A stretch of 64,000 nt of DNA, taken from contig CP129479.1 of the NCBI GenBank assembly GCA_030583865.1, forward strand, positions 1,884,819 to 1,948,818, in the 5' to 3' direction. The stretch is from Thermodesulfobacteriota bacterium. GTDB taxonomy: Bacteria; Desulfobacterota; GWC2-55-46. The first letter of the stretch is position 1; each line of letters opens with the position of its first letter. The translations under genes were made by a program, and so were the position numbers. Shown piece by piece: positions 1 to 64,000 of the stretch. The notes beneath the pieces were generated by a model. It was not told the origin of the DNA. It was given only the letters and a program-made list of their open reading frames with translations, and searched no databases.

Positions 1-277
1 CCCTGTCAAGGGCCGGCGTGAGTTCATTCAGCGCTACTGCCGAGTTTCCGAGCACGAGGCTCAGGTCTGACTTCAGAGTCAGGTAAAGCGGCTCCTCGGG
101 CCGCTCCTGCGGCGCGGCGTTTGAAGCCGGTAAGTCGACCGGCACGTCGACCGTTGCGAGAGGGGCGGCGACCATGAAGATTATGAGGAGGACGAGCATA
201 ACGTCTATGAATGGAGTGACGTTTATCTCATGGTTCTCGCTTAGGCCGTCGTCGCTGCGGTCGAGCATTACGCCCAT
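1..277 (-). CDS. exbD: ExbD/TolR-family biopolymer transport protein (5' complete, 3' cut by window edge)
   Basis: The reverse strand encodes a protein that starts at 277 and runs off the window at base 1. After a short cytoplasmic start it shows the family signature HEINVTPFIDVMLVLLIIFM, where the Asp in the single membrane helix carries protons, followed by a periplasmic region (LYLTLKSDLSLVLG). ExbD works with ExbB to energise TonB- or Tol-type outer-membrane processes using the proton motive force. The start codon overlaps the end of the upstream exbB by about 10 bases, so the two are translationally coupled. Together with Fur-like boxes and a feoB remnant upstream, this favours a TonB/iron role over TolR, although TolR cannot be excluded from the fragment. 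Confidence 0.9.
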   Translation of the reverse strand, partial: MGVMLDRSDDGLSENHEINVTPFIDVMLVLLIIFMVAAPLATVDVPVDLPASNAAPQERPEEPLYLTLKSDLSLVLGNSAVALNELTPALDR

Positions 278-1098
278 GAGCCCTCCTCGGCCCCGGACGG
301 CCCCGCGCCCCTATCCATGTCGCGGGAGACGAGCTTTTGTATCTCAGAAGACACATCGGCCAGTTCCGCCTTCGTTTCCGATATCGAGCGCGCGAAATGG
401 TTGTAGATGACTACCGCCGGGATTGCGGCGATAAGCCCGGCGGCGGTCGCAAGAAGCGCCTCGGCAATGCCGGGCGCGACGACCGCCAGATTGGTCGTCT
501 GGGTTTTCGATATACCGATAAAGCTGTTCATTATCCCCCAAACCGTGCCGAACAGGCCGACAAACGGCGCGGTCGAACCGATGGTGGCCAGAACGCCCGT
601 GCCGGTCTTGAGACGCCTCCCAGCGGACGCCTCAACCCGTTCGAGACTCAGCGCGACGCGTTCCTTTACGCTTGTGTTTGAACGGGAGCCCCCGGACAGG
701 CGCAGCTCGGATTTGGCGGCGTGGAGGAGCTCACCGGCCTCGCCACCCTTCACGCGTGCGGCAGCTTCTTCAAGCGAGGCGGCATTCCGCAGGTCCTCGA
801 CGGAGCGGCAAATCCTCTTTTTAGCCGAAGACAGCTCTCTCGTCTTCGCGATCCAGACTGTCCATGTGAGCACGGACGCAAGGACCAACCCGGCCATCAC
901 GGCCTTAACGACGGCGTCAGCCGCCATGAACATTCCGGAGATCGAAAGGTCATGCGGGATAGATGTCTCTGCCGACGCATCAACAGCACCGAAAAGCATG
1001 GCAGGCAATACATAAAATATGAGCCTGCTTAAGCCCGGGGGCTTGATTACGGGACGGAAAGCCTTCTTTAATTTGAATAATAATGTTCCATATCTCAT
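268..1098 (-). CDS. exbB: ExbB/TolQ-family (MotA/TolQ/ExbB) proton channel protein
   Basis: The 276-residue protein has an N-terminal hydrophobic segment (about residues 25-43, possibly a signal peptide), a second helix near 60-80, a charged cytoplasmic domain, and the conserved MotA/TolQ/ExbB pair of helices at the C-terminus (GSTAPFVGLFGTVWGIMNSF, then LLATAAGLIAAIPAVVIYN). ExbB forms the inner-membrane channel complex with ExbD that powers TonB-dependent transport. The start at 1098 has a GAAGGGA-like ribosome site about 7 bases upstream. A Fur-box-like site lies some 310 bases upstream (near 1411-1433), which would make it iron-responsive. The extra N-terminal stretch is longer than in minimal TolQ proteins and is typical of ExbB1-type proteins with a periplasmic lead. 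Confidence 0.9.
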   Translation of the reverse strand: MRYGTLLFKLKKAFRPVIKPPGLSRLIFYVLPAMLFGAVDASAETSIPHDLSISGMFMAADAVVKAVMAGLVLASVLTWTVWIAKTRELSSAKKRICRSVEDLRNAASLEEAAARVKGGEAGELLHAAKSELRLSGGSRSNTSVKERVALSLERVEASAGRRLKTGTGVLATIGSTAPFVGLFGTVWGIMNSFIGISKTQTTNLAVVAPGIAEALLATAAGLIAAIPAVVIYNHFARSISETKAELADVSSEIQKLVSRDMDRGAGPSGAEEGSWA

Positions 1099-1410
1099 AT
1101 GCGATCCCTTCCATGGCTGAAAAAACCGATGTCGCCTTCATGTTCCGGGTCCTTTTACCGTGCGGGCGGAAGCGCGGCGGCGGACAAAGGAGGAGGAAAA
1201 TCCGCCGCCGCGCTTCACACCCTGCCCCTTCTCTCCACTCCAGGAGTCCCCGGTCCTGTAGCGGAGCTGGTTCGAGGGGAGGCCGCGCCTGCAACTCACA
1301 TGCAGGCAGGGCCAACGGCTTAAGCCCTTGATACCCTCATTTATTACGCCCGAGAAGGAACTGCCCCCATTGCCTTGCGCCCGACTTAAGTCTCAATCGG
1401 ACCAATTCTG
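1099..1410. other. Intergenic leader upstream of exbB
   Basis: No convincing gene. On the minus strand this would be the 5' leader of exbB. It contains a perfect 7-bp stem with a 7-base loop at 1287-1307 (GCCTGCA / TGCAGGC). No riboswitch consensus was recognised. Confidence 0.4.
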
Positions 1411-1433
1411 AAATTGAATATCATTTTCATTTT
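1411..1433 (-). promoter_or_regulatory. Fur-box-like site upstream of exbB
   Basis: On the minus strand the site reads GAAAATGATATTCAATTTC, a good match to the 19-bp Fur consensus built from repeated GATAAT/NAT(A/T)AT units. It lies in an AT-rich patch within an otherwise GC-rich window, upstream of exbB-exbD. Fur would repress when iron is sufficient. Predicted from sequence only. Confidence 0.55.
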
Positions 1434-1511
1434 GTGGCGTCAAGCTGTTTTTTTTAGTGAGCTGCCAATCCTTAGTCGGTTTTTATTTTCCAAGCGAGAG
1501 TTTGTTCTGGT

Positions 1512-1970
1512 TTACTGGGGGTTTTCCTGCCGGGGGCGCTTAATGCCCCTGGCTTCTGACTCGAAGCCGAGGAGCATGGACATGAATGAATTTCCGTGGA
1601 GACCAGCTGAGTTCACGACTCTGTCGAAGACGATCGCGGCCATAGCCATGTACTTGCTTTTAGATGTAGCTTTTAATATCATCGCGAATATCTCGCCACG
1701 AACACGAGCGCGAACCCTACCCCGGTGAGTGTGCCTTTGGTAACAAGCGGGACCGTCCAGTCGGGGCGTATGCGGCCGCCATGACCGCTGCCCGCCCGCC
1801 TGCCGAACGGTCCCGCTGTTACGCCGTCTGGCCAGCCCACAAAAGGCTTACGCCGTCAAATGCGAGTTTGAATATGACCCACATGTCAGCTAAAATGAGC
1901 GGGGCCAAGCACCCTGTTCAATACTATCGAGTCCGTCTTTTCCGCCAGTTCCACTTTCGCGCTAAGGTAA
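1512..1970 (-). pseudogene. feoB: Decayed feoB (ferrous iron permease) fragment
   Basis: Broken minus-strand reading frames give recognisable FeoB membrane-domain pieces in the right order: KTDSIVLNRVLGP followed by MWVIFKLAF (compare FeoB 'DRVLxHPVLGPLIF...VFQLTF'), then GPFG...WTVPLVTKGTLTGVGFALVF, then KYMAMAAIVFDRVVNSAGLHG and NSFMSMLLGFE...GI...ENP (compare 'GYMARAAFxMDRLMRKxGLHGKSFIPMLxGF...IMATRTxENP'). Stops and frameshifts separate the pieces, and the G-domain and the C-terminal half are missing. FeoB imports Fe(II) across the inner membrane; this copy cannot. It sits downstream of a strong Fur-like site and beside exbB/exbD, so this was once an iron-acquisition locus. Confidence 0.65.
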
Positions 1971-1974
1971 CCAT

Positions 1975-2130
1975 CTAAAGACACTTGCTGCAACAACCTT
2001 CCATGTCGATACCGAACCAGGACGCAATTTCGTCTGGACCCAGGCTCTGCAGCTCAAGCCCCTTTGAATCGGTTATCCTCTGCAAAGGCAGATAAACATT
2101 GCGCCCTCCTTTTTTGAAAATAATATTCAT
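1975..2130 (-). CDS. Small Cys-rich protein of 51 residues under a Fur-like box
   Basis: An open frame from ATG (2130) to TAG (1975) gives a 51-residue product beginning MNIIFKKGGR and ending GIDMEGCCSKCL. The CC-x-x-C tail could bind a metal or iron-sulfur species. A GGAGG motif lies inside the frame rather than before it, so the true start is uncertain: the RBS-like motif would serve a different, very short frame. The frame lies immediately upstream of the feoB remnant and may be a small feo-associated protein or part of the decayed operon. No family was recognised. Coding status is inferred from an uninterrupted frame with plausible composition. Confidence 0.4.
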   Translation of the reverse strand: MNIIFKKGGRNVYLPLQRITDSKGLELQSLGPDEIASWFGIDMEGCCSKCL

Positions 2131-2139
2131 TTTCAATTA
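2114..2139 (-). promoter_or_regulatory. Fur-box-like palindrome upstream of the feo remnant
   Basis: The minus strand reads TTGAAAATGAATATTATTTTCAA, a near-perfect palindrome matching the Fur consensus better than the site at 1411. It overlaps the possible ATG of the 51-residue frame, which suggests either that the frame starts further in or that the site covers the transcription start. Confidence 0.6.
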
Positions 2140-2182
2140 AAAGTCAGGCACAATAAAAAACACCGGGAGCCAACTATGCATT

Positions 2183-2223
2183 CACAGGACCCCTTTTCCA
2201 TCAAACAGAAAAGGGGTCCTGTG
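2183..2223. terminator. Perfect 16-bp hairpin after the Fic transcription unit
   Basis: CACAGGACCCCTTTTC and its exact complement are separated by a 9-base loop. It lies just past the TAG at 2230 that ends the frame trailing the Fic gene. There is no T-tract on the minus strand, so it may be an RNA-end-protecting hairpin or a mobile-element end rather than a classical intrinsic terminator. Confidence 0.5.
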
Positions 2224-2229
2224 TCTGTT

Positions 2230-2412
2230 CTAGTAGCCGTAGAACTGGTTTGTGGGGCTGCTTTGGTAATATTCGTATATTACGCTAAAGGCTGGCTTTA
2301 ATTCTTTCAAGGCCGTTTTAACCCATTCAAACCCGATTATCTCTTCTCCGACATGCCCGCTGGAATCGTCGCAGTTCCCAGCGGCGCATGCGTTTAAGTC
2401 CGGCCAGCTTTG
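2230..2412 (-). other. 60-codon open extension in frame after the Fic stop codon
   Basis: Directly after the TGA of the Fic gene (2413-2415) the same frame stays open for 60 codons to a TAG at 2230. The predicted peptide has protein-like composition, for example GHVGEEIIGFEWVKTALKEL followed by PAFSVIYEYYQSS and ending NQFYGY. It contains no ATG or GTG, so it is either a read-through tail, the C-terminus of a gene whose 5' part was replaced, or chance. A hairpin follows at 2183-2223. Confidence 0.35.
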
Positions 2413-3594
2413 TCACTGCCCTGGCAATCCGGCGCCCCGGTTCATTATATCGATGTAACGCGTATAGCTAAAAAGCCGGTTGCGCCTTTTGGCGGTCAAC
2501 TCCCGCACGATACCAAGACGCTCCAGATGGCCCAGACACTTGTTGACCGTGGCCGGAGTTATGCCGGTCTTGTCCACCAGATAGCCTGCTGATGCAATTG
2601 GATGCTCCATCAAGGCTCGGTACACCTGTAAGGTGGAAGCCGCAGCCCTGCCAAGTCCGAGGACCTTGGCACGGTCCTTGTTCGATAGGTCGAGAAGCTG
2701 CTGGGCCGTTTCCACCGCCTGGGTCGCGGTAACAACTACCGCCTCCGCGAAAAAATCGAGCCAAGCTTCCCAGTCACCTGTCAGGCGGACGTTATTCAGC
2801 AGTTCGTAGTAGTATTGCCGATGCGTCTTGAAGTAGAGGCTCAGGTAGAGCATCGGGGAGCGCAATACCTTCTGCTCGCACAAGAGCAGCGTTATCAATA
2901 GGCGGCCAAGACGGCCGTTACCGTCCAGAAATGGATGGATGGTCTCGAATTGCACATGAGCCAACGCCGCTTTTAGCAGCACTGGCGTAGGCTCGGGCTT
3001 ATCGTGCAGGAACAATTCAAGTTTGCCCATGCACTCCATTACCCGCTCGGCCGGAGGCGGAACGAAGGCGGCGTTGCCAGGCCGCGTTCCTCCAATCCAG
3101 TTCTGGCTGCGCCTGAACTCGCCCGGCGTCTGATTGCTGCCGCGCCCCCTGGCCAGCAACACGCCGTGAATCTCTTTGATGAGACGCAGCGACAACGGAA
3201 AACCATCAGCCAACCGGTTCAGCCCATAATTCAGGGCGGCAACATAGTTGCTGACCTCCTGGACATCGTCAAGCGGTACACCCGGCTCCAGATCAAGCTC
3301 AAATAACAGCAGGTCGGAGAGCGATGACTGCGTTCCCTCAATCATGGAGGAGAGCACAGCCTCCTTGCGGACATACATGTAAAGAAAGCGCGAAGTGTCC
3401 TGTAGCAGCGTGGAGACGCTGTCTAACCGGCCGAGCGCCAGCAAAGCCTGGTCAAACCTGTTACGCAGTTCCGGTGTCCAGTCGACGGACGGGCGCGGCG
3501 GTAGCGGCGCGGGTACAAAGGCCTTGACCTTCTCACCCACGGTAGACACAGTCACATAATGTCCTTGGAGCTCTCGCTTCATTTGTCCTGCCAC
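2413..3594 (-). CDS. Fic-domain AMP-transferase with C-terminal winged helix
   Basis: A 393-residue protein with the Fic signature HPFLDGNGRLGRLL (about residues 217-230); the His is the catalytic base and the Asp binds metal. These enzymes move AMP or another phosphate-containing group from a nucleotide onto hydroxyl residues of target proteins. An inhibitory-helix motif SSMIEGTQSS (about residues 82-91) lies N-terminal to the core, which makes it a class II, self-restrained Fic protein. The C-terminal 90 residues (TLQVYRALMEHPIASAGYLV onward, ending in RRNRLFSYTRY) look like a winged helix, a common architecture in this family. It stands alone on the minus strand behind an AT-rich promoter containing a 15-bp inverted repeat, consistent with autoregulation. 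Target unknown. Confidence 0.9.
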   Translation of the reverse strand: MAGQMKRELQGHYVTVSTVGEKVKAFVPAPLPPRPSVDWTPELRNRFDQALLALGRLDSVSTLLQDTSRFLYMYVRKEAVLSSMIEGTQSSLSDLLLFELDLEPGVPLDDVQEVSNYVAALNYGLNRLADGFPLSLRLIKEIHGVLLARGRGSNQTPGEFRRSQNWIGGTRPGNAAFVPPPAERVMECMGKLELFLHDKPEPTPVLLKAALAHVQFETIHPFLDGNGRLGRLLITLLLCEQKVLRSPMLYLSLYFKTHRQYYYELLNNVRLTGDWEAWLDFFAEAVVVTATQAVETAQQLLDLSNKDRAKVLGLGRAAASTLQVYRALMEHPIASAGYLVDKTGITPATVNKCLGHLERLGIVRELTAKRRNRLFSYTRYIDIMNRGAGLPGQ

Positions 3595-3609
3595 GAACCT
3601 AAAATAAGA

Positions 3610-3655
3610 TATCTTGTTATTTTAATTTAAAGCCAAATCATAAAATAACAAGATA
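3610..3655. promoter_or_regulatory. 15-bp perfect inverted repeat, likely operator of the Fic gene
   Basis: TATCTTGTTATTTTA at 3610-3624 is exactly complementary to 3641-3655, with a 16-base AT-rich spacer. It lies 15-60 bases upstream of the Fic start. It is a plausible two-half-site operator for the winged helix at the end of the Fic protein. Confidence 0.5.
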
Positions 3656-3863
3656 GAAAACAAAAAGCAAGGGCATTTTCTAACTTAAGAGTCAACTCTG
3701 AAATTGTATTAATTTTGTATTAGATTTGGCGGCAGACAGTGGAATTCTACAGCCTCGTTTGACTCCTAAGAAAATCTCGCAACCCCTTGGTTCATAAGGC
3801 AAAACGTAAAATCAAGTCTGATACCGGGGAGTTACGATTTTTTGCCTCAAACAGCCTGGCAGT

Positions 3864-3900
3864 CTTGAGGTCAGGGGTTCGATCCCCCTCTGCTCCACCA
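3864..3900 (+). pseudogene. 3' end of a tRNA or tmRNA (integration scar)
   Basis: The stretch contains a T-arm (AGGGG TTCGATC CCCCT) followed by an acceptor strand CTGCTCC, discriminator A and CCA. The matching 5' acceptor half (GGAGCAG) and an anticodon arm are absent upstream. Such 3' remnants arise when an element integrates into and later leaves a tRNA or tmRNA gene. The broken integrase immediately downstream supports this. Confidence 0.65.
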
Positions 3901-3904
3901 AGAA

Positions 3905-3941
3905 AAACAAGGGGTTACGCGTTAAGCGTAGCCCCTTGTTT
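3905..3941. terminator. Hairpin terminator after the tRNA remnant
   Basis: AAACAAGGGGTTACGC and GCGTAGCCCCTTGTTT pair (one G-T) around a 5-base loop, ending in TTTC. It would terminate transcription from either side. Confidence 0.6.
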
Positions 3942-3944
3942 CTT

Positions 3945-4120
3945 TGGACTGTTGCAGCTTTATCCAGCACCTCTACCCAGTCCCTCAAGCTCTCGGGTAA
4001 TGATGCGAATACCTCTGTGTCATTTTTATATCCTTATGCCCCAAGCTTCGCTATCTTGTATAGATCTACACCGGCCTGGGCAAGCCCTTGTGGCGAAGGT
4101 ATGGCGGAGGTCAAGGATGC
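3945..4120 (-). pseudogene. Tyrosine recombinase (phage integrase) C-terminal remnant
   Basis: Three minus-strand frames together give the classic catalytic end of a tyrosine integrase: LDLRHTFATR (H-x-x-R box), then LAQAGVDLYKIAKL, then KDIKMTQRYSHHYP carrying the nucleophilic Tyr region, then ESLRDWVEVLDKAA. At least two frameshifts and a deletion within the 'LLGH' segment break it. The end faces the tRNA 3' remnant, the usual arrangement at an attachment site, so it marks a decayed integrative element. Confidence 0.7.
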
Positions 4121-4151
4121 GGCTGCCATTGGATTGCGCTGCAACCAGAAT

Positions 4152-4310
4152 AGGGGTCCGCCTTCGCGCGGACTCTGGATTTGGTCCTGTTCTTAGACCG
4201 CTCTTCTTCGCTCAGTTCTCTATTGCGACAGCCCTTCTTCTGGGTAAAGTCCCTAGCCTTCGGCGCATGCTCCCGGATAATGCTGCCTTGCCGCGAGTCG
4301 CCCCATACCC
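4152..4310 (-). mobile_element. IS5-family transposase C-terminal fragment
   Basis: A minus-strand frame reads GDSRQGSIIREHAPKARDF, then TQKKGCRNRELSEEERSKNR, then TKSRVRAKADP. This resembles the end of IS5-type DDE transposases (NRxLTEEEKxRNRxxSRVRAxVEH). It is cut at both ends and abuts the integrase remnant and the pilin gene, so the insertion sequence is only a relic. Confidence 0.6.
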
Positions 4311-4337
4311 GCGTTTCGATGGCCCACCCGCTTTACC

Positions 4338-4805
4338 TCAAGTGATCGAAGCCCTTCCGCTAGTGGCGTTCAGGTTTATGCGGAACCTTACTGCCGCGTA
4401 CGGGTCCTTTATGCAGAGGGTCGCGGCCTGGGCCGAGCCGTTGGGCTTGAATGTGATGTTCAGGCCCGCGGTGCTGACGCAGGCGTCTCCGCTCGCGTAA
4501 TTCGCGCTCCGGGGAAGCTCCGTCCACTGCCTTACAGGCGTCCATACGTTGCTGCCCGAGGGGCGGTCGCCCCTGGCCAGCCTGAACCTCTTTGATGCGA
4601 AATCAACCTCCACCCTGTGCTCAAGGTTCGTGGACATGGCTAGCTGCTTGCAGTCCCTGAGCCCGGCAAGCATGCTCCAGGCCGCCTCCTTGAACTCAAG
4701 CGATTGCGACCACCTGTAGAGCGACGGGACCGCTATGGCCGCGAGCACGCCTGCTATGCCGATGGCGATTATCGTCTCGACGAGCGAATACCCGCTATTC
4801 CGCAT
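4338..4805 (-). CDS. FimT/GspH-type minor pilin
   Basis: A 155-residue protein beginning MRNSGYSLVETIIAIGIAG, with a prepilin-peptidase site (G before Y, Glu at mature position 5) and the hydrophobic helix that anchors pseudopilins. The body has FimT/GspH-like features (AAWSMLAGLRDCKQLAMSTN, then VEVDFASKRFRL). It is the last gene of the minor-pilin operon, read after the lipoprotein gene with an 11-base overlap (4795-4805). It probably joins the tip-initiation complex of the type IV pilus. Its 3' end lies close to the IS5 relic, but the reading frame appears complete. Confidence 0.85.
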   Translation of the reverse strand: MRNSGYSLVETIIAIGIAGVLAAIAVPSLYRWSQSLEFKEAAWSMLAGLRDCKQLAMSTNLEHRVEVDFASKRFRLARGDRPSGSNVWTPVRQWTELPRSANYASGDACVSTAGLNITFKPNGSAQAATLCIKDPYAAVRFRINLNATSGRASIT

Positions 4806-5667
4806 CCTGCCCCTCCTTTCCGACGGAAAGCCTGAACGACTGGAGAGCGCTCCCGCCGTGGCCGTCGTCCGCTGATATCACGACCTCGGCCTGGCCCTCG
4901 CCGCCCTTTGCCTCCCATTCGAGCCTGTTGCCGTTAAGCGTCATGCCCTCGGGCTTTTTTTCAAGAGTGAAGCTTACCTCGTCGCCGTCCGGGTCAATGG
5001 CCTTTACCTCGTAGATAAAGAGCCCGGAAAACTCGGCGGGCGGAGACGATACGAAGCGGGGCGGGGAATTCGCCGCGGAGATGCCCGGGACCTCGAAAGG
5101 CTCGCTCTCGTCGTCGCCGTCAAAGGCGGCCACCCTTAATGAAATCTCCTCTCCGCGCCTCACGTGCTCCCCGGAAAGGGCCTCCCCGTAAAACCGCTCG
5201 CCGTTGACAGACCAGACGAAATCATAGCTGAGGAGGTCGTTATCCGGGTCGTGCCCCTGGGCCTCCGCCGAAATCCCGGTGCCGGAGCCAAAGACCTCAG
5301 GCCGTATCCTTACGGATAATATCGAGGGGGGCATGTTCGCGGCCACGGTCTCGGCAGATGATTCCATGCCCCCGGCCCCTGCCGTGACCCTTATCGTATC
5401 GCCTTTCCTGAACGTGCCTTTCCCGAGCGTGTCGCCGTCCGCTTCGACTGCCTCGCCGTTTACCTCCCAGAGGAACTCGACCTCTCCGGCCTGCCCGCTT
5501 ACGACGGCTCTTACCTCGGCTCCAGCGCTCGGGCGCTCAGGCGCGAGAACGACAGAAAAGGCGCCCTGGTTTTCATCCGTCAGGGTCCAGGGCTCCTCGG
5601 GCGCGCTATCGCCTTTACAGCCAAACGCGAGGGCCAAAGGCGCCAGGAGAAGCAGGAGCCGGAACAT
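4795..5667 (-). CDS. Lipoprotein with tandem Ig/cadherin-like domains, in the pilus operon
   Basis: From the chosen ATG at 5667 the protein has 290 residues and a clear lipoprotein signal, MFRLLLLLAPLALAFGC. The rest looks like three to four beta-sandwich repeats marked by acidic linkers (GHDPDNDLLSYDFVWSVNGE, then KAIDPDGDEVSF, then SADDGHGGSALQSFRLSV), the pattern of PKD/cadherin-type modules that bind calcium. The frame is open further upstream (ATG at 5712), but that would overlap the preceding gene and spoil the signal peptide. It sits between the PilY2-like gene and the FimT-like pilin, so a role anchoring or presenting the PilY1/minor pilin complex is likely. No closer family was recognised. 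Confidence 0.8.
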   Translation of the reverse strand: MFRLLLLLAPLALAFGCKGDSAPEEPWTLTDENQGAFSVVLAPERPSAGAEVRAVVSGQAGEVEFLWEVNGEAVEADGDTLGKGTFRKGDTIRVTAGAGGMESSAETVAANMPPSILSVRIRPEVFGSGTGISAEAQGHDPDNDLLSYDFVWSVNGERFYGEALSGEHVRRGEEISLRVAAFDGDDESEPFEVPGISAANSPPRFVSSPPAEFSGLFIYEVKAIDPDGDEVSFTLEKKPEGMTLNGNRLEWEAKGGEGQAEVVISADDGHGGSALQSFRLSVGKEGQDAE

Positions 5668-5689
5668 CCGGCCCGCAAATGACTCGACC

Positions 5690-6034
5690 TCAGGGCGACT
5701 GCATGAAATCATACCTCTTCTTCCCTTCCCTGCCTTCGGGCAGTATGTATATCTTTTCAGCCTCGATGCTCCCGTCCGGATAAGGCACGCCTTCCACATA
5801 GACCCTCTTTTTCGGTTCGAGGCTGTAATAGGCGGCCTCCCTGCCCGATGCGTCGTAAAAAGAGGTCTCATGCGTGACGGCCACCCTGTGTCGCTCGTTA
5901 AGGACGAAACCCGGGCCGTCGAAGCCGCTCACCACACCCTTCAGAAATTTGTATTCGGCGATGCCGCTCTCCTCCGCGCCGCACGCCGTGGCGAAGGCAA
6001 GGAGGATTATCCCAATCCAAAACGCGTTCCTCAT
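5690..6034 (-). CDS. Small exported protein, PilY2-like position
   Basis: A 114-residue protein with a signal peptide ending ILLAFATACGAEE, possibly a lipobox (ATAC). The mature part is a small beta-rich domain (LKGVVSGFDGPGFVLNER ... VYVEGVPYPDGSIEAEKIYI) reminiscent of OB-fold or DUF5666-type modules. It directly follows pilY1 (the stop of pilY1 and this start overlap by one base), the position occupied by pilY2 in Pseudomonas. Homology to PilY2 is suggested by position and size, not by a decisive motif. Confidence 0.7.
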   Translation of the reverse strand: MRNAFWIGIILLAFATACGAEESGIAEYKFLKGVVSGFDGPGFVLNERHRVAVTHETSFYDASGREAAYYSLEPKKRVYVEGVPYPDGSIEAEKIYILPEGREGKKRYDFMQSP

Positions 6035-9000
6035 CAGCGCACCTCCCTCCAGTAGAGCGGGATGCTCGAACCGCCCTCTTTCACATCGGGCTTTATTATG
6101 GCGCCGCCGGAGCCGATAAGCGCCGAGAACCCGCCCGGGCCGACCGATGTCACGATGCCCGAGGCCATGCCGGGGCCTATCACCTTCGACCTGTCTGTAC
6201 TGTCCTTTACCGGCCCGTTGTCCTCGCCGCCTTCACCGCCGTCCGGGACAGGGTCGTTGTAGGGGTTATAGTTGTAGGCCGCGGCGGCGGTCAGGTAGTC
6301 GACGGCGTAGAGCCTTGAGGTGCCGCTGCTGTCGGTCGAGCATACGCCTGCCGTGGAAGCGGGCTCGTATGTCGTATAGTAGGCTACCTTGCCGAAGACG
6401 GCGGCCCCGGCAAGGGCCTTTTCCCCGCCGTTTTCAAGGTCTATGTACCAGCCGTACACGCCTTCAATGTCCACATAGTCCACGCTGGTGGCGTCCAGGA
6501 GGTCGCCGTCGGTCCTTGCAGTCGTCTGCCCTGCGTCCTTCAGGGCATAGAGCCTGTCGGATACGCCCGTGGATAGCGGGTGCTCGCGGTCGCCCGTTCC
6601 GAAGAAGAGGAGCTCGTAGCCCGGCTCAAGCGCTACCGATGGCTTGTAGAAAATCTTCCTCCCGCCGCCCGCGCTGAATATCTTTTCTCCGTCCCAGGAG
6701 GACGTAAGAGTCGAGCCGAGGCTTAAGCGCCACACGTTCCCGGCAAGGTCGCCCGCGTAGACGGTATCAGCGTAGCCGTTCCCGTTTACGTCAAGCACGG
6801 CCATCTGCGAAGGCATGGACCTCGCCATGCCCGCGTCGTCCGCGCGGGTGTAGCCCCATATCTTCCAGCCGCTACGCGCAAGGCTTATCGAGCCCGGCGT
6901 CGTTATGTCCGCGACCTCTACGACGTACATGCCCCTCCCTGTCGTGGACTCGCCCGCAGGCTCGAGGTCCTCGGCCAGGTTGTCGTATCCGGCGCCTATG
7001 AAGGCCGCGACCTTCCTTTTTACGACCCCGGCGACGTTCACGCGCACCTTTGCGAATACCGGCTCGGACCAGCTCTCCGCAAGCTCGGAGTATTCGGTAT
7101 TCACCCCGGACGGGCTCTCCGTGGAGCTTATCCTCCAGAGATACACAGGCTGGTCCGGGTCTGTCACGTCCAGCGCGTAATAATAGCCCCCCCCCCTACG
7201 CTCCCCGAAGATCACGATGACCCTGTCGCTCCCCGCGTCTATCCTGCCGTCTCCGTTCGCGTCAAAGGTGTATGCCACGGGGGACGAGTCCACGAAATAG
7301 GTGTGGACGGCGGCTGGCATGTGCTTGAGGTTCGGTAGGAGGTCGGGCGGGACAAAGGCCCATCTTTCGCTTCCGTCGCAGTCGCTGAAGGCGTGGAGCA
7401 TGCCGTCGTTCGCCCCGACCAGGACTATCGACTCGTTCGCGCCGCAGTTGCCCTCGTCTACGTACGAGTACCTGTCATACTTCACGACCTGGGGCCTGGA
7501 ATGGAGCACGTCCCCCATTATCCAGTCCCTCTTCTCGTCGGTTACGCCGTTCCCGTCCTCGTCGTAAGAGTCGTATCCGTGCACGTATCCTATGAGCCGG
7601 CCTTTTTCTGTATCGTCCGAGAGCCCGAGCATGGCTGCCGTGACCGCCGCGTTAGAGGCCGAAAAGAGGTTTGTCGGGTCGGTCAGGTCCGCGCTCGAAC
7701 CGGTGTAGGTGTAGATGTTACGGGGGGCGGTCCTGGTAAGGAGGGCCGCCCCGGCGCCGCCGCGCTCCACCTCGCCGCCGTCCGGGGCCGAGCTCCAGAA
7801 CGACACGGCGTTCTCCCTCAGGCTCCCGTCCGAGTTGGTCGCCCTGGCGCCGCTGCTGTCCACCACGTCGCCATCGGCGTCCAGGCCGAATTTCTTGAGG
7901 TTCCCGCTCCAGAAGGCCTTGCCCTTGGGCTTGAAAAAACCCATATATATCCTGTCGCCGGAGTAGGTGCGGTTCTCGGGGCTTACCGGGAGGACGGGCG
8001 CCACGAACGACGTGTTGTCCTCGACTATTATCGAGAGTATCTGCCTCAGGGATTCGCTCAGACCCGCTGTCGAGTCCGCGGAGTAATACTCGCCGCCGCC
8101 GTTATAGGCCGTCTCCCTCAGGAGCTCCTCCGCATACTGCACCCCTGCGAGGCCGAAGCCTATCGTATACGTGACCGCGTACTGCCTGCCGAAGGTCCTC
8201 TCCTGACCCGTATCTGGCAGAAGGTCGGTCTCGTAAATGTATTTGGCGACGTCGTCCAGGTAGTCCGAGCCCTGGGAATCGTAGACCTTATCAGGGTCGC
8301 CCGCCGGCTCGAACCGGTCGCCGTCGCAGTCGCCGTCATTGCAGATGCTCCTCAAGACGGGGCTCCTGTCCTCCGTGGACATGCCGTCGCTTATGAGTAT
8401 TATGTAGTTCTTCTGGCAGCTGTACTCTATGGGGCTCGAATATACGTAGCTCCCGTTGAAGGCCGTCCTCTCGCCCTGGAAATACTTCATTGCCTCGAAC
8501 ATGGTCTCGGCAAGGGGGGTCCAGGTGCTCGGCTCCACGTTGTTTATGGTATTGACGAGCGCGGTCCTGTTGGTGGTAGAGCCCGAGAATATCTCCTCCA
8601 TGTCCTTTACGTAAGCGTCGTATCCATTGTGGCCGTAGCTGTCGCCCACGCCCGCGACGTGTCCGCCGTTCGACTGGTTGAAGAGCATGAGCCCGAACTT
8701 TACTCCCGAGGTGGTGTTGACGAGGCTCGAAAGCACCTCCTGCGCGACCTCCATCTTCGAGCGGTAGCCGCCGCTGGCCGTAAGCCAGTTTACGTAGTTG
8801 CCGAGCGCGAAGCTCCCGGTCGTGTTGGTGCAGGTCCCGTTCGTCCGGAGACGGCCCTGGTAGAGCCCGCTCTCAAGGAGGGCGCTCCTCGCGGAGTTGC
8901 AGCTTATGGAGTTCACGTCGCTTATGTAGTTGACCCACTTTCCCTCTATGGCCCTCCACCTGTACACCCTGTTTGTCTCGCAGGGCTGTCCCTGGCAGCC

Positions 9001-9243
9001 GTCGCCCGGCGGATAGACCGTAGCCGAGTCGTAGGGGCCGCCCGAGACTATCTCATCGTCCATGCTGCCCGAGTTGTCGAGTATGATAAGGACGTTCGGC
9101 TGAATGGTCTCGGTGGACGCGCCGTAGATGACCGTATCGCCCGGGTACTGGTCCAGCGCCGATGAAGCCGGTGCCGCCAGGTGCGAAGAGGCGAGGAACG
9201 CGATGAAGGCGAGGCTAATTTTTAGGGACGATCTTTGCGACAT
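6034..9243 (-). CDS. pilY1: PilY1-like type IV pilus tip protein / adhesin
   Basis: A 1069-residue secreted protein with a signal peptide (ISLAFIAFLASSHLAAPASS). An N-terminal von Willebrand factor A domain starts at NVLIILDNSGSMDDE (about residues 50-64), an intact MIDAS metal site. The C-terminal half carries the PilY1 beta-propeller signatures: VGANDGMLHAF, VFGERRGGGYYYALDVTDP and VLDVNGNGYADTVYAGDLAG, the last being the calcium-binding loop. DANGDGRIDAGSD forms another EF-like loop. PilY1 sits at the pilus tip, affects extension and retraction, and can act as an adhesin and surface sensor. It overlaps pilX upstream by 29 bases and is the largest gene of the minor-pilin operon. Confidence 0.93.
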   Translation of the reverse strand: MSQRSSLKISLAFIAFLASSHLAAPASSALDQYPGDTVIYGASTETIQPNVLIILDNSGSMDDEIVSGGPYDSATVYPPGDGCQGQPCETNRVYRWRAIEGKWVNYISDVNSISCNSARSALLESGLYQGRLRTNGTCTNTTGSFALGNYVNWLTASGGYRSKMEVAQEVLSSLVNTTSGVKFGLMLFNQSNGGHVAGVGDSYGHNGYDAYVKDMEEIFSGSTTNRTALVNTINNVEPSTWTPLAETMFEAMKYFQGERTAFNGSYVYSSPIEYSCQKNYIILISDGMSTEDRSPVLRSICNDGDCDGDRFEPAGDPDKVYDSQGSDYLDDVAKYIYETDLLPDTGQERTFGRQYAVTYTIGFGLAGVQYAEELLRETAYNGGGEYYSADSTAGLSESLRQILSIIVEDNTSFVAPVLPVSPENRTYSGDRIYMGFFKPKGKAFWSGNLKKFGLDADGDVVDSSGARATNSDGSLRENAVSFWSSAPDGGEVERGGAGAALLTRTAPRNIYTYTGSSADLTDPTNLFSASNAAVTAAMLGLSDDTEKGRLIGYVHGYDSYDEDGNGVTDEKRDWIMGDVLHSRPQVVKYDRYSYVDEGNCGANESIVLVGANDGMLHAFSDCDGSERWAFVPPDLLPNLKHMPAAVHTYFVDSSPVAYTFDANGDGRIDAGSDRVIVIFGERRGGGYYYALDVTDPDQPVYLWRISSTESPSGVNTEYSELAESWSEPVFAKVRVNVAGVVKRKVAAFIGAGYDNLAEDLEPAGESTTGRGMYVVEVADITTPGSISLARSGWKIWGYTRADDAGMARSMPSQMAVLDVNGNGYADTVYAGDLAGNVWRLSLGSTLTSSWDGEKIFSAGGGRKIFYKPSVALEPGYELLFFGTGDREHPLSTGVSDRLYALKDAGQTTARTDGDLLDATSVDYVDIEGVYGWYIDLENGGEKALAGAAVFGKVAYYTTYEPASTAGVCSTDSSGTSRLYAVDYLTAAAAYNYNPYNDPVPDGGEGGEDNGPVKDSTDRSKVIGPGMASGIVTSVGPGGFSALIGSGGAIIKPDVKEGGSSIPLYWREVR

Positions 9244-9667
9244 TTACCTCTATCTCCGTTCTTGAGTTGAGAGGGCCGGCGCCTTCCACGTTCACGGCGA
9301 AATAGTTTGCCTCGAACTCGGTCGCGTCCATCCCTGAGCCCCTGGGCGGGTTGCCGCGGGTCAGGTATTCAACCGTACCCGAGGCGTCGCTCGTACCGGA
9401 TTCGAGGCTCACGCCGCCCACGGGTATGGCGACCGACCCCGTGCCTACTGCCGCGTATATGGCCGGGTCGCTCTTGGCGTATTCTACGCCCCTCTCCGCG
9501 GCGTAGAGCGCCTCGTTCATCACCTTGTAGTTCTTTGCGCCGAGCATCTCCGAGCTTGAGGTCGTGAAGACGATCCCTCCCAGCATGCTCATCAAAAAAA
9601 GAGCTATAAGGGCTATGACCAGTGCCATCCCGCTCTCGTTGCCCGCTATCTTCTTCGTCTTCATCAT
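9215..9667 (-). CDS. pilX: PilX-type minor pilin
   Basis: A 150-residue protein starting MMKTKKIAGNESGMALVIAL. As typical of PilX, the type III signal has Gly then Met/Ala-leu-val and lacks the canonical mature Glu5, and the helix continues as FLMSMLGGIVFTTSSSEMLG, followed by NEALYAAERGVEYAKS, a PilX_N hallmark. It forms part of the minor-pilin priming complex with PilV, PilW and PilY1. The start overlaps nothing upstream; pilW ends one base before it. Confidence 0.85.
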   Translation of the reverse strand: MMKTKKIAGNESGMALVIALIALFLMSMLGGIVFTTSSSEMLGAKNYKVMNEALYAAERGVEYAKSDPAIYAAVGTGSVAIPVGGVSLESGTSDASGTVEYLTRGNPPRGSGMDATEFEANYFAVNVEGAGPLNSRTEIEVNVAKIVPKN

Positions 9668-9668
9668 G

Positions 9669-10571
9669 TCACCTGTTCCGTATCCTTGAGATTGCCGCGA
9701 ACTCCCTGGTCTTCGGCGAGCCCGAGAGCGCCGCGGTTTCCACCGTCTCGCCCGATACCGTTATCCGCACGTCGCGGACGGACGAGAGGTCGGCAGGGGC
9801 GGCGGTCTCAGCCGTGCTGCCGTCCAGGACATATCTGAACTGGAGGCCGCCCATGTTGGTTGCAACGATGGAGTCCTCGGACGGCTCGTTGTTCACTATC
9901 CTCATCAGGCAATCGCCTGCGGGACACGGCACGTCCGGGGCGCACGCGGGGGCCGGCCCCATGCAGTACCTCACGGTATTCGGGAAGGTATCGGGCAGGG
10001 ACTGCCCGGTCCTGGCGATAACGAACCCCCTCTTGAACTCCACGGCGCCTCCATCGAACTGCGGACTCAAGGTTATGCTCGGGGCTGCGGCGTTTTTGGA
10101 GACCACCGTATACGCGGTCTCCGCAGGCTGGGCCCGCTCGCCGGGGCTTAATATCCTTACCGAGTCCCCGGCGGCAAAGCCGTCGAGATCGCGCTCGGAC
10201 GAAACCGCGAGCGTGAAGGCGGCCCCTGACAGGATATCGACGGTCAGGTCGGCGTCCACCCTGCAAACGGCCCCGTTAGCGGCGGCGGTATTTATCGTAA
10301 TGAGGTCGCTCGCCGCAGGGCCTGCCCCGTCCATTGCCGATTCGATGGGGTCCTGCCCGTCCGGCACCATGAGCCCGGCCATCCTCAGGTCCTTGAGCAT
10401 GCTTTGGACCGCGAGCCTCAGGTTCTGCTGCACGTCAGCGACGTCCGTCTCGATATAGGCGACCTTGCGCTGGGTATTGTAGACCGAGAATATCGCAGCA
10501 GTGACCAGCCCGAGGATGCCCATTGCTATGATGAGCTCTACGAGCGTAAAGCCTTTGTCGTCCGTTCTCAT
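9669..10571 (-). CDS. pilW: PilW-type minor pilin
   Basis: A 300-residue prepilin: MRTDDKGFTLVELIIAMGIL carries the prepilin-peptidase cleavage site (G-F, Glu5), and the helix leads into NTQRKVAYIETDVADVQQNL and LRLAVQSMLKDLRMAGL, the normal PilW pattern. The large C-terminal region is beta-rich with two pairs of Cys (CMGPAPACAPDVPCPAGDC), likely disulfide-bonded. It is read between pilV and pilX. Confidence 0.88.
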   Translation of the reverse strand: MRTDDKGFTLVELIIAMGILGLVTAAIFSVYNTQRKVAYIETDVADVQQNLRLAVQSMLKDLRMAGLMVPDGQDPIESAMDGAGPAASDLITINTAAANGAVCRVDADLTVDILSGAAFTLAVSSERDLDGFAAGDSVRILSPGERAQPAETAYTVVSKNAAAPSITLSPQFDGGAVEFKRGFVIARTGQSLPDTFPNTVRYCMGPAPACAPDVPCPAGDCLMRIVNNEPSEDSIVATNMGGLQFRYVLDGSTAETAAPADLSSVRDVRITVSGETVETAALSGSPKTREFAAISRIRNR

Positions 10572-10584
10572 CCCTTGCCCCGCC

Positions 10585-10989
10585 TCATAGCACGCTCTTA
10601 AGCGATGAATACCTCGCCATGCGTCCGCTGCTTGTCACCACCACCTCTATGCTCGCAACCCCGGCGACCGGGGAGTTGGGAGCTACCGAGTAGACTGCAG
10701 AATACCTCCTGCCCTGCACTACAAGGCTTATTTCGGCAGAGGACGGGTCAAGGTCGTAGACCGCGTTCGCGATGCTGGACGAGAAGACCGGGTCTGAGCC
10801 GTCCCTCGACATCAACTCCTCGAGCACCGAAACAGCGACCGAGCTCTCGGCGGCCACCATGTGCGCGAACCGTCCTGACTTTATTCCAGTCGTCATCATC
10901 GTGGCAACGCCCAGTATGCCGACCGAAAGTATCGACATGGCGATGAGCAGCTCAAGAAGCGTATAACCTTTATCGCCGCATTTGCCCAT
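10585..10989 (-). CDS. pilV: PilV-type minor pilin
   Basis: Starting at ATG 10989 (preceded by GGGGGA as ribosome site) the 134-residue protein begins MGKCGDKGYTLLELLIAMSI, an ideal prepilin leader with G-Y cleavage and Glu5, then LSVGILGVATMMTTGIKSG. A longer open frame upstream contains the promoter and is not coding. It is the first gene of the minor-pilin operon and lies 38 bases downstream of a sigma-54-type promoter. Confidence 0.87.
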   Translation of the reverse strand: MGKCGDKGYTLLELLIAMSILSVGILGVATMMTTGIKSGRFAHMVAAESSVAVSVLEELMSRDGSDPVFSSSIANAVYDLDPSSAEISLVVQGRRYSAVYSVAPNSPVAGVASIEVVVTSSGRMARYSSLKSVL

Positions 10990-11025
10990 AGGTCCCCCGT
11001 AATTTAGAGTGTCGTGAGGAATAAT

Positions 11026-11041
11026 CGCAATACCCATGCCA
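11026..11041 (-). promoter_or_regulatory. Sigma-54 (-24/-12) promoter of the minor-pilin operon
   Basis: On the minus strand the site reads TGGCATGGGTATTGCG, matching TGGCAY-N5-TTGC with the invariant GG and GC spaced by 10 bases. It lies about 38 bases before the pilV ATG. A sigma-54 activator gene ends 170 bases upstream. Confidence 0.75.
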
Positions 11042-11111
11042 TGCCCATAGACGCGGCTAACCACTTGTTTCTGCTATTTAATTTTTCTTGGGCTGGATTT
11101 CGAAGCTGCGA

Positions 11112-11208
11112 TTGGTGTGCGGTTTTGGCACACCCGTATGATGTGCCTTTGTGACTTTAATCACTAAATATGTGGAATTATTTGAAATTCGTTGGTGTGC
11201 GCTTTTGG
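11112..11208. promoter_or_regulatory. Paired direct repeats, candidate upstream activator sites
   Basis: TTGGTGTGCGGTTTTGG (11112-11128) recurs as TTGGTGTGCGCTTTTGG (11192-11208), one mismatch, exactly 80 bases apart (about 8 helical turns on the same DNA face). The first overlaps an inverted repeat (GGTGTGC ... GCACACC). They lie about 70-170 bases upstream of the sigma-54 promoter, the usual distance for enhancer-binding proteins. Confidence 0.6.
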
Positions 11209-11212
11209 ACGG

Positions 11213-12520
11213 TCAATCCACAGAGTACTTTTCGAGCTTCCTTAGAAGCGCCCTTCTGCTAATCCCTAATGCCTTTGCAGCCTTTGTCCTGTTCCCCCCG
11301 AATTCGTCGAGGACGGCAGTTATGTGCCCTTTTATGACGTCTTCGAGCTTTTTCGGGAACGGCCCGGCACTGCTGGCCCCTGGCAAGGACTCTATTATTT
11401 CCGCGCCGAGGTGCTCTATCTTTACGAATGGCTCGCTGGCGAGTATGGCCGCGTGCTCGATAACATTTTCGAGCTCCCTGATGTTGCCGGGCCAGTCGTA
11501 GGCCATGAGCGCCGCCTGTGCGGGCCGCGACACGCCCGCAACCTCTTTTCCGGTCTTTTTGCGGAAATTATCGAGTATGTGCCTTGCGAGGAGCGGTATA
11601 TCGTCCTTCCGCTCCCGCAGAGGCGGCACATGTACCGAAAGCGGCGTAAGCCTGAAATACAGGTCCTCCCTGAACCTGCCCTCGGCTACTTCCTTTTTCA
11701 GGTCCTTGTTGGTCGCGGCGATCACCCTGCACGAGGTCTTGAGGGGCTTTGCGCTACCGAGCTTCCTGAACTCGCCGTTCTGAAGCACCCTCAAAAGGTG
11801 CGGCTGGAACGAAAGCGGCAAGTCTCCTATCTCGTCGAGGAAGACTACACCTTCGCCAGCGGTCTCGAATACGCCCGTCTTGTCGGAATTGGCGCCCGTG
11901 AAGGCGCCCTTTACATGGCCAAAAAACTCGGATTCCACGAGGCTCTCGACGAGGCCGCCGCAATTGCAGGCCACGAAAGGCTGACCGGAAAGGGGGCTCA
12001 GCGAGTGCAGCGCCTTGGCAACGGCCTCCTTGCCCGTGCCGGTCTCCCCGGTAACGGTCACCGTCTTGTAATACGGGGCTATCTTTCTCAGGAACCTGAA
12101 TAGCTCGAGCATTCGGGGGTTCCTGGCGACGATGCCGGCATAGGTGTATTTCTCGACGAGGAGCCTCTCCAACTCGTCGGTTTCGCTCATCAGGTTTACG
12201 TGCGCGACGACCGACTCGACTGCCGCCCTGAACCTCTCCCTGTCTATGGGCCGGGTAAAACAGGCCGTCGCGCCCATCTTCAAATGACCGATGGCGTCCG
12301 CGCACCTTTCCCCGACCACGAATATCTCGGCCCTCGGGTCGGCTGCCGTTATCGATGGAATAAGCTTTACCGACTCTTCAAGGATTATGAGATGGTAGGA
12401 GCCGCTGAGGGCCTTCAGCACAAGCTCTTCTTTTTTACAGGTCTTCTCGACGGAATGCCCGGAAAGCAAATCCCGGATATCCGACGCAGTACCTTCTCCG
12501 TACAATAGTACCTTGAGCAT
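11213..12520 (-). CDS. NtrC/PilR-like sigma-54 activator with a degenerate receiver domain
   Basis: The start is set at ATG 12520 (AGGAAAGAG ribosome site), giving 435 residues. Residues 1-115 form a receiver-like domain, but the phospho-acceptor region reads LIILEESVKLI (Glu where Asp is expected), the N-terminal acidic pair is missing and the conserved Lys is Arg (FTRPID). An AAA+ domain follows with Walker A GETGTGKE, the sigma-54 contact loop GAFTGA, Walker B VVFLDEIGD and the arginine-finger region FREDLYFRL. A Fis-type helix-turn-helix ends the protein (NRTKAAKALGISRRALLRKL). It should activate the sigma-54 promoter of the adjacent minor-pilin operon, probably without normal aspartate phosphorylation. 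Confidence 0.9.
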   Translation of the reverse strand: MLKVLLYGEGTASDIRDLLSGHSVEKTCKKEELVLKALSGSYHLIILEESVKLIPSITAADPRAEIFVVGERCADAIGHLKMGATACFTRPIDRERFRAAVESVVAHVNLMSETDELERLLVEKYTYAGIVARNPRMLELFRFLRKIAPYYKTVTVTGETGTGKEAVAKALHSLSPLSGQPFVACNCGGLVESLVESEFFGHVKGAFTGANSDKTGVFETAGEGVVFLDEIGDLPLSFQPHLLRVLQNGEFRKLGSAKPLKTSCRVIAATNKDLKKEVAEGRFREDLYFRLTPLSVHVPPLRERKDDIPLLARHILDNFRKKTGKEVAGVSRPAQAALMAYDWPGNIRELENVIEHAAILASEPFVKIEHLGAEIIESLPGASSAGPFPKKLEDVIKGHITAVLDEFGGNRTKAAKALGISRRALLRKLEKYSVD

Positions 12521-12814
12521 CTCTCTTTCCTGAGTGGCTATTTCCTGATATCCTTGTTTTCCTGTTTTATACCATTTGCGCTTGAAGAAAGGCCAAAAAA
12601 AAACCGCGATTCGCCATTCCCCTTCCGGCACATAGACCCTGTTGCCGTCGGCCAGCCTGCAAACGGAAGATAAAGCAGCCTCTACCTGTCCAGCCTCTGA
12701 AGGCATAGAGAGTCCACCAGGACTGACTGACCGATTAGCCTCGGCTCCCACTGTTCGTGAAGTCTAACTCGATTGCGTACTCATAACTAAGACCACGTGC
12801 GCTTTGTCTTCGAA
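12521..12814. other. Intergenic region upstream of the sigma-54 activator
   Basis: The frame of the activator stays open upstream of 12520 but lacks family similarity there. No gene or clear promoter was recognised. Confidence 0.4.
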
Positions 12815-12996
12815 TTAGAACTCGCTCGATATGGGTTTCCCGTCCACGCCGTTGCACTCCAGCGCTCCCGTAGGGTCGACTAATGGCCCTTGCTGATCAC
12901 CTCGCCCTTCATCACCGTCGTGTCGCCGCCCGCCTTCTTGAGCATTCTGAAGAGCCCCCTGACCCCGGCGAGGTCCATTTTGACGTTTATATCCAT
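12815..12996 (-). pseudogene. Possible frameshifted small gene
   Basis: From ATG 12996 one frame reads MDINVKMDLAGVRGLFRMLK and continues to EVISKGH before a TAG at 12880. The neighbouring frame then continues sensibly as LVDPTGALECNGVDGKPISS to a stop at 12815. Adding one base near 12884 would join them into a protein of about 60 residues. The family is unknown; either a broken gene or coincidence. Confidence 0.3.
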
Positions 12997-13231
12997 ACTT
13001 GATATATCCAAACCCTGTTTGATATCTCATATCGTGGAATGATGGTTGGGCTGCCCGCCCCGATAACGGTTATTCCTACCCGCCATGCGGCAGAATGGGA
13101 GTGAGGGCCCTAATGGAGCGCGCTGAATAGCGCGCTTTCATCATTTCGGCCTGGTCCATATGAGCCTTACGACCCGCTGCTTATTTAGATAATTCATGTC
13201 CGTTGTCGGAACCATGCCGCCTCCTTTAGCC
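12997..13231. other. Region before the trailer end of the CRISPR array
   Basis: No gene recognised. It contains a short hairpin (AGCGCGCTGAATAGCGCGCT near 13117) and lies next to the oldest (leader-distal) end of the array. Confidence 0.35.
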
Positions 13232-14481
13232 CGGTTCATCCCCACGCCCGTGGGGAACACACAAACCCCGCGCCCGCGCCGATTGCCGCGCTCGGTTCAT
13301 CCCCACGCCCGTGGGGAACACAGCTCGTCATACCCGGCCCACAGCTCGACCTGCGGTTCATCCCCACGCCCGTGGGGAACACTTTACCCGGATTTCCTGC
13401 ACCGCGAAGTCGAACGGTTCATCCCCACGCCCGTGGGGAACACGGGACGTAATAGTGGACTATGTAGGCGTTCAGCGGTTCATCCCCACGCCCGTGGGGA
13501 ACACGAGGATATATCCGCATACATATTGAACAGAGTCGGTTCATCCCCACGCCCGTGGGGAACACGCATAGTGACCCGTGAGGTCTATTTGAGCGACCGG
13601 TTCATCCCCACGCCCGTGGGGAACACCAAAAGTGTAGACCCGCCGACCCTCGGGTTGACGGTTCATCCCCACGCCCGTGGGGAACACGAAGACGTTCCGC
13701 CGGTGAAATACTATGTCCTCGGTTCATCCCCACGCCCGTGGGGAACACTCGTAGAAGGGTATGTATTCGAGCACCCTGTCGAGGTTCATCCCCACGCCCG
13801 TGGGGAACACTAGAAATCATCACGAGTGGCCCTAAACCACATCGGTTCATCCCCACGCCCGTGGGGAACACCCCGGTGATGCTCGTCGAACTTTTTTTTC
13901 GTGCGGTTCATCCCCACGCCCGTGGGGAACACATGTAACCATGCTCCGGAAAGAAACGTTTGAACGGTTCATCCCCACGCCCGTGGGGAACACCATGGCG
14001 GGCTTCTATCTCAACCTCGTCCTTACGGTTCATCCCCACGCCCGTGGGGAACACGCCCTGCACGCGCTGGAGGGCTTTTAAAAAGACGGTTCATCCCCAC
14101 GCCCGTGGGGAACACTTGCCCGTCTCCGTTTCCGGCTGCTCGTGATGCGGTTCATCCCCACGCCCGTGGGGAACACTCTCGGTGCAAACACCATTGCATA
14201 TCAGCCTGCGGTTCATCCCCACGCCCGTGGGGAACACTCTCGGTGCAAACACCATTGCATATCAGCCTGCGGTTCATCCCCACGCCCGTGGGGAACACAC
14301 AAGCACCAGAAGTGGGAATATTTTTTCCTGCGGTTCATCCCCACGCCCGTGGGGAACACTTTTTCAGTGCATGAAGCACCTCCGTTCTAGCCGGTTCATC
14401 CCCACGCCCGTGGGGAACACCCAAAGAGCCGCCCGATGAACTCTATCATCTCCGGTTCATCCCCACGCCCGTGGGGAACAC
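13232..14481 (-). CRISPR. CRISPR array, 21 repeats, type I-E-like repeat
   Basis: A 29-base repeat (minus-strand form GTGTTCCCCACGGGCGTGG + GGATGAACCG) occurs 21 times with 20 spacers of 32 bases (one of 33). The repeat ends with the GGGGATAAACCG-like tail typical of type I-E and folds into a perfect hairpin (CCCCACG/CGTGGGG). Repeats begin at 13232, 13293, 13354 and so on every 61 bases; the repeat at 13782 has a changed first base. Spacers 14177-14208 and 14238-14269 are identical. The repeat orientation puts the leader at the high-coordinate end and transcription on the minus strand. No cas gene is present within this window. Confidence 0.97.
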
Positions 14482-14590
14482 ATTGGAATGAGTTACTCCT
14501 CTCAAAAGGGCTCCTGATACCGCAGAGATATCGAATTCGATTTTTATTTCTTATAAGATTCAGTCTCTGAGTCAACAATGGTCTCACAAT
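14482..14590 (-). promoter_or_regulatory. Predicted CRISPR leader
   Basis: AT-rich sequence directly next to the last repeat at the end where a type I-E leader should be (for example AAGAAATAAAAATCGAATTC on the minus strand). It would hold the array promoter and the adaptation signals. Confidence 0.5.
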
Positions 14591-14667
14591 GGCCCAATCT
14601 CCTCAACCTGTACCAATAGACCGGTCGAGGAGATATTGGACGGGTTGTTTCAGCTTCAGGAGGATGA

Positions 14668-15059
14668 CTACCTTTTAATCAGGACCGCTGTACCGGTATA
14701 GGTCACCTTGGAGACCATCCACTGGGAGCCCTGCTGCTGATAGCTCCCGGTACTCATCTTAAGGTCGACGACCCCGTTTGCTCCGAGCTCAAGGGCACGG
14801 TTCATAAGATTATAGAGGGCTTCTTTCTCCGCCAGCTTGAATTCCTCCCCGAATGAAGCGGCCGTGTCCGATACCCCGCTGACGACACCTATGATATCGA
14901 GCTCCTTGCCAGGGATGGCGCTTGAGGTGACTACAAGAATCTTCTCCCCCAGTTCCTTGCACTTCTTCTCCGTATCTGCCAGCTTGGCAGTGGCTCTTAG
15001 TCTTGCTGCAATGATCAATATACTACAATCACAGCTCCGATTAAAATTATTGTAAGCAT
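14668..15059 (-). pseudogene. YbjQ-family protein with an N-terminal membrane helix, apparent frameshift
   Basis: A good ribosome site (AAGGAG) precedes ATG 15059, which reads MLTIILIGAVIVVY, a membrane helix, and then hits TGA. The next frame continues at once as LIIAARLRATAKLADTEKK and runs to 14668 with a clear YbjQ-type domain: ILVVTSSAIPGKELDIIGVV ... AEKEALYNLMNRALELGANG and VVDLKMSTG. A one-base change near 15018 would restore a membrane-anchored protein of about 130 residues. Either the gene is broken, or the assembly has an error, or translation restarts at the TTG at 15018. YbjQ proteins form pentameric beta-barrels of unknown role. Confidence 0.65.
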
Positions 15060-15173
15060 TTTTTCTATTCTCCTTTTTCTGAAAACTTAATCAGTCATTT
15101 ACAGACAAGACAGGTTCTTCCTATCCACCTCATGTCGCCATGCTTCAATTTGAGGTACTTCCAATAACTCTGG

Positions 15174-15270
15174 AAACCTTACTGGGGCTCGGGATTCGAT
15201 GCGGCTGACTGTGAATCAGCTTGGTCCTAGCGGCCTTTATGGGTTCGAATCCCTCCCCCCTGTAAGGTTT
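15174..15270 (+). ncRNA. tRNA-like structured element (His-type GTG anticodon loop)
   Basis: Ends AAACCTTAC and GTAAGGTTT pair over 9 bases and continue, after a T-T mismatch, with GGGG/CCCC. Inside is an ideal anticodon-type arm: GCTGA-CTGTGAA-TCAGC (15204-15220) with a 7-base loop displaying GTG. A T-loop-like TTCGAAT follows (15244-15250) on a weak stem. The D-arm is not normal, the variable region is long, and CCA is not encoded, so it is not a standard tRNA. It may be a decayed tRNA, a phage tRNA-like element or another structured RNA. Confidence 0.3.
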
Positions 15271-15408
15271 TAGCCCCTATGGGCCGTGAACGGCGGCATT
15301 GATGTAAGTGCAATGAGCTTCATTTTCACAGCCGCCGTTCTCCTCATCACCTCCCTTCTTGAGAATTTATCTATCCCCCACACCAGGAAGCCCTATGGCT
15401 TCCATTTG

Positions 15409-15519
15409 CTATCTCGTCTTCCTTTCAGCCTCTATTTTCCGGTCATGCCGGCGTACCAGGTATGTCCCGACGAGGCCTATGACCGTCATTACCGCAAAGA
15501 ATATCTCCAGCGTTCCCAT
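15409..15519 (-). CDS. Very small membrane peptide (36 residues)
   Basis: ATG 15519 follows GGAGC and gives MGTLEIFFAVMTVIGLVGTY followed by LVRRHDRKIEAERKTR. One membrane helix ends in a strongly basic tail, a form used by many single-pass micro-proteins. It is followed by nothing obvious and preceded by another micro-protein frame at 15608-15712. No family recognised. Confidence 0.5.
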   Translation of the reverse strand: MGTLEIFFAVMTVIGLVGTYLVRRHDRKIEAERKTR

Positions 15520-15607
15520 AATTTAGCTCCTTTCAATGCCACAATTTGCAGTCCTTTGATTTTAAATATCTTTTCAAATGCCTTTTCTTTTTTTCCTTTT
15601 AATTGTC

Positions 15608-15712
15608 CTACGCCTTAAGATGATTTATGAGGTCCCGTATAGGCGCTATGGTCAGTAATATAGTCATGAGGTCCGCCGTTACGGCTATGAGCTGCTTGAT
15701 AAGCCCTGCCAT
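15608..15712 (-). CDS. Very small amphipathic/membrane peptide (34 residues)
   Basis: ATG 15712 is preceded by an excellent ribosome site (AAAGGAGGGGATAC) and encodes MAGLIKQLIAVTADLMTILL followed by TIAPIRDLINHLKA. Strong initiation signals and a hydrophobic helix support a real product, as does its neighbour at 15409-15519. Small type I-toxin-like or complex-stabilising peptides look like this; no assignment is possible. Confidence 0.5.
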   Translation of the reverse strand: MAGLIKQLIAVTADLMTILLTIAPIRDLINHLKA

Positions 15713-15911
15713 GTATCCCCTCCTTTCCGCCCCCAAGGCTACTTAAAGCCCCTGAGGCCGTTCTCTTTGTTTTCCCAGTATCAATTTGCGTGTTTCGTGT
15801 TGCCCGTTTCGTTATCCCTGCCTTGCCCTCCAATCACTATTTTCCGTATTTTCCACTCAGCTTCATGATAACATACCGTTCGGGGGCAAAAATTTCGTGC
15901 CCGTTCTCGAA

Positions 15912-16151
15912 TCAGTTCTGAAGCTCCTCCCTGGCCTCCTCTGCAAGAGCCAGAATCCTTATGAGCTTCTTCTTTGAGGCCATCCTGGTTACGTAATGCC
16001 TGAGTTCATTGGAATCGAGCTCGAAGCTCAGGAACTCCCCGCTCTTTCTGTCAAGGAGGCTTATCCTGAGCCCGGCCTTGCGGATGCTTATTCCCATAAG
16101 AAGGTCCGCTTCTTTCATCGTTCCCCATTCTTTTATGAGTGGCATGGTCAT
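15912..16151 (-). CDS. Hypothetical protein of 79 residues
   Basis: ATG 16151 follows an AAAGGAG ribosome site 11 bases after the stop of the upstream barrel gene, so the two are co-transcribed. The product (MTMPLIKEWGTMKEADLLMG, then ISLLDRKSGEFLSFELDSNE, then a basic helical end) is soluble, beta-then-alpha. It could form a small regulatory or binding domain. No family recognised. Confidence 0.6.
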   Translation of the reverse strand: MTMPLIKEWGTMKEADLLMGISIRKAGLRISLLDRKSGEFLSFELDSNELRHYVTRMASKKKLIRILALAEEAREELQN

Positions 16152-16162
16152 TTGTAACTCCT

Positions 16163-16777
16163 TTACAGCTTATATATGAGGTTCAGGAAGGTGCTGGTAA
16201 ACCTGAACGAGCCTAATTTGGTTGTGGCCATATGATACTTGAGGTCTGCACCTACGCCGACACGGTTGGTAAACATGTACTCAAGACCAAGGCCGGGGAC
16301 CAGGCCCCAGCCCCGGCGGGTCCCGTCCTCAGGGTGGATGTCCTCCCATTTGGTCTGGTAGTAGCCAAGCCCAAACGAAACATATGGCCTGACCCCGTAT
16401 GCCAGGAAAGCATCGGAATAACCCCGTAAGCTCAAAATGAGACCGAGCAGCATGGCGTCCGCATTCGAGATGGACTTGCCATGGGCCTCCCAGATGTCCT
16501 TGGAAGCATCCCAGGTAGTGCCCTGGTACGACTGGTACAGAAAATCGAGCCGGACCTCGGTGGATTCCTCGATCTCTGCGCCTATCCCGAGGTTAAGGCC
16601 GTAGGTCAGCTCGCCATTTAATCCGGAGGTCAGTTCATATCCCAAGGACAATTTTGTATCCCCCAATTGTGCCCATGCCATGGTAGGGCTTAATATGATT
16701 AGAACGAAGGCGATCAGAACGAATATCCTCTTCACGGCTGTTCTCCATGTTTGTTTTTTTATCGTTTTAATGTTCAT
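16163..16777 (-). CDS. Outer-membrane beta-barrel protein
   Basis: From ATG 16777 the protein has 204 residues with a signal peptide (IFVLIAFVLIILSPTMAWAQ). The rest alternates polar and aromatic/hydrophobic residues in strands with Gly-rich turns (LSLGYELTSGLNGELTYGLN, then YVSFGLGYYQTKW, then LVPGLGLEYMFTNRVGVGAD) and ends in a C-terminal hydrophobic strand LNLIYKL, the sorting signal of OmpA/OmpW-like barrels. An earlier in-frame ATG at 16816 would add 13 residues before the signal and is less likely. Confidence 0.75.
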   Translation of the reverse strand: MNIKTIKKQTWRTAVKRIFVLIAFVLIILSPTMAWAQLGDTKLSLGYELTSGLNGELTYGLNLGIGAEIEESTEVRLDFLYQSYQGTTWDASKDIWEAHGKSISNADAMLLGLILSLRGYSDAFLAYGVRPYVSFGLGYYQTKWEDIHPEDGTRRGWGLVPGLGLEYMFTNRVGVGADLKYHMATTKLGSFRFTSTFLNLIYKL

Positions 16778-16947
16778 TATTTTCGCCTTCAATCCGCATA
16801 TGTGCCTGAAATACAAGGACTAATCACCAATCCGATTAAAGAGAAATTACTCCACCCCTGCCCTGACACAAGTACAGGGCAGCCGAATCCGCCATCTCCC
16901 CCGTTCAGTGCGTATCCCTTTTAGCTTTTAATCAGCAGACGTGGAAC

Positions 16948-17559
16948 CTATCTGGGCAGGATGCCCCCGGGCTCGGATACCTTGGAGCTCTTTATAAGCT
17001 CAGCCCCGGGGACAAGGGTTGAGAGCTTCTCGGCTATCTTGTCCAGACTCCGCTCGGCTGCGTCCTCGTTACTGCCTACGAGGCCCTTTTTAACCGCCGA
17101 GTTGACCATCCCGGTGAGCCCGTCTCTGTGGGTCGTGGTGCTTACGACCACGATATGGACTCTGGTGCCTTCCCTATATGGATAGAGGCAGGCGGTGTAG
17201 TTATCCGACTGGGTAGTGCCGGATCTCGAGAAGCCGCCGCTATTTGAAATAATGGTATACGCATTAGGGCACTTGACCGTCTGGAAACTCATGCCGGCTC
17301 CAAAGGGCATCGCTATCTGCTGGAGGCCCATCTCGAAGTTCCCGGGCCTCTCGGGCAAGGTATCCGATACGATTCCTCTTGTGACCATGAGGTTGCTTGC
17401 CCTCACGGCCATGGCCGTCTTTACCGGCTCGACGAGCCTCTCCGGGCTCATCGAAAGTGGCACGTCATAGCTCCTGAACGAGGTCACGGATTCCATGCGA
17501 GGGGTAGTAGCGCAGCCTGCCAACACCAGAAAACCTAAACAGATTAAAAACAGTCTCAT
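16948..17559 (-). CDS. Lipoprotein of unknown function
   Basis: A 203-residue protein with a textbook lipobox (FLICLGFLVLAGCATTP). The body has an alpha/beta pattern and two Cys (VKCPNAYTII, YTACLYPYREG) that may pair. Near the end is a segment rich in charged residues (GSNEDAAERSLDKIAEKLST). It stands divergently from the XRE regulator gene at 17716 across a 156-base AT-rich region, suggesting shared control. No family recognised. Confidence 0.75.
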   Translation of the reverse strand: MRLFLICLGFLVLAGCATTPRMESVTSFRSYDVPLSMSPERLVEPVKTAMAVRASNLMVTRGIVSDTLPERPGNFEMGLQQIAMPFGAGMSFQTVKCPNAYTIISNSGGFSRSGTTQSDNYTACLYPYREGTRVHIVVVSTTTHRDGLTGMVNSAVKKGLVGSNEDAAERSLDKIAEKLSTLVPGAELIKSSKVSEPGGILPR

Positions 17560-17715
17560 AAGTATCAGCCTCCTTAAGAATTGAAATTGAGCAAAACTTC
17601 AACCAGATGGGTAGAATACTCTACCTAAAAGGGAAATTTTTGTCAATAGCTTCTACCATATCAATAGTTTCAATCCTCCGATAATTCAGGGAAATTATCC
17701 GGACCGGAGGTGAGC
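17560..17715. promoter_or_regulatory. Divergent AT-rich promoter region
   Basis: AT-rich spacer between the lipoprotein and the XRE-regulator genes, clearly lower in GC than the neighbours. It should carry promoters in both directions and probably an operator; no exact boxes are assigned. Confidence 0.35.
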
Positions 17716-18042
17716 ATGAAAAAGGATATGAATAAGCTGTTCGGGAACAGGATCAAGAGCCTCAGGAAGAGATTGGGCTATTCGCAGGAGAAGCTTGCGG
17801 AAATGACTGAAATAAGCTCAAAGTATTTAAGCAGGCTCGAGACGGGAGACCAGTTCCCGTCATTGGAGGTGCTGGAGAGGCTTGCGGAAAACCTTAATGT
17901 CGAGCCAAAGGACCTTTTCGAGTTCTATCATGAAGAACAGAGTCCGAGAAAGCTCAAGGAGACCCTAACGGCCCTCATAACCAAAGCGGACGAAGAGGAA
18001 CTGCGCATACTGGTGAGGATTGCCAGAGCAATACTGAAGTAG
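17716..18042 (+). CDS. XRE-family transcriptional regulator
   Basis: ATG 17716 follows a GGAGG ribosome site (an in-frame GTG at 17710 overlaps it and is rejected). The 108-residue protein starts with a Cro/C1-type helix-turn-helix: FGNRIKSLRKRLGYSQEKLA, then EISSKYLSRLETGDQFPSLE, then LAENLNVEPKDLFEF. The short C-terminal helix bundle (EELRILVRIARAIL) may dimerise. It probably controls itself and the divergent lipoprotein gene. Confidence 0.85.
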   Translation: MKKDMNKLFGNRIKSLRKRLGYSQEKLAEMTEISSKYLSRLETGDQFPSLEVLERLAENLNVEPKDLFEFYHEEQSPRKLKETLTALITKADEEELRILVRIARAILK

Positions 18043-18059
18043 CAGCATATGTTTATTTG

Positions 18060-18417
18060 TATCCAGATGAATCGTCTGCCGTCCCGAAGACCTGGACAAT
18101 GGTCCACTCCTTCTTTATTGATCTTATGCAGTTTATGGGGCGTGAGTACGAATACATTCCCGCTCTCAAGGGCCGACCTGAAGACCAGGTCTTGCATATC
18201 CGCGAAGTTAAGCGTCCGTCCGGCGTCGCACCCCAGGGATTCCGCAAAGAGGCTCCTTTCGCGTTCTGTGGCGCCTCCATGCATCAGCCTCGTCCTCGTC
18301 CATGCCAAACGCGAACCTGTCGATGCGCGCCTGGAGCTTAAGCCCGGTGCTCACGGCATTTATGCAGAGGGTGTTTATGGCCCCTGAGGCCAGGGAGGAG
18401 ACTTGACAAATAACCAT
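18060..18417 (-). pseudogene. Lambda-type phage portal protein fragment
   Basis: Two overlapping minus-strand frames give consecutive pieces of a lambda gpB-like portal: AVSTGLKLQARIDRFAFGMD and EDEADAW, then after a frameshift LFAESLGCDAGRTLNFADMQ and DLVFRSALESGNVFVLTPHK. Portal proteins of this family show 'VGTGLxLQSRID...WxxWAxxxxCDAxxxxxFxxLQxLxxRSxLExGDxF'. Only about 100 residues remain and no other head gene is nearby. This is a prophage relic. Confidence 0.5.
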
Positions 18418-18431
18418 AATTTTGGTAAAAA
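18403..18431 (+). promoter_or_regulatory. Sigma-70-type promoter of the phd-vapC operon
   Basis: TTGACA at 18403-18408 and TAAAAA at 18426-18431 are spaced by 17 bases, about 35 bases before the antitoxin ATG. Confidence 0.6.
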
Positions 18432-18465
18432 GTAGTTATAAATAATAGTGGAGGTAGTCCTTTAT

Positions 18466-18726
18466 ATGCATACAGTAGGCATAAAAGAGCTCAAGGCCAA
18501 ATTAAGCAGCTATGTCGATAAAGCCTCGCATGGTGAAAAAATCATCATAACCGATCACGGGAAAGAAGTGGCCCTGATAGTGCCCATTTCAAGTGAGCGC
18601 CATGCTATAAGCTCGCTAATGGAGGCCAATAAGGCGCAATGGGATGGCGGAAAGCCGTCGGGGTTAAAAGGCATCCACATCAAGGGCAAGCCCCTTTCGG
18701 AGACCGTGCTGGAGGAAAGACGTTGA
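18466..18726 (+). CDS. Phd/YefM-family antitoxin
   Basis: ATG 18466 lies 11 bases after GGAGG; 86 residues. The N-terminus matches the Phd DNA-binding fold: MHTVGIKELKAKLSSYVDKA, then GEKIIITDHGKEVALIVPIS. The C-terminal part, including KAQWDGGKPSGLKGI, should wrap the toxin. Antitoxins of this type bind their own promoter and neutralise the partner RNase. Its stop overlaps the TTG start of the VapC gene (TTGA), a typical coupled arrangement. Confidence 0.88.
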   Translation: MHTVGIKELKAKLSSYVDKASHGEKIIITDHGKEVALIVPISSERHAISSLMEANKAQWDGGKPSGLKGIHIKGKPLSETVLEERR

Positions 18727-19145
18727 TCCTTTATCTCGACACCAGCAGTATCGTAAAATTGTACATCGAGGAGGAAGGGACGGAAGCCGTAAGAAGGTGG
18801 GCCGAAGAGGCTGAAGTGTTGGCCACTTGCCGGGTAGCCTGCCCGGAATTTATTTCCGCCCTTACACGGCGCTTTAAAGTAGGCGATTTATCCAAAAAAG
18901 AGTTCCGGGCCCTGGTCGACGGATTTTTAAAAGAGTGGAGCGAATTCGCCGTAATAGACTTTGACGAGTTGGAGGCCGCCCGTCTTGCCGAAAAACACGG
19001 GCTGAGAGGCTTTGATGCCATTCATCTTTCAGCATTGAAATTATTAAAAAAAAGAGATAATAATATTTCAGTGGCTTTTTCCTCTTTCGACAAGGAGCTG
19101 AACCGGGCCGCCGCCTCGGAGGGATTCACAGTCTTGACCACCTGA
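18723..19145 (+). CDS. vapC: VapC-like PIN-domain toxin
   Basis: Initiates at TTG 18723 overlapping the antitoxin stop; 140 residues. PIN-domain acidic residues are all visible: Asp in ILYLDTSSIVKLY, Glu in CPEFISALTRR, Asp in GLRGFDAIHLSAL, and Asp in VAFSSFDKEL. PIN toxins are metal-dependent RNases that cut tRNA or rRNA. A longer upstream frame exists but lies within the antitoxin gene. Confidence 0.88.
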   Translation: MILYLDTSSIVKLYIEEEGTEAVRRWAEEAEVLATCRVACPEFISALTRRFKVGDLSKKEFRALVDGFLKEWSEFAVIDFDELEAARLAEKHGLRGFDAIHLSALKLLKKRDNNISVAFSSFDKELNRAAASEGFTVLTT

Positions 19146-19308
19146 CAGTCTCCGACCCACTCCGAGGCCATTTTGGCAACGGTGACCTTTACATCGGCCA
19201 TAACATATGCAGCTTTAACTCGAATGAGCTAACTCCGAGTTTTTCAGCAAGCTGCCAAAGAAAAACTGTCTATCTGAATACCTCTGAAATCCAAAGAAGG
19301 ATTTCATA

Positions 19309-19908
19309 ATGGCGAGCAGGTTCGAGAACGTCTATGAATTCAAGATTACATTGCTTGGAATCGATCCGCCGGTATGGCGGAAGATCAGGGTTCCCGAAAA
19401 CTATACGTTCTGGGATTTGCATGTAGCAATACAAGACTCGATGGGCTGGATGGATTCGCATCTCCACGAGTTCAACTTGAAAAACCCTTCAACATCGAGG
19501 AAAGCTGTTATCGGTATTCCAGACGACTCGTTCGACGACAAAAGGGGTGTCCTGCCTGGTTGGGAGCAAAAGATTGCTGATTACTTCTCACCAAAGAACC
19601 CAAAGGCAGCCTATTTATATGACTTTGGGGATGATTGGACGCATGAGGTAAAACTCGAAAAGATACTCGCTCGGGAAAAGGGCAAGCGCTATCCGGTCTG
19701 CATTGCCGGCGAGCGTGCGTGTCCGCCTGAGGACTGCGGCGGGATATGGGGTTACCAGAATTTTCTAAAAATCATCGCCAACCTGGCCCACCAGGAACAC
19801 GCGGAAACGCTCGAGTGGGTCGGCGGTTCCTTCGACCCGGAGCGTTTCGACCCCAAAGGCGTCCTTTTCGACAACCCGAAGAAGCGCTGGAAACTGGCGT
19901 TCGAGTGA
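19309..19908 (+). CDS. Plasmid pRiA4b ORF-3-family protein
   Basis: A 199-residue protein with the family's hallmark pattern: YEFKITLLGIDPPVWRKIRV, then TFWDLHVAIQDSMGWMDSHL, then YLYDFGDDWTHEVKLEKIL, and finally CIAGERACPPEDCGGIWGY with conserved Cys. The family occurs on plasmids and near mobile DNA; its biochemical role is unknown. It is flanked by toxin-antitoxin modules. Confidence 0.9.
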   Translation: MASRFENVYEFKITLLGIDPPVWRKIRVPENYTFWDLHVAIQDSMGWMDSHLHEFNLKNPSTSRKAVIGIPDDSFDDKRGVLPGWEQKIADYFSPKNPKAAYLYDFGDDWTHEVKLEKILAREKGKRYPVCIAGERACPPEDCGGIWGYQNFLKIIANLAHQEHAETLEWVGGSFDPERFDPKGVLFDNPKKRWKLAFE

Positions 19909-20047
19909 GTTTCACTGCCTAATTCGGTTGTCTGCCCTCCGTCCACCATTCCAAGCCGTCCTATAAACGCACGTGATGACTCCGGATGTTTACCTGTTGA
20001 TTTAACCCACCTTTTGTGGAAGAATCTACACACAGGAGGCTTGCAAT

Positions 20048-20452
20048 ATGCTTTCCATATCCGACATAAAGGAGAGGCTTGCTCCCCTTTTCGATGCTGA
20101 CGGCCTTAGTCTAATCATCTTGTTCGGATCCATGGCCTCTGGAGCTGTCCACGCCCGAAGCGACGTGGACCTCGCCTTTCTCTATGACGATAAAGTAGAC
20201 ATCCTTGAGCTTACAAACAGGACTTCTGCGCTGCTTGGGATCAACAGGGTCGACTTGGTAGACTTGAGGCTCGCAGACCCCCTTCTTAAGTTCGCTATTG
20301 CCAAGACCGGAAAGATCGTCTACGAGAGGTCGCCGGGGGAATTCAGCGAATTCTACTCCCTCGCTTTCAGAAGATATGTGGACACGAAAAAGCTCCGGGA
20401 CGCCCAGGAAGGCTCCGTAAGGATGTTCCTGGCTGAAAGGGGGCTTTCGTGA
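20048..20452 (+). CDS. mntA: MntA-type nucleotidyltransferase antitoxin
   Basis: A 134-residue minimal nucleotidyltransferase with the catalytic motif LFGSMASGAVHARSDVDLAF (Gly-Ser then Asp-x-Asp). In the HepT-MntA system this enzyme AMPylates and silences the HEPN toxin next to it. ATG 20048 follows an AGGAGG-like site. Its stop overlaps the GTG of hepT (GTGA). Confidence 0.9.
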   Translation: MLSISDIKERLAPLFDADGLSLIILFGSMASGAVHARSDVDLAFLYDDKVDILELTNRTSALLGINRVDLVDLRLADPLLKFAIAKTGKIVYERSPGEFSEFYSLAFRRYVDTKKLRDAQEGSVRMFLAERGLS

Positions 20453-20880
20453 GCCCGTTTGAGAAGGATATCCTCAGAAGAAAGCTTGCCGTGATCGTTG
20501 AATGCCTGAGAGCCCTCGCTCCCATAAAGGAGATGGAACCCGATAAATACGCAGAAGACATCTACAAAAGGAAAGCGACCGAGAGACTCCTGCAGGAGAT
20601 GATCGAGGCTGCGATAGACATAAATACTCACATAATCGTCTCGGCCGGAGGAGGAGCCCCTGAGGATTACTTCCAGAGCTTCATCAAGCTCGGCGAGATG
20701 GGTGTTATCCCTGTAAAGCTGGCCAAAAATCTCGCCCCCTCGACGGGCCTGAGAAACAGACTCGTCCACGAGTACGACGACACCGACAACACGATCGTCC
20801 TCGCCGCCGTCAAGATGGCTGACGACCTCTACCCCCAATATATCGGGGCGGTAGAGGCCCACATAAAATCGACTGACTGA
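20449..20880 (+). CDS. hepT: HepT-like HEPN-domain RNase toxin
   Basis: GTG 20449 overlaps the mntA stop; 143 residues, all-helical. The active RX4-6H motif is intact as RNRLVHEYDD, including the Tyr that MntA modifies in characterised pairs. HEPN toxins degrade RNA when released from MntA. Its 3' half is duplicated at 25320-25581. Confidence 0.9.
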   Translation: MSPFEKDILRRKLAVIVECLRALAPIKEMEPDKYAEDIYKRKATERLLQEMIEAAIDINTHIIVSAGGGAPEDYFQSFIKLGEMGVIPVKLAKNLAPSTGLRNRLVHEYDDTDNTIVLAAVKMADDLYPQYIGAVEAHIKSTD

Positions 20881-20885
20881 ACCTA

Positions 20886-21047
20886 TCAGGATGTTGAAAA
20901 AGTCCGTCCTGGACTTTTTCAAGCGCGACTTGCCCGAAGTGAATTCGTGCAAGTTTTACAAATTACTCGACTTTTACAGTCTCGCAATTTGGCACTCCAG
21001 CCATGGCTTGCCTTAGCAGGGTGTTTTTCAACCCTGCTAGAGCTATT
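20886..21047. repeat. Dispersed structured repeat, copy A
   Basis: Starts TCAGGATGTTGAAAAAGTCC and ends GCAGGGTGTTTTTCAACCCTG. The inner GTTGAAAAA and the outer TTTTTCAAC are complementary, and GTCCxxCCTGGAC forms a local hairpin. Alignable along its length with the repeat at 39538-39696. It resembles a MITE-like or small RNA-like element. It sits just after hepT, splitting hepT from the fossil HU promoter. Confidence 0.6.
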
Positions 21048-21129
21048 GAGCTTTTCGCGTAATTTCCTTGACCTGCAATTTGGAAAGCATATTCCTTGCA
21101 TTTATCTAATTTGCTCTCATTCGACAATC

Positions 21130-21300
21130 TATCAAGCTTGATGGGATTTACAGGAAAAATTCCCTTTAGCGCTCAAAAGCGCTCTACAGTAAGATTATGT
21201 GTCAAAATTTTCGGAGGAGATTTGAATGGGAATTTTCACTGGAATAGCAGGGCATGGAATTTGAGTCTGGTTCATCTCCTGAACGGATTTAGGAGTTGAT
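21130..21300 (+). pseudogene. Fossil of an HU-gene promoter and start
   Basis: The sequence from ACAGGAAAAATTCCCTTTAG through TAAGATTATGTGTCAAAATT to GGAGATTTGAATGGG matches the region just before the HU gene at 25660-25740 (TAAGATTCCGTATCAAATTT, GGAGATTTAAATGGC). After the ATG only a short frame remains. With the hepT repeat this shows that a hepT-to-HU segment was duplicated. Confidence 0.5.
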
Positions 21301-21690
21301 TATCTCGATAATTTTTTTAAGTTTATGGAACTCATTTCTTTTTTTCGCGCGCATATCAAGCAGAATGGAAATCAGACTTGATATCTCGGGAGGGTACATA
21401 TCCAGATCCCGGGAATGCCTTTCCTTGCAAAGTTCCGTACAGTACTTATAGAGATCAGGCCTCGCTAGCTTGACCAGCCGACCGAAATCGCCCTGCAGCG
21501 TTTCACTGATTTTCCATAGAGTATCAATATCCAGCTCCTTCCCCCGCCTGCCGTGCATCCAGTTTTGGTATGCCTGGGCAGTAACCCCTATTTTTTCGGC
21601 GACTTTCCTCTGAGTCCACTTTTCGTTGGTCTTTCCGGTAAGCTCGGCCCTGAGCCGCTCCAGCTCTTTACCTAAAGATGTCTTTGGCAT
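21289..21690 (-). CDS. XRE-family transcriptional regulator
   Basis: A 133-residue protein with an N-terminal helix-turn-helix (KWTQRKVAEKIGVTAQAYQN, then WMHGRRGKELDIDTLWKISE) followed by a helical region with one Cys (YKYCTELCKERH). It stands alone upstream and opposite of the chemoreceptor gene. Target unknown. Confidence 0.8.
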   Translation of the reverse strand: MPKTSLGKELERLRAELTGKTNEKWTQRKVAEKIGVTAQAYQNWMHGRRGKELDIDTLWKISETLQGDFGRLVKLARPDLYKYCTELCKERHSRDLDMYPPEISSLISILLDMRAKKRNEFHKLKKIIEIINS

Positions 21691-22200
21691 ATATCTTCCC
21701 CGGATGAGAATGCTGCAACTCCCGCTGGCGGTCGGGATTAGAAGAAAATAATCTAATTAAGAGCCGCGCTCAAGTTATGCAAATTTGAATGCTGCGCTTG
21801 CTGTATAAAAACAGAGATGCCGGTGCGGGCACGAGAAAATTGTGATGGCGGTCGGGCCGAAAGCAACAGTGCCGGGGTGATGCTTGAAATTTAGCAAATT
21901 TTCCAGATTTGTAAAGCAACGTAGTGTTATGAAATTTTACGGATTTGCCTGCGATGGCCTCCCCCTAAACGAATCAAAGCCCCATTGTTTTTTGTTTATA
22001 TTATTGTTTTATATGGTTTTTTTAAAAAAGACTAAAGCAGTAATCTTTCGGGCCGATAATATAACAGTTTGTTATGGTATATCTGAATTCAGGTGGACAA
22101 ATCCTCCTGCAACGGGTTGCGATGGGGGCCTTTCCGGCCTGGTAGCCACGAGCGCGCGCCCGGTTTTTGAAGCTGTCAAAAAAAGGGATGGGGAGGGAAC
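21691..22200. other. Intergenic region upstream of the chemoreceptor
   Basis: About 500 bases with no convincing gene; AT-rich around 21980-22080. GGCGGTCGGG occurs twice (near 21727 and 21845). A GC-rich leader with a GGCC-TTTCC-GGCC hairpin precedes the receptor start. A cyclic-di-GMP riboswitch was considered but the core sequence is absent. Confidence 0.4.
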
Positions 22201-24252
22201 ATGTTGAATCGTTTGAGCATCAAGTTTTTTCTGACGGGAGTCATAGGTCTATTGGTCCTCTTTCTTATTGGGATTTCAGCCGGCAATGTCTGGGATTCTT
22301 ACAAAAAAGCGACCGCGGTAAAGCAGCTGGAAAAAGCCAACCGCCTTTCCGATCACATCCTGCGCGCTTCAGGTTACCAGGCCAAAGAACGAGGGATCAC
22401 CGCAATATTCCTTGCTCCTGAAGCGGTCATGGACGACACTACTTTTATGAAACTTAAAGAAATCAGGAGCGCCGGGGACGAAGCTTTCAATAATGCGCAA
22501 AGCCTGGCCAAGGAGCTTTTTGAGCACGACCCGTCAAACCTCCTTTTGAAGACCGCGATGGAAAGGGCCAGCGGCTCCTTTTCCGGATTGCATGAGATGA
22601 GAAAGAGCGTCGACGGAAACCTGATGAACCCGACCAAGACACTCACGGCAACGAGCTGGATAGGCTCAATGACGAGGTTGATCGACGACTGCGCCGAACT
22701 TCGTCTTGCCCCATTCATGTCCTCAAAGAACAGCGAAACCCTGCATGATGCGCTCAGGATGAATATTGAGATTAAGCAGGCGGTGTGGCTTGTAAGCGAG
22801 TACGCCGGCAGGGAGCGCGCCACCATGGGTAGTTTCGTAAGTTCGAGAAGACCGGTTGAGCCTGCCGCCCTCGAGAGGCTTAATACATTCAGGGCGGTAG
22901 TCGAGATCAACATAATACCGATATTGCGCCTTAAGGAGACGGCAGGAATCGATCCGGCAGTACTGAGGGCCGTAACGGAAATGGAAAAGGTATTCCTCAG
23001 CGCCTTCGGGGAGGTCAGAAGTGGAGTCTACGCAGCAACTTCCACCGGAAACTATCCTGTTACCGGAAAGGAATGGGTTGAAAAAAGCAGCGAAGGCATA
23101 GACAGCATTCTGCATGTTTCAGACGCCATTGGAAAGATGGTCAGCTCTAAGCTCGACAGCGAGCTTAGAAGATACGAAAAGAGCATTTTACTGGATTCGG
23201 CTCTGCTTGCGGCGGTAGCGGCGATCTGCTTGATCTCGGTCATTTTCATCACGAGAAAAGTCATAGGACCGATGAATTACCTCAAGGAGGCGATGTCGGA
23301 AATCGAACGGACCGGCAATATCTCTTTAAAGCTCAAGGTGGATTCTCGCGACGAATGCGGCCAGATGGCCGAGACATTTAACCGGATGATGGGGCATATT
23401 CACGCCATAATCAAGGACATCAACGGTTCGGTTGAGCAGCTCGCGTCTTCATCCGAGGAGCTGAACGGCAGCGCCCAGCAGATATCCTCCGGCGCGACAG
23501 AGCAGGCCTCCTCTATTGAGGAAACCTCGACGGCAATGGAGCAAATGGCATCGAACATAAGGCAAAACACAACAAACGCAAGCGAGACCGAGGCGATAGC
23601 CATAAAGTCGGCCTCCGACGCGCTCAAGAGCGGTAAGGCAGTGGCTGAAACTGTAAGCGCGATGAAGGATATCGCCACCAGGATATCAATTATCGAGGAG
23701 ATAGCGCGGCAGACGAACCTGCTCGCATTGAATGCCGCCATCGAGGCGGCGAGGGCCGGGGAGCACGGCAAGGGGTTTGCGGTAGTGGCATCCGAGGTCA
23801 GGAAGCTGGCCGAGCGGAGCCAGGCCGCGGCAGGGGAGATAGGCAAACTCTCTACCGCCAGCGTGCACACGGCCGAAGAGACTGGCGAAATGCTCGCCAC
23901 GCTCGTGCCGGACATACAGAAAACGGCTGATCTCGTTAAAGAGATCACCTCCGCAAGCAACGAGCAAAGCGCAGGCGCGGACCAGATAAACAAGGCTATC
24001 CAGGAGCTTGACCACATAATCCAGCAGAACGCAAGCGGGGCCGAAGAGCTCTCGGCGACATCCGAGGAACTCGCAGCGCAGGCGGCAAGGCTCCAAAGCG
24101 CGATAGCCTACTTTAAACTCGAAGATAAGAAGGCGGGGGCCGGACCGACCAGCCGTAAATCCCATGCACCTTTACGCGTCGCACAGCTCAAGAAGCCCGA
24201 GGCTGTAAATGGCGCTCCCGGCGCGGGGATACGAGTCCAGGAGGCCTATTAA
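22201..24252 (+). CDS. Methyl-accepting chemotaxis protein with NIT sensor domain
   Basis: A 683-residue receptor. A first membrane helix (residues 8-28) is followed by a periplasmic domain with the NIT-type signature (AKERGITAIFLAPEA), used in nitrate/nitrite sensing. A second helix (about 325-345) leads to a HAMP domain (MNYLKEAMSEIERTGNISLK) and the signalling helix hairpin with the conserved tip IEEIARQTNLLALNAAIEAA and RAGEHGKGFAVVASEVRKLA. The C-terminal tail does not carry a CheR-binding pentapeptide (ends QEAY). It overlaps cheW by one base (TAATG), and a hemerythrin gene follows. The ligand is inferred only from the domain. Confidence 0.93.
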   Translation: MLNRLSIKFFLTGVIGLLVLFLIGISAGNVWDSYKKATAVKQLEKANRLSDHILRASGYQAKERGITAIFLAPEAVMDDTTFMKLKEIRSAGDEAFNNAQSLAKELFEHDPSNLLLKTAMERASGSFSGLHEMRKSVDGNLMNPTKTLTATSWIGSMTRLIDDCAELRLAPFMSSKNSETLHDALRMNIEIKQAVWLVSEYAGRERATMGSFVSSRRPVEPAALERLNTFRAVVEINIIPILRLKETAGIDPAVLRAVTEMEKVFLSAFGEVRSGVYAATSTGNYPVTGKEWVEKSSEGIDSILHVSDAIGKMVSSKLDSELRRYEKSILLDSALLAAVAAICLISVIFITRKVIGPMNYLKEAMSEIERTGNISLKLKVDSRDECGQMAETFNRMMGHIHAIIKDINGSVEQLASSSEELNGSAQQISSGATEQASSIEETSTAMEQMASNIRQNTTNASETEAIAIKSASDALKSGKAVAETVSAMKDIATRISIIEEIARQTNLLALNAAIEAARAGEHGKGFAVVASEVRKLAERSQAAAGEIGKLSTASVHTAEETGEMLATLVPDIQKTADLVKEITSASNEQSAGADQINKAIQELDHIIQQNASGAEELSATSEELAAQAARLQSAIAYFKLEDKKAGAGPTSRKSHAPLRVAQLKKPEAVNGAPGAGIRVQEAY

Positions 24253-24779
24253 TGGACACTGCATCCGTTTCCGGACCGAGACAGTACCTTACCTTCATGC
24301 TTGAGGACGAGGTCTTCGCGCTCGAGATCTCGCAAGTAAAAGAGATCCTCGACCTCACATATATCACGAAGGTTCCGCGCATGCCGGAATTCATGAGGGG
24401 GGTCATCAACCTAAGGGGGAATGTCGTCCCGGTATTGGACCTCAGGCTCAAACTTGGCCTCTCCGAGAAAGACAACAGCAAGGACACGTGCATAATCATA
24501 GTCGAGGTCGCGCATGAGGGCGCTCAAACTGTAATAGGAGCGTTGGCGGATTCGGTCCGGGAGGTGATCTGCCTTGAACCAGCTCAGATAGAGCCCCCTC
24601 CCAGGGTTGGTATGACCGTGGACGCGACGATTATCAAAGGAATGGGGAAGCTGGACCAGGAGTTCGTAATCATATTGGATTCCGGCCGCGTTTTCACGGC
24701 TGAAAAGATAGAAGCCACCCATGTGATGCAGGAAGCCCTTCAGCACGGGCCTGGAGAGGTGGCCGTGCTGAGCGTTTAG
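24252..24779 (+). CDS. cheW: CheW chemotaxis coupling protein
   Basis: A 175-residue CheW: RQYLTFMLEDEVFALEISQV, then VPRMPEFMRGVINLRGNVVP, then LDLRLKLGL, and FVIILDSGRVF near the end. CheW links receptors to the CheA kinase. Its start overlaps the stop of the receptor gene, so it is probably a dedicated adaptor for that receptor. No CheA is present in this window. Confidence 0.95.
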   Translation: MDTASVSGPRQYLTFMLEDEVFALEISQVKEILDLTYITKVPRMPEFMRGVINLRGNVVPVLDLRLKLGLSEKDNSKDTCIIIVEVAHEGAQTVIGALADSVREVICLEPAQIEPPPRVGMTVDATIIKGMGKLDQEFVIILDSGRVFTAEKIEATHVMQEALQHGPGEVAVLSV

Positions 24780-24849
24780 AATCAATTCAAGTTGCAGGTC
24801 TACGCCACGGGGCAGTAATGCATGAACACGCAAGGGGGGGGGCGAACCT

Positions 24850-25275
24850 ATGACGATAGAATGGAACGACTCATACATGGTGGGCTTGGATATCTTGGAC
24901 TCGCAGCACAAGGAGCTGGTCGAAAGGATAAGGGTTCTGCTCGAAGCTATGCGACAGGGAAGGGGCGACGTGGCAACCATTTTGGGGGTTCTCGAAGGAT
25001 ATGCGATAGAGCACTTCGACACGGAGGAGCGGCTTATGTCATCAAAGCCTGAAATCGATTTCAGCAAGCATAAAGAGCAGCACTATTTTTTCAGGCGGGC
25101 CATGACCAACTTGATGGATAAATATAGCTCTCGCGGCGAATCAGCCAAACTGGCCCTAAACCTGCAACAGAACCTATGGCAATGGCTCGGAAGTCATATG
25201 ATGATAACAGACAAAAAGTTTGCAAAAATATTGCGCGGGAAAGAATCTGCGCAGATGATTCAGCTATCCGCGTAA
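24850..25275 (+). CDS. Bacteriohemerythrin
   Basis: A 141-residue single-domain protein with the diiron ligand pattern of bacterial hemerythrins: LDSQHKELVERI (His), IEHFDTEERLM (His and Glu), HKEQHYFF (two His), and LGSHMMITDKKF (His and Asp). It binds O2 or NO reversibly. Its location after receptor and cheW suggests oxygen-linked taxis or O2 delivery and scavenging. Confidence 0.92.
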   Translation: MTIEWNDSYMVGLDILDSQHKELVERIRVLLEAMRQGRGDVATILGVLEGYAIEHFDTEERLMSSKPEIDFSKHKEQHYFFRRAMTNLMDKYSSRGESAKLALNLQQNLWQWLGSHMMITDKKFAKILRGKESAQMIQLSA

Positions 25276-25319
25276 AAAATTCAACCAATCAATCAGGAAT
25301 TGAGAACTATCCCGACTAC

Positions 25320-25581
25320 TTATCAGCACGCATATAATCGTCTCGGCCGGAGGAGGCGCCCCACGGACTACTTCCAGAGCTTCATCAAGCTCGGCGAGCT
25401 GGGTATTATCCCTTTAAAGCTGGCCAAAGACCTCGCCCCCTCGACAGGGCTAAGAAACAGACTCGTCCACGAGTACGACGACACCGACAACTCGATCGTC
25501 CTCGCCGCCGTCAAGATGGCTGACGACCTCTATCCCAAATATATAAGTGCGGTAGAGGCCCACATAAAATCGACTGACTGA
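25320..25581 (+). pseudogene. Duplicated, frameshifted 3' fragment of hepT
   Basis: Nearly identical at the DNA level to 20620-20880 of the functional hepT. It lacks the N-terminal half and has one base missing where the intact gene reads GCCCCTGAGGATTAC (here GCCCCACGGACTAC), so the first codons are out of frame. The RNRLVHEYDD motif survives in the downstream frame. No mntA copy accompanies it. Confidence 0.8.
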
Positions 25582-25737
25582 ACAAAGAGCTACTGAGACT
25601 TGGCACTGAAAATCAGCTCGATATCAAGAGCACGGGCGATTCATGGGCCAGTTTACGGGTAAAAATTCACTTTTAGCTTAAAAAAAGAAGCGATTCCCCT
25701 GTAAGATTCCGTATCAAATTTTTTGAAGGAGATTTAA

Positions 25738-26019
25738 ATGGCCAAGGCACTCACAAAATCCCAAATAGCTGAAAGCATCGCCAAGAAAAACGGTGTTACA
25801 AAAAAGCTGGCCGCGGATGTGATTGCAGCTCTGACTCAGCTGGCCTATAAAGAGGTCAAAAACGCTTTTACGCTACCAGGAATCGGCAAGCTCGTTCTTG
25901 TTAAGAGAAAGGCAAGGATGGGCAGAAACCCCCAGACAGGAAAGGCTATAAAGATTCCCGCTAAGAAGGTCGTGAAGTTCAGGGTGGCAAAGGCATGCAA
26001 GGATGCGGTGCTGGGGTAG
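25738..26019 (+). CDS. HU-family DNA-binding protein
   Basis: A 93-residue HU/IHF-fold protein: KSQIAESIAKKNGVTKKLAA, then FTLPGIGKLVLVKRKARMGR, then NPQTGKAIKIPAKKVVKFRV. The arm tip has the NPQTG sequence that intercalates DNA. ATG 25738 follows GAAGGAGAT. A terminator follows at 26057. It is a divergent HU of the kind encoded as an extra copy in many deltaproteobacteria. Confidence 0.92.
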   Translation: MAKALTKSQIAESIAKKNGVTKKLAADVIAALTQLAYKEVKNAFTLPGIGKLVLVKRKARMGRNPQTGKAIKIPAKKVVKFRVAKACKDAVLG

Positions 26020-26056
26020 GTAGGCTGTAGTATCGAAATTTGAATCGTCCCAATCG

Positions 26057-26087
26057 GCCCCCGAGAGTGTATCGTGGGGGCTTTTTA
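26057..26087 (+). terminator. Intrinsic terminator of the HU gene
   Basis: GCCCCCGAGAG ... GTGGGGGC hairpin followed by TTTTTAATT. Confidence 0.8.
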
Positions 26088-26425
26088 ATTGTGAGTTTTT
26101 CAGTAATGCAGTCGGTATCGAAAGCCATACGTTTTCCGTAAGGCAATCGATTTTAATCTGTTAATGTAGTTCTAACCTGCTGCTTCATGGAAGCATAAAA
26201 TAGGGCCGACTATAGGGGATAAAGGCTATAGGCCTTCAGCCCCAAAAAGCTTCAGAAAAACAAGTACTTTGAAGAAATTTTCCGCTCTACCCGAAAGCCA
26301 CTATTGACGCCATGTCCGGAGCCACTCCTTTTTTAGCCCTCACGAACAACTTGGCGTGTCTGAAATTGTATAGGAAGCTGCCAACCCCATAAGGGTTTTA
26401 TTTTCAGCAACTGCATCATGCGGAA
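26088..26425. other. Intergenic region with no recognised gene
   Basis: About 340 bases between the HU terminator and the restriction-enzyme relic. No convincing frame on either strand. Confidence 0.4.
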
Positions 26426-27477
26426 TCAGCAGATAGGCACACGGCTTACCCCCTGCTTCATCTCGTGGTCCGTCGCGTTGGCGCACCACTCTGCGGCCGC
26501 CCTTGCCTTGGCCTGGACTTCCCTGTCATCCAGTTCATCTGCGGCTTTCGGCTCGCAAAGAAATTTCATCTTATTTGTTTCTACCACAAAGTCTGGCTCG
26601 TAAGACGCGTCACTGCAGTAATGGATTTGAAAATCCCCCCTGCCCGGCTTGAACCACTTCAGGACGTCCCTGTCCTTTTCCAGTATGACGGCGAATCGCC
26701 TCTCAGTGTCCGAATCGAATTTCTGAACCCTATAAAGGCATTCTCGAACCCGGTGAAAAGCATTCTTCGAATGTCTTGTTTATTGGATACAGGCACATTG
26801 AAATCACGCTCAGCCTCCCCGGCGGGTGCCGAATAATTATGGACTCGCAAGTTGGTGAATCCCCTGCTCACATGAATTTCGTAACCTGCCGCCTTCTCCT
26901 CGTAGTGGGATTGCATCTGTGCGTGTATCAGGTTAACCAGAGGCTGCTGATGATATTGAAGCACATTTAAAACTTCATCCTCGTTCTTCAGGTAGGTCCT
27001 TAGATGTGCGACTGCCTGTCCGGCCAGATCATATAGAAGCCCGGCGTGCTCGTCATAACAAATGTCGTTGAACTCCATCAAGCCGCGCACTATGTAATCT
27101 TCCGGCTTATCCTCAGGCATAATACCCGTCCCGCTCATGATAAGGCTTTGCTGCCTGCGGTGCAATTCCTGAATCAAGATTTCATTCTCTACCGGTTGGA
27201 GGCGCACGCCCGAAAGGTCCAGCGTAAACTCCTTGTATCCCCGAGTCACATTTCCAACCGGCTGGATTATAATGCGTGGGATATCAATTGAAAGCTCATT
27301 CCTGAGAGAAATGGTCCTTGCGACGACATCGGCCAGGTTTATAGGCTTTTCAAGATCGAGCTCCTTCTGCACAGGGATTACTATCTCAGAACAGCCTTGT
27401 ATTGAGCCGCTTCCCGTCTCTGGAAGAGTGGCTTTTTTTATTGCATTAACAAAGTGGACAACAAAGTGGATAACAGT
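26426..27477 (-). pseudogene. Type III restriction endonuclease (Res) C-terminal remnant
   Basis: The minus strand encodes about 340 residues resembling the end of a type III Res subunit: INLADVVARTISLRNELS, then VNLIHAQMQSHYEEKAAGYE, then RRMLFTGFE. A one-base shift near 26720 moves the frame to CLYRVQKFDSDTERRFAVIL, then KWFKPGRGDFQIHYCSDASY, then EPDFVVETNKMKFLCEPKAA, ending PIC at 26426. The C-terminal motif PDFVVET...K resembles the Res endonuclease core. The helicase portion and the mod methylase are gone. It adjoins an att-like repeat at tRNA-Pro, so it is the relic of an island. Confidence 0.7.
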
Positions 27478-27490
27478 TCCATTTTTCAAG

Positions 27491-27523
27491 AAAAAAGGGG
27501 TTACGGAAAACTCCGTAACCCCA
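27491..27523. terminator. Hairpin terminator
   Basis: GGGGTTACGG and CCGTAACCCC pair around a short loop, flanked on the left by AAAAAA (a T-tract for the minus strand). It terminates minus-strand transcription coming from the tRNA-Pro side. Confidence 0.65.
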
Positions 27524-27531
27524 TGATTTAA

Positions 27532-27800
<269 letters not shown>

Positions 27801-27923
27801 AGTGATTCAATTTTTAAGGGGGCCAGCGGCCCCCGTACAATCATTGGTAGGGTGCGCTATGCGCACCGTAAATATCTTAGCACACCGCCAAACGCCTTAC
27901 CAGAAAAAACCCGGAAAATTTTC

Positions 27924-28274
27924 TCAGGCCAGCATCTTTCTTATCGACGCAAGCTCCTTCTGGATGGCCTTGAGCGCGCCGTGCACCTTCTTTTCCGAAA
28001 ACCCGAGGTCGAGCTGTTTCGCGCGCTCGGCCTGTATCTCCTTAACCTTCTTCTTCGCGCCTTCGAGCGTGAAGCCTTCCTTGTAAAGGAGCCGCTTTAT
28101 GTCGAGTATGAGCTCTATGTCCCGCCTGCTGTACACCCTCTGCTTGGTGAGGGACTTTTTCGGGCTGATTATCCTGAACTCGCTCTCCCAATACCTGAGA
28201 ACGTAGGGCTTGACCTTGGTGATGCTTGCGACCTCGCCGATCTTGAAATAGAGCTTTTCCGGTATCTGCGTCAT
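27924..28274 (-). CDS. MerR-family transcriptional regulator
   Basis: A 116-residue protein with the MerR winged helix: YFKIGEVASITKVKPYVLRY, then WESEFRIISPKKSLTKQRVY and SRRDIELILDIKRLLYKEGF, followed by a coiled-coil dimerisation helix. No metal-binding Cys are present, so it is the HspR/MlrA-like type rather than a metal sensor. The gene follows ihfA at the end of the thrS-pheT operon, a conserved place in Geobacter-type genomes. Confidence 0.88.
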   Translation of the reverse strand: MTQIPEKLYFKIGEVASITKVKPYVLRYWESEFRIISPKKSLTKQRVYSRRDIELILDIKRLLYKEGFTLEGAKKKVKEIQAERAKQLDLGFSEKKVHGALKAIQKELASIRKMLA

Positions 28275-28387
28275 CAGGGCCTGCGTGGGTTCTCTTCAAC
28301 TTGGTACCGCGAAAGCTTACGCGGGGCTCATCATGCCGGCGGCCTTCGGGCCGCGGCTCAAGGACCGCTTGAAAACGAGCTCTACGG

Positions 28388-28696
28388 CTAAACTGCCGCT
28401 GTCGGCGCCTGCGCGGGGGCGCCCTGGTTTATGGCCTTCTTGAGGAGCTGGCTCGCCTTGAAGGTCATGACCCTGCGCTCTTCTATGGTTATCTCGCTGC
28501 CGGTCTGGGGGTTTCTGCCCCTCCTGGCCCTCTTCTGGCGGATGGTAAAATTGCCGAAACCGGAGATCTTGACCTTCTCGCCCGTCTCAAGGGTCGTCTT
28601 GATGGTCTCGAAAATCTCCTCGATAACGGTGGATACGTCCTTCTTTGAAAAGCCTACCTTCTCGAAGACAATCTCTACGATATCCGCCTTGGTCAT
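28388..28696 (-). CDS. ihfA: Integration host factor subunit alpha
   Basis: A 102-residue HU/IHF-fold protein: MTKADIVEIVFEKVGFSKKD, then GEKVKISGFGNFTIRQKRAR, then RGRNPQTGSEITIEERRVMT and the helical end FKASQLLKKAIN. The position after pheT is the standard place for ihfA. It bends DNA and would assist sigma-54 promoters such as that of the minor pilins. Confidence 0.93.
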   Translation of the reverse strand: MTKADIVEIVFEKVGFSKKDVSTVIEEIFETIKTTLETGEKVKISGFGNFTIRQKRARRGRNPQTGSEITIEERRVMTFKASQLLKKAINQGAPAQAPTAAV

Positions 28697-28739
28697 GGTA
28701 AAACCTCCTCTTAAAAGCGGGGCTGAATGGTGCGCGTCA

Positions 28740-31127
28740 TCATGAAACCCGGATTTCCGCCTTGAACCTCTCGGAAAGCATCTTAACTACCTTGCCGTGC
28801 GTGTCTTCGACTTCCTGGTTGGTAAGGGTCCTCTCCCTTGACCTGTAGGTAACCCTGACCGCGAGACTCCTTGTACCGGAAGGTATGTTCCGGCCATAGT
28901 ATACATCAAACAATTCAACCGTTTCAATAGTTTTCAGGTCCGTTTTTCTTATGGCTTCCAGTATGTCCCCGAAAGGCACATCTTCGGAGACGATGAAGGC
29001 TATGTCCCTGGCCGACTCCGGAAACCTGGGGAGTTCCCTGTATTTTTTGCCCTTGCCGGACGCCTTCTCGATCGGCTCGATATCGAGCTCAAAGGCGTAA
29101 GCGGGTTTCCGAAGGCCGTAGCGGCCCCAGAGGTCGGGGTGGAGTTCGCCCAGGACCCCGGCGTTTTTGCCTTCAATTCTGAGGGCGGCAGTCTTGCCCG
29201 GATGAAGGAGCGGATGCCCGGAAGCCTCGAAACGGGCACCCTGGATTCCCAGCCCTTCGAGAAGGCGCTCGACAACCCCTTTGGCGTCGAAGAAATCGAC
29301 CGTGTCCTTCGGATAGCTCCATCCCGGCTCGTAACGGTTCCCGTAGAGGAGCCCGGCGAGCCTCCATCTTTCCTCCGGCAGGCCTTCTCCGGGGACGAAC
29401 GCCGGGGCTATCTCGTATATCCTCAAATCCTCGCGCTTCCACGCGAGGTTCCGGGCCATGTTCTCAATGAGCGACGGGATGAGGCCGGCCCTCATGACCG
29501 TCTGCTCCTCGGTGAGCGGGTTAAGAAGCTCGACACCCTTTCCCGCTTCCACCCCGGACATGGCGAACAGCTCCCTTGAAACAAAGCTATAGTTCATGAC
29601 CTCGGTAAAACCGGAGCCGGAGAGGAGGCTTCTTATCCTCCGCCGGAGGGCCGTGGCCTTCCCGGTCTCGCCGGGGGACATGGCCGCTATGGGCAGCGTC
29701 GTCGGTATATTATTATACCCGAAAATCCTGGCGACCTCTTCCATGAGGTCTATCTCGGTCGTCAGGTCCATCCTGTAGGACGGCGGGGCCGCGCTTATCA
29801 CGCCGGGCGATGTTTCGCGGGCCGATATGCCGAGCCTCGATAGAATTTCAAGCGCCTCTTCCGCGCTTACTTCGACACCGAGCACACGGGCGGCCCTTTC
29901 GGTCCTGAAAATTATCTCGGCCGGTGCATGCTTCCCCGGATACATGTCTATGGAGCCTTTTGCGGCCTTCCCGCCCGCGAGCTTGAGGACAAGGCTTGCG
30001 GCCATGTCCAGCGCCCTTTTTACGCCTTCGATGTCCACACCCCTCTCGAACCTGTAGGAGGATTCTGACGAAAGGGCCTGCCTCCTCGACGTTTTCCTTA
30101 CGCTCGACGGCTCGAACCACGCGCTCTCGATGAGGATCCGTTTTGTGGAATCCGTCACCTCGCTTCCGCTCCCGCCCATTACTCCGGCAAGGGCGACAGG
30201 GCCTTTCGAGTCGGCTATGACGAGAGTCGATGGGTCTAGGTTACGGCTCTTCCCGTCTATCGTCTCGATCGTCTCGCCTTCTCCGGCGAATCTCACGATT
30301 ATGGAAGCCCCGTTGAGCCTGTCGAGGTCGAATGCGTGTAGCGGCTGGCCTGTTTCAAGGAGGACGAGGTTGGTGACGTCCACGACGTTGTTTATCGACC
30401 TTACGCCGTGGGCTTCGAGCCTTTTTTTAATATCATCGGGCGAGGGGCCGATGGCAACGCCCTCGATAACCCTGGCGGCGTATCTCCGGCACGTCGCGCC
30501 CTCTTCGATTGTAACGGTCGCGCACTCCCCTATCGGCCTTCCGGCCTCGTCTACCTTGAACTCCTTTTCCCTGAAGGCGGCCCTGGTGACGGCTGCCGCC
30601 TCCCTTGCCATGCCCCTTATGGAGAGGAGGTCAGCCCTGTTCGGGGTTATCCCGGCCTCCATCATGAAATCAGCGCCCAATATCGACCGGAAATCGACCC
30701 CGAGCGGCGCGTCCTCCGGGAGTATCATTATGCCCTCGGATGTGTCCTTAAGCCCGAGCTCCACCTCGGAGCACATCATGCCCTGGGACTCGACACCGCG
30801 TATCTTGGACTTCTTTATCTTGAAGCCGCCCGGAAGCTCCGCGCCGGGAATGGCCAGGGCGACCTTGTCGCCCGGCTTCATGTTCTTCGCGCCGCAGACG
30901 ATGGAAAACTCTTCCTTGTCGGTCCTCACCTTGCAGAGCGAGAGCTTGTCGGCGTTCGGGTGCTTCTCGCACTCCACGACCTGGGCCGTAATAACGTTCG
31001 TAAACCCGCCGCCGATTTCCGCGACCGACTCTATCTCCGTGCCGGTCATGGTGAGCCTTTCGGCAAGCTCGCGGGCAGGTGGCGCGCCTTCGAGATACTC
31101 TTTTAGCCAATTGTAGCTGAAAAGCAT
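28740..31127 (-). CDS. pheT: Phenylalanyl-tRNA synthetase beta subunit
   Basis: A 795-residue protein of normal length. It has the EMAP-like tRNA-binding domain near the start (VVECEKHPNADKLSLCKVRT), the B3/B4 editing domain (INNVVDVTNLVLLETGQPLH), B5 (LGISARETSPGVISAAPPSY and RMDLTTEIDLMEEVARIFGY), the catalytic-like domain and the C-terminal FDX-ACB anticodon-binding domain (PRFPESARDIAFIVSEDVPF). With PheS it charges tRNA-Phe. Confidence 0.97.
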   Translation of the reverse strand: MLFSYNWLKEYLEGAPPARELAERLTMTGTEIESVAEIGGGFTNVITAQVVECEKHPNADKLSLCKVRTDKEEFSIVCGAKNMKPGDKVALAIPGAELPGGFKIKKSKIRGVESQGMMCSEVELGLKDTSEGIMILPEDAPLGVDFRSILGADFMMEAGITPNRADLLSIRGMAREAAAVTRAAFREKEFKVDEAGRPIGECATVTIEEGATCRRYAARVIEGVAIGPSPDDIKKRLEAHGVRSINNVVDVTNLVLLETGQPLHAFDLDRLNGASIIVRFAGEGETIETIDGKSRNLDPSTLVIADSKGPVALAGVMGGSGSEVTDSTKRILIESAWFEPSSVRKTSRRQALSSESSYRFERGVDIEGVKRALDMAASLVLKLAGGKAAKGSIDMYPGKHAPAEIIFRTERAARVLGVEVSAEEALEILSRLGISARETSPGVISAAPPSYRMDLTTEIDLMEEVARIFGYNNIPTTLPIAAMSPGETGKATALRRRIRSLLSGSGFTEVMNYSFVSRELFAMSGVEAGKGVELLNPLTEEQTVMRAGLIPSLIENMARNLAWKREDLRIYEIAPAFVPGEGLPEERWRLAGLLYGNRYEPGWSYPKDTVDFFDAKGVVERLLEGLGIQGARFEASGHPLLHPGKTAALRIEGKNAGVLGELHPDLWGRYGLRKPAYAFELDIEPIEKASGKGKKYRELPRFPESARDIAFIVSEDVPFGDILEAIRKTDLKTIETVELFDVYYGRNIPSGTRSLAVRVTYRSRERTLTNQEVEDTHGKVVKMLSERFKAEIRVS

Positions 31128-31209
31128 TTTACTACCCTTTAACAGCCAGAATGATATTTTTAATTAACTTATTTGCGTAAGATATTGATTCAGAAAGGGA
31201 ATGAACTGC

Positions 31210-32226
31210 CTAAAACTGCTCCAGGAACCTCATGTCGTTCTCGAAGAGGAGCCTCAAGTCGCCTATGCCGAATTTGAGCATCGCGACCCTCTCTACACCC
31301 AGCCCGAATGCGAAGCCGGTGTATTCCTCGGGGTCGTAGCCCACGCTTCTAAAGACGTTCGGGTGTATCATCCCGGCGCCCAGTATCTCGAGCCAGCCCG
31401 TGCCCTTGCATACCCTGCAGCCGTTGCCGCCACAGATTACGCACCTTATGTCAACCTCGGCCCCGGGCTCGACGAACGGGAAGAAGCTCGGGCGGAACCT
31501 GACGGCCGTCTGGCCGAATAGCCTTTCGAGGAATAGAGTAAGCACTGCCTTGAGGTTTGCGAACGATATGTCCCTGTCCACCATGAAACCCTCTATCTGG
31601 TGGAACATCGGGGAATGGGTAAGGTCGGAGTCCCTGCGGTAGACGGTGCCGGGGGCGATTACCCGGAGCGGCGGACGGCCCTTCTCCATGACCCGTATCT
31701 GGACCGGGGACGTATGCGTGCGGAGCACCACCTCGTCCGAGACGAAGAAGGTGTCCTGCATGTCCCTTGCTGGATGGTCCTTGGGGAAATTCAGGGCCTC
31801 GAAGTTGTAGTAGTCGAGCTCGACCTCCGGGCCCTCGGCTATGTCGAAGCCAAGGCCAGTGAAGATGTCCTCGATCTCGTCTGTTATCTGGGTTACGGGA
31901 TGGAGCTTTCCGGGGCGTATGGACCTTCCGGGAAGGGTTATGTCGACCCGTTCCTTTTCGAGCCTTTCCCTCTTCCCGCTTTCATCCAGGGCCGAGAGAG
32001 CCCTGTCAAAGGCCTCTTCGAGCCGGGTCTTGAGGTTATTTATGGCTTCCCCGGCCTTCTTTCTCTCTTCAGGCGGAAGGGTGCCGAGGCCCTTCAGAAG
32101 CTCCGCGACCTCCCCCTTCCTCCCGAGATACCTGTTCCGGGCCTCCCTGAGGGCCTCCCTTTCCGAGGAGGCCCCTGAAAGCTCGTCGAGGGCCTCCCTT
32201 TCGAGGTCTTCGACTCTCCGGCTCAT
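31210..32226 (-). CDS. pheS: Phenylalanyl-tRNA synthetase alpha subunit
   Basis: A 338-residue class II synthetase subunit with an N-terminal coiled-coil arm, motif 2 ([17 protein letters not shown]), the phenylalanine pocket and motif 3 ([18 protein letters not shown]). The Cys-containing loop [19 protein letters not shown] is the usual bacterial form with a zinc-like knuckle. Its start overlaps the rplT stop by 4 bases. Confidence 0.97.
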
Positions 32227-32582
32227 GCAGCGAGGCTGGTCCTGGCTATCTCGACTACCCTGGTGAAGGCGGCCGGATCCTTTACGGCCATGTCGGCCAG
32301 GGTCTTCCTGTCGATCTCGACATTGGCCCTCAAGAGCCCGTTCATCAAGCGGCTGTAGGTGATGTCGTTCATCCTGGCCGCCGCGTTTATCCTGGCTATC
32401 CAGAGGCTCCTTATCTCCCTCTTCTTGGTCCTCCTGTGCGCGTACGCGTACACGAGGGCCCTGTCCACGGCCTCCGTCGCTATGCGGTAGAGCTTTCCGC
32501 GGCCCGCCCTGTAGCCCTTTGCGGCCTTTAGTACCTTCTTCCTCTTCTTCTTGGCGTTGACGCCTCTTTTGACCCTCGGCAT
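32223..32582 (-). CDS. rplT: 50S ribosomal protein L20
   Basis: A 119-residue L20: [20 protein letters not shown], then [20 protein letters not shown], then [20 protein letters not shown]. Preceded by a CAAGGAG ribosome site. L20 is essential for 50S assembly and in many bacteria represses this operon. Confidence 0.98.
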
Positions 32583-32694
32583 AACTGCTCCTTGACTGGT
32601 GATTTCATGCGGCGGGACTGCTGCGCTGGCACGACGGCCCCGCGCCCGCCTTTATTCGTTTCGGCCCTGCAGGTTTCCGGCAGGGCGAGCATCC

Positions 32695-32892
32695 TTAACC
32701 GTATGGCAGGAGCTTCTTTATCGAGTCCTCGTGCGTCGCGGAAATGAGGTCGGATTTCCTGAGCACCCTCTTGGCCTTGCTGGCCTTGCTCGTGAGGATG
32801 TGCCTCATGCCGGACTTCATCCTCTTGACCTTGCCTGTGCCGGTTATCTTGAACCTCTTCGCGGCGCCCTTGTTCGTCTTAAGCTTTGGCAT
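32695..32892 (-). CDS. rpmI: 50S ribosomal protein L35
   Basis: A 65-residue L35: MPKLKTNKGAAKRFKITGTG, then MRHILTSKASKAKRVLRKSD. A 112-base spacer with a hairpin (CCCTGC...GCAGGG) separates it from rplT, a possible L20-binding site. Confidence 0.97.
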   Translation of the reverse strand: MPKLKTNKGAAKRFKITGTGKVKRMKSGMRHILTSKASKAKRVLRKSDLISATHEDSIKKLLPYG

Positions 32893-32898
32893 TGCCTT

Positions 32899-33477
32899 CT
32901 ATTCCTCCTGTGTCGTGGCCCCTGCGTCCTGGGCCGCTTCCGCCTTTACCGGCTTCTCGGCCTTTTGCGGGGCCGGCGCCAATATCATGCTCATGTTCCG
33001 GCCCTCGAGCCTTGGCGACGACTCGATGACCGCAAGGTCCTTGACCTCTTCGGCCACCCTCTTGAGCATCCCCATGCCGAGCTCGGTATGCGTTATCTCG
33101 CGGCCCCTGAAGATGATGGTGACCTTTACCTTGTCGCCCTCGCTCAGGAACCTCTTTATGTTCCGGAGCTTGAACTGGAAATCGTGCTCCCCGGTCTTGC
33201 CACGGAGCTTCATCTCCTTGATGCTGATAACGGTCTGCTTCTTCTTGGCTTCCTTGGCCTTCTTGCTCGTCTGGTACTTGAACTTGCCATAGTCCATTAT
33301 GCGGCAGACCGGCGGGACCGCGGTCGGGGCCACCTCTACGAGGTCGAGCCCGACGCCCTCGGCTGCCGCGAGCGCGTCCCTCGTGGCCATGACCCCGAGC
33401 TGGTTGCCCTCGGCGTCAATGACCCTCACCTGCGGGACCCTTATCATCCTGTTTATTCTCGTAGTATCCTTTGCTAT
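32899..33477 (-). CDS. infC: Translation initiation factor IF-3, predicted AUA start
   Basis: The protein has the IF-3 N-domain (INRMIRVPQVRVIDAEGNQL), linker and C-domain (EHDFQFKLRNIKRFLSEGDK and VKVTIIFRGREITH). The first ATG (33447) would cut off the conserved RINR segment. The frame extends 10 codons further to ATA at 33475-33477 (ATA GCA AAG GAT ACT...), with a GGGGGTG ribosome site before it and an in-frame TGA two codons upstream; no ATG, GTG or TTG lies between. infC uses AUU or other rare start codons in many bacteria so that IF-3 can repress its own translation. From ATA the length is 192 residues. It ends in an Ala/Lys-rich tail. Confidence 0.9.
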   Translation of the reverse strand: MAKDTTRINRMIRVPQVRVIDAEGNQLGVMATRDALAAAEGVGLDLVEVAPTAVPPVCRIMDYGKFKYQTSKKAKEAKKKQTVISIKEMKLRGKTGEHDFQFKLRNIKRFLSEGDKVKVTIIFRGREITHTELGMGMLKRVAEEVKDLAVIESSPRLEGRNMSMILAPAPQKAEKPVKAEAAQDAGATTQEE

Positions 33478-33556
33478 GAAAAATCACCCCCTAACTATTT
33501 CGGGCCTGTGCGGCTTTGTAGCGTTGCAAAATCGAATACGGGAGACTTGCCCCCGG

Positions 33557-35482
33557 TCAGCCCTGGACAACGGGCCTGTTCTCGGCCTTTATTACGGCAA
33601 GGAACTCCTCAACCGCCATCGACGGAAGCGTTGCCCCTCCACGTAGCCTCGGGGATACCTGCCTCGACTCGGTCTCCTTGTCGCCAATCACGAGCTGGTA
33701 GGGGACCTTCCGCAGCTGCGCCTCCCTCACCTTGAAACCGAGCTTCTCGTTTCTAATGTCGAGCTCGGCCCTTATGCCCTCGGCCTTGAGCTTCCTGTGG
33801 ACCTCGCGGGCGAAGTCGTCGTTCCTCTCCGTGACCGTGAGCACTATGGCCTGCACCGGCGCGAGCCAGACCGGGAAAGCGCCGGCATAGTGCTCAACAA
33901 GGCAGCCGAAGAAGCGCTCGAGCGAGCCCATGAGCGCCCTGTGTATCATGATGGGCCTGCTCTCGCCGCCGTTTTCGTCCCTGTACGTGACGTCGAACCT
34001 CTCCGGGAGGTTGAAGTCGACCTGTATGGTCGAGCACTGCCATGCCCTCCCGAGGACGTCTTTTATCTTTATGTCTATCTTCGGGCCGTAGAAGACCCCC
34101 TCGCCGGGGTCTATGCTGTATTTCAATCCCTGGGATTCGAGCGCGCCCTTAAGGGCGGATTCCGCCTTTGCCCAGTTATCGAGGCTCCCGACGTACTTCT
34201 CGGGCCTGGTGCTCAAGTATATATCAAATTCGCTGAATCCAAAAGAATTTAATACGAAAAGGGTAAATTTCAGGACCCCCTTGATCTCGTCCTCAAGCTG
34301 GTCCGGGGTCATGAAAATGTGCGCGTCGTCCTGGGTGAAGCCCCTTACCCTCAAAAGCCCGTGCAGCGCGCCGGAGCGCTCATATCTGTAAACCGTGCCG
34401 AGCTCGGCGTAACGCATGGGCAGGTCCCTGTAGCTACGGAGCTGGCTCTTGTATATATTGATGTGGAACGGGCAGTTCATGGGCTTGACTATATAGTCCT
34501 GCCCCTCGACGTCCATCGGGGAGAAGAGGCTCTCCCTGTAGAAGTCCCAGTGCCCGCTCGTCTTCCAGAGGCCCACCTGCGCTATGTGCGGGGTGTATAT
34601 TATCGAGTAATCGGCCTTTACGTGCTCGGCCTTCCAGAAGTCCTCGATAAGCATCCTGACGGTTGCGCCGTTCGGGTGCCAGAGGACCAGGCCGGAGCCT
34701 ATGTCCTCCCCGGTAGAGAAAAGGTCAAGCTCCTTGCCGAGCTTCCTGTGGTCCCTCCTCTTTGCCTCCTCGAGCCTCTCAAGGTGCGCCTTAAGGTCCT
34801 CTTTCCTGGCGAAGGCCGTGCCGTAGACCCTCTGGAGCATCTTCCTCTTCTCGTCGCCCCTCCAGTAGGCACCGGCTGCGCCGGTGAGCTTGAATGCCTT
34901 TATCCAGCCCGTTGACGGGAGGTGCGGCCCCCGGCAGAGGTCGACGAAACCGGAGTGCCTGTAAAGGCTCACCTCGCCTTCGGGCAGCTCCCGTATTATC
35001 TCTTCCTTGTATGTCTCGCCCATTCCGGAGAAGAGCTTCAGGGCATCTTCCCTGGAGACCGCCTCCCTCGCGAACGGGTGGTCGCCCTTTATTATCTCCC
35101 CCATCCTCTTTTCGATCTTCTCGATGTCCTCGGGGGTGAAGGGCCGGTCGACTTCGAAATCGTAGTAGAACCCGTCCTCGATGGCCGGGCCTATGGCTAT
35201 CCTGGCCTCCTTGTAAAGCGACTTCACGGCCTCCGCCATGACGTGCGCGGCGGAGTGGCGGAGTATCTCAAGGCCTTCGGGCGATTCGAGCGTTACCGGC
35301 TCGACCTTAATGGCCCCGTTCCCGGCGCCGAGCCTGGACCTCAAGTCCCTTGCGGATCCGTCAACCCTGGCTGCCACGGTCTTTTTCAGAAGGTCCCTGT
35401 CATGGGCCTTCAAGACCTCGAAGAGGCACGCCTCTGGGGCGAATTCCAGCTCGTCCCCGCTCGGGAAAATAACTTTTGCCAT
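33557..35482 (-). CDS. thrS: Threonyl-tRNA synthetase
   Basis: A 641-residue class II synthetase from ATG 35482 (a TTG lies one codon earlier). TGS domain at residues 1-60, editing domain with HSAAHVMAEAVK and the later HSGFVDLCRGPHLP, catalytic core with the zinc ligands (MNCPFHINIYKS) and motif 2 (RYERSGALHGLLRVRGFTQD), and the anticodon-binding domain at the C-terminus (VREAQLRKVPYQLVIGDKE). It is the first gene of the translation operon. Confidence 0.97.
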   Translation of the reverse strand: MAKVIFPSGDELEFAPEACLFEVLKAHDRDLLKKTVAARVDGSARDLRSRLGAGNGAIKVEPVTLESPEGLEILRHSAAHVMAEAVKSLYKEARIAIGPAIEDGFYYDFEVDRPFTPEDIEKIEKRMGEIIKGDHPFAREAVSREDALKLFSGMGETYKEEIIRELPEGEVSLYRHSGFVDLCRGPHLPSTGWIKAFKLTGAAGAYWRGDEKRKMLQRVYGTAFARKEDLKAHLERLEEAKRRDHRKLGKELDLFSTGEDIGSGLVLWHPNGATVRMLIEDFWKAEHVKADYSIIYTPHIAQVGLWKTSGHWDFYRESLFSPMDVEGQDYIVKPMNCPFHINIYKSQLRSYRDLPMRYAELGTVYRYERSGALHGLLRVRGFTQDDAHIFMTPDQLEDEIKGVLKFTLFVLNSFGFSEFDIYLSTRPEKYVGSLDNWAKAESALKGALESQGLKYSIDPGEGVFYGPKIDIKIKDVLGRAWQCSTIQVDFNLPERFDVTYRDENGGESRPIMIHRALMGSLERFFGCLVEHYAGAFPVWLAPVQAIVLTVTERNDDFAREVHRKLKAEGIRAELDIRNEKLGFKVREAQLRKVPYQLVIGDKETESRQVSPRLRGGATLPSMAVEEFLAVIKAENRPVVQG

Positions 35483-35593
35483 CAAAGACCTGTGCCCGGC
35501 TCCGTTTCTGTGAAATCAACAAAAGGCATCACCCGCCACAAACGGCAATATCTAGCTGCTGCCGCCGTGGTGCATGATACCTTGGCTAACAAA

Positions 35594-35669
35594 TGGTAGG
35601 CACGGGCGGTTTCGAACCGCCGACCTCTACCGTGTCAAGGTAGCGCTCTACCCCTGAGCTACGCGCCTA
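35594..35669 (-). tRNA. tRNA-Val (anticodon GAC)
   Basis: The minus strand folds as a complete 76-base tRNA: acceptor TAGGCGC/GTGCCTA, D-arm GCTCAGGGGTAGAGC, anticodon arm CTACC-TTGACAC-GGTAG with GAC, T-arm GGCGG-TTCGAAA-CCGCC and CCA. Confidence 0.95.
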
Positions 35670-35961
35670 TGGGATTCTCAAGTTCCAACAGTCCTGAACG
35701 CAGCCTGCAAGGCGTCCCTCTCCGGCTTGTCCAGGGCATATTCTCCCGGGCCTCTCATTGTAAATCCCGGGGAAATGAACATAGAACCTGAATATATAAA
35801 CATTTTTGAAGATTTTGTCAAGACAGTTTATGACCTTAAGGCGCGTCCGTTGCCAGCGCTTTATATATTAACAGAAACAATACATCCGATAAACCATTTT
35901 CAAGCCGGTCGAAACACCGGGCTTGCCGTTCCGCTGGATGCGCTTATCTATGGATTTTGCC
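35670..35961. other. Intergenic region before tRNA-Val
   Basis: AT-rich, no gene seen. It holds the promoter described at 35793-35821. Confidence 0.4.
35793..35821 (-). promoter_or_regulatory. Sigma-70-type promoter for tRNA-Val and probably thrS
   Basis: Minus-strand TTGACA (35816-35821) and TATATA (35793-35798) are spaced by 17 bases, about 125 bases upstream of the tRNA-Val 5' end. Confidence 0.65.
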
Positions 35962-38763
35962 TCATCCGCCCGGGAAGGCGGTTTTCGGGATTGTGAAATG
36001 GAAGCTTGAGCCGGCTCCTGGCTCCGACTCCACCCATATTCGGCCGCCATGCCTCTCGACCACCTTCTTTGATATCGCGAGCCCGAGGCCGGTCCCGGGG
36101 TACTCCGGCCCGTGAAGCCGCTGGAAGAGGTCGAATACCTTATCCAGATGCGCCGGGTCTATCCCTATGCCGTTGTCGGCAACAGTAAAGACCCATTCAC
36201 CCTCTCCCTCCGCGGCAAAAACCCGTATCTCCGGCCTCCTGGCCTTTTCGCGGAACTTCATCGCGTTCGCCAGAAGGTTCTGGAAGACCTGCGAGAGCTG
36301 GACCGGGTCTGCCATGACCCGCGGCAGCTCGCCCTTTTCAATGACGGCCCGCGACTCCTTTATCGCGACCGTGAGGTTCCCGAGCACCTCGTCAAGCACC
36401 TCTCCGGTGTCGACTGGCTCGAACGGCCGCGCCTGGGTGGTGACGCGCGAGTATTCGAGGAGGTCGTCGATTATCTTCTGCATCCTTGCCGCCCCTGCAG
36501 AGGCGAACGCTATCCGCTTCCTGGCCTCCTCGTCGAGGCTTCCGGCGTACTTCCTCTCGACCAGCCTCAAGTACCCGTCTATCATCCGGAGCGGCTCCTT
36601 AAGGTCGTGCGAGGCGATATATGCGAAATTCTGGAGCTCTTCGTTGCTCCTTTCAAGCTCCCTGGCGTACGACCTCGTCTCCCTGAAAAGGCGGGCGATC
36701 GATATCGCGAGGGCGGCCCTGTCCGCAAGGTCCTGGAGAAGGAGCTTCTCCGCCGGGGTGAACGATTCGCCTTCATCCGGCCTGAAGCATGCGATAAGCC
36801 CGATGACCCTGCCTTCAGACCTGAGCGGGGTAACGAGAGCGCTCCTTATCCCGAGGCGCTCCATCACGGCGCGGTATTCGGGCCGGATGGTCTTCCAAAT
36901 CTCCTCGGGCGAGCCGAATGAAAACTGGCGGCCCTCGCTCATCATCCTGCCGCCCACTCCCCTGCCGGAGGGCTGGGGATTGGAGGCTATGAATCCCAGC
37001 ATCTCCTCACGAAGCCCCTTTTCAGGATGGTAAACGGCCACGGGTTCGAGCCACTTGCCGTCCCTGGAGACAAGCCTTATTACGCATGGCACCTTCACGA
37101 GGTCGCCTATGTACTTCGCTATCGTGTCCAGCACGCCCTGGTAATCGGTAACCACGTTGGCCATGGCGTCCGAGAGCTCGGAGAGCGCCCTGGACCTCTC
37201 GGCCTCCCTCCTCACTTCTTCCGCCCTCTTGAGCCCGGTTATATCCAGCATGGTCCCGGAGATTACCTCATGAAGGACGGTAGCGCTCATGAGAATGGTC
37301 TTCACCTCGCCGGTCTTCGTAAGCCCCTCGACCTCGAAGGCGTCGACCCGCCCTTTTTCACTGAGTATCCCCAGGAACTCCGCCCTTGATGAAGGGTCCC
37401 TGTACCTCGGCATCGCGCCCGCCCTCACCATCTCTTCAGGCGAGTCGAAGTCGAATATCCTGGCAAGCGCCGCGTTCGCGAAAAGAAGCTCTCCATCGAA
37501 TGTAGACCTGAATATGCCGGCAAGAGACGTGTCTACAAGGTTCCTGTACTTGGTTTCCGAAAGCCTCAAGGCCTCTATGGCCCGGATCCTTTCAGCCGTT
37601 TCCCTGGCAAGCTCGTCCCTTGACGCTGTGACTTTCTTAAGGTCCTCCGCCATCTTGTCGAACGACCTTGAAAAAGCGGCCAGCTCGTCCTTCCCTTCTA
37701 TCCCGACCCTGTAGTCGAGGTTGCCTGTCGCGAACTCCATCGCCCCTTTCCTCAGCTCTTCAATGGGCCGCGTAATGGCGAGCGCGGTGGAATATGATAT
37801 GAATACAGCGACCACGGCAACGCACGCGCCGACGAGGAAGATGACATAGTTCACGTTTTTGAGCGGCGCTACGGCATAAGACTCCTCCTGCTCTACGACG
37901 AGCGCCCACCTGGGCCCGTCCTGGATATTCACGCACTCGGACGCGCCCCAGACGTTTTGTCCGACCTTGTCGACCCACATGCCGAGCGCGTCGCTCGACC
38001 GGGCCAGGCATTCATCGACCGGGAAGGTCAGTATCTTTTCCGAAAGCGGCGCTAAAACCGGGGCCTTCCTGGAGCTCGTGAGAAGGAGCCCCTCCCGGTT
38101 CACGATGAAGATGTCGACCCCTGCCCGCCTTTCTATCTCGGACGGCTCGTCGCCGAGCCTTTCGAGCCGCTCGCCCGTCACAAGCTCGTCGGCAAGGGTT
38201 ATGCTGTACCCGTTCATAAGGACGCCCACTACTTCTCCGCCGCTCCTTACGGGCGCTGATACCGGTATGTAATAATGTGTCCGTCCGGCATGGTAATGGA
38301 GACTCGCGTCCTGTATGTTGCTCTTTTGAAGTCCGGTCCTGAAATAGGGTTCTTCGCTCTCGTCCCTGCCGACGAAATCGGGGTCCGTGCTCGCGACCAC
38401 CCTCCCTGAAAGGTCAAGCAGGTGTATCTCTATTATCTCCTCATCCAGGGGGCGCTTATCCGCCCTAAGGTAGTCTCCGAGTGCTCCGCCCTCTATCGTA
38501 ATCTCAGGCGGGGACATGGCGCGCATGCGGGCGAGCGTCCCGGCTATCCTGTCGTCTGAGGAGAATACCCGCGCGATTTCCTTTTTAGCCTGCAGGAACT
38601 CAAGGAGTTGCGCCTTTTTCGTGACTGCCAGGAAGCTCAGGTTTGACAGCGTGTTCCTTTCGATGTACCTTCTGCCGTTCTCAAGGAGGAGAAGGCCGAT
38701 GAAAATGGCCGGTATGAGAGAAAAGGCGAGGAAAAGTATGATGAGGCGGGACTTTATGCTCAT
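35962..38763 (-). CDS. Membrane histidine kinase with Cache, HAMP, PAS and GAF domains
   Basis: From ATG 38763 the protein has 933 residues. Membrane helix 1 (residues 8-28), an extracytoplasmic double-Cache-like sensor, helix 2 (NYVIFLVGACVAVVAVFISY), HAMP (ITRPIEELRKGAMEFATGNL), PAS (YRNLVDTSLAGIFRSTFDGE), GAF-type region (GIRSALVTPLRSEGRVIGLI), then HisKA with phospho-His in ASHDLKEPLRMIDGYLRLV and an HATPase domain (ADNGIGIDPAHLDKVF, GTGLGLAISKKVVERHGG). The kinase core is of the phytochrome/cyanobacterial type. No response regulator is adjacent. Its start overlaps the end of the membrane protein gene upstream (ATGA), so the two form an operon. Confidence 0.92.
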   Translation of the reverse strand: MSIKSRLIILFLAFSLIPAIFIGLLLLENGRRYIERNTLSNLSFLAVTKKAQLLEFLQAKKEIARVFSSDDRIAGTLARMRAMSPPEITIEGGALGDYLRADKRPLDEEIIEIHLLDLSGRVVASTDPDFVGRDESEEPYFRTGLQKSNIQDASLHYHAGRTHYYIPVSAPVRSGGEVVGVLMNGYSITLADELVTGERLERLGDEPSEIERRAGVDIFIVNREGLLLTSSRKAPVLAPLSEKILTFPVDECLARSSDALGMWVDKVGQNVWGASECVNIQDGPRWALVVEQEESYAVAPLKNVNYVIFLVGACVAVVAVFISYSTALAITRPIEELRKGAMEFATGNLDYRVGIEGKDELAAFSRSFDKMAEDLKKVTASRDELARETAERIRAIEALRLSETKYRNLVDTSLAGIFRSTFDGELLFANAALARIFDFDSPEEMVRAGAMPRYRDPSSRAEFLGILSEKGRVDAFEVEGLTKTGEVKTILMSATVLHEVISGTMLDITGLKRAEEVRREAERSRALSELSDAMANVVTDYQGVLDTIAKYIGDLVKVPCVIRLVSRDGKWLEPVAVYHPEKGLREEMLGFIASNPQPSGRGVGGRMMSEGRQFSFGSPEEIWKTIRPEYRAVMERLGIRSALVTPLRSEGRVIGLIACFRPDEGESFTPAEKLLLQDLADRAALAISIARLFRETRSYARELERSNEELQNFAYIASHDLKEPLRMIDGYLRLVERKYAGSLDEEARKRIAFASAGAARMQKIIDDLLEYSRVTTQARPFEPVDTGEVLDEVLGNLTVAIKESRAVIEKGELPRVMADPVQLSQVFQNLLANAMKFREKARRPEIRVFAAEGEGEWVFTVADNGIGIDPAHLDKVFDLFQRLHGPEYPGTGLGLAISKKVVERHGGRIWVESEPGAGSSFHFTIPKTAFPGG

Positions 38764-39395
38764 CTCCGCGACCTCGCTATTATAATGAGGCAGATCCCAA
38801 TCGATACGAAGAGTATGGCGGTCGGGACTGCCATCGCCCCGCTCACCCCCGGCATCAGGAAATAGAGTCCGGGCTCGCCGAGCAGATAGCCGAGGAGGGA
38901 TGAAAGTCCAGTGAGCGCGATGAAGACGCCAAAGGCCCAGGACCACCAGGGAAGGACCCTTTGCCTGAGGAGCACGGCTATCGCGAGGGCGGCGATAAGT
39001 ATGAAATCCAGCATGGTGGCTATGGAGGGCATGCCCGGCACCTCGGTCATTGCCGCGGACGGGTCCTCCCTTACGAACAGGGCCTCGACTCCCGCCGCGA
39101 CGCCGAATAACGAGGAAGCGAAAAGCGTTGCCATGAGGAGGAGTATCACGAGAGCCGATATAGGGAGCGCCACCTGCGCCCCCGACATCTCGCCCCTTGC
39201 GGCCTCGGCGAGGTAATAAAGGACCACTCCGCTAAGGAAAAAAGACAGTGCGGTTGAGAACTTCATGGTCACATAGCCCGGGGCGAACGTCGTCAGGAAT
39301 TCCAGCCCCAGCCACCAGGCCGCCATCTCGACCAAACCGCCCGCCGCCACAGCGATTGAAATGGCCCTGGCAGCCCTGAGCCTGTCGATTGCCAT
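38760..39395 (-). CDS. Polytopic membrane protein, possible sensory partner
   Basis: From ATG 39395 the protein has 211 residues with about six membrane helices (AISIAVAAGGLVEMAAWWLG; FSTALSFFLSGVVLYYL; LPISALVILLLMATLFASS; FILIAALAIAVLL; WSWAFGVFIALTGLSSLLG; AVPTAILFVSIGICLIIIA). It resembles the membrane lead of sensor kinases that has become a separate gene. Translationally coupled to the histidine kinase. Function unknown. Confidence 0.7.
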   Translation of the reverse strand: MAIDRLRAARAISIAVAAGGLVEMAAWWLGLEFLTTFAPGYVTMKFSTALSFFLSGVVLYYLAEAARGEMSGAQVALPISALVILLLMATLFASSLFGVAAGVEALFVREDPSAAMTEVPGMPSIATMLDFILIAALAIAVLLRQRVLPWWSWAFGVFIALTGLSSLLGYLLGEPGLYFLMPGVSGAMAVPTAILFVSIGICLIIIARSRR

Positions 39396-39484
39396 CACCT
39401 GCACCCCCGTATCCGGCGCTCCAATATGGTCAGCTGTCCCCAATATAAAAAGGCTGCATGAGGGCCGTTTTGTCAAACGCCCAA

Positions 39485-39516
39485 ACAAAAAAGCCCGCCT
39501 TATGGCGGGCTTTTTA
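39485..39516. terminator. Bidirectional terminator
   Basis: AAAAAAGCCCGCC-TTAT-GGCGGGCTTTTT, a strong hairpin with A and T tracts. Confidence 0.85.
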
Positions 39517-39537
39517 TTGCTCCGTACGCGGCTCCTG

Positions 39538-39696
39538 TCAGGATGCTGGAAAAGTCCTTCCTGGACCTTTTAACCACTGCTTGGCCGGAATGAATCCGTC
39601 CAAACCTCACAAATTGCCCGGCTTGGATAGTCTTCGCAATTCTGCAATCCATCCGCGGATTGCCCCGGCAGGGTGTTTCCAGCACCGTGTCAGCTG
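39538..39696. repeat. Dispersed structured repeat, copy B
   Basis: Aligns end to end with copy A (20886-21047): TCAGGATGCTGGAAAAGTCC at the left and GGCAGGGTGTTTCCAGCACC at the right. Where copy A pairs GTTGAAAAA with TTTTTCAAC, copy B pairs GCTGGAAA with TTTCCAGC, so both arms changed together. It overlaps the last bases of gspD. Confidence 0.6.
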
Positions 39697-41972
39697 TTTT
39701 TCCCTTTTTCCCTCAGCTGTTTCCTGAGGGCGGGGAGCTTGTCCCTGAACTCGCGTGTTGCCGAGGCCGCGTCCCCGGGCCCGGCAACCACAGTGGGCTT
39801 TATGAGTATCACGAGCTCTGTCTTGCTTTTGGATCTGCTGCTGAACTTGAAAAGGTTCCCGATTACTGGCACCCTGCTCAAGACCGGTATCCCGCTCGAG
39901 GAGGAATCGAACCTCTCCTGTATGAGCCCGCCTATGACGAGCGTTTCACCGTCGGAGGCAACTACCGAGGTCTCGGCCTCCCTCTTCGTGAAGGACGGAT
40001 AGGTGGCGTTCCCTATAACCCTGTCAGTTGACCTGTCGCTCACCTCCTGTCTGATGGTCATGGCTACCTTGCCGGTCTCCGTTATGTAAGGCACGACCGT
40101 GAGTATCACGCCCGTTTTCCTGTACTCGATATTCTGGATAATTCCGGCGGTGCCGGTTACCGCGTTCTGGGTAGACTGGGTCGAGACTGGCTCGTCGCTC
40201 CCGACGTTTATGGACGCCTTCTCGTAGTTCTTAACCATGATATGCGGGTTGCTCAATATGTCCACCTTGCCCTCCGAGGCAAGGGCCTGTATGGCCGCGA
40301 AGAACCTGCTCGCGTCGGTAGCGAGTACCGACAGCCCGGATGGCGCAGGAGCGCCTATGGGAGGTATTATAGGCGCCCTCGGGTCGGCAAGCGTGGGGTT
40401 TGGCACAATCCCGGTATTCTGCTGAAGGTTCGCCTCGCCCGAAAGGAGCGACCACTGTATGCCGAACCTCGTGCTCTCATCGAGCTTTATCTCCGCGATG
40501 AGCGCCTCGATGAGCACCTGCCTGGGGAACTTATCGAGCTCGTTTAGCGTACCCAGCATCTTGAGGTACTCTCCCTGTGGGGCGTTTATGATGAGCGCGT
40601 TGGCAGGCTCGTATAGCAGTATCCTGGCCCGGTCGCCGGATCGCAGTGCGCCGCGCACCTGAGCCTGCTCAGGTATGGGAGCTATGTTCGCCGGGGCAGG
40701 AGGGGCTGCGCCGGTCCGGGACGAAGGGCCGCCTCCGTAGACCTCCTCGAGCACGGCCATAAGGTTCGAGGCCATGTCGTTCCTGGCGTAATAAACGTGA
40801 ATCGAAGTCGACCCGGCCGGGGAAGCGGTATCGAGCCGGGCTATCCACCCGGCCACGGACTCCATCAACTCCTTGCCTGAAGAGAGGACGATGATGCTAT
40901 TAAGGCGCTCAAGCGGCACGACCGCAAGCTGCGCGTCATCCTTGCCGATGCCGACGGCCGAGAGGATCTCCTCAAGCTCGCCGTAAAGGGCCCTTGCGTC
41001 CGCGTTCCTTACCGGGACCATCGCTATCTCCACCCTCTCGAAGGCGTCCACGTCGAGGCTTTTGATGAGCTCTATCATGCCCCTGCCCCTGGCCGAGCCA
41101 TCGGTTATCACAAGGGTATTCGACCTTGGCAGCGCGGTTATGCTACCCGCGCTTGAGAGCATGGGCTTAAGGACTGCAAGCATGTCGTTGGCCGATATGA
41201 AATGAAGCGGCACTACGATGGTCGTTAGGCCGCTTGCAAGGCTTATCTCCCCCGGGTCCTTTTTGCTCAGGATGTTCCCTGGATGCTGCCTTCCGCCCGA
41301 TGCCGGGACGACCTTGTAATAGTCCCCGGATTTCACTGCCGAAAGGCCGTTCACCTCCAGTATCGATTCGAGTATGGCAAGCATGTCTTCGCGCCGCACC
41401 GGCCTCACCGTCTCGACAGACACCCTGGCGTTTATGCCCGGAGCGATTATGAAGTTCTCGCCGGTGAGCTCGCCTATTGTGCGGAGCACTTCCCGGAGGC
41501 CGGCGTCGTTGAAGTTAAGCATGGCACTGCCGGCTGCGGGCCTCAAGCCCCTGCCTGGCCGGAGCTCCTGGTCCGGGCCTGACCGGCTGAGCGGAGGAAG
41601 CCCGTGATGGGTGTCGGGACCCTCCATCACATTATCTGAAGGACTCTCGGATGACGGCGCCATACCGCCGGAAGCCTCCTCCGGGACAAGCTCTTGAGAA
41701 GGGACCTGGTCCGGCGAAACCCCCTTGACCGGGCCGTCTCCGGGGGCGGTCGTTTCCGGGGCGGCCTCCGCGGCAATTCGATGAGCATCATCAGGGGAAA
41801 TTCTTTTCTCTTCAAGGATGGGCGTTATTGTGACCTCGTCTGATGTGAAAAATGGCCTTGCTGAAGCCTCCTCTGCATGCGAGAGGCCCGGTAAAAGGAG
41901 CGCCCCGCAGAGCGCGAGCGCACAAAAGACGCCGCCGGAGAGCGGCTTATGGGACGCCATGTTTTCCGTCAT
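39690..41972 (-). CDS. gspD: Type II secretion secretin GspD
   Basis: From ATG 41972 (overlapping the gspC stop as ATGA) the protein has 760 residues: signal peptide (FCALALCGALLLPGLSHAEE), a long Pro/Ser-rich linker (about 35-130) not usual for GspD, N0 domain (LNFNDAGLREVLRTIGELTG), N1-N3 repeats (TIVVPLHFISANDMLAVLKP), and the secretin core ending VPVIGNLFKFSSRSKSKTEL followed by VILIKPTVV. It forms the outer-membrane channel of the type II system. It is the last gene of the operon. Confidence 0.95.
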   Translation of the reverse strand: MTENMASHKPLSGGVFCALALCGALLLPGLSHAEEASARPFFTSDEVTITPILEEKRISPDDAHRIAAEAAPETTAPGDGPVKGVSPDQVPSQELVPEEASGGMAPSSESPSDNVMEGPDTHHGLPPLSRSGPDQELRPGRGLRPAAGSAMLNFNDAGLREVLRTIGELTGENFIIAPGINARVSVETVRPVRREDMLAILESILEVNGLSAVKSGDYYKVVPASGGRQHPGNILSKKDPGEISLASGLTTIVVPLHFISANDMLAVLKPMLSSAGSITALPRSNTLVITDGSARGRGMIELIKSLDVDAFERVEIAMVPVRNADARALYGELEEILSAVGIGKDDAQLAVVPLERLNSIIVLSSGKELMESVAGWIARLDTASPAGSTSIHVYYARNDMASNLMAVLEEVYGGGPSSRTGAAPPAPANIAPIPEQAQVRGALRSGDRARILLYEPANALIINAPQGEYLKMLGTLNELDKFPRQVLIEALIAEIKLDESTRFGIQWSLLSGEANLQQNTGIVPNPTLADPRAPIIPPIGAPAPSGLSVLATDASRFFAAIQALASEGKVDILSNPHIMVKNYEKASINVGSDEPVSTQSTQNAVTGTAGIIQNIEYRKTGVILTVVPYITETGKVAMTIRQEVSDRSTDRVIGNATYPSFTKREAETSVVASDGETLVIGGLIQERFDSSSSGIPVLSRVPVIGNLFKFSSRSKSKTELVILIKPTVVAGPGDAASATREFRDKLPALRKQLREKGKNS

Positions 41973-42559
41973 TCGCCGGCCCATTCGTTTCCGCCGTTCT
42001 CTTCCATCCCGTCCTCTGTTTTTCCGGGGGCCGGCATATCTGATTGGACGCCGCCCCCGGTAACGGCAGGCGAAAAATTCCGGAACGCCCCTGTGCGATG
42101 CTGCCCGGGAACCCGGTCTGCCGCGGGCTTTCGCCCGCTGGACATCCTCGCCCTAAGCACCTCGTCACCGCGCTTAAGGACGACCGTGTCCCTCGTTATG
42201 TCCACTATGATGAATTCCTCTATCTGGTCTCCCACCCTGTAAGCACCGGAGCCGGAAGAGGAGCCATGCCAGCTGAGCATCGCCACGCCGCCCGTATCGA
42301 GTATCACGGTGCCGGTGAGGGTCACCTCGGGAGCCGGCCTCTGGGGCGGCTTGACCGGCCCGGATTTCGTACCGGGCCTCCGCGCCTGATCGGGCTTCTC
42401 CCTCGACGGCCTGAAAAGGTCCTTATCCACTATCACTCCGAGATTCGCCTCGCCTTTGCGGACAGCCGCCTCCGAGGGGCTGGAAGCCTCATGGACCGTA
42501 GCGAGCGCGGCAAACGCCGCAAAAATCAACCAGGCGTTTGGGCAAGGTCGCCTCCGCAT
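41969..42559 (-). CDS. gspC: GspC-like type II secretion protein
   Basis: A 196-residue inner-membrane protein with an N-terminal helix (WLIFAAFAALATVHEASS) and a periplasmic HR-type beta domain (VTLTGTVILDTGGVAMLSWH, then YRVGDQIEEFIIVDITRDTV and VLKRGDEVL). The HR domain contacts the secretin N0. There is no PDZ or coiled-coil module; the C-terminus is a Gly/Glu-rich tail. It is read between gspM and gspD, overlapping both. Confidence 0.85.
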   Translation of the reverse strand: MRRRPCPNAWLIFAAFAALATVHEASSPSEAAVRKGEANLGVIVDKDLFRPSREKPDQARRPGTKSGPVKPPQRPAPEVTLTGTVILDTGGVAMLSWHGSSSGSGAYRVGDQIEEFIIVDITRDTVVLKRGDEVLRARMSSGRKPAADRVPGQHRTGAFRNFSPAVTGGGVQSDMPAPGKTEDGMEENGGNEWAGE

Positions 42560-43131
42560 CAGCTCGCAAGCTCCACTTTCCTTATGACCCCTTCGACCAC
42601 GAGCGTAACGTCAAGCCTTCCGGGCTCGCGCTCTCCCCGCGACCGTATCCTTACCGACCTTACTCCCATTGCCGGACTGGAGCCCTTCATATCCGAAAGG
42701 AGCTCCTTCAATTCCGAGATGCCGGCCCTGAACCGGAACTCAACCGGCACGCCGACGTATCTCCCCCTGTCAACGGTCTTGAGGGCGCGCTCGGAAGATA
42801 TCCTTATGCCGCTCCTGGCGGAATGGTCCCTGAACGCGCCCTGAAGGTGCGCGGCCCCGAGCGACGGCGTCGTGCCGGGAAGAAGCCCCTCTTCGAGCTT
42901 TTGAAGCTCCTCCGTCTTTTTCTCCACAAGCTCCTCCAGTTCATCGGCTCGGTCGACGAGGTCGGCCCAGACGACAAGCTCCCCGCTCTTCAACCGGGCC
43001 TCCTCTTTCATGCCTGAGTAATACTCGGAAACCGAGCCTGCGGCCAGGAACGCGACAAGCGCAGCGGCCAGAAGGTATACCGCCGAAGGCACTTTCCCGG
43101 CCCGGGACCGGAGCCCGTCACCTCCGCGCAT
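42559..43131 (-). CDS. gspM: GspM-like type II secretion protein
   Basis: From ATG 43131 (inside the gspL end) the protein has 190 residues: one membrane helix (VYLLAAALVAFLAAGSVSEY), a coiled-coil (DRADELEELVEKKTEELQKL), and a ferredoxin-like periplasmic domain (GVPVEFRFRAGISELKELLS). GspM supports GspL in the assembly platform. The frame upstream of this ATG overlaps gspL and is not coding. Confidence 0.85.
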   Translation of the reverse strand: MRGGDGLRSRAGKVPSAVYLLAAALVAFLAAGSVSEYYSGMKEEARLKSGELVVWADLVDRADELEELVEKKTEELQKLEEGLLPGTTPSLGAAHLQGAFRDHSARSGIRISSERALKTVDRGRYVGVPVEFRFRAGISELKELLSDMKGSSPAMGVRSVRIRSRGEREPGRLDVTLVVEGVIRKVELAS

Positions 43132-44461
43132 CGGCTTCCTCCCCGGCCGGGTTGTTGACCCTGAACCGTATCCTGAAGCGCTCCTTCCCGTCCGGCCCTG
43201 CGGTGACCGGGCCGTCGAACTCGATTGAGCTGCCGAGCCCGGAGCGTTCAAGCGCCATGAAAAGCCCTGAGGCCTTTCCTGAGGCCCCCTCGACCTCTAT
43301 CGTCTTCCCGTCGTATTCCATCCCGGTCAGATAGGTGTCGGACGGGGTGGCCTCGGTAAGCCTCTTCAAAATCTCCAGGAACTCCGGAGCGCCCTCTCCC
43401 CTGACCTCGCGGAAAACGCTTATGTCTGCCTCTATGGCTGAGAGAGCGGCGGTAAGCGCCTGGGCCCTGCCCCTCTCAGGCCCGAGCTCGGCAAGCGCCC
43501 TGTTGAGCTTCCTTAGCGTGAGCGCTTCGTTCACCAGAAAGAACGCGGGAAGGAGGAGCGCGAGCCCGAGCGCACCGCCTGCCGCCGTCAGTGCCGCGCC
43601 CCTGGCCTTAAGCGCGCCCTTCGACCTCGGCTGAAGGCCGGCTGACCTTGCTTTCCTGTCGAACAGAAGGAGCGCGGCCCCGTTCGCAACGGATATGGCC
43701 GGCGCATCATCGTATCCGGAAACCTCAAGCCCAGTTTGCCGGGCTGCCTCCTGTGCCTCTTCCGCCTGCCGCGAATCCCCGCCTTCGCATACTATGAAAC
43801 AGCGGCTCAGGGCCCCTTCCGCCGCCATCGATGCGAACCTGAGCTCCCTCTCGAACGCGCCCCGCCCGGCAGCCTTGAAGGAGCGGGAATAGCACGGCGT
43901 TCTGGCTCTTGCCCATGCGATTATTTGGACCCCGTCCTCCTTTATTGCGAGCAAAGCGGCCCCGAGAGGAGGCGCTTTGCTCGCACGGGAGAGCGCCTTC
44001 AGGACGGCCCTTTCCGCGGTAGTCACAAAGAGGAGGCGCAGCCCGGCGCTCTCAAGCGCCTTAAGCGTCATCTCGACTGTCTCCGAAGGCGCTGCGGAAA
44101 AGAGCAACAGCTGACTCTCCGGCCCCGACTCGATCTTTTCGAATGAGTACGCCCATTCCGACGAATCGGAAGGCAGGTGCTTTTCGAGCTCAAAGGCCAG
44201 CACCCCCCGGAGCGAATCCCCCCCGGCGGGAGGCAGCCCTATCGACCTTGAGACATAGCCTCCAAAGGGAAGCGCAACAGAGACCCCAAGCCCCATGAGG
44301 CGCTTCCTCTCCGCGTATTCCTTGAGCCCTGCGGCCCTTTCATCGACGCTTCCATCGAGCGTAAAGGCCCTTTCAGCCCTTAGCCCCGAGGCCTTCCTCC
44401 TCAGGTGAAATGCATTCCAGCGGCGCTTTCCCGCCTCAATGCCTATCGCGTTCAGTATCAA
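43118..44461 (-). CDS. gspL: GspL-like type II secretion protein (PilM/PilN-like architecture)
   Basis: A 447-residue protein. The cytoplasmic N-terminal 280 residues have an actin-like fold similar to PilM (FGGYVSRSIGLPPAGGDSLR, then SVANGAALLLF); a membrane helix (GALGLALLLPAFFLVNEALT) leads into a coiled-coil and a PilN-like periplasmic domain (TYLTGMEYDGKTIEVEGASG). GspL connects the ATPase GspE to the pseudopilus platform. Confidence 0.88.
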   Translation of the reverse strand: MILNAIGIEAGKRRWNAFHLRRKASGLRAERAFTLDGSVDERAAGLKEYAERKRLMGLGVSVALPFGGYVSRSIGLPPAGGDSLRGVLAFELEKHLPSDSSEWAYSFEKIESGPESQLLLFSAAPSETVEMTLKALESAGLRLLFVTTAERAVLKALSRASKAPPLGAALLAIKEDGVQIIAWARARTPCYSRSFKAAGRGAFERELRFASMAAEGALSRCFIVCEGGDSRQAEEAQEAARQTGLEVSGYDDAPAISVANGAALLLFDRKARSAGLQPRSKGALKARGAALTAAGGALGLALLLPAFFLVNEALTLRKLNRALAELGPERGRAQALTAALSAIEADISVFREVRGEGAPEFLEILKRLTEATPSDTYLTGMEYDGKTIEVEGASGKASGLFMALERSGLGSSIEFDGPVTAGPDGKERFRIRFRVNNPAGEEADARR

Positions 44462-45381
44462 CGGTACCCGACCCCATGCTCGCGCCAGGAGATGAAGACC
44501 GCGTCCTTTCCGCCGGGCTTTTTCGCTATGGCGGCCTCTATCGTGTACCGGATGCCGCCCTTTTCGCCGGTCGAGGTAGCGACGAAGAACTCCGAGGTGA
44601 CGAGCCCGCCGTGCGACCTGATACTCATGAAGCCCTCGGTCTTTCTCTTGAGGAGTATCTCGTTCGCGACCCCGGGCCCGTAAACGGCCGAAAGCACCGT
44701 CTCGCCCGCGGTATTGAGGTTCAGTCTGCCGTCCCCGTGCACGGTAACGAGCCTCCCGATGCCGCCATTCCCGCCGTCCCGCCCGTAAAAGAACTCCCGG
44801 CTTACGCCCTTCACGAGCAGCAGCTCTTCCGTGAAATCGAAAGGGCCGTCCTTTGAGCCGTAGGGGAAAGGCAGCGAGCCGTAATAGTCGTCCTCGGCGC
44901 CGTTCATGTGATAGTCGCCGTTTTCGTCACGCCAGTCGATTATGGAATCGGTTATCGAGTCCCTCGCGGCCTTGTCCGCTCCGGAAAGGCGCAGAAGCTC
45001 GTCGATTACACCCCGCTGGGCCGTGTTCAGGTTTACCTTGGCCCGCTCGTCCTCTATTCCGTATGAGACCGTGCCCTCTCCCAGCTTGAACTCCCTTTTG
45101 GAAGGAAGCGGATGAAATCCGTCCGAAGTCTTTTCAAGGAACACGAGCCCGGCCTCGCTTGACGCCACCACCTCGTAGTCTGCCGAGACCTCGGCAGCCG
45201 CCATGTACACCCCTGCCACCGCGAGCGCCCATGCAGAGGCCTCGTCCTCGAAGCTCGATGTCGCGGCGCTTTCAATCCTCATCGTGTACACGAACCCAGG
45301 CGCTATGAGGAACATGAGCGCAAGGAGCCATAAGACCAGCACGAGCGAGAGGCCTCTTTCGGAAGCGCGGGCGGCCTTCAA
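44458..45381 (-). CDS. gspK: GspK-like minor pseudopilin
   Basis: A 307-residue protein beginning ASERGLSLVLVLWLLALMFL, the GspK form of the prepilin helix that lacks Glu5. The helix-hairpin-helix insert is present (AKVNLNTAQRGVIDELLRLS, DSIIDWRDENGDYHMNGAED). GspK caps the pseudopilus tip with GspI and GspJ. It overlaps gspJ by 4 bases. Confidence 0.92.
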   Translation of the reverse strand: MKAARASERGLSLVLVLWLLALMFLIAPGFVYTMRIESAATSSFEDEASAWALAVAGVYMAAAEVSADYEVVASSEAGLVFLEKTSDGFHPLPSKREFKLGEGTVSYGIEDERAKVNLNTAQRGVIDELLRLSGADKAARDSITDSIIDWRDENGDYHMNGAEDDYYGSLPFPYGSKDGPFDFTEELLLVKGVSREFFYGRDGGNGGIGRLVTVHGDGRLNLNTAGETVLSAVYGPGVANEILLKRKTEGFMSIRSHGGLVTSEFFVATSTGEKGGIRYTIEAAIAKKPGGKDAVFISWREHGVGYR

Positions 45382-45956
45382 TCACCTGCCCCGCTGCCTT
45401 TCCCGGCCATGAGCGCCGTCTCGAATGAGACCGGAGCGCCGCTATTTCCTGAAAGCCTCACCCTCACCATTTGAGGGAGCTTCTTCGTGAGCGCCGCGTC
45501 CCACTCATCGCGCCACGCGCCGTCGCCGAAATAGGCGAACTCCAGGGCCGCGGCAGCGCCTGCCACGACTGAACGCTTTCCGCCCCCGTCCGCGAGCGGG
45601 AGAGCGGATTCTTCCAGCAGAAGCCCCTCTCCCGTGGCCGAATACCGTATGAGCACCGCGCCGCCCCAGGGCACGCCGGGAGAAACGGTCCTCCCCGAAG
45701 TGACGAAGGCGATGCTTTCCGGGCCGCCGAGGAAGATGATTTCCCCTTCCCCGTCCCTGTATGGGTAAGCTGACGCGAGCGTTTTCCTCATCTCGCCCGA
45801 GACATACCTTTTCATGAACGCCTCTTCCGCCGCCCTGTCGCCGCTCTCCCAGACCCCTAGCCCGAACCTCAGGGCTGCAAGGGCGGTAAGGGCGATTACA
45901 GCGACGACCGAGATTGAGATTAGGACCTCCAAAAGGGTGAATCCCCTTTTATCCAC
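45378..45956 (-). CDS. gspJ: GspJ-like minor pseudopilin
   Basis: A 192-residue prepilin: MDKRGFTLLEVLISISVVAV with G-F cleavage and Glu5. The globular part is beta-rich, as in GspJ (EGLLLEESALPLADGG, EFAYFGDGAWRDEWDAALTK and LPQMVRVRLSG). Fits the tip complex of the pseudopilus. Confidence 0.92.
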   Translation of the reverse strand: MDKRGFTLLEVLISISVVAVIALTALAALRFGLGVWESGDRAAEEAFMKRYVSGEMRKTLASAYPYRDGEGEIIFLGGPESIAFVTSGRTVSPGVPWGGAVLIRYSATGEGLLLEESALPLADGGGKRSVVAGAAAALEFAYFGDGAWRDEWDAALTKKLPQMVRVRLSGNSGAPVSFETALMAGKGSGAGD

Positions 45957-46314
45957 CAGAGAGGCCCTTTAACGAAATGAGCCTGAACTCGGCCCCGGAG
46001 GCGAGGTCCGTCGTCGTGACGACCACCTTGAGCAGCCTGGGAGCGCCGTCTACAGCCGCGCCGTAAGGATAGGCCTCCATCCTCCAGGCGAACCCGTCGC
46101 CCGTGACCCCTTCGGAGACGCCTTCTTCCATAAGCCCCTCGAACATGGACCCGAACCTCTCACTGGCTGCGAGAACAAGCCCTGTCCGGCCGTTCGCCTC
46201 CTTGGCGAGCCTGAGCCCGCCGGCTACAAGCGCAAGGAGCACGCCCAGGGCCGCCCCCATGATGGCAATGGAGGCCATGACCTCTATAAGGGTAAAACCG
46301 TTTTTATCCTTCAC
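45949..46314 (-). CDS. gspI: GspI-like minor pseudopilin
   Basis: A 121-residue prepilin: MKDKNGFTLIEVMASIAIMG with G-F cleavage and Glu5. Short globular domain (FAWRMEAYPYGAAVDGAPRL). Overlaps gspJ by 8 bases and gspH by 4. Confidence 0.92.
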   Translation of the reverse strand: MKDKNGFTLIEVMASIAIMGAALGVLLALVAGGLRLAKEANGRTGLVLAASERFGSMFEGLMEEGVSEGVTGDGFAWRMEAYPYGAAVDGAPRLLKVVVTTTDLASGAEFRLISLKGLSGG

Positions 46315-46736
46315 TCGCCTGCGGCCTCGACCCTCACTCGGCCCGAGCCGTCTAGTACGAGCCTGTATGCGGCCTCTCCGTATTTCACGTCGAACTCAGC
46401 GGGGCTTGAAGTGCCTGCCGGAAAGAACGCGGCCTCGGATCCCCTGACCTCCCCGTTCCCTTGAGGGAGCGCGACCTCTTTCACCGTCCCTATTCCGTCA
46501 CGTATGGCGAGTACGCCGCCGGTATAGACCGCGTAATGGACTGCCCTGTCCCTTACGGCCCTTATCCGGGCGTCTTCCAGCCCGGCCTTGAGCGTACGCA
46601 CGGCCGATTTGGCCCTGAAACCTTCCAGCCCCGGGGTAATGGAAGGCGCCACAAATGCCGCCGCCACCCCGATGATGACCAGCACAAGGAGGAGTTCCAG
46701 GAACGTAAAGCCCCCTGGCCTTCTACAGGCCGCCAT
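46311..46736 (-). CDS. gspH: GspH-like minor pseudopilin
   Basis: A 141-residue prepilin: ACRRPGGFTFLELLLVLVII with G-F cleavage and Glu5, followed by GFRAKSAVRTLKAGLEDARI. It overlaps the end of gspG by 14 bases. GspH joins the pseudopilus next to the major subunit. Confidence 0.9.
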   Translation of the reverse strand: MAACRRPGGFTFLELLLVLVIIGVAAAFVAPSITPGLEGFRAKSAVRTLKAGLEDARIRAVRDRAVHYAVYTGGVLAIRDGIGTVKEVALPQGNGEVRGSEAAFFPAGTSSPAEFDVKYGEAAYRLVLDGSGRVRVEAAGE

Positions 46737-47178
46737 CGAGGCTTCTCCAGCTTACGATGTCCGTGGCGTCTCCCTCGCCGCCTGGCGCGCCGTCTGAGCC
46801 GAAGGAGACTATTTCGTACTCCTCGCGCTCGCCCGGCGACCTGTACATGAACTCCCGTCCCCAGGGGTCTTTTGGTATCTCCTTCCTCAGATATGGCCCC
46901 CGCCAGCGCTCTATATTCATCGGGTTCTCCCGGAGCGCGGCCAGGCCTTCAACCGTCGTCGGGTATCTCCCCGCGTCGAGGCGGAACTGGTCAAGGGCCG
47001 CCCCGAATAGCTCTATCTGGACCTCTGCGGCCTTGATCCTCGACCGCTCGACTTTTCCGAGGAACCTGGGGGCCACAAGGGCCGCAAGGAGGCCGATGAT
47101 AACGACCACGACCATGAGTTCGACGAGCGTGAAGGCGCGCTCTGACGAAACAAAGGCCGTTTTCCCGGCGTGCCGCAT
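46723..47178 (-). CDS. gspG: GspG major pseudopilin
   Basis: From ATG 47178 (AAGGAG upstream) the protein has 151 residues: AFTLVELMVVVVIIGLLAAL and the GspG-specific segment RYPTTVEGLAALRENP, followed by KEIPKDPWGREFMYRSPGER and the calcium-site region SFGSDGAPGGEGDATDI. Major subunit of the secretion pseudopilus. An open frame upstream lies in the gspF-gspG spacer. Confidence 0.95.
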   Translation of the reverse strand: MRHAGKTAFVSSERAFTLVELMVVVVIIGLLAALVAPRFLGKVERSRIKAAEVQIELFGAALDQFRLDAGRYPTTVEGLAALRENPMNIERWRGPYLRKEIPKDPWGREFMYRSPGEREEYEIVSFGSDGAPGGEGDATDIVSWRSLDGGL

Positions 47179-47215
47179 CTCGCTCCTTTCCTTTAAGACC
47201 CGCGGAGGGGCGCCC

Positions 47216-48427
47216 CTAAAGGGGGATGTCGTTAAGGCTGAAGACCGCAAGGAGCATCGATATGACGATCGAGCCGACGATAAGGGACATGACGAGTATT
47301 ATGGCGGGCTCAAGCGTAGAGACTGCCCTCTTGACCGAAGTCCTTATCTCGTGCTCGTAGTCCGAAGCTACTTTAAGGAGCATCTCATCGAGTCTACCGG
47401 TCTCCTCGCCGACCGCGAGCATGTGGGAGGCGAGCCTCGGGAAGGAGCCGGTTTCCGCGACCGGGGCCGCCACTCCCCTTCCCTTCCTTACCCCTTCGAG
47501 CACCGGGGCAAGGTCTTTTTCCATCGCCACGTTCCCCGTAGACCTGACAGAGAGGCCGAGGGCCTCGATAATCGGCACGCCGGACTTAAGGAGCATCCCG
47601 AGCGTCCTTGAAAACCTCGCGGCAGCCGCCTTCCCAAGTATCGGACCGAGTATCGGCAGGGAGAGCTTGCGGCGGTCGAGCCAGAGCCGCCCATCCGGGC
47701 TGCCGCGGAACCTCTCAAGCCCGAGCCATGCGAGCCCAAACGCGAGCGGCAGGACCCAGAACCACGAAGAGAGGAAACGCCCTGCCGCAACGAGCGCCAC
47801 AGCCGGAAGCGGCGCGGCCCCGCCGAGGTCCTCGAAGATCATTGCGAACCTCGGCACGACGAAGATGAGCATGAAGACCACGGCCCCGCCGCCGAAAGTC
47901 GTAAGGAGCAGGGGGTATACAAGCGCCGACCGTATCTCGTCCTTCAGCCTCTCGGTCTCCTCAAGATACGCGCCGAGCCGCTTAAGGCAATCCTCTAGCG
48001 TGCCGCCGGCCTCCCCTGCCCTGGCGGTATTTACATAAAGTGCCGGGAACTCCACGTTACGCTCAAGGCAGTCCGCCAGCGGCCTCCCGCCCCGGACTCC
48101 ATTGAGTACGTCGCTTATGACAGCCGTGAAAGAGGCGTCCTCCTCAAGCTCGGCAAGGAGCGCGAGCGACTTATCCAGAGGTATGCCGGCCTCGAGCATG
48201 CTCGCGAGCTGGTGCGTGAACGAGGCTACGCGCCTGCAGCCGGCCTTCCTCTTGAAAAGGGACCTCCCTTTCGGCTCTTTTTCCGTCCGGGCGGCCCTGG
48301 ACGCGGATGAAGGATAATAGCCCATTGAGCGGAGCCTATCGGCAAGGTCCCGCTCGTCCCTGGCCTTGAGCCTCCCCCTTATCTCCTTTCCGGACCGGTC
48401 TACAGCCTTGTAGCTGAATGTCTCCAT
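47216..48427 (-). CDS. gspF: GspF inner-membrane platform protein
   Basis: A 403-residue GspF: METFSYKAVDRSGKEIRGRL, two T2SSF domains each with helices (LLLTTFGGGAVVFMLIFVVP, LEPAIILVMSLIVGSIVISM) and FTHQLASMLEAGIPLDKSLA. It anchors the ATPase GspE and the pseudopilus. Adjacent to gspE with no spacer. Confidence 0.95.
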   Translation of the reverse strand: METFSYKAVDRSGKEIRGRLKARDERDLADRLRSMGYYPSSASRAARTEKEPKGRSLFKRKAGCRRVASFTHQLASMLEAGIPLDKSLALLAELEEDASFTAVISDVLNGVRGGRPLADCLERNVEFPALYVNTARAGEAGGTLEDCLKRLGAYLEETERLKDEIRSALVYPLLLTTFGGGAVVFMLIFVVPRFAMIFEDLGGAAPLPAVALVAAGRFLSSWFWVLPLAFGLAWLGLERFRGSPDGRLWLDRRKLSLPILGPILGKAAAARFSRTLGMLLKSGVPIIEALGLSVRSTGNVAMEKDLAPVLEGVRKGRGVAAPVAETGSFPRLASHMLAVGEETGRLDEMLLKVASDYEHEIRTSVKRAVSTLEPAIILVMSLIVGSIVISMLLAVFSLNDIPL

Positions 48428-50122
48428 TTACTGAAGGGTAACCCGTTCCACCTCTTCCACCGTGGTAATTCCCGAGATGACCTTGTCCCAGCCGTCGGAC
48501 CTCAATGGCGCCATGCCCTCCGAGATGGCGGCGCGCTTGATCGCCGCTGCCCCCTGCCGCTCTACCGTAAGCTCCCGGATCCTGTCAGTCACGGCCATGA
48601 GCTCGAATATCCCGGTCCGGCCCCTGTAGCCGGTCCCGCCGCACTCCGCGCAGCCGCCGCCCCTCGCAAGGACTGCGATGCGTTCAGGAGGAACCCTTGC
48701 TTCAATGAGGAGCTTGAGTTCCCTCTCAGACGGGGCATAGCTCTCCCTGCAGGCGGGGCAGATGACCCGCACGAGCCTCTGGGCGAGCACGCCGAGGAGG
48801 CATGAGGAGATGAGATACCCTTCGATGCCCATGTCCAGGAGCCTTGCCACCGCGCCGGCGGCGTCGTTCGTGTGCATGGTCGAGAGTATCAGGTGCCCGG
48901 TAAGGGCCGAATGGACGGCTATTTCGGCCGTCTCGGCGTCCCTTATCTCGCCCACCATTATTATGTCAGGGTCCTGCCTCACGATTGAGCGGAGGCCGTT
49001 CGCGAAGGTCAGGCCTATGCCCGGCTTGACCTGTATCTGGTTCACTCCCTCGAGCTTGTACTCTATCGGGTCCTCGATGGTTATGACCTTCCTGCTGCAG
49101 GTGTCCATCCTGGAGAGGGCCGCATAGAGCGTGGTCGTTTTCCCGCTCCCGGTCGGGCCGGTGACCAGTATCATCCCGTGCGGCTGGGCGGCGAGGGCGG
49201 AGAAGGCGTCCCTTGTTTGCCCGGGAAAGCCGAGGCCATCGAGCGCGAGCGCGGGGTCCGGGTCAAGGAGCCTCATTACGATGCTCTCGCCGTAGAGGGT
49301 CGGCACCGTCGAGACCCTTATGTCGACCTCCCTGCCCGAGGCCGTGTGCTTTATCCTGCCGTCCTGGGGAAGCCTCCTCTCGGCTATATTGAGCCTGGCC
49401 ATTATCTTGACCCTCGAAGAGACGACCGGATGGAGCCTTCCGGGCAGGGTCTCCGAGAGGTGGAGGACGCCGTCGACCCTGTACCTGATATTCAGCCCGC
49501 CCTCGAACGGCTCTATGTGGATGTCGCTTGCGCGCCTCTCAACCGCCCTCGCGATCACGAGGTTCACGAGCTCTATTACCGGGGCCTCGAGCGCGGCCTC
49601 CTTGAGCCCCTCCATTTCGTCACGGTCCCTGCGGGCCTGGCCCGTCTCCTTCTCGTCGAGGTCGCCGATCAGCTCGTTCATTTCCCTGCCCCGGCTGCCG
49701 TAACTCCTTTCAATGAAATCGAGTATCTGCCCCGGCGCCCCGAAAGCCAGCTCTACCTCCATGCCGGTAAACGCCTTCAGGGCCTCGGCAGGGAAAGGGT
49801 CCTGCGGGCGCGCCGAGGCGACCAGAAGCGTTCCGCCTTCGACTGCCACCGGGACCACGCGGTTCTCTTTCAGGAAAGCGCAGGCAGGCTGCCGCCCTAA
49901 AGGGACAGGCCCCTCCGGGAAATCCTTTTCCACCACCGCCCGCACTCCCAGGGAGCCCGCTACCTGAAGCGCGAAATCATCGGCCGAGATGAAACCCAGC
50001 CGCGCGAGCGCCTCTCCGGTCATGCGTCCTGTCCGCGACCCTTCATCCAGCGCGGCCAGGAGCATCTCCTCCGTGATGAGAGAGAGCCTCATGAGCCTCT
50101 CGCCGATCCTCTCGCGGCACAT
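48428..50122 (-). CDS. gspE: GspE type II secretion ATPase
   Basis: From ATG 50122 the protein has 564 residues: N1E-type domain (RERIGERLMRLSLITEEMLL), linker, then the ATPase with Walker A (TGPTGSGKTTTLYAAL), Asp box (ITIEDPIEYKLEGVNQIQVK), Walker B (DPDIIMVGEIRDAETAEIAV), His box (LTGHLILSTMHTNDAAGAV) and a four-Cys zinc module (ICPACRESYAP ... CAECGGTGYRGRTG). The frame remains open about 70 codons upstream, but that part lacks family similarity; the start is therefore a judgement. First gene of the gsp operon. Confidence 0.93.
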   Translation of the reverse strand: MCRERIGERLMRLSLITEEMLLAALDEGSRTGRMTGEALARLGFISADDFALQVAGSLGVRAVVEKDFPEGPVPLGRQPACAFLKENRVVPVAVEGGTLLVASARPQDPFPAEALKAFTGMEVELAFGAPGQILDFIERSYGSRGREMNELIGDLDEKETGQARRDRDEMEGLKEAALEAPVIELVNLVIARAVERRASDIHIEPFEGGLNIRYRVDGVLHLSETLPGRLHPVVSSRVKIMARLNIAERRLPQDGRIKHTASGREVDIRVSTVPTLYGESIVMRLLDPDPALALDGLGFPGQTRDAFSALAAQPHGMILVTGPTGSGKTTTLYAALSRMDTCSRKVITIEDPIEYKLEGVNQIQVKPGIGLTFANGLRSIVRQDPDIIMVGEIRDAETAEIAVHSALTGHLILSTMHTNDAAGAVARLLDMGIEGYLISSCLLGVLAQRLVRVICPACRESYAPSERELKLLIEARVPPERIAVLARGGGCAECGGTGYRGRTGIFELMAVTDRIRELTVERQGAAAIKRAAISEGMAPLRSDGWDKVISGITTVEEVERVTLQ

Positions 50123-50555
50123 AGGCAGAAGGGCGCCCGACCCTTTTCGCTCAATTACGGACAAAGGGCGGCGGTGCACCGGCTGAATTTTTTCCGGGCC
50201 AAATTGCCTCGTTATGCCTGCAACGGCTGTCGATAAAGGATGAAAGGAAACGCCTGGCGACTCCACCCTTCGCATTGCCGGCCCGCAGGCCGGACCAGTA
50301 TGGAGTTGGAGCCCGCTATCGGTTTTCACGTGCGGGTGGAGGCGTCAAGCGTATTCCGGCCAGGCCAGAGCCCGTGGCCGGGTTTCAGGAAAAAACGCGC
50401 TTGGCTCAGGTCAAGGCCGGTGATCGGCTACCGGCGATTTTGGTTGTTTATGGAAGTTAGCGCCCGCCGCGGCAGGGCGCATGGGAAGAACCACGGCATC
50501 GACGAAATAACTCTATACCATCTTTTCCGGTTGTCAATGGAGCGGAGTAAAATGT
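50123..50555. other. Intergenic region between gspE and the carbohydrate cluster
   Basis: No gene recognised. It should contain the gsp promoter. A hairpin CCGGCCCGCAGGCCGG occurs near 50277. Confidence 0.4.
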
Positions 50556-50924
50556 TCAGCCGCGGACTACAGCTGCGGAAGAAAATTTTCCAATCACCAC
50601 GAGGACGCTGTCGCCGGGCTTTAGTATGTTACCGTGATTGGGGATCGTTACGCGCGAAGTTCCGCTCTCGTACCTCAAGGGGCAGCTCAGCCACACGCCC
50701 GTCCCCTGGTGGACTACCGCTACCCTGTCGCTCCCGGACAAGGCGCGGACGAGCCCGCCGGGCCCGGTCTCTTCGAGGATTATGACCGCCGTGCCGTCCC
50801 CTTCAAGCTCCACCCCCTTGAGCTCGGCCCGGTTCGCGCCTGAACGGTCCTCGCACGAGGCCAGGAAGAGCAGGCATAAAATGGCGAGCGCAAAAGGACG
50901 CGCTTTAATCAGGGCCTCGCGCAT
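50556..50924 (-). CDS. Small lipoprotein at the end of the glyco-cluster
   Basis: From ATG 50924 the protein has 122 residues with a lipobox (FALAILCLLFLASCEDRSG). The rest is beta-rich (GDGTAVIILEETGPGGLVRA, VAVVHQGTGVWLSCPL, GDSVLVVIGKFSSAAVV). It overlaps the PHP gene by 16 bases and so belongs to that operon. Function unknown. Confidence 0.7.
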   Translation of the reverse strand: MREALIKARPFALAILCLLFLASCEDRSGANRAELKGVELEGDGTAVIILEETGPGGLVRALSGSDRVAVVHQGTGVWLSCPLRYESGTSRVTIPNHGNILKPGDSVLVVIGKFSSAAVVRG

Positions 50925-51514
50925 ACGCCCCTGTAGCGCCCTGACTTCAGGGCCGCGGCCAGGCCGTCCTCCGTTACAATGTCGAGGAATTCCGTATAGC
51001 ACCTGCCCACGTCCTCCTTGCCGTGAGAGTCGCTCCCGCCCGTGGCCGGCAAGCCCAGGGACATGGCCGCGCGCAGGGCCTTCTCGTTCTCACCGGCGGT
51101 GTTGTGGCCGTTGAACGCCTCTATTGCGGTAATTCCTTGCACCATTGAAAGGTCTGTTTTGAAAGGGCCCGCGCCCCTGAAAGGGTGCGCGACTATGGCG
51201 ACCGCCCCCCTGGGCTCAAGGTACGTCAGTACCTCGGAGGCCGGCGCGAACATGCCGAGGTCCATGAAGCCGTTGTCTGTTATGCCGAAAAGAAGAAGGT
51301 GCCCTTCGGCGGCGTCGTATTCGGCGCCCCTGAATATCGTAATCCTCCCCGAATACTCGCGCTTCAGCTCCTCGGCCCTAAGGCTTGCCGAATACGAATT
51401 GTGCTCGGTGAAAACTATGCCGTCGAGGCCGGCGGCTATCGCGGCCTCTATCACCTCCTCCGGCCCGGAGGCGCTTTCATAGGTGAACGCATGGTTATGA
51501 ATGTCTATCTTCAA
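50909..51514 (-). CDS. PHP-domain phosphoesterase
   Basis: Predicted to start at TTG 51514 (TGAGG just upstream), giving about 201 residues that begin KIDIHNHAFTYES. Metal-binding motifs of PHP hydrolases are complete: DIHNHAF, VFTEHNSY, AIVAHPFRG and GGSDSHGKEDVG. Substrate unknown; a role in removing a phosphate or cyclic phosphate from a pathway intermediate is plausible. The earlier in-frame ATG lies inside the upstream gene and is rejected. Confidence 0.82.
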   Translation of the reverse strand: MKIDIHNHAFTYESASGPEEVIEAAIAAGLDGIVFTEHNSYSASLRAEELKREYSGRITIFRGAEYDAAEGHLLLFGITDNGFMDLGMFAPASEVLTYLEPRGAVAIVAHPFRGAGPFKTDLSMVQGITAIEAFNGHNTAGENEKALRAAMSLGLPATGGSDSHGKEDVGRCYTEFLDIVTEDGLAAALKSGRYRGVCARP

Positions 51515-51533
51515 TAACCTCAATCCCGCTATC

Positions 51534-53270
51534 TCAATCCGCCAGCCAGAGGAGCTCCCTTTTGAGCCTCGAGGCGTAGCGGTGCGCGAGCGACCTGAAC
51601 CTCGGCCCCTCGGGTGTTGCGGCAAGCTCCTCCGAGGCGAAGGACGAGTAACCGAGCCTGAACGCCAGATAGGCTATGAGATATAACCGGAAGCGCTCGC
51701 TTCCGACCGTGTCGCCGGAAGCGGCCGCGTACCTCGAAAGCATGTAATTGAGCTCCATCGGGTTCATCTCGAACTCCACGGCGGCCATCGCCAGGTCCCA
51801 TGCTATGTCCTGGCAGGCCGGAAAGAACTGGTCGAGGTGGTGGTCCAGGCAATCGGTTTTCCTGTACCCCTTTGACGTGATGATCCACTCGAAAGGGAAC
51901 ATCCTGCCGTCCAGCTCGATCGGCTCGAAACCCTCGTAGACGCCGCGCATGCGTTCGAGTGGGGCCGCTTTCACAGCCCAGTCCTCCCCAAGCCCCAGGG
52001 TGATATTGCGGGCGGCCATGCCGTGGAACTCCTCGAAGCTCATCCTCTCGCACGCATGGAAGTTCCTTTTGAGGAAGGCGCTGTACCTGGCTATTTCGTC
52101 GAGGAGGATCTGGTTCAACTCCCTTTCCGTGACCGGCCTGCCCGGGACGAACTCCTGCACCACGAACCCGTTCGTGAAGCCGGAGACCGGGGGCATGAGG
52201 CCCTCCCCGGCAAGGAGCCCGGCCCTTTCGAGCTTGGAGACACCGTACCTGCCGTGCCCCGCGAACTTTAGCAACAGGGTCTTCCCGCCGGCTCCCCTGC
52301 CCAGGTACTTCCTCCTCTCGTGCCTGGGATGCGCGGCCGGGTAATCGGCCCCGTCCTGGTAAAAAAGCCCCCGCCACATCCCGGCGGAGATGTCCATCGG
52401 AGCGGACTCAAGGCCCGCCTCCTTTTCGAGCCTCCCGCTTTCGAGCCAGACCTTCTCGAAAAAAGAAACGTACTTGGGATGTCTGTCCCACACTTCCCGG
52501 GCCGAATTCGAGAGGAATGAACTGCCGTCCGGAAGCCAGCTCGGGAAAATGACGATATTTTTCTCGGGCACCCCGAGGCCCAAGAGTTTCCGGGCAACAG
52601 ACGAAAAGGACGAGCCGGACAGGCCAGGCCCCTCGTCGACCATGATAAAGGCGCTCCCCCTCAGGCAGCTTACGATCTCCTCCAGCTCAGGCGTGAAGAA
52701 AGCCTTTCTCTTGAAGGGGTGCCCCCTGGGCCTGAGCGTAAAGGAGACTACCTGGCAGCCGAGCGATTCAAGAGCGGCGGAGACTACCGAAGAGAGGCTC
52801 GCGCCTATGCTCCTTAATCCGATGCACACCACATGGCAGCGCCCGCGCTCCCTGAAGAAGTCGCGCGCGGATTCTACATAGACCTCGGGAAAGAGGCCGT
52901 AATGCGCATAGCCTTCGGGGATGCGGGTCTCCATCCTATCCGGGAGCCCGGTCATGAGGGCGGCGGAAAGGAGGTCCTTGAAAAGCGCGGCCCATTTCCC
53001 GGCCTCGTCATTTCTCCCTTCCCAGGAGGCGCAAAAAAGGCGTCCTGCTGCCAGGGAGGCGTTCCGGAGTGCGCCGCTCTCCTCGCGTATCCCGTCCCGT
53101 TCGGGAAAGATGGCGTCGGCAAGGCCGGACTCGAACCTCCCGGCCTCCATGAGAAGCTCGGTTGCGTGCTCGTGGCTAAGTCCTTTTCCGGCAAGGTCCG
53201 CGAGGGCGAACAGCTCATCAGCGAACGGCTTGGTATCCTTCGTCTCCAGGGTCTTCCTGTACACTATCAA
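51534..53270 (-). CDS. Phosphoribosyltransferase-like and kinase-like fusion protein
   Basis: A 578-residue protein starting at TTG 53270 (overlapping the upstream stop as TTGA). Residues about 110-270 look like a type I phosphoribosyltransferase fold: VVCIGLRSIGASLSSVVSAA, then AFIMVDEGPGLSGSSFSSVA in the place of the PRPP loop, then VPEKNIVIFPSW. The C-terminal half resembles an APH/kinase-like fold (KYLGRGAGGKTLLLKFAGHG, FVVQEFVPGRPVTERELNQI, DHHLDQFFPACQDIAWDLAM with the Asp in the DLA position). The DEGPGLSG loop differs from the classical acidic PRPP signature, so the activity is unclear. It lies inside the carbohydrate-modification operon. Confidence 0.7.
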   Translation of the reverse strand: MIVYRKTLETKDTKPFADELFALADLAGKGLSHEHATELLMEAGRFESGLADAIFPERDGIREESGALRNASLAAGRLFCASWEGRNDEAGKWAALFKDLLSAALMTGLPDRMETRIPEGYAHYGLFPEVYVESARDFFRERGRCHVVCIGLRSIGASLSSVVSAALESLGCQVVSFTLRPRGHPFKRKAFFTPELEEIVSCLRGSAFIMVDEGPGLSGSSFSSVARKLLGLGVPEKNIVIFPSWLPDGSSFLSNSAREVWDRHPKYVSFFEKVWLESGRLEKEAGLESAPMDISAGMWRGLFYQDGADYPAAHPRHERRKYLGRGAGGKTLLLKFAGHGRYGVSKLERAGLLAGEGLMPPVSGFTNGFVVQEFVPGRPVTERELNQILLDEIARYSAFLKRNFHACERMSFEEFHGMAARNITLGLGEDWAVKAAPLERMRGVYEGFEPIELDGRMFPFEWIITSKGYRKTDCLDHHLDQFFPACQDIAWDLAMAAVEFEMNPMELNYMLSRYAAASGDTVGSERFRLYLIAYLAFRLGYSSFASEELAATPEGPRFRSLAHRYASRLKRELLWLAD

Positions 53271-54040
53271 CCAGGCCCCACCTCCCTTTTTTTAGCCCTT
53301 ATGAACACCCTCCCCGTGCCCTCGTCCGCCGGCATGTCGAAATCTACTCCCGCCCGGCTGACCTCGATACCGCTAAAGCCGCAGGATTCAAGGGAAGAGA
53401 CCACTTCGCCGAGCGGGTGGAACCTCTCAGTGACGGTCACGTCGTCTCTTTTCCAGCCGCCGTCGTCCCTGAAGAGCGTAAGCTTCACGCTTGCCATGCG
53501 CGTCGGGCGGTCGTATGTCCCGCAGATGAGGCATGCGTTGTCATCCTCGAGGAAAAAGCCCGATTTTTTCCACATCACCTCGTAAGCCTCCTCGAGGAGA
53601 AGGTCGAACGCGAAGACCCCGCCTTCGCAAAGCGACGCTTCCACGTTCCTGAATACGCGCTCGAGGTCCAGCGGCTCCATTATGTGGTTCATGCTGTCGA
53701 AGGTAGAGACCACGGCGTCGAACCGGGCCGGCAAAACAAGCGTCCTCGCGTCAGCCGCGAAAAAGCCGGCTCCGGGCGTTTTCCTTTTCGCGAACCTGAG
53801 CATCTCAAGCGAGCAGTCCGCCCCGACAACCTTGAAGCCCCGGTCGAAGAGCATCCTCGTAAGGTGCCCCGTTCCGCAGCAGAGGTCCAGGACCAGTGCC
53901 CCGGGCGGAAGCTCGGACAAAAGCACCTTGTCGAGGGCGGCCATGACGAAGCTGTGGAAGTTATAGCCGCTCCCGCCCCAGTACCTGTCGTAAAACCACG
54001 CCAGGCAGTCGTAAGGGGAATTGTCTCTCGTTTCACCCAT
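53267..54040 (-). CDS. SAM-dependent methyltransferase
   Basis: A 257-residue class I methyltransferase: YDCLAWFYDRYWGG, then motif I LVLDLCCGTGHLTRMLFDRG, VVGADCSLEMLRFAKRKTPG (acidic loop), FDAVVSTFDSMNHIMEPLDL. The substrate is unknown. Start overlaps the acyltransferase gene by 8 bases; the stop overlaps the next gene. It probably methylates a sugar or small intermediate. Confidence 0.85.
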   Translation of the reverse strand: MGETRDNSPYDCLAWFYDRYWGGSGYNFHSFVMAALDKVLLSELPPGALVLDLCCGTGHLTRMLFDRGFKVVGADCSLEMLRFAKRKTPGAGFFAADARTLVLPARFDAVVSTFDSMNHIMEPLDLERVFRNVEASLCEGGVFAFDLLLEEAYEVMWKKSGFFLEDDNACLICGTYDRPTRMASVKLTLFRDDGGWKRDDVTVTERFHPLGEVVSSLESCGFSGIEVSRAGVDFDMPADEGTGRVFIRAKKREVGPG

Positions 54041-55025
54041 GCTCTATCACCAGTGTCGAGTTTCTTTTCTCATCCGGCCCCCAGGCGTATTTGTACTTCT
54101 CGCCGCCCCTAAGGAAATCCAGCTCCCTTACGCCCTCCTTTACCGCGTCCTCCACGGCGCGCCGGAGTATATGCGCTCCCGGGCTGAATTCAAGGAAAGC
54201 GGGGTCGAACCCGCCAAGGTACGCGTACATGCGTTCGCGGTGGATGAAGGCGTACAGGGCCGCTAAATCAATGCCCCTGTATCTCATCCTGTAGAGCCTG
54301 AGGATGCCTTTCCCGAGGAGGCCCGAGGCGGCCTCCTCGTGGAAAGACCTGAGCTCCGGCCCGCTCAGGACGCCTGTCCCGCCGAGAGCCCGCCATCTCA
54401 TATCATGCAGGCGGAAGAACGCATCCATGAACGCTGAAAGATTACCCCAGCCTGCGGTCTCGACCAGAAGCTCTCCGCTTTCCTCCAGCATCCTTCTCGT
54501 GCGCTTGGAGCCGTTCTTCCCGCTTCGCGGCCCACGCCTCCCGAGCTTATCCGCCCTGTCCGGGAGGCTCACGGTGAGGCAGGGCTCGCCTGCGCTTCTT
54601 GAGACGTTGAGGCCGAAAGGCGGGGCAGCGGCAAGGAGCTTGGACCCGGACCGGAGCTCGTAAAGGGCGCACCTTCTCCAGCTGTCTTTTCTCCTCAGAA
54701 GGCATTCAAAAAAGACCGACGCCGCTTCATCCCCGATTTCAGGGACTGCCAGCATGTCCAGGTAATCCGAAACGCCCGTCCCGATGAAGGCCGCCTCCTC
54801 GCCGCGGAGCATCAGGGGCAGAAGGGCCGAGAGCACCCCGCTCTGCCTCAGGGCCAGGACAAAGGGCCTGCCGTTCCCGAGATGCCTCATCCAGGGCAGA
54901 AGCCACCCCGGCGACTGGAACGGGGTGGCTGCGGGGCACTTATCGAAAAGAGAATCCCACTCAGGGGCGAGGTCTTCAAGCCTCTCTTTGTCGGAGACCT
55001 CCTCTATCTCAAACACCTCTCCCAT
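54033..55025 (-). CDS. FemAB/CelD-like GNAT-fold acyltransferase
   Basis: From ATG 55025 the protein has 330 residues. It has CelD/BcsL-like features: CPAATPFQSPGWLLPWMRHL near the start, LRGEEAAFIGTGVSDYLDML, then FMDAFFRLHDMRWRALGG and LYAFIHRERMYAYLGGFDPA followed by RELDFLRGGEKYKYAW. These enzymes add acyl or aminoacyl groups to sugars or lipids. It lies within the glyco-cluster and overlaps both neighbours. Confidence 0.8.
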   Translation of the reverse strand: MGEVFEIEEVSDKERLEDLAPEWDSLFDKCPAATPFQSPGWLLPWMRHLGNGRPFVLALRQSGVLSALLPLMLRGEEAAFIGTGVSDYLDMLAVPEIGDEAASVFFECLLRRKDSWRRCALYELRSGSKLLAAAPPFGLNVSRSAGEPCLTVSLPDRADKLGRRGPRSGKNGSKRTRRMLEESGELLVETAGWGNLSAFMDAFFRLHDMRWRALGGTGVLSGPELRSFHEEAASGLLGKGILRLYRMRYRGIDLAALYAFIHRERMYAYLGGFDPAFLEFSPGAHILRRAVEDAVKEGVRELDFLRGGEKYKYAWGPDEKRNSTLVIEHG

Positions 55026-56079
55026 TCCATCTTCCCCCGTTCCTCCTGATATTGATAATCCTCCTGTAGAGGTCAATGTAACGACCTGCCATAAGGGTAG
55101 ACGAAAACGTGCGGGAGGCCTGCATGCAGGCGTCCGAAGAGATGGTGCCCGCCCTCCTTATGGCCCTCGCCATACCCTCCACCCCTTGCACAAGGAACCC
55201 GGTCCTGCCGTGCTCGACCACCTCAACGAGGGCGCCTGCAGGGAAGGCTATTACCGGAGCGCCTGCCGCAAGGGCCTCCATCGCGACGAGCGAGCTAGTC
55301 TCTGGCACGATTGATGGTATGAGGACGCACCGCGCTCCTGCAAGGAGCCGCCTTTTCCTGTCGAACCCTGCAGGGCCGGCGAACCAGAAGCCCTTGTCCC
55401 CGAGCTTCGGAGCGATATTCTCCTTGAAATACTCCTCGTGCTCGGGGTAGGGGAAAACGGCCCCGGCCAGGACAAAAGGCGCCCCGGCCATTCTCGCGGC
55501 CTTCATCGCGATGTGGAAGCCCTTTTCCGGGCATATCCTCCCGAGCGAGAGCGCGTACTGCCTTCGCCTGACCGCGGCCTTAAGCCGCTCAACCGGAACG
55601 CCGTTCCGGATAGTGCAAACGACCTCGAGCCATTCCGGCGCATCGTCCCTCTGGGTGGCCGAGACGCAGTTAAAAAAAGTATGTGGCCGCCCGGTGCGGA
55701 AAGCCTGCTCGGGATACCACTTGAGCGGCAGATGGAGCGTCACGAGGAGGGGCACGCCCGCAGCCGGCATATAATCGTGGAAGTCAAGGCCGTGCATGTG
55801 GACAATGTCTATCTTCCAGTGCCGGAGGGCGAAGCCTATGGCCTTCCTGTAGAGCCCGTGGATATAGGACCGGACCTGCCAGTCTATCCTGCCCTTTACG
55901 AACGGGGCCGGTATGAGCGTCCCCTCGACCTTCGAGCCCTCGGGGGCTATGACGACCGAGCCCCATCCTTCGGATACGAGCGCGGCGTCGAGAGAAAGCA
56001 GCACCTGTTCGGCCCCGCCGGGCGTATCGGGCCTGACCTGCGCGAAGGGAAAGGAGACCCCGAGGACCACAGGCTTCAC
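55009..56079 (-). CDS. GT4-type glycosyltransferase
   Basis: From GTG 56079 (overlapping the PIG-L stop as GTGA) the protein has 356 residues. It has the GT-B fold signatures of family GT4: FAQVRPDTPGGAEQVLLSLD, HMHGLDFHDYMP, CTIRNGVPVERLKAAV, ALSLGRICPEKGFHIAMKAA and the donor-site EX7E motif (PETSSLVAMEALAAGAPVIA). It transfers a sugar from a nucleotide donor to an unknown acceptor. Confidence 0.9.
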   Translation of the reverse strand: MKPVVLGVSFPFAQVRPDTPGGAEQVLLSLDAALVSEGWGSVVIAPEGSKVEGTLIPAPFVKGRIDWQVRSYIHGLYRKAIGFALRHWKIDIVHMHGLDFHDYMPAAGVPLLVTLHLPLKWYPEQAFRTGRPHTFFNCVSATQRDDAPEWLEVVCTIRNGVPVERLKAAVRRRQYALSLGRICPEKGFHIAMKAARMAGAPFVLAGAVFPYPEHEEYFKENIAPKLGDKGFWFAGPAGFDRKRRLLAGARCVLIPSIVPETSSLVAMEALAAGAPVIAFPAGALVEVVEHGRTGFLVQGVEGMARAIRRAGTISSDACMQASRTFSSTLMAGRYIDLYRRIINIRRNGGRWNGRGV

Positions 56080-56924
56080 ATCGGGCTCCCCAGCCCAAGC
56101 TCCTTCATGGCCCCGGAGGCGAGCTCTCTCCATTCCTTTCCGTCGATGCCCCAGTCGAACTGCTCGTAATGGAGCCTCCCCTCGTGAGGAGGCGCGGTAA
56201 AGTCGTAGGCCGGGGCCGGCCTGAACCTCTCTGTCTGCAGCGGGAACATGCTGAGCACCGCGGACTGTGTTACGAAACAGTCCACCATCAGGCCCTTTAT
56301 CCGCCTGTCCTCCTCGGAGAGCATGAACGTTATCTCGTCGAATCCCTCCCTCGGTATGAACTCGAGCGAGGTCAATTTGCCGTCCATGGCGTTGTACAGC
56401 GCATACTCTATGATCGGCGGCGGGTGGTCGCCCCCTTTACGGATAAGACCGGCCGCCGCGTGCGCGGCAAAAGAGACCGAGTCATGGTCCGGATGGCCGC
56501 CCTCATAGGATGGGACAAGGACCGATTCAGCCCCGGTACCGATTATCGCGTCCCTGAGCTTGAGGGTTATCTCAGCGAGATGCGACCCGGCCTCCCTGTC
56601 AGGCACCCAGGGCGGGAAGCAGTCCTCCGGCCTTATGCCCGCCAGCGAAAGGGCGGAGAAAAGCTCCCTCCTCCTCGCATCGGCATACTCCCCGGCGGAG
56701 CCGAAGCCGTGCGAGACGGCGTCTGCCATGTCCCTCGGCGCGCCGTCGGTTACGTGGACGAACAAGGCGCGCTCCAGGTGCCTCAAAAGCGCCCCCGCGC
56801 CGGCGACCTCGTCATCCGGGTGCGCCGCCACGACGAGCGTTTTTCCGCCGAATATGTCCTTCACGAACTCCCTCACGTAGCCCATGAAGGAGGTCCTTAT
56901 GAACCTAAGCTCCCGCGTGCGCAT
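56076..56924 (-). CDS. PIG-L family N-acetyl-sugar deacetylase
   Basis: A 282-residue protein with the zinc site LVVAAHPDDEVAGAGALLRH and the second motif GGHPDHDSVSFAAHAAAG. Family members remove N-acetyl from GlcNAc-containing glycans or thiol-glycosides. ATG 56924 has AGGAG 5 bases upstream and lies 20 bases within the upstream glycosidase gene. A partner for the glycosyltransferases of the cluster. Confidence 0.9.
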   Translation of the reverse strand: MRTRELRFIRTSFMGYVREFVKDIFGGKTLVVAAHPDDEVAGAGALLRHLERALFVHVTDGAPRDMADAVSHGFGSAGEYADARRRELFSALSLAGIRPEDCFPPWVPDREAGSHLAEITLKLRDAIIGTGAESVLVPSYEGGHPDHDSVSFAAHAAAGLIRKGGDHPPPIIEYALYNAMDGKLTSLEFIPREGFDEITFMLSEEDRRIKGLMVDCFVTQSAVLSMFPLQTERFRPAPAYDFTAPPHEGRLHYEQFDWGIDGKEWRELASGAMKELGLGSPM

Positions 56925-57801
56925 ATCTCCTGACCATTGCCGAGCAGAATTCAGCGAATTCCTCGGGCCTGGAAGGCGGACTCGTGTGGTCGGGCCTCAA
57001 GCCCCTCGAATCCGGGGTGAAGCAGAACGTGAGCGTCAGGTCGAATTCCTCGAGCGCCCTCATCTGCCTGTCGAACCAGGCGCCGGCGTTCGGGCGGAAG
57101 CTGTCTGCCCAGCTGAGCCCGGTCCTGAGCTTCCTAACCCCGAGCCTCCTGAGCCAATTGACCGCGCCCTCGAGCCTGTGGTCCTCGAAATGGAACCACT
57201 GGCAGATGCCGAGGCTGGGCGCGTACTCTGTAAAGAGCCTCAAGGCCCTCTTGGGCGTCCCGTCCTCTCGGAGGAGCCCCATGTAAAAATGCCTGTAATA
57301 TGCAGAGCCCTCGGCCTCGCGGTGCCTGGTCGTGGCGGGCCATGTCCTCGGGAGGTCGTAGAGGCTGTACCAATGTATCCGCTCCGCCCTCCCGATAAGG
57401 AGTTCGGCCGACCGCTTGAGCCCGAACTCCTGGACCTCCTCTGCCCCGAAGGTCGATACCCCCACCTCGGAAACCCATACGGGCAGGTCCGTGACGGCCT
57501 GTATCTCGGAAATCTTCTCCGGCCATTCGTGAATGGTCCAGTGGTTCCAGTCGAGAGGGAAGCCGTGGACGGCCACTACATCGATTGAATCGAGCACCCC
57601 CTTGCCCTTGAGGTTCGTTATAAAGCCCGGGTCAATGGGCGATATGCCTCCCAGCACCTTCCGGACCTCGCCGTCCTCAGCGGAGACCGCCTCTGAGGCG
57701 AGCTTCACCATGCCGGAGTATATGGCCCAGTCCGGGTCGAGGTGGAAGTCCCAGTGCGACAGGTTATTCGGCTCGTTCCAGAACATCACCGCTTCGATCA
57801 C
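56905..57801 (-). CDS. Glycoside hydrolase-like TIM-barrel protein
   Basis: From GTG 57801 (overlapping the methyltransferase stop as GTGA) the protein has 298 residues. The N-terminal VMFWNEPNNLSHWDFHLDPD provides the acid/base Glu of clan A glycosidases; VWVSEVGVSTFGAEEVQEFG supplies a likely nucleophile Glu, and IHWYSLYDLP is typical of the barrel. It resembles the catalytic barrel of beta-xylosidase/GH39-type enzymes but starts directly at the acid/base strand, with apparent permutation (later strands YAPSLGICQWFHFEDHRLEG and FDLTLTFCFTPDSRG). It may trim or transfer sugars in the pathway. Confidence 0.75.
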   Translation of the reverse strand: MIEAVMFWNEPNNLSHWDFHLDPDWAIYSGMVKLASEAVSAEDGEVRKVLGGISPIDPGFITNLKGKGVLDSIDVVAVHGFPLDWNHWTIHEWPEKISEIQAVTDLPVWVSEVGVSTFGAEEVQEFGLKRSAELLIGRAERIHWYSLYDLPRTWPATTRHREAEGSAYYRHFYMGLLREDGTPKRALRLFTEYAPSLGICQWFHFEDHRLEGAVNWLRRLGVRKLRTGLSWADSFRPNAGAWFDRQMRALEEFDLTLTFCFTPDSRGLRPDHTSPPSRPEEFAEFCSAMVRRYAHAGA

Positions 57802-58535
57802 GGCGTCCCGAACCCCCTTTCCGACCTTCCGCAGATATAGACCTCTTCCTCGGGGCGGCTCATTATCCTGAAGCCGGAGCTCCTGAGCATGGCCTCCACG
57901 CACGACCTGTTCGGAAGCCACCAGTTCGTGGGGTCGCCGGAGTAGCTCTTTTCCATGAAATAGAGCTTCGGAAAACAGGGCCTGTCGAAAACGCCCGTCT
58001 CGGAAAAAGGATAGTCGTCCTCCGTCTCCTCGACATCGCCGCAGCCCCGGAGCATCGACTGGAATACCATGAGGTCCGAGACAGCGTACTCATGAAGGAG
58101 GTCGAGCGCTAATAGCGGGTGCCTCAGGTGATACAGCACGCCCATGAATAGCACTATGTCGAACCTCTCCCTGAGGTCCGGCACCTCGTAGACCGACATC
58201 TTCATGAAATCGACATCGACGCCCCTCACGCGGGCCGCGAAGCGGGCCTGCTCGAGATAGAGCTCGTCGATGTCTATTCCCAGGACCCTTGTCGCCCCCC
58301 TCTCCTTCATCTCTATGGAATAAAAGCCGGCGTTGCAGCCCACGTCCAGCACCGTAGAGCCCTCGAGGCTTTCAGGAATGGCGTGCGAGAACTTCCTCCA
58401 TTTGACCATGGGGTAGTCGCCCAGGAAATGCCCGGGCGCGGTAAAGACCCCCTTGAGCTCTATGTTCTGGAACCAGGGGCCCAGTTCCCTGACCCTTCTC
58501 TCTACTTCATCGGGCGTCAGCTCATTGCTTCCCAT
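57798..58535 (-). CDS. Methyltransferase of the Rta_06860-like type
   Basis: From ATG 58535 (GGAG upstream) the protein has 245 residues: VRELGPWFQNIELKGVFTAP, then HFLGDYPMVKWRKFSHAIPE, motif I STVLDVGCNAGFYSIEMKER, acidic loop VLGIDIDELYLEQARFAARV and IVLFMGVLYHLRHPLLALDL. The pattern matches the TIGR04290-type family as I remember it, a family reported from conserved carbohydrate-like neighbourhoods (assignment from memory). Substrate unknown. Confidence 0.85.
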   Translation of the reverse strand: MGSNELTPDEVERRVRELGPWFQNIELKGVFTAPGHFLGDYPMVKWRKFSHAIPESLEGSTVLDVGCNAGFYSIEMKERGATRVLGIDIDELYLEQARFAARVRGVDVDFMKMSVYEVPDLRERFDIVLFMGVLYHLRHPLLALDLLHEYAVSDLMVFQSMLRGCGDVEETEDDYPFSETGVFDRPCFPKLYFMEKSYSGDPTNWWLPNRSCVEAMLRSSGFRIMSRPEEEVYICGRSERGFGTP

Positions 58536-59268
58536 CCATCGTTTCTCCGGGCGAGCCAAGGAGCCTCATTGCCTCCCTATAGCCGTTTATCGTGCCGACG
58601 TCCACATACGAGCTGCCGCCCCTCACGCCGACGGCCCTGCCCCCTGACTCAAGATAGGCGTTCACGAGCGTGCCGATGTACTCGTCTTCCTTTCCCCTTG
58701 CGAGCCAGAGTCCGTACAGCTCCGCCAGGACAGCCCCGCTCAGCTTGAAGGAGCCCCAGACCCAGTTGGTCGAGGCCCGTTTCCGCTTTACCTGCACCTC
58801 GACGACTCCGCCCGCCTCGTCAAGGACGACGGCGTCGAAATATTCAGGCGAGCCGACGGGGAAGAGGAGGAAGGAAAGGCCGTCCTCGCCGAGCGAGCTG
58901 AAGCCGTCCTCAGGGAACCATATGGTGTCCGGAAGGCCCACAAGCACATGCTCGCCGGGGCCCACGAGCGGGAGCGCCCTGAAAATGGAATCGCAGAGGC
59001 CGCGCGGCTCGGGCTGCACCACGTAGCATATGCTAGCCCGCCCTATATGGCCGCCGTAATACTCGAGTATGTCGGATTTGCCGGGCGAGATTATGAAACA
59101 TATCTTCGTTGCCCCGGCCATGAGCATCCGGTCAAGAAGGTATTCGCTTACGGCCCTGGGGCGCTCGTCCGTGCCCTCTCCTCGGCTACCCACCGGGAGG
59201 AGCTCCTTTGAGAACGCCAACGGCTGTATCCTCGACCCGGCGCCTGCCGCCGGGATTATCCCCCACAT
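58522..59268 (-). CDS. Sugar-phosphate nucleotidyltransferase
   Basis: A 248-residue RmlA/GalU-type enzyme: MWGIIPAAGAGSRIQPLAFS and KELLPVG form the signature loop, then CDSIFRALPLVGPGEHVLVG LPDTIWFPEDG carries the metal-binding Asp, and GGSSYVDVGTINGYREAMRL closes the fold. It activates a sugar-1-phosphate, providing the donor for the cluster's glycosyltransferases. Confidence 0.88.
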   Translation of the reverse strand: MWGIIPAAGAGSRIQPLAFSKELLPVGSRGEGTDERPRAVSEYLLDRMLMAGATKICFIISPGKSDILEYYGGHIGRASICYVVQPEPRGLCDSIFRALPLVGPGEHVLVGLPDTIWFPEDGFSSLGEDGLSFLLFPVGSPEYFDAVVLDEAGGVVEVQVKRKRASTNWVWGSFKLSGAVLAELYGLWLARGKEDEYIGTLVNAYLESGGRAVGVRGGSSYVDVGTINGYREAMRLLGSPGETMDGKQ

Positions 59269-60347
59269 GCCTCTCCCTTTCCGCGGAGCGCCTCTTCCAT
59301 AAGCCTTTCGAATTCGGCGACCCTCTCATGGGACGTATGCTCCGCCAGCGCCCGCTCCCTTGCCCTTCTCGAGATCCTCTTCCTCTCCGCCCAGGTCATG
59401 CTCAGCGCTTCCCTTACGTCGTCCGCCGAGCGCACTATGGCTATCTCCGAGCCCGGCGCGAAGAAACCGTCAATGCCCTCCCACCAGTCGCTGAGGACAG
59501 GGCTGCCGCATGCCGCCGCCTCGAATAGCCTTCCCGAAGGGCACCAGCCGAGCCCGGCCATCGCGCCCCTTGTGACATTGAGCGTCCATGCGGCCGACGA
59601 ATAAAAGGCCGGGTGCATGGGCGGCGGCACGTGCCTTACGAAGTACATGTTTTCAGTCCAGGGAAAGCTTTCCGGATAAAGCGAGCCGCCGAGCACGAAC
59701 CTTTTCCCCGGGGCCGTCCTGGCCGGCTTTACGAAAAGCTCGATGAGCGCGGCCTGCCTGTCCTCGGAAAAGGTGCCGAGGTACGAAAGGTCCGCCCTGT
59801 ATTCCTCCACGCCCGAAGAAGGGAAATGAGAAGCCGGATCCACGCTCCCGTAGAGGGGCTCCGCCCTTCTCGCGCCCAGGAGCGACTTAAGCTCTTTGAG
59901 GGCCCTTCCGCCCGTGTAGCTCAGGACGATATCGAAGCCGCCGAGCCCGTCCACCGGCAGATAACCGGCCCTTTTGCCTTCCTTCAGGCCCTTCAGCGTC
60001 ACCGGCGTATCCAGGTCGTAAAAACACTTTATCCGCGCGCCTGAAGAGAGGAGGAGGCCCGAGGCCTCTACCCCGTCGGGGCAGTACGAAGTCACCATCC
60101 CGACGTCGGAGTCCTTAAGCTCTTCCGATGCCCTGCCCCTTATGCCGTCCCAGTCTTTATAGATGACGAGAGAGGCCCACGGCGGCGCATCGAGGTCCCT
60201 GTGGGACGCGTAATACGGCGCGTCCTTCTCGAAAAATACGACCTTGTGCCCCCGCCCGTTGAGCGCCTTTGCGAGGCCCCGCCAGATGGTGGCGTGCCCG
60301 TTGCCCCATGACGAGCTCATCGTAAGCCCGAAGACCACGAGCTTCAT
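59256..60347 (-). CDS. CgeB-family glycosyltransferase, copy 1
   Basis: A 363-residue protein of the CgeB-like GT-B family: GLTMSSSWGNGHATIWRGLA and KALNGRGHKVVFFEKDAPYY at the start; IKCFYDLDTPVTLKGLKEG and DIVLSYTGGRALKELKSLLG in the middle; LGWCPSGRLFEAAACGSPVL and SDWWEGIDGFFAPGSEIAIV at the end, a C-terminal GT signature. Clearly a paralogue of the two other CgeB genes here. Donor and acceptor unknown. Confidence 0.88.
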   Translation of the reverse strand: MKLVVFGLTMSSSWGNGHATIWRGLAKALNGRGHKVVFFEKDAPYYASHRDLDAPPWASLVIYKDWDGIRGRASEELKDSDVGMVTSYCPDGVEASGLLLSSGARIKCFYDLDTPVTLKGLKEGKRAGYLPVDGLGGFDIVLSYTGGRALKELKSLLGARRAEPLYGSVDPASHFPSSGVEEYRADLSYLGTFSEDRQAALIELFVKPARTAPGKRFVLGGSLYPESFPWTENMYFVRHVPPPMHPAFYSSAAWTLNVTRGAMAGLGWCPSGRLFEAAACGSPVLSDWWEGIDGFFAPGSEIAIVRSADDVREALSMTWAERKRISRRARERALAEHTSHERVAEFERLMEEALRGKGEACGG

Positions 60348-60394
60348 CCCGGCTCCTTAAAGCGTTTTTTCGGAAGCTAACGTCCATAACCGGC

Positions 60395-61564
60395 TCATGG
60401 CTTAAGGACCACCTTTACGCAGCCGTCCTCCTTGTGCTTGAAGACCTCGTAGGCGATGGGGCCTTCCTCAAGGCCGAAACTGTGGGTTATGACGTCCGAG
60501 GGGTCGGCCTTGCCGTCCTCGACGAGGTTGAGGAGGCGTGGCATGTACTTCTGCACATGGGTCTGCCCGCCTTTGATTGTGATGCCCTTGTTGAAGGCCG
60601 CTCCGACCGGGACCTTGTCCACATACCCGGCATAGGCCCCCGCGATCGAGACCGTCCCGCCCTTCCTGCAGGCGAGGATGGCCTGGCGTAGAGCGGTGGG
60701 CCTGTCGGTCTCGGCCCGGAGCTTATTTTTAACCGCGTCGTAGACCCGGCCGTGGCCCTTGCCGTGCGCCTCCATGCCCACGGCGTCTATGCAGGCGTCG
60801 GGCCCCATTCCGCCGGTTATGTCGCGGAGCGCCTCGTCTACGTCCACGTCCTCGTAATTGAGGGCTACGGCGTCCGCGAGCCTGGAGGCGAGGCCGAGCC
60901 TTTCAGGGAACCTGTCTATCGCGATTACCCTTTCAGCCCCCAGAAGTGACGCGCTCTTCATGGCGAGAAGCCCCACCGGTCCCGCGCCCCATACCGCGAC
61001 CGTGTCCCCTTCCTGTATGGAGCAGTTCTCCGCGGCCATGTAGCCGGTCGGGAAGACGTCGCAAAGGAGGACCGCCTTCTCGTCGGATACGCTCTCCGGG
61101 AGCTTCAGGAGTCCCGAGTCAGCGAAGGGGACCCTTACGTACTCGGCCTGCCCCCCGGCGTAGCCGCCGAAGAGATGCGAGTAGCCGTAGATGCCTGCCG
61201 GCGAATAGCCGTAGAGGGCCTCAGCCGCGTAAGCGTTCGGGTTCGAGTTGTCGCAGAGCGACCATAGCTCCCTTTCGCAGAAGAAGCACCTGCCGCACGA
61301 GATGGTGAACGGGACGGCGACCCTGTCTCCGGGGCGGAAGCCTTCGACCCTTCCGCCCACGTCCACGACCGTGCCCACGAACTCGTGACCGAGTATGTCG
61401 CCCCTTTCCATCGAGGGCACATGGCCGTTATAGAGGTGGAGGTCCGAGCCGCAGACCGCGGAAAGCGACACCCGCACAATGGCGTCCCTCGGCCCGAGTA
61501 TCTCAGGCTCCGGGACTTCCATGACCCTCAAGTCACGCTTGCCGTACCAGCACAGGGCTTTCAT
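60395..61564 (-). CDS. Zinc-dependent alcohol dehydrogenase
   Basis: A 389-residue medium-chain dehydrogenase: [18 protein letters not shown] and [13 protein letters not shown] (catalytic zinc Cys and His), the four-Cys structural zinc loop ([20 protein letters not shown]), and the NAD-binding GXGXXG region ([20 protein letters not shown]). It is similar to glutathione-independent formaldehyde dehydrogenase-like proteins often found beside SRPBCC genes. It may oxidise an alcohol intermediate or be a redox helper in the pathway. Confidence 0.9.
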
Positions 61565-61572
61565 CGCTTCTC

Positions 61573-62283
61573 CTATTCCCCGACCGCGCGGCCCCGGACC
61601 TGGCCCTCGGTGGTGGGGACTTCCCCGGTCTCCATTATCTGCTTGAACCTCCTGAGCTCTTCGCGTATCTGCCTGAAGGATATTGCGGCAAGCAGCCTCT
61701 GTACAGGCGCGGAGGCGCCGTCGCCCGGGAGGTTGTATATCATGTGCACCCGGAGCTCCGTGCCCCTGTGGCCGGGCGCGGTGCTGAACTCGACCATGCC
61801 CTCGCTCTCAATATCCGAGAAGGGGAGCGACTTCCATGCTATGTACTCGTTCTCCCTTTCTCCGGTTATTTCCGCGTCCCATTCGACTTTTATGCCGCCG
61901 GGCGCGCTCGCCACCCAATGGGAGCGCTTGTCGTCTATGACCCTTACCTCTTCTATGTGCCTCATGAACTCCGGGATGTTGCCGAGGTTCCTCCAATATG
62001 AATAAATCTCGTGGACTGGCCTGTTTATGATGACGCTCTCGTCTATCTCTATGGCGCGCCTGGCCGTGCTGACGCCAATTTTCTCGTAAAGGTTGCAGCG
62101 GCCCGTCGAGCCCCTGTACATTAGATATCCTCCGGCGAGCGCGGTAGCGAGTCCACCGAGCCTGCCTTTCCTCACGCCCCTGGCCGCCATATAGCCTCCG
62201 AGGAGGACAGAAAGAAGCCGCTCCGACGGGCCTACGTTGACGTCTTTCCCGGTCTTCGGGTATCTGGGTTCGTAGCGTGTCAT
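61573..62283 (-). CDS. Membrane-anchored SRPBCC (cyclase/dehydrase-like) protein
   Basis: A 236-residue protein. Residues about 20-55 form DUF2892-like helices ([37 protein letters not shown]); the remainder is a START/SRPBCC domain ([20 protein letters not shown], then [20 protein letters not shown] and [20 protein letters not shown]). Such domains bind hydrophobic ligands or cyclise polyketides. It overlaps the stop of the upstream CgeB gene (ATGA) and precedes the alcohol dehydrogenase, a pairing commonly seen. Confidence 0.85.
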
Positions 62284-63371
62284 TTCACTACCTCCTGTTT
62301 TTTTAGGACGCGGGCCATGAAGCCCTCCAGCTCGTCCACCCTGTGGACGGCCGTGTGGCCCTCAAGCACCCTTTGCCTCCCCCTTTCGCCGATCTTCCGG
62401 ACCTCCTCGTCGGGGGTCTCCCTGAGGTGCCTCATGGTGTCTTCCGGAGACCTTGAGACGAGTATCTCGGTCCCGGGTGTGAAGAACCTGTCCAGCCCGA
62501 CCCACCAGTCTGAAATGACCGCTGTGCCGCAGGCTGCGGCCTCGAAAAGCCGTACGCTCGGCGAATAGCCTGCCCGCACCATGTCCGCCCTGGTTATGTT
62601 CATCGTGAACTTCATCGAGTTGTAGAATGAGCGGTGCCTGCCCGGCGGCAGGTGCTCTATCCTCTCGACGTTCGCGGGCCAGTCGATGCCTTCCGGGTAG
62701 AGCGGCCCGGCTACTATGAAGCTCCCCTCGAGCCTTCTTGCAGGCTCGAGGAGAAGCGAGTCGAGCGCTTCCTGCCTGTCCGCGCTGTATGTGCCTATGT
62801 AGCCGATATCCCAGGCATTGGGAGCACGCGAAGGCCTGTAAAACTCAGTATCGACCGAACAATAGAGGGGCCTCGCCATGGGCGAGCCGTATTCGCTCTC
62901 TATCCTTTCGAGTATCGGCCCGCCCGTGAACGAAAGGTAGATGTCGAACCTGGATATGAGCTCCGGGGTAAGGTACTCGCAATCCCCTCTTCTGAGCCTC
63001 GATAGCGTCACGGGGGTATCTATGTCATAGAACGCCGCCGCGCCCCGGGAGATACCCAGCACCCAGTCCGCCACAATTGCGCCCTCCGGCACATACGAGC
63101 CCACCATCACGAAATCAGCCTCGCTTATTTCCCGGCAGAAGCGATCTTTAAGCTCCTCCATCGACGAATATAGCCCGGTCCTCCCCCACGGCGGCCTTTC
63201 GAGGTCGCGGTTGTCGCGGTACCACGGCACGTCCCGCTCGAGGAAGAGGACGTCGTGCCCCCTGGCGGAGAGCTCCCTTACGAGGCTCCTGTAAGTGGTT
63301 GCGTGCCCGTTCCCCCAGGACGAGGTTATCGAAAGCCCGAGCATCACGATCTTTACAGGCTCTAGCGCCAT
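62280..63371 (-). CDS. CgeB-family glycosyltransferase, copy 2
   Basis: A 363-residue paralogue of the gene at 59256: GLSITSSWGNGHATTYRSLV, then ARGHDVLFLERDVPWYRDNR, AAFYDIDTPVTLSRLRRGDC, AGYSPSVRLFEAAACGTAVI and SDWWVGLDRFFTPGTEILVS. Same length as copy 1, so an old tandem duplication interrupted by the SRPBCC and dehydrogenase genes. Confidence 0.88.
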   Translation of the reverse strand: MALEPVKIVMLGLSITSSWGNGHATTYRSLVRELSARGHDVLFLERDVPWYRDNRDLERPPWGRTGLYSSMEELKDRFCREISEADFVMVGSYVPEGAIVADWVLGISRGAAAFYDIDTPVTLSRLRRGDCEYLTPELISRFDIYLSFTGGPILERIESEYGSPMARPLYCSVDTEFYRPSRAPNAWDIGYIGTYSADRQEALDSLLLEPARRLEGSFIVAGPLYPEGIDWPANVERIEHLPPGRHRSFYNSMKFTMNITRADMVRAGYSPSVRLFEAAACGTAVISDWWVGLDRFFTPGTEILVSRSPEDTMRHLRETPDEEVRKIGERGRQRVLEGHTAVHRVDELEGFMARVLKKQEVVK

Positions 63372-63395
63372 TTGCGCTCCTCAAATAAGGCCGGC

Positions 63396-64000
63396 TCAGT
63401 TACGGACAAGCCCGCATAGTATGGAATCCACTTCCCTCGCCCTAGCCTCATAGGTATGCTCGGAGGTCACGCGCCTGAATGCGTTCCTCCCTATCCGGGC
63501 GGCCCTCTCGGGCGTAAGGCCCTTCAGTATTTCAGCCACCTCGCTCCCGTCCGACGCGACCAGCACCTCGCTTCCGGGTTCGAGAAATCGCTCTATGCCC
63601 TCCCACCTGTCCGTTATTATGCACGCGCCGGCGCCCGCGGCCTCGAAGACGCGCGTGGGCGGAGAATACCCGTACCTGGCCATTGATTCCCTGTTTATGT
63701 TGAGGACGGCCAGGCAGGTGGAGTTGAACGCGTTGTGCTCTGCGGTATAGACGTGCCCCAGCCGCCTTACGTTCTTTACCTCGATATCGTCCCAGCCGCT
63801 GCCGCCGAGTATGAACCGTTTCTCCGGGAGATCTGATGCCGCCCTGAAAAAGAACTCCCAGACCCTGGACTCGCGGTCCGGCATGCGGTTCCCCAGGAAC
63901 CCGAGGTCCGCGTTGAACTTCTCGACCGGCTGGACAGGGTAGTGCGTCTCCGGGTCGAGGGCGTTGTAGACCGGCGTGCACTCCTTTGCGCCGAAGGCAA
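63396..64000 (-). CDS. CgeB-family glycosyltransferase, copy 3 (5' end beyond the window)
   Basis: The frame is open from 64000 to the stop at 63396, about 200 residues of the C-terminal half: CTPVYNALDPETHYPVQPVE, DLGFLGNRMPDRESRVWEFF, then KRFILGGSGWDDIEVKNVRR, ARYGYSPPTRVFEAAGAGAC and ITDRWEGIERFLEPGSEVLV. It belongs to the same family as the two complete copies but is more diverged. The start is outside the window. Confidence 0.85.
   Translation of the reverse strand, partial: AFGAKECTPVYNALDPETHYPVQPVEKFNADLGFLGNRMPDRESRVWEFFFRAASDLPEKRFILGGSGWDDIEVKNVRRLGHVYTAEHNAFNSTCLAVLNINRESMARYGYSPPTRVFEAAGAGACIITDRWEGIERFLEPGSEVLVASDGSEVAEILKGLTPERAARIGRNAFRRVTSEHTYEARAREVDSILCGLVRN

Follow-up and report, generated by a model that had tools for sequence, protein, structure and literature searches.

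What controls the transcription of a type IV pilus tip operon that lies directly behind the gene of a sigma-54 activator? Minor pilins and the tip adhesin PilY1 govern pilus priming, adhesion and surface sensing, and their genes were found together in the stretch of 64,000 nucleotides analysed here (the window), which is part of the complete, 2,751,635-bp genome of a Thermodesulfobacteriota bacterium. On the minus strand, the activator gene, which we call EBP-A (11213..12520, ATG start at 12520), is followed by an intergenic region of 223 bp and then by a pilV-like minor pilin gene, the first of the operon (10585..10989, ATG at 10989; N_methyl, 1.5e-7), a pilW-like gene (9669..10571; N_methyl, 5e-8), a pilX-like gene (9215..9667; PilX_N, 8e-9) and pilY1 (6034..9243; T4P_PilY1, 4e-14). 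A DUF5666 gene (5690..6034, minus), found in the same gene order in a second locus (L042), is probably a continuation of the operon. A scan of positions 10980-11260 revealed no sigma-70-like promoter and no intrinsic terminator. A short distance upstream of the activator gene, at 13232-14481, lies an array of some 20 CRISPR repeats, each 29 nt long (CGGTTCATCCCCACGCCCGTGGGGAACAC) and recurring with a 61-nt period; the array is type I-E-like by appearance, and one of its spacers is duplicated in tandem (14148 and 14209).

The original prediction had placed a sigma-54 promoter, TGGCAT-N5-TTGC, 38 bases before pilV and two 17-bp direct repeats, 80 bases apart, upstream of it, and its coordinates and distances for these elements proved correct. 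The promoter TGGCATGGGTATTGC (11041..11027, minus) reads TGGCAT-GGGTA-TTGC, contains the GG-N10-GC core, and ends 38 bp before the ATG of pilV, which would put the start of the pilV transcript near 11015, about 12 nt past the promoter. Its sequence, orientation and distance to the gene are those of a sigma-54 promoter, and the genome encodes one RpoN (Sigma54_DBD). It was the sole exact match to TGGYAY-N5-TTGC in the window. Genome-wide, TGGCAY-N5-TTGC occurred 19 times, versus three for the reversed control pattern, and another of these matches (genome position 1145465) lies directly behind the genome's own pilR-like gene, thus serving as an internal control. A single exact match is modest evidence by itself, and the weight therefore rests on context and on conservation across relatives.

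The proximal repeat (TTGGTGTGCGGTTTTGG, 11112-11128; CCAAAACCGCACACCAA on the minus strand) and the distal repeat (TTGGTGTGCGCTTTTGG, 11192-11208; minus strand CCAAAAGCGCACACCAA) have the same orientation, are spaced 80 bp start to start and are identical at 16 of 17 positions. The proximal copy lies inside a perfect 7+7 inverted repeat, GGTGTGC-N7-GCACACC (11114-11134). When the complete genome was searched for the 17-bp motif, no copy with up to two mismatches was found other than these two at the pilV locus, and the five matches at three mismatches equalled the control level. Both repeats have counterparts behind orthologous genes. A repeated motif about 80-200 bp upstream, conserved together with the activator, is what is expected of enhancer sites, and we refer to the repeats as predicted enhancer boxes. 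Between them and the promoter, 29 bp upstream of the -24 element, is an IHF-like box, AAACAAGTGGTTA (11058..11070, minus), which matches eight of the nine consensus positions of WATCARNNNNTTR and is a predicted IHF site. The ihfA gene, reported earlier to be in the window, is indeed present at 28427..28696 (minus; NF001401, 129.9 bits against a cut-off of 111) and is not part of the cassette. A second, diverged gene of the HU/IHF family near ihfA (25750-26010, plus strand) scored under the cut-off of every named model.

The assignment of the gene beyond the repeats to the sigma-54 activators was borne out by the domains of its product, namely an AAA+ sigma-54 domain with a GAFTGA motif (Sigma54_activat, 3e-62) and a Fis-type helix-turn-helix (HTH_8, 7e-13), together with a receiver-like N-terminal domain that lacks the phosphorylation residues. 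An alignment of EBP-A orthologues with six PilR proteins showed that the acidic pair, the phospho-aspartate and its loop, the switch Ser/Thr and the lysine are all lost; these losses were taken from the orthologue rows, and the window protein showed the same losses in a separate alignment. A Pfam receiver match was obtained for only 4 of 15 EBP-A members. The predicted structure retains the (beta-alpha)5 receiver-like fold, and NtrC1, NtrX, LuxO, FleQ and VpsR were matched by the model as a whole. Because the receiver phosphorylation residues are lost, we did not file EBP-A as a two-component response regulator of the NtrC/PilR type. It is not PilR, as EBP-A forms a separate clade (100/100), no PilS kinase gene adjoins it and PilS-PilR is encoded elsewhere in the same genome. 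The EBP-A recognition helix is conserved across cargo types, unlike that of PilR. Since the predicted receiver fold is kept but its residues are not, EBP-A is probably not under the control of a histidine kinase; protein level, a partner protein or a bound ligand probably determines how active it is. By analogy, its input may be c-di-GMP, to which FleQ and VpsR respond, a partner protein, or simple abundance. Receivers that lack the aspartate have been described as a class (PMC4395418).

Conservation of the cassette was examined in relatives. A protein search of 59 genomes recovered EBP-A orthologues at 53-83% identity, with other sigma-54 activators at 48% or less, and EBP-A was present in 16 of the 48 genomes of the order. 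Among 395 genomes drawn from the phylum, one additional lineage (G333) had EBP-A, and a scan of named genomes, which gave mostly other activators, yielded a single informative locus in BMS3Bbin08 (L069), whose EBP-A relative is at about 50%. Boxes similar to TGCCAAAACCGCACACC or CCAAAACCGCACACC and a -24/-12 element were found at similar spacing in 17 of the 18 EBP-A loci with readable downstream DNA, most of them with an IHF-like box in between. These loci span nine genera of one order, the other lineage of the phylum and BMS3Bbin08, and the anchors for the promoter positions in relatives were checked by eye. At the remaining locus (L050) the activator is present, but no recognisable boxes or promoter were seen behind its gene. 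Some relatives have TTCC or TTTC in place of TTGC at the -12 element. Distances from the start of the proximal box to the -24 element were 78-97 bp in 13 loci, and 64 and 82 bp in the two distant ones. For the start of the IHF-like box the distance was 27-30 bp, or 18-19 bp in the chaperone-usher group described below and in BMS3Bbin08, where this box is nearer by one helical turn. Spacing between the two enhancer boxes is 80-117 bp, and 33 and 45 bp in the distant loci; because these values vary, the idea that the boxes keep a fixed helical phase was dropped.

On the fetched contigs, the only boxes with up to two mismatches were those behind the regulator gene and, in two loci, those overlapping its final codons. 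They track EBP-A orthologues even where the remaining intergenic DNA could not be aligned and the downstream genes differ. Compared with dinucleotide shuffles, the 17 loci, which are those with a recognisable promoter, contained 24 such boxes upstream of the promoter (0.04 expected) and 15 well-placed IHF-like boxes (0.17 expected), the IHF offsets having been picked after inspection; for 11 genus-level representatives the figures were 15 boxes against 0.02 and 10 IHF-like boxes against 0.10. The idea that IHF may take part, put forward tentatively in the original prediction, gains support from the conserved position of its box. In the nearest relative (L064 of G001, about 9750-11050), many small indels shift the frame of the activator gene, through either real decay or a local assembly fault; the pil operon and both boxes of that locus are intact.

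The same operon was also found under another regulator. In eight genomes, G005 of the same genus and G010, G013, G019, G025, G032, G037 and G039, pilV-W-X-Y1 lies directly behind genes for a PilS-like kinase and a PilR-like regulator. These PilR-linked operons have their own strong -24/-12 element, with an IHF-like box just upstream in most, and IHF-like boxes are therefore not specific to the EBP-A cassette; no boxes of the EBP-A type were found at these promoters. In the window's genome and in two others of its genus (G003, G004), the genes after PilS-PilR form a different pilin operon, and in two genomes (G007, G035) pilV-W-X-Y1 has neither regulator adjacent. Among close relatives, the operon can thus have either of two sigma-54 control regions, that of the EBP-A cassette or that behind PilS-PilR. 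Most PilR-linked promoters (L178-L193) share a TGCATAGTTT-like sequence near the pilR stop codon, which is likely to be a PilR site in this order, and in most an IHF-like AATCAA-N4-TTA box precedes the -24 element by about 18 bp. No TGCATAGTTT-like box was found in the region upstream of pilV in the window. The second pilin operon behind PilS-PilR in the window's own genome includes an open frame of about 1450 residues with a prepilin N-terminus (L189, 5423-9793), which has counterparts in L190 and L191.

Taken together, we consider it probable (roughly 0.88) that EBP-A, the twin boxes, an IHF bend and the promoter form a self-contained sigma-54 cassette for the type IV pilus tip operon. We infer that EBP-A would bind the two same-orientation boxes TGCCAAAACCGCACACC between its own stop codon and pilV, and that IHF would introduce a bend at its own box, 29 bp upstream of the -24 element. 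The bend would bring the AAA+ oligomer to the sigma-54 polymerase at TGGCATGGGTATTGC, where the AAA+ ring would open the complex, and transcription would run from about 11015 through pilV-W-X-pilY1 and probably the next genes too. The earlier proposal that the adjacent regulator directly controls PilY1 and the minor pilins is thus strongly supported at the level of sequence, as the boxes follow EBP-A orthologues and are absent at PilR-linked promoters.

Other readings of the region were weighed. The promoter could be real and driven by PilR or by another of the roughly 18 sigma-54 activator-like proteins matched in this genome, with the boxes binding something else; the number of candidates and the position of PilR directly before the same operon in relatives speak for this. 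We nevertheless regard it as unlikely, since the boxes follow the EBP-A family whatever gene is downstream and are missing from PilR-linked promoters, the TGCATAGTTT-like sequence was not seen at pilV, and the recognition helices of EBP-A and PilR differ. That the repeats are instead a terminator, an RNA hairpin or a repressor site, with read-through or another promoter providing for transcription of the pil operon, is suggested by the perfect inverted repeat around the proximal copy. The absence of a T-tract and of a terminator call, together with the weak symmetry of the family motif, led us to reject the terminator or hairpin reading, and a conserved -24/-12 element follows the boxes in 17 loci while no sigma-70-like promoter was found, which makes this group of explanations less probable still. 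Loose matches to the sigma-54 consensus do arise by chance (five with zero or one mismatch in the window, 8.4 expected). However, chance resemblance of both promoter and repeats was rejected as extremely improbable, because the box is unique to this locus in the genome and confined to EBP-A loci, position and sequence are kept across divergent genera, and the expectation from shuffles is near zero.

The genes found behind the EBP-A cassette differ among genomes. Members of the window's genus (G001, G003, G004), as well as G021 and G026, have it before pilV-W, and X-Y1 where the contig permits. Six other genera of the family have a secreted protein in this place, mostly of 330-370 residues (L014, L045-L049, L052), with no Pfam or NCBIfam match in those scanned. 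In the chaperone-usher group (G032 and G041) the cassette lies beside genes for an outer-membrane usher and spore-coat-U proteins and before a small secreted protein, and in G333 before a caspase-like protein with Peptidase_C14 (3e-22) and Lcl_C domains (L177, 2702-4567). Activators linked to pil genes group in a single clade (100/100) that is nested among activators with other cargo, a pattern that fits a single capture of the pil operon. We put at even odds a scenario in which a portable cassette (pseudo-receiver activator, twin enhancers, IHF box and sigma-54 promoter), with other secreted or surface proteins as its cargo elsewhere, captured the operon of the pilus tip in this lineage, uncoupling PilY1 and the minor pilins from PilS-PilR and placing them under a non-phosphorelay signal. 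If so, the output of the pilus tip would be controlled separately from the remaining pilus genes.

Three findings go beyond the original prediction: the degenerate receiver of EBP-A, a cassette that is shared across the family while its cargo changes, and the contrasting PilS-PilR control of the operon in relatives. Confinement of the box to the pilV operon offers a clean one-regulator, one-target system, and the box allows the targets of EBP-A to be read from the sequence of any genome in which it occurs. The same operon lies behind PilS-PilR in a congener, so that close relatives provide a natural experiment on the replacement of one regulator by another at a conserved operon. That sigma-54 governs functions of the cell surface is a general theme (Francke 2011, PMC3162934; Desulfovibrio regulome, PMC4641369), and both of these studies likewise describe neighbouring activators, exterior-related targets and predicted upstream sites; neither the EBP-A family nor its box is described in them as far as searched, or in the titles, abstracts and passages searched more widely, which lay mostly outside subscription journals.

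Several known systems resemble this one in part. FleQ and VpsR (PDB 8p53 and 7v2b) also combine a receiver-like domain with AAA+ and helix-turn-helix domains and have surface-related targets; at about 24-32% identity in alignments to the predicted structure, the likeness appears to be at the level of fold only. In Pseudomonas aeruginosa, AlgR and Vfr act on fimU-pilVWXY1Y2E (PMC8787478) and thus likewise give minor pilins and PilY1 a dedicated control apart from the major pilin, but unlike EBP-A they are not sigma-54 activators. PilS-PilR control of type IV pilus genes (P. aeruginosa, PMC6058289; L178-L188 in relatives) likewise joins an NtrC-type activator, a sigma-54 promoter and pilus genes, and the loci of relatives share with the EBP-A cassette an IHF-like box upstream of the promoter. 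However, EBP-A lacks the intact receiver and the partner kinase gene of PilR, and its recognition helix and boxes are different. Similar in target is HsfA, the NtrC-like regulator of the HsfB-HsfA pair of Myxococcus xanthus, which binds pilY1 promoter regions directly (PMC9109919). HsfA is a phosphorelay regulator with several targets, whereas EBP-A is an orphan, its receiver is degenerate and a single target site could be detected for it.
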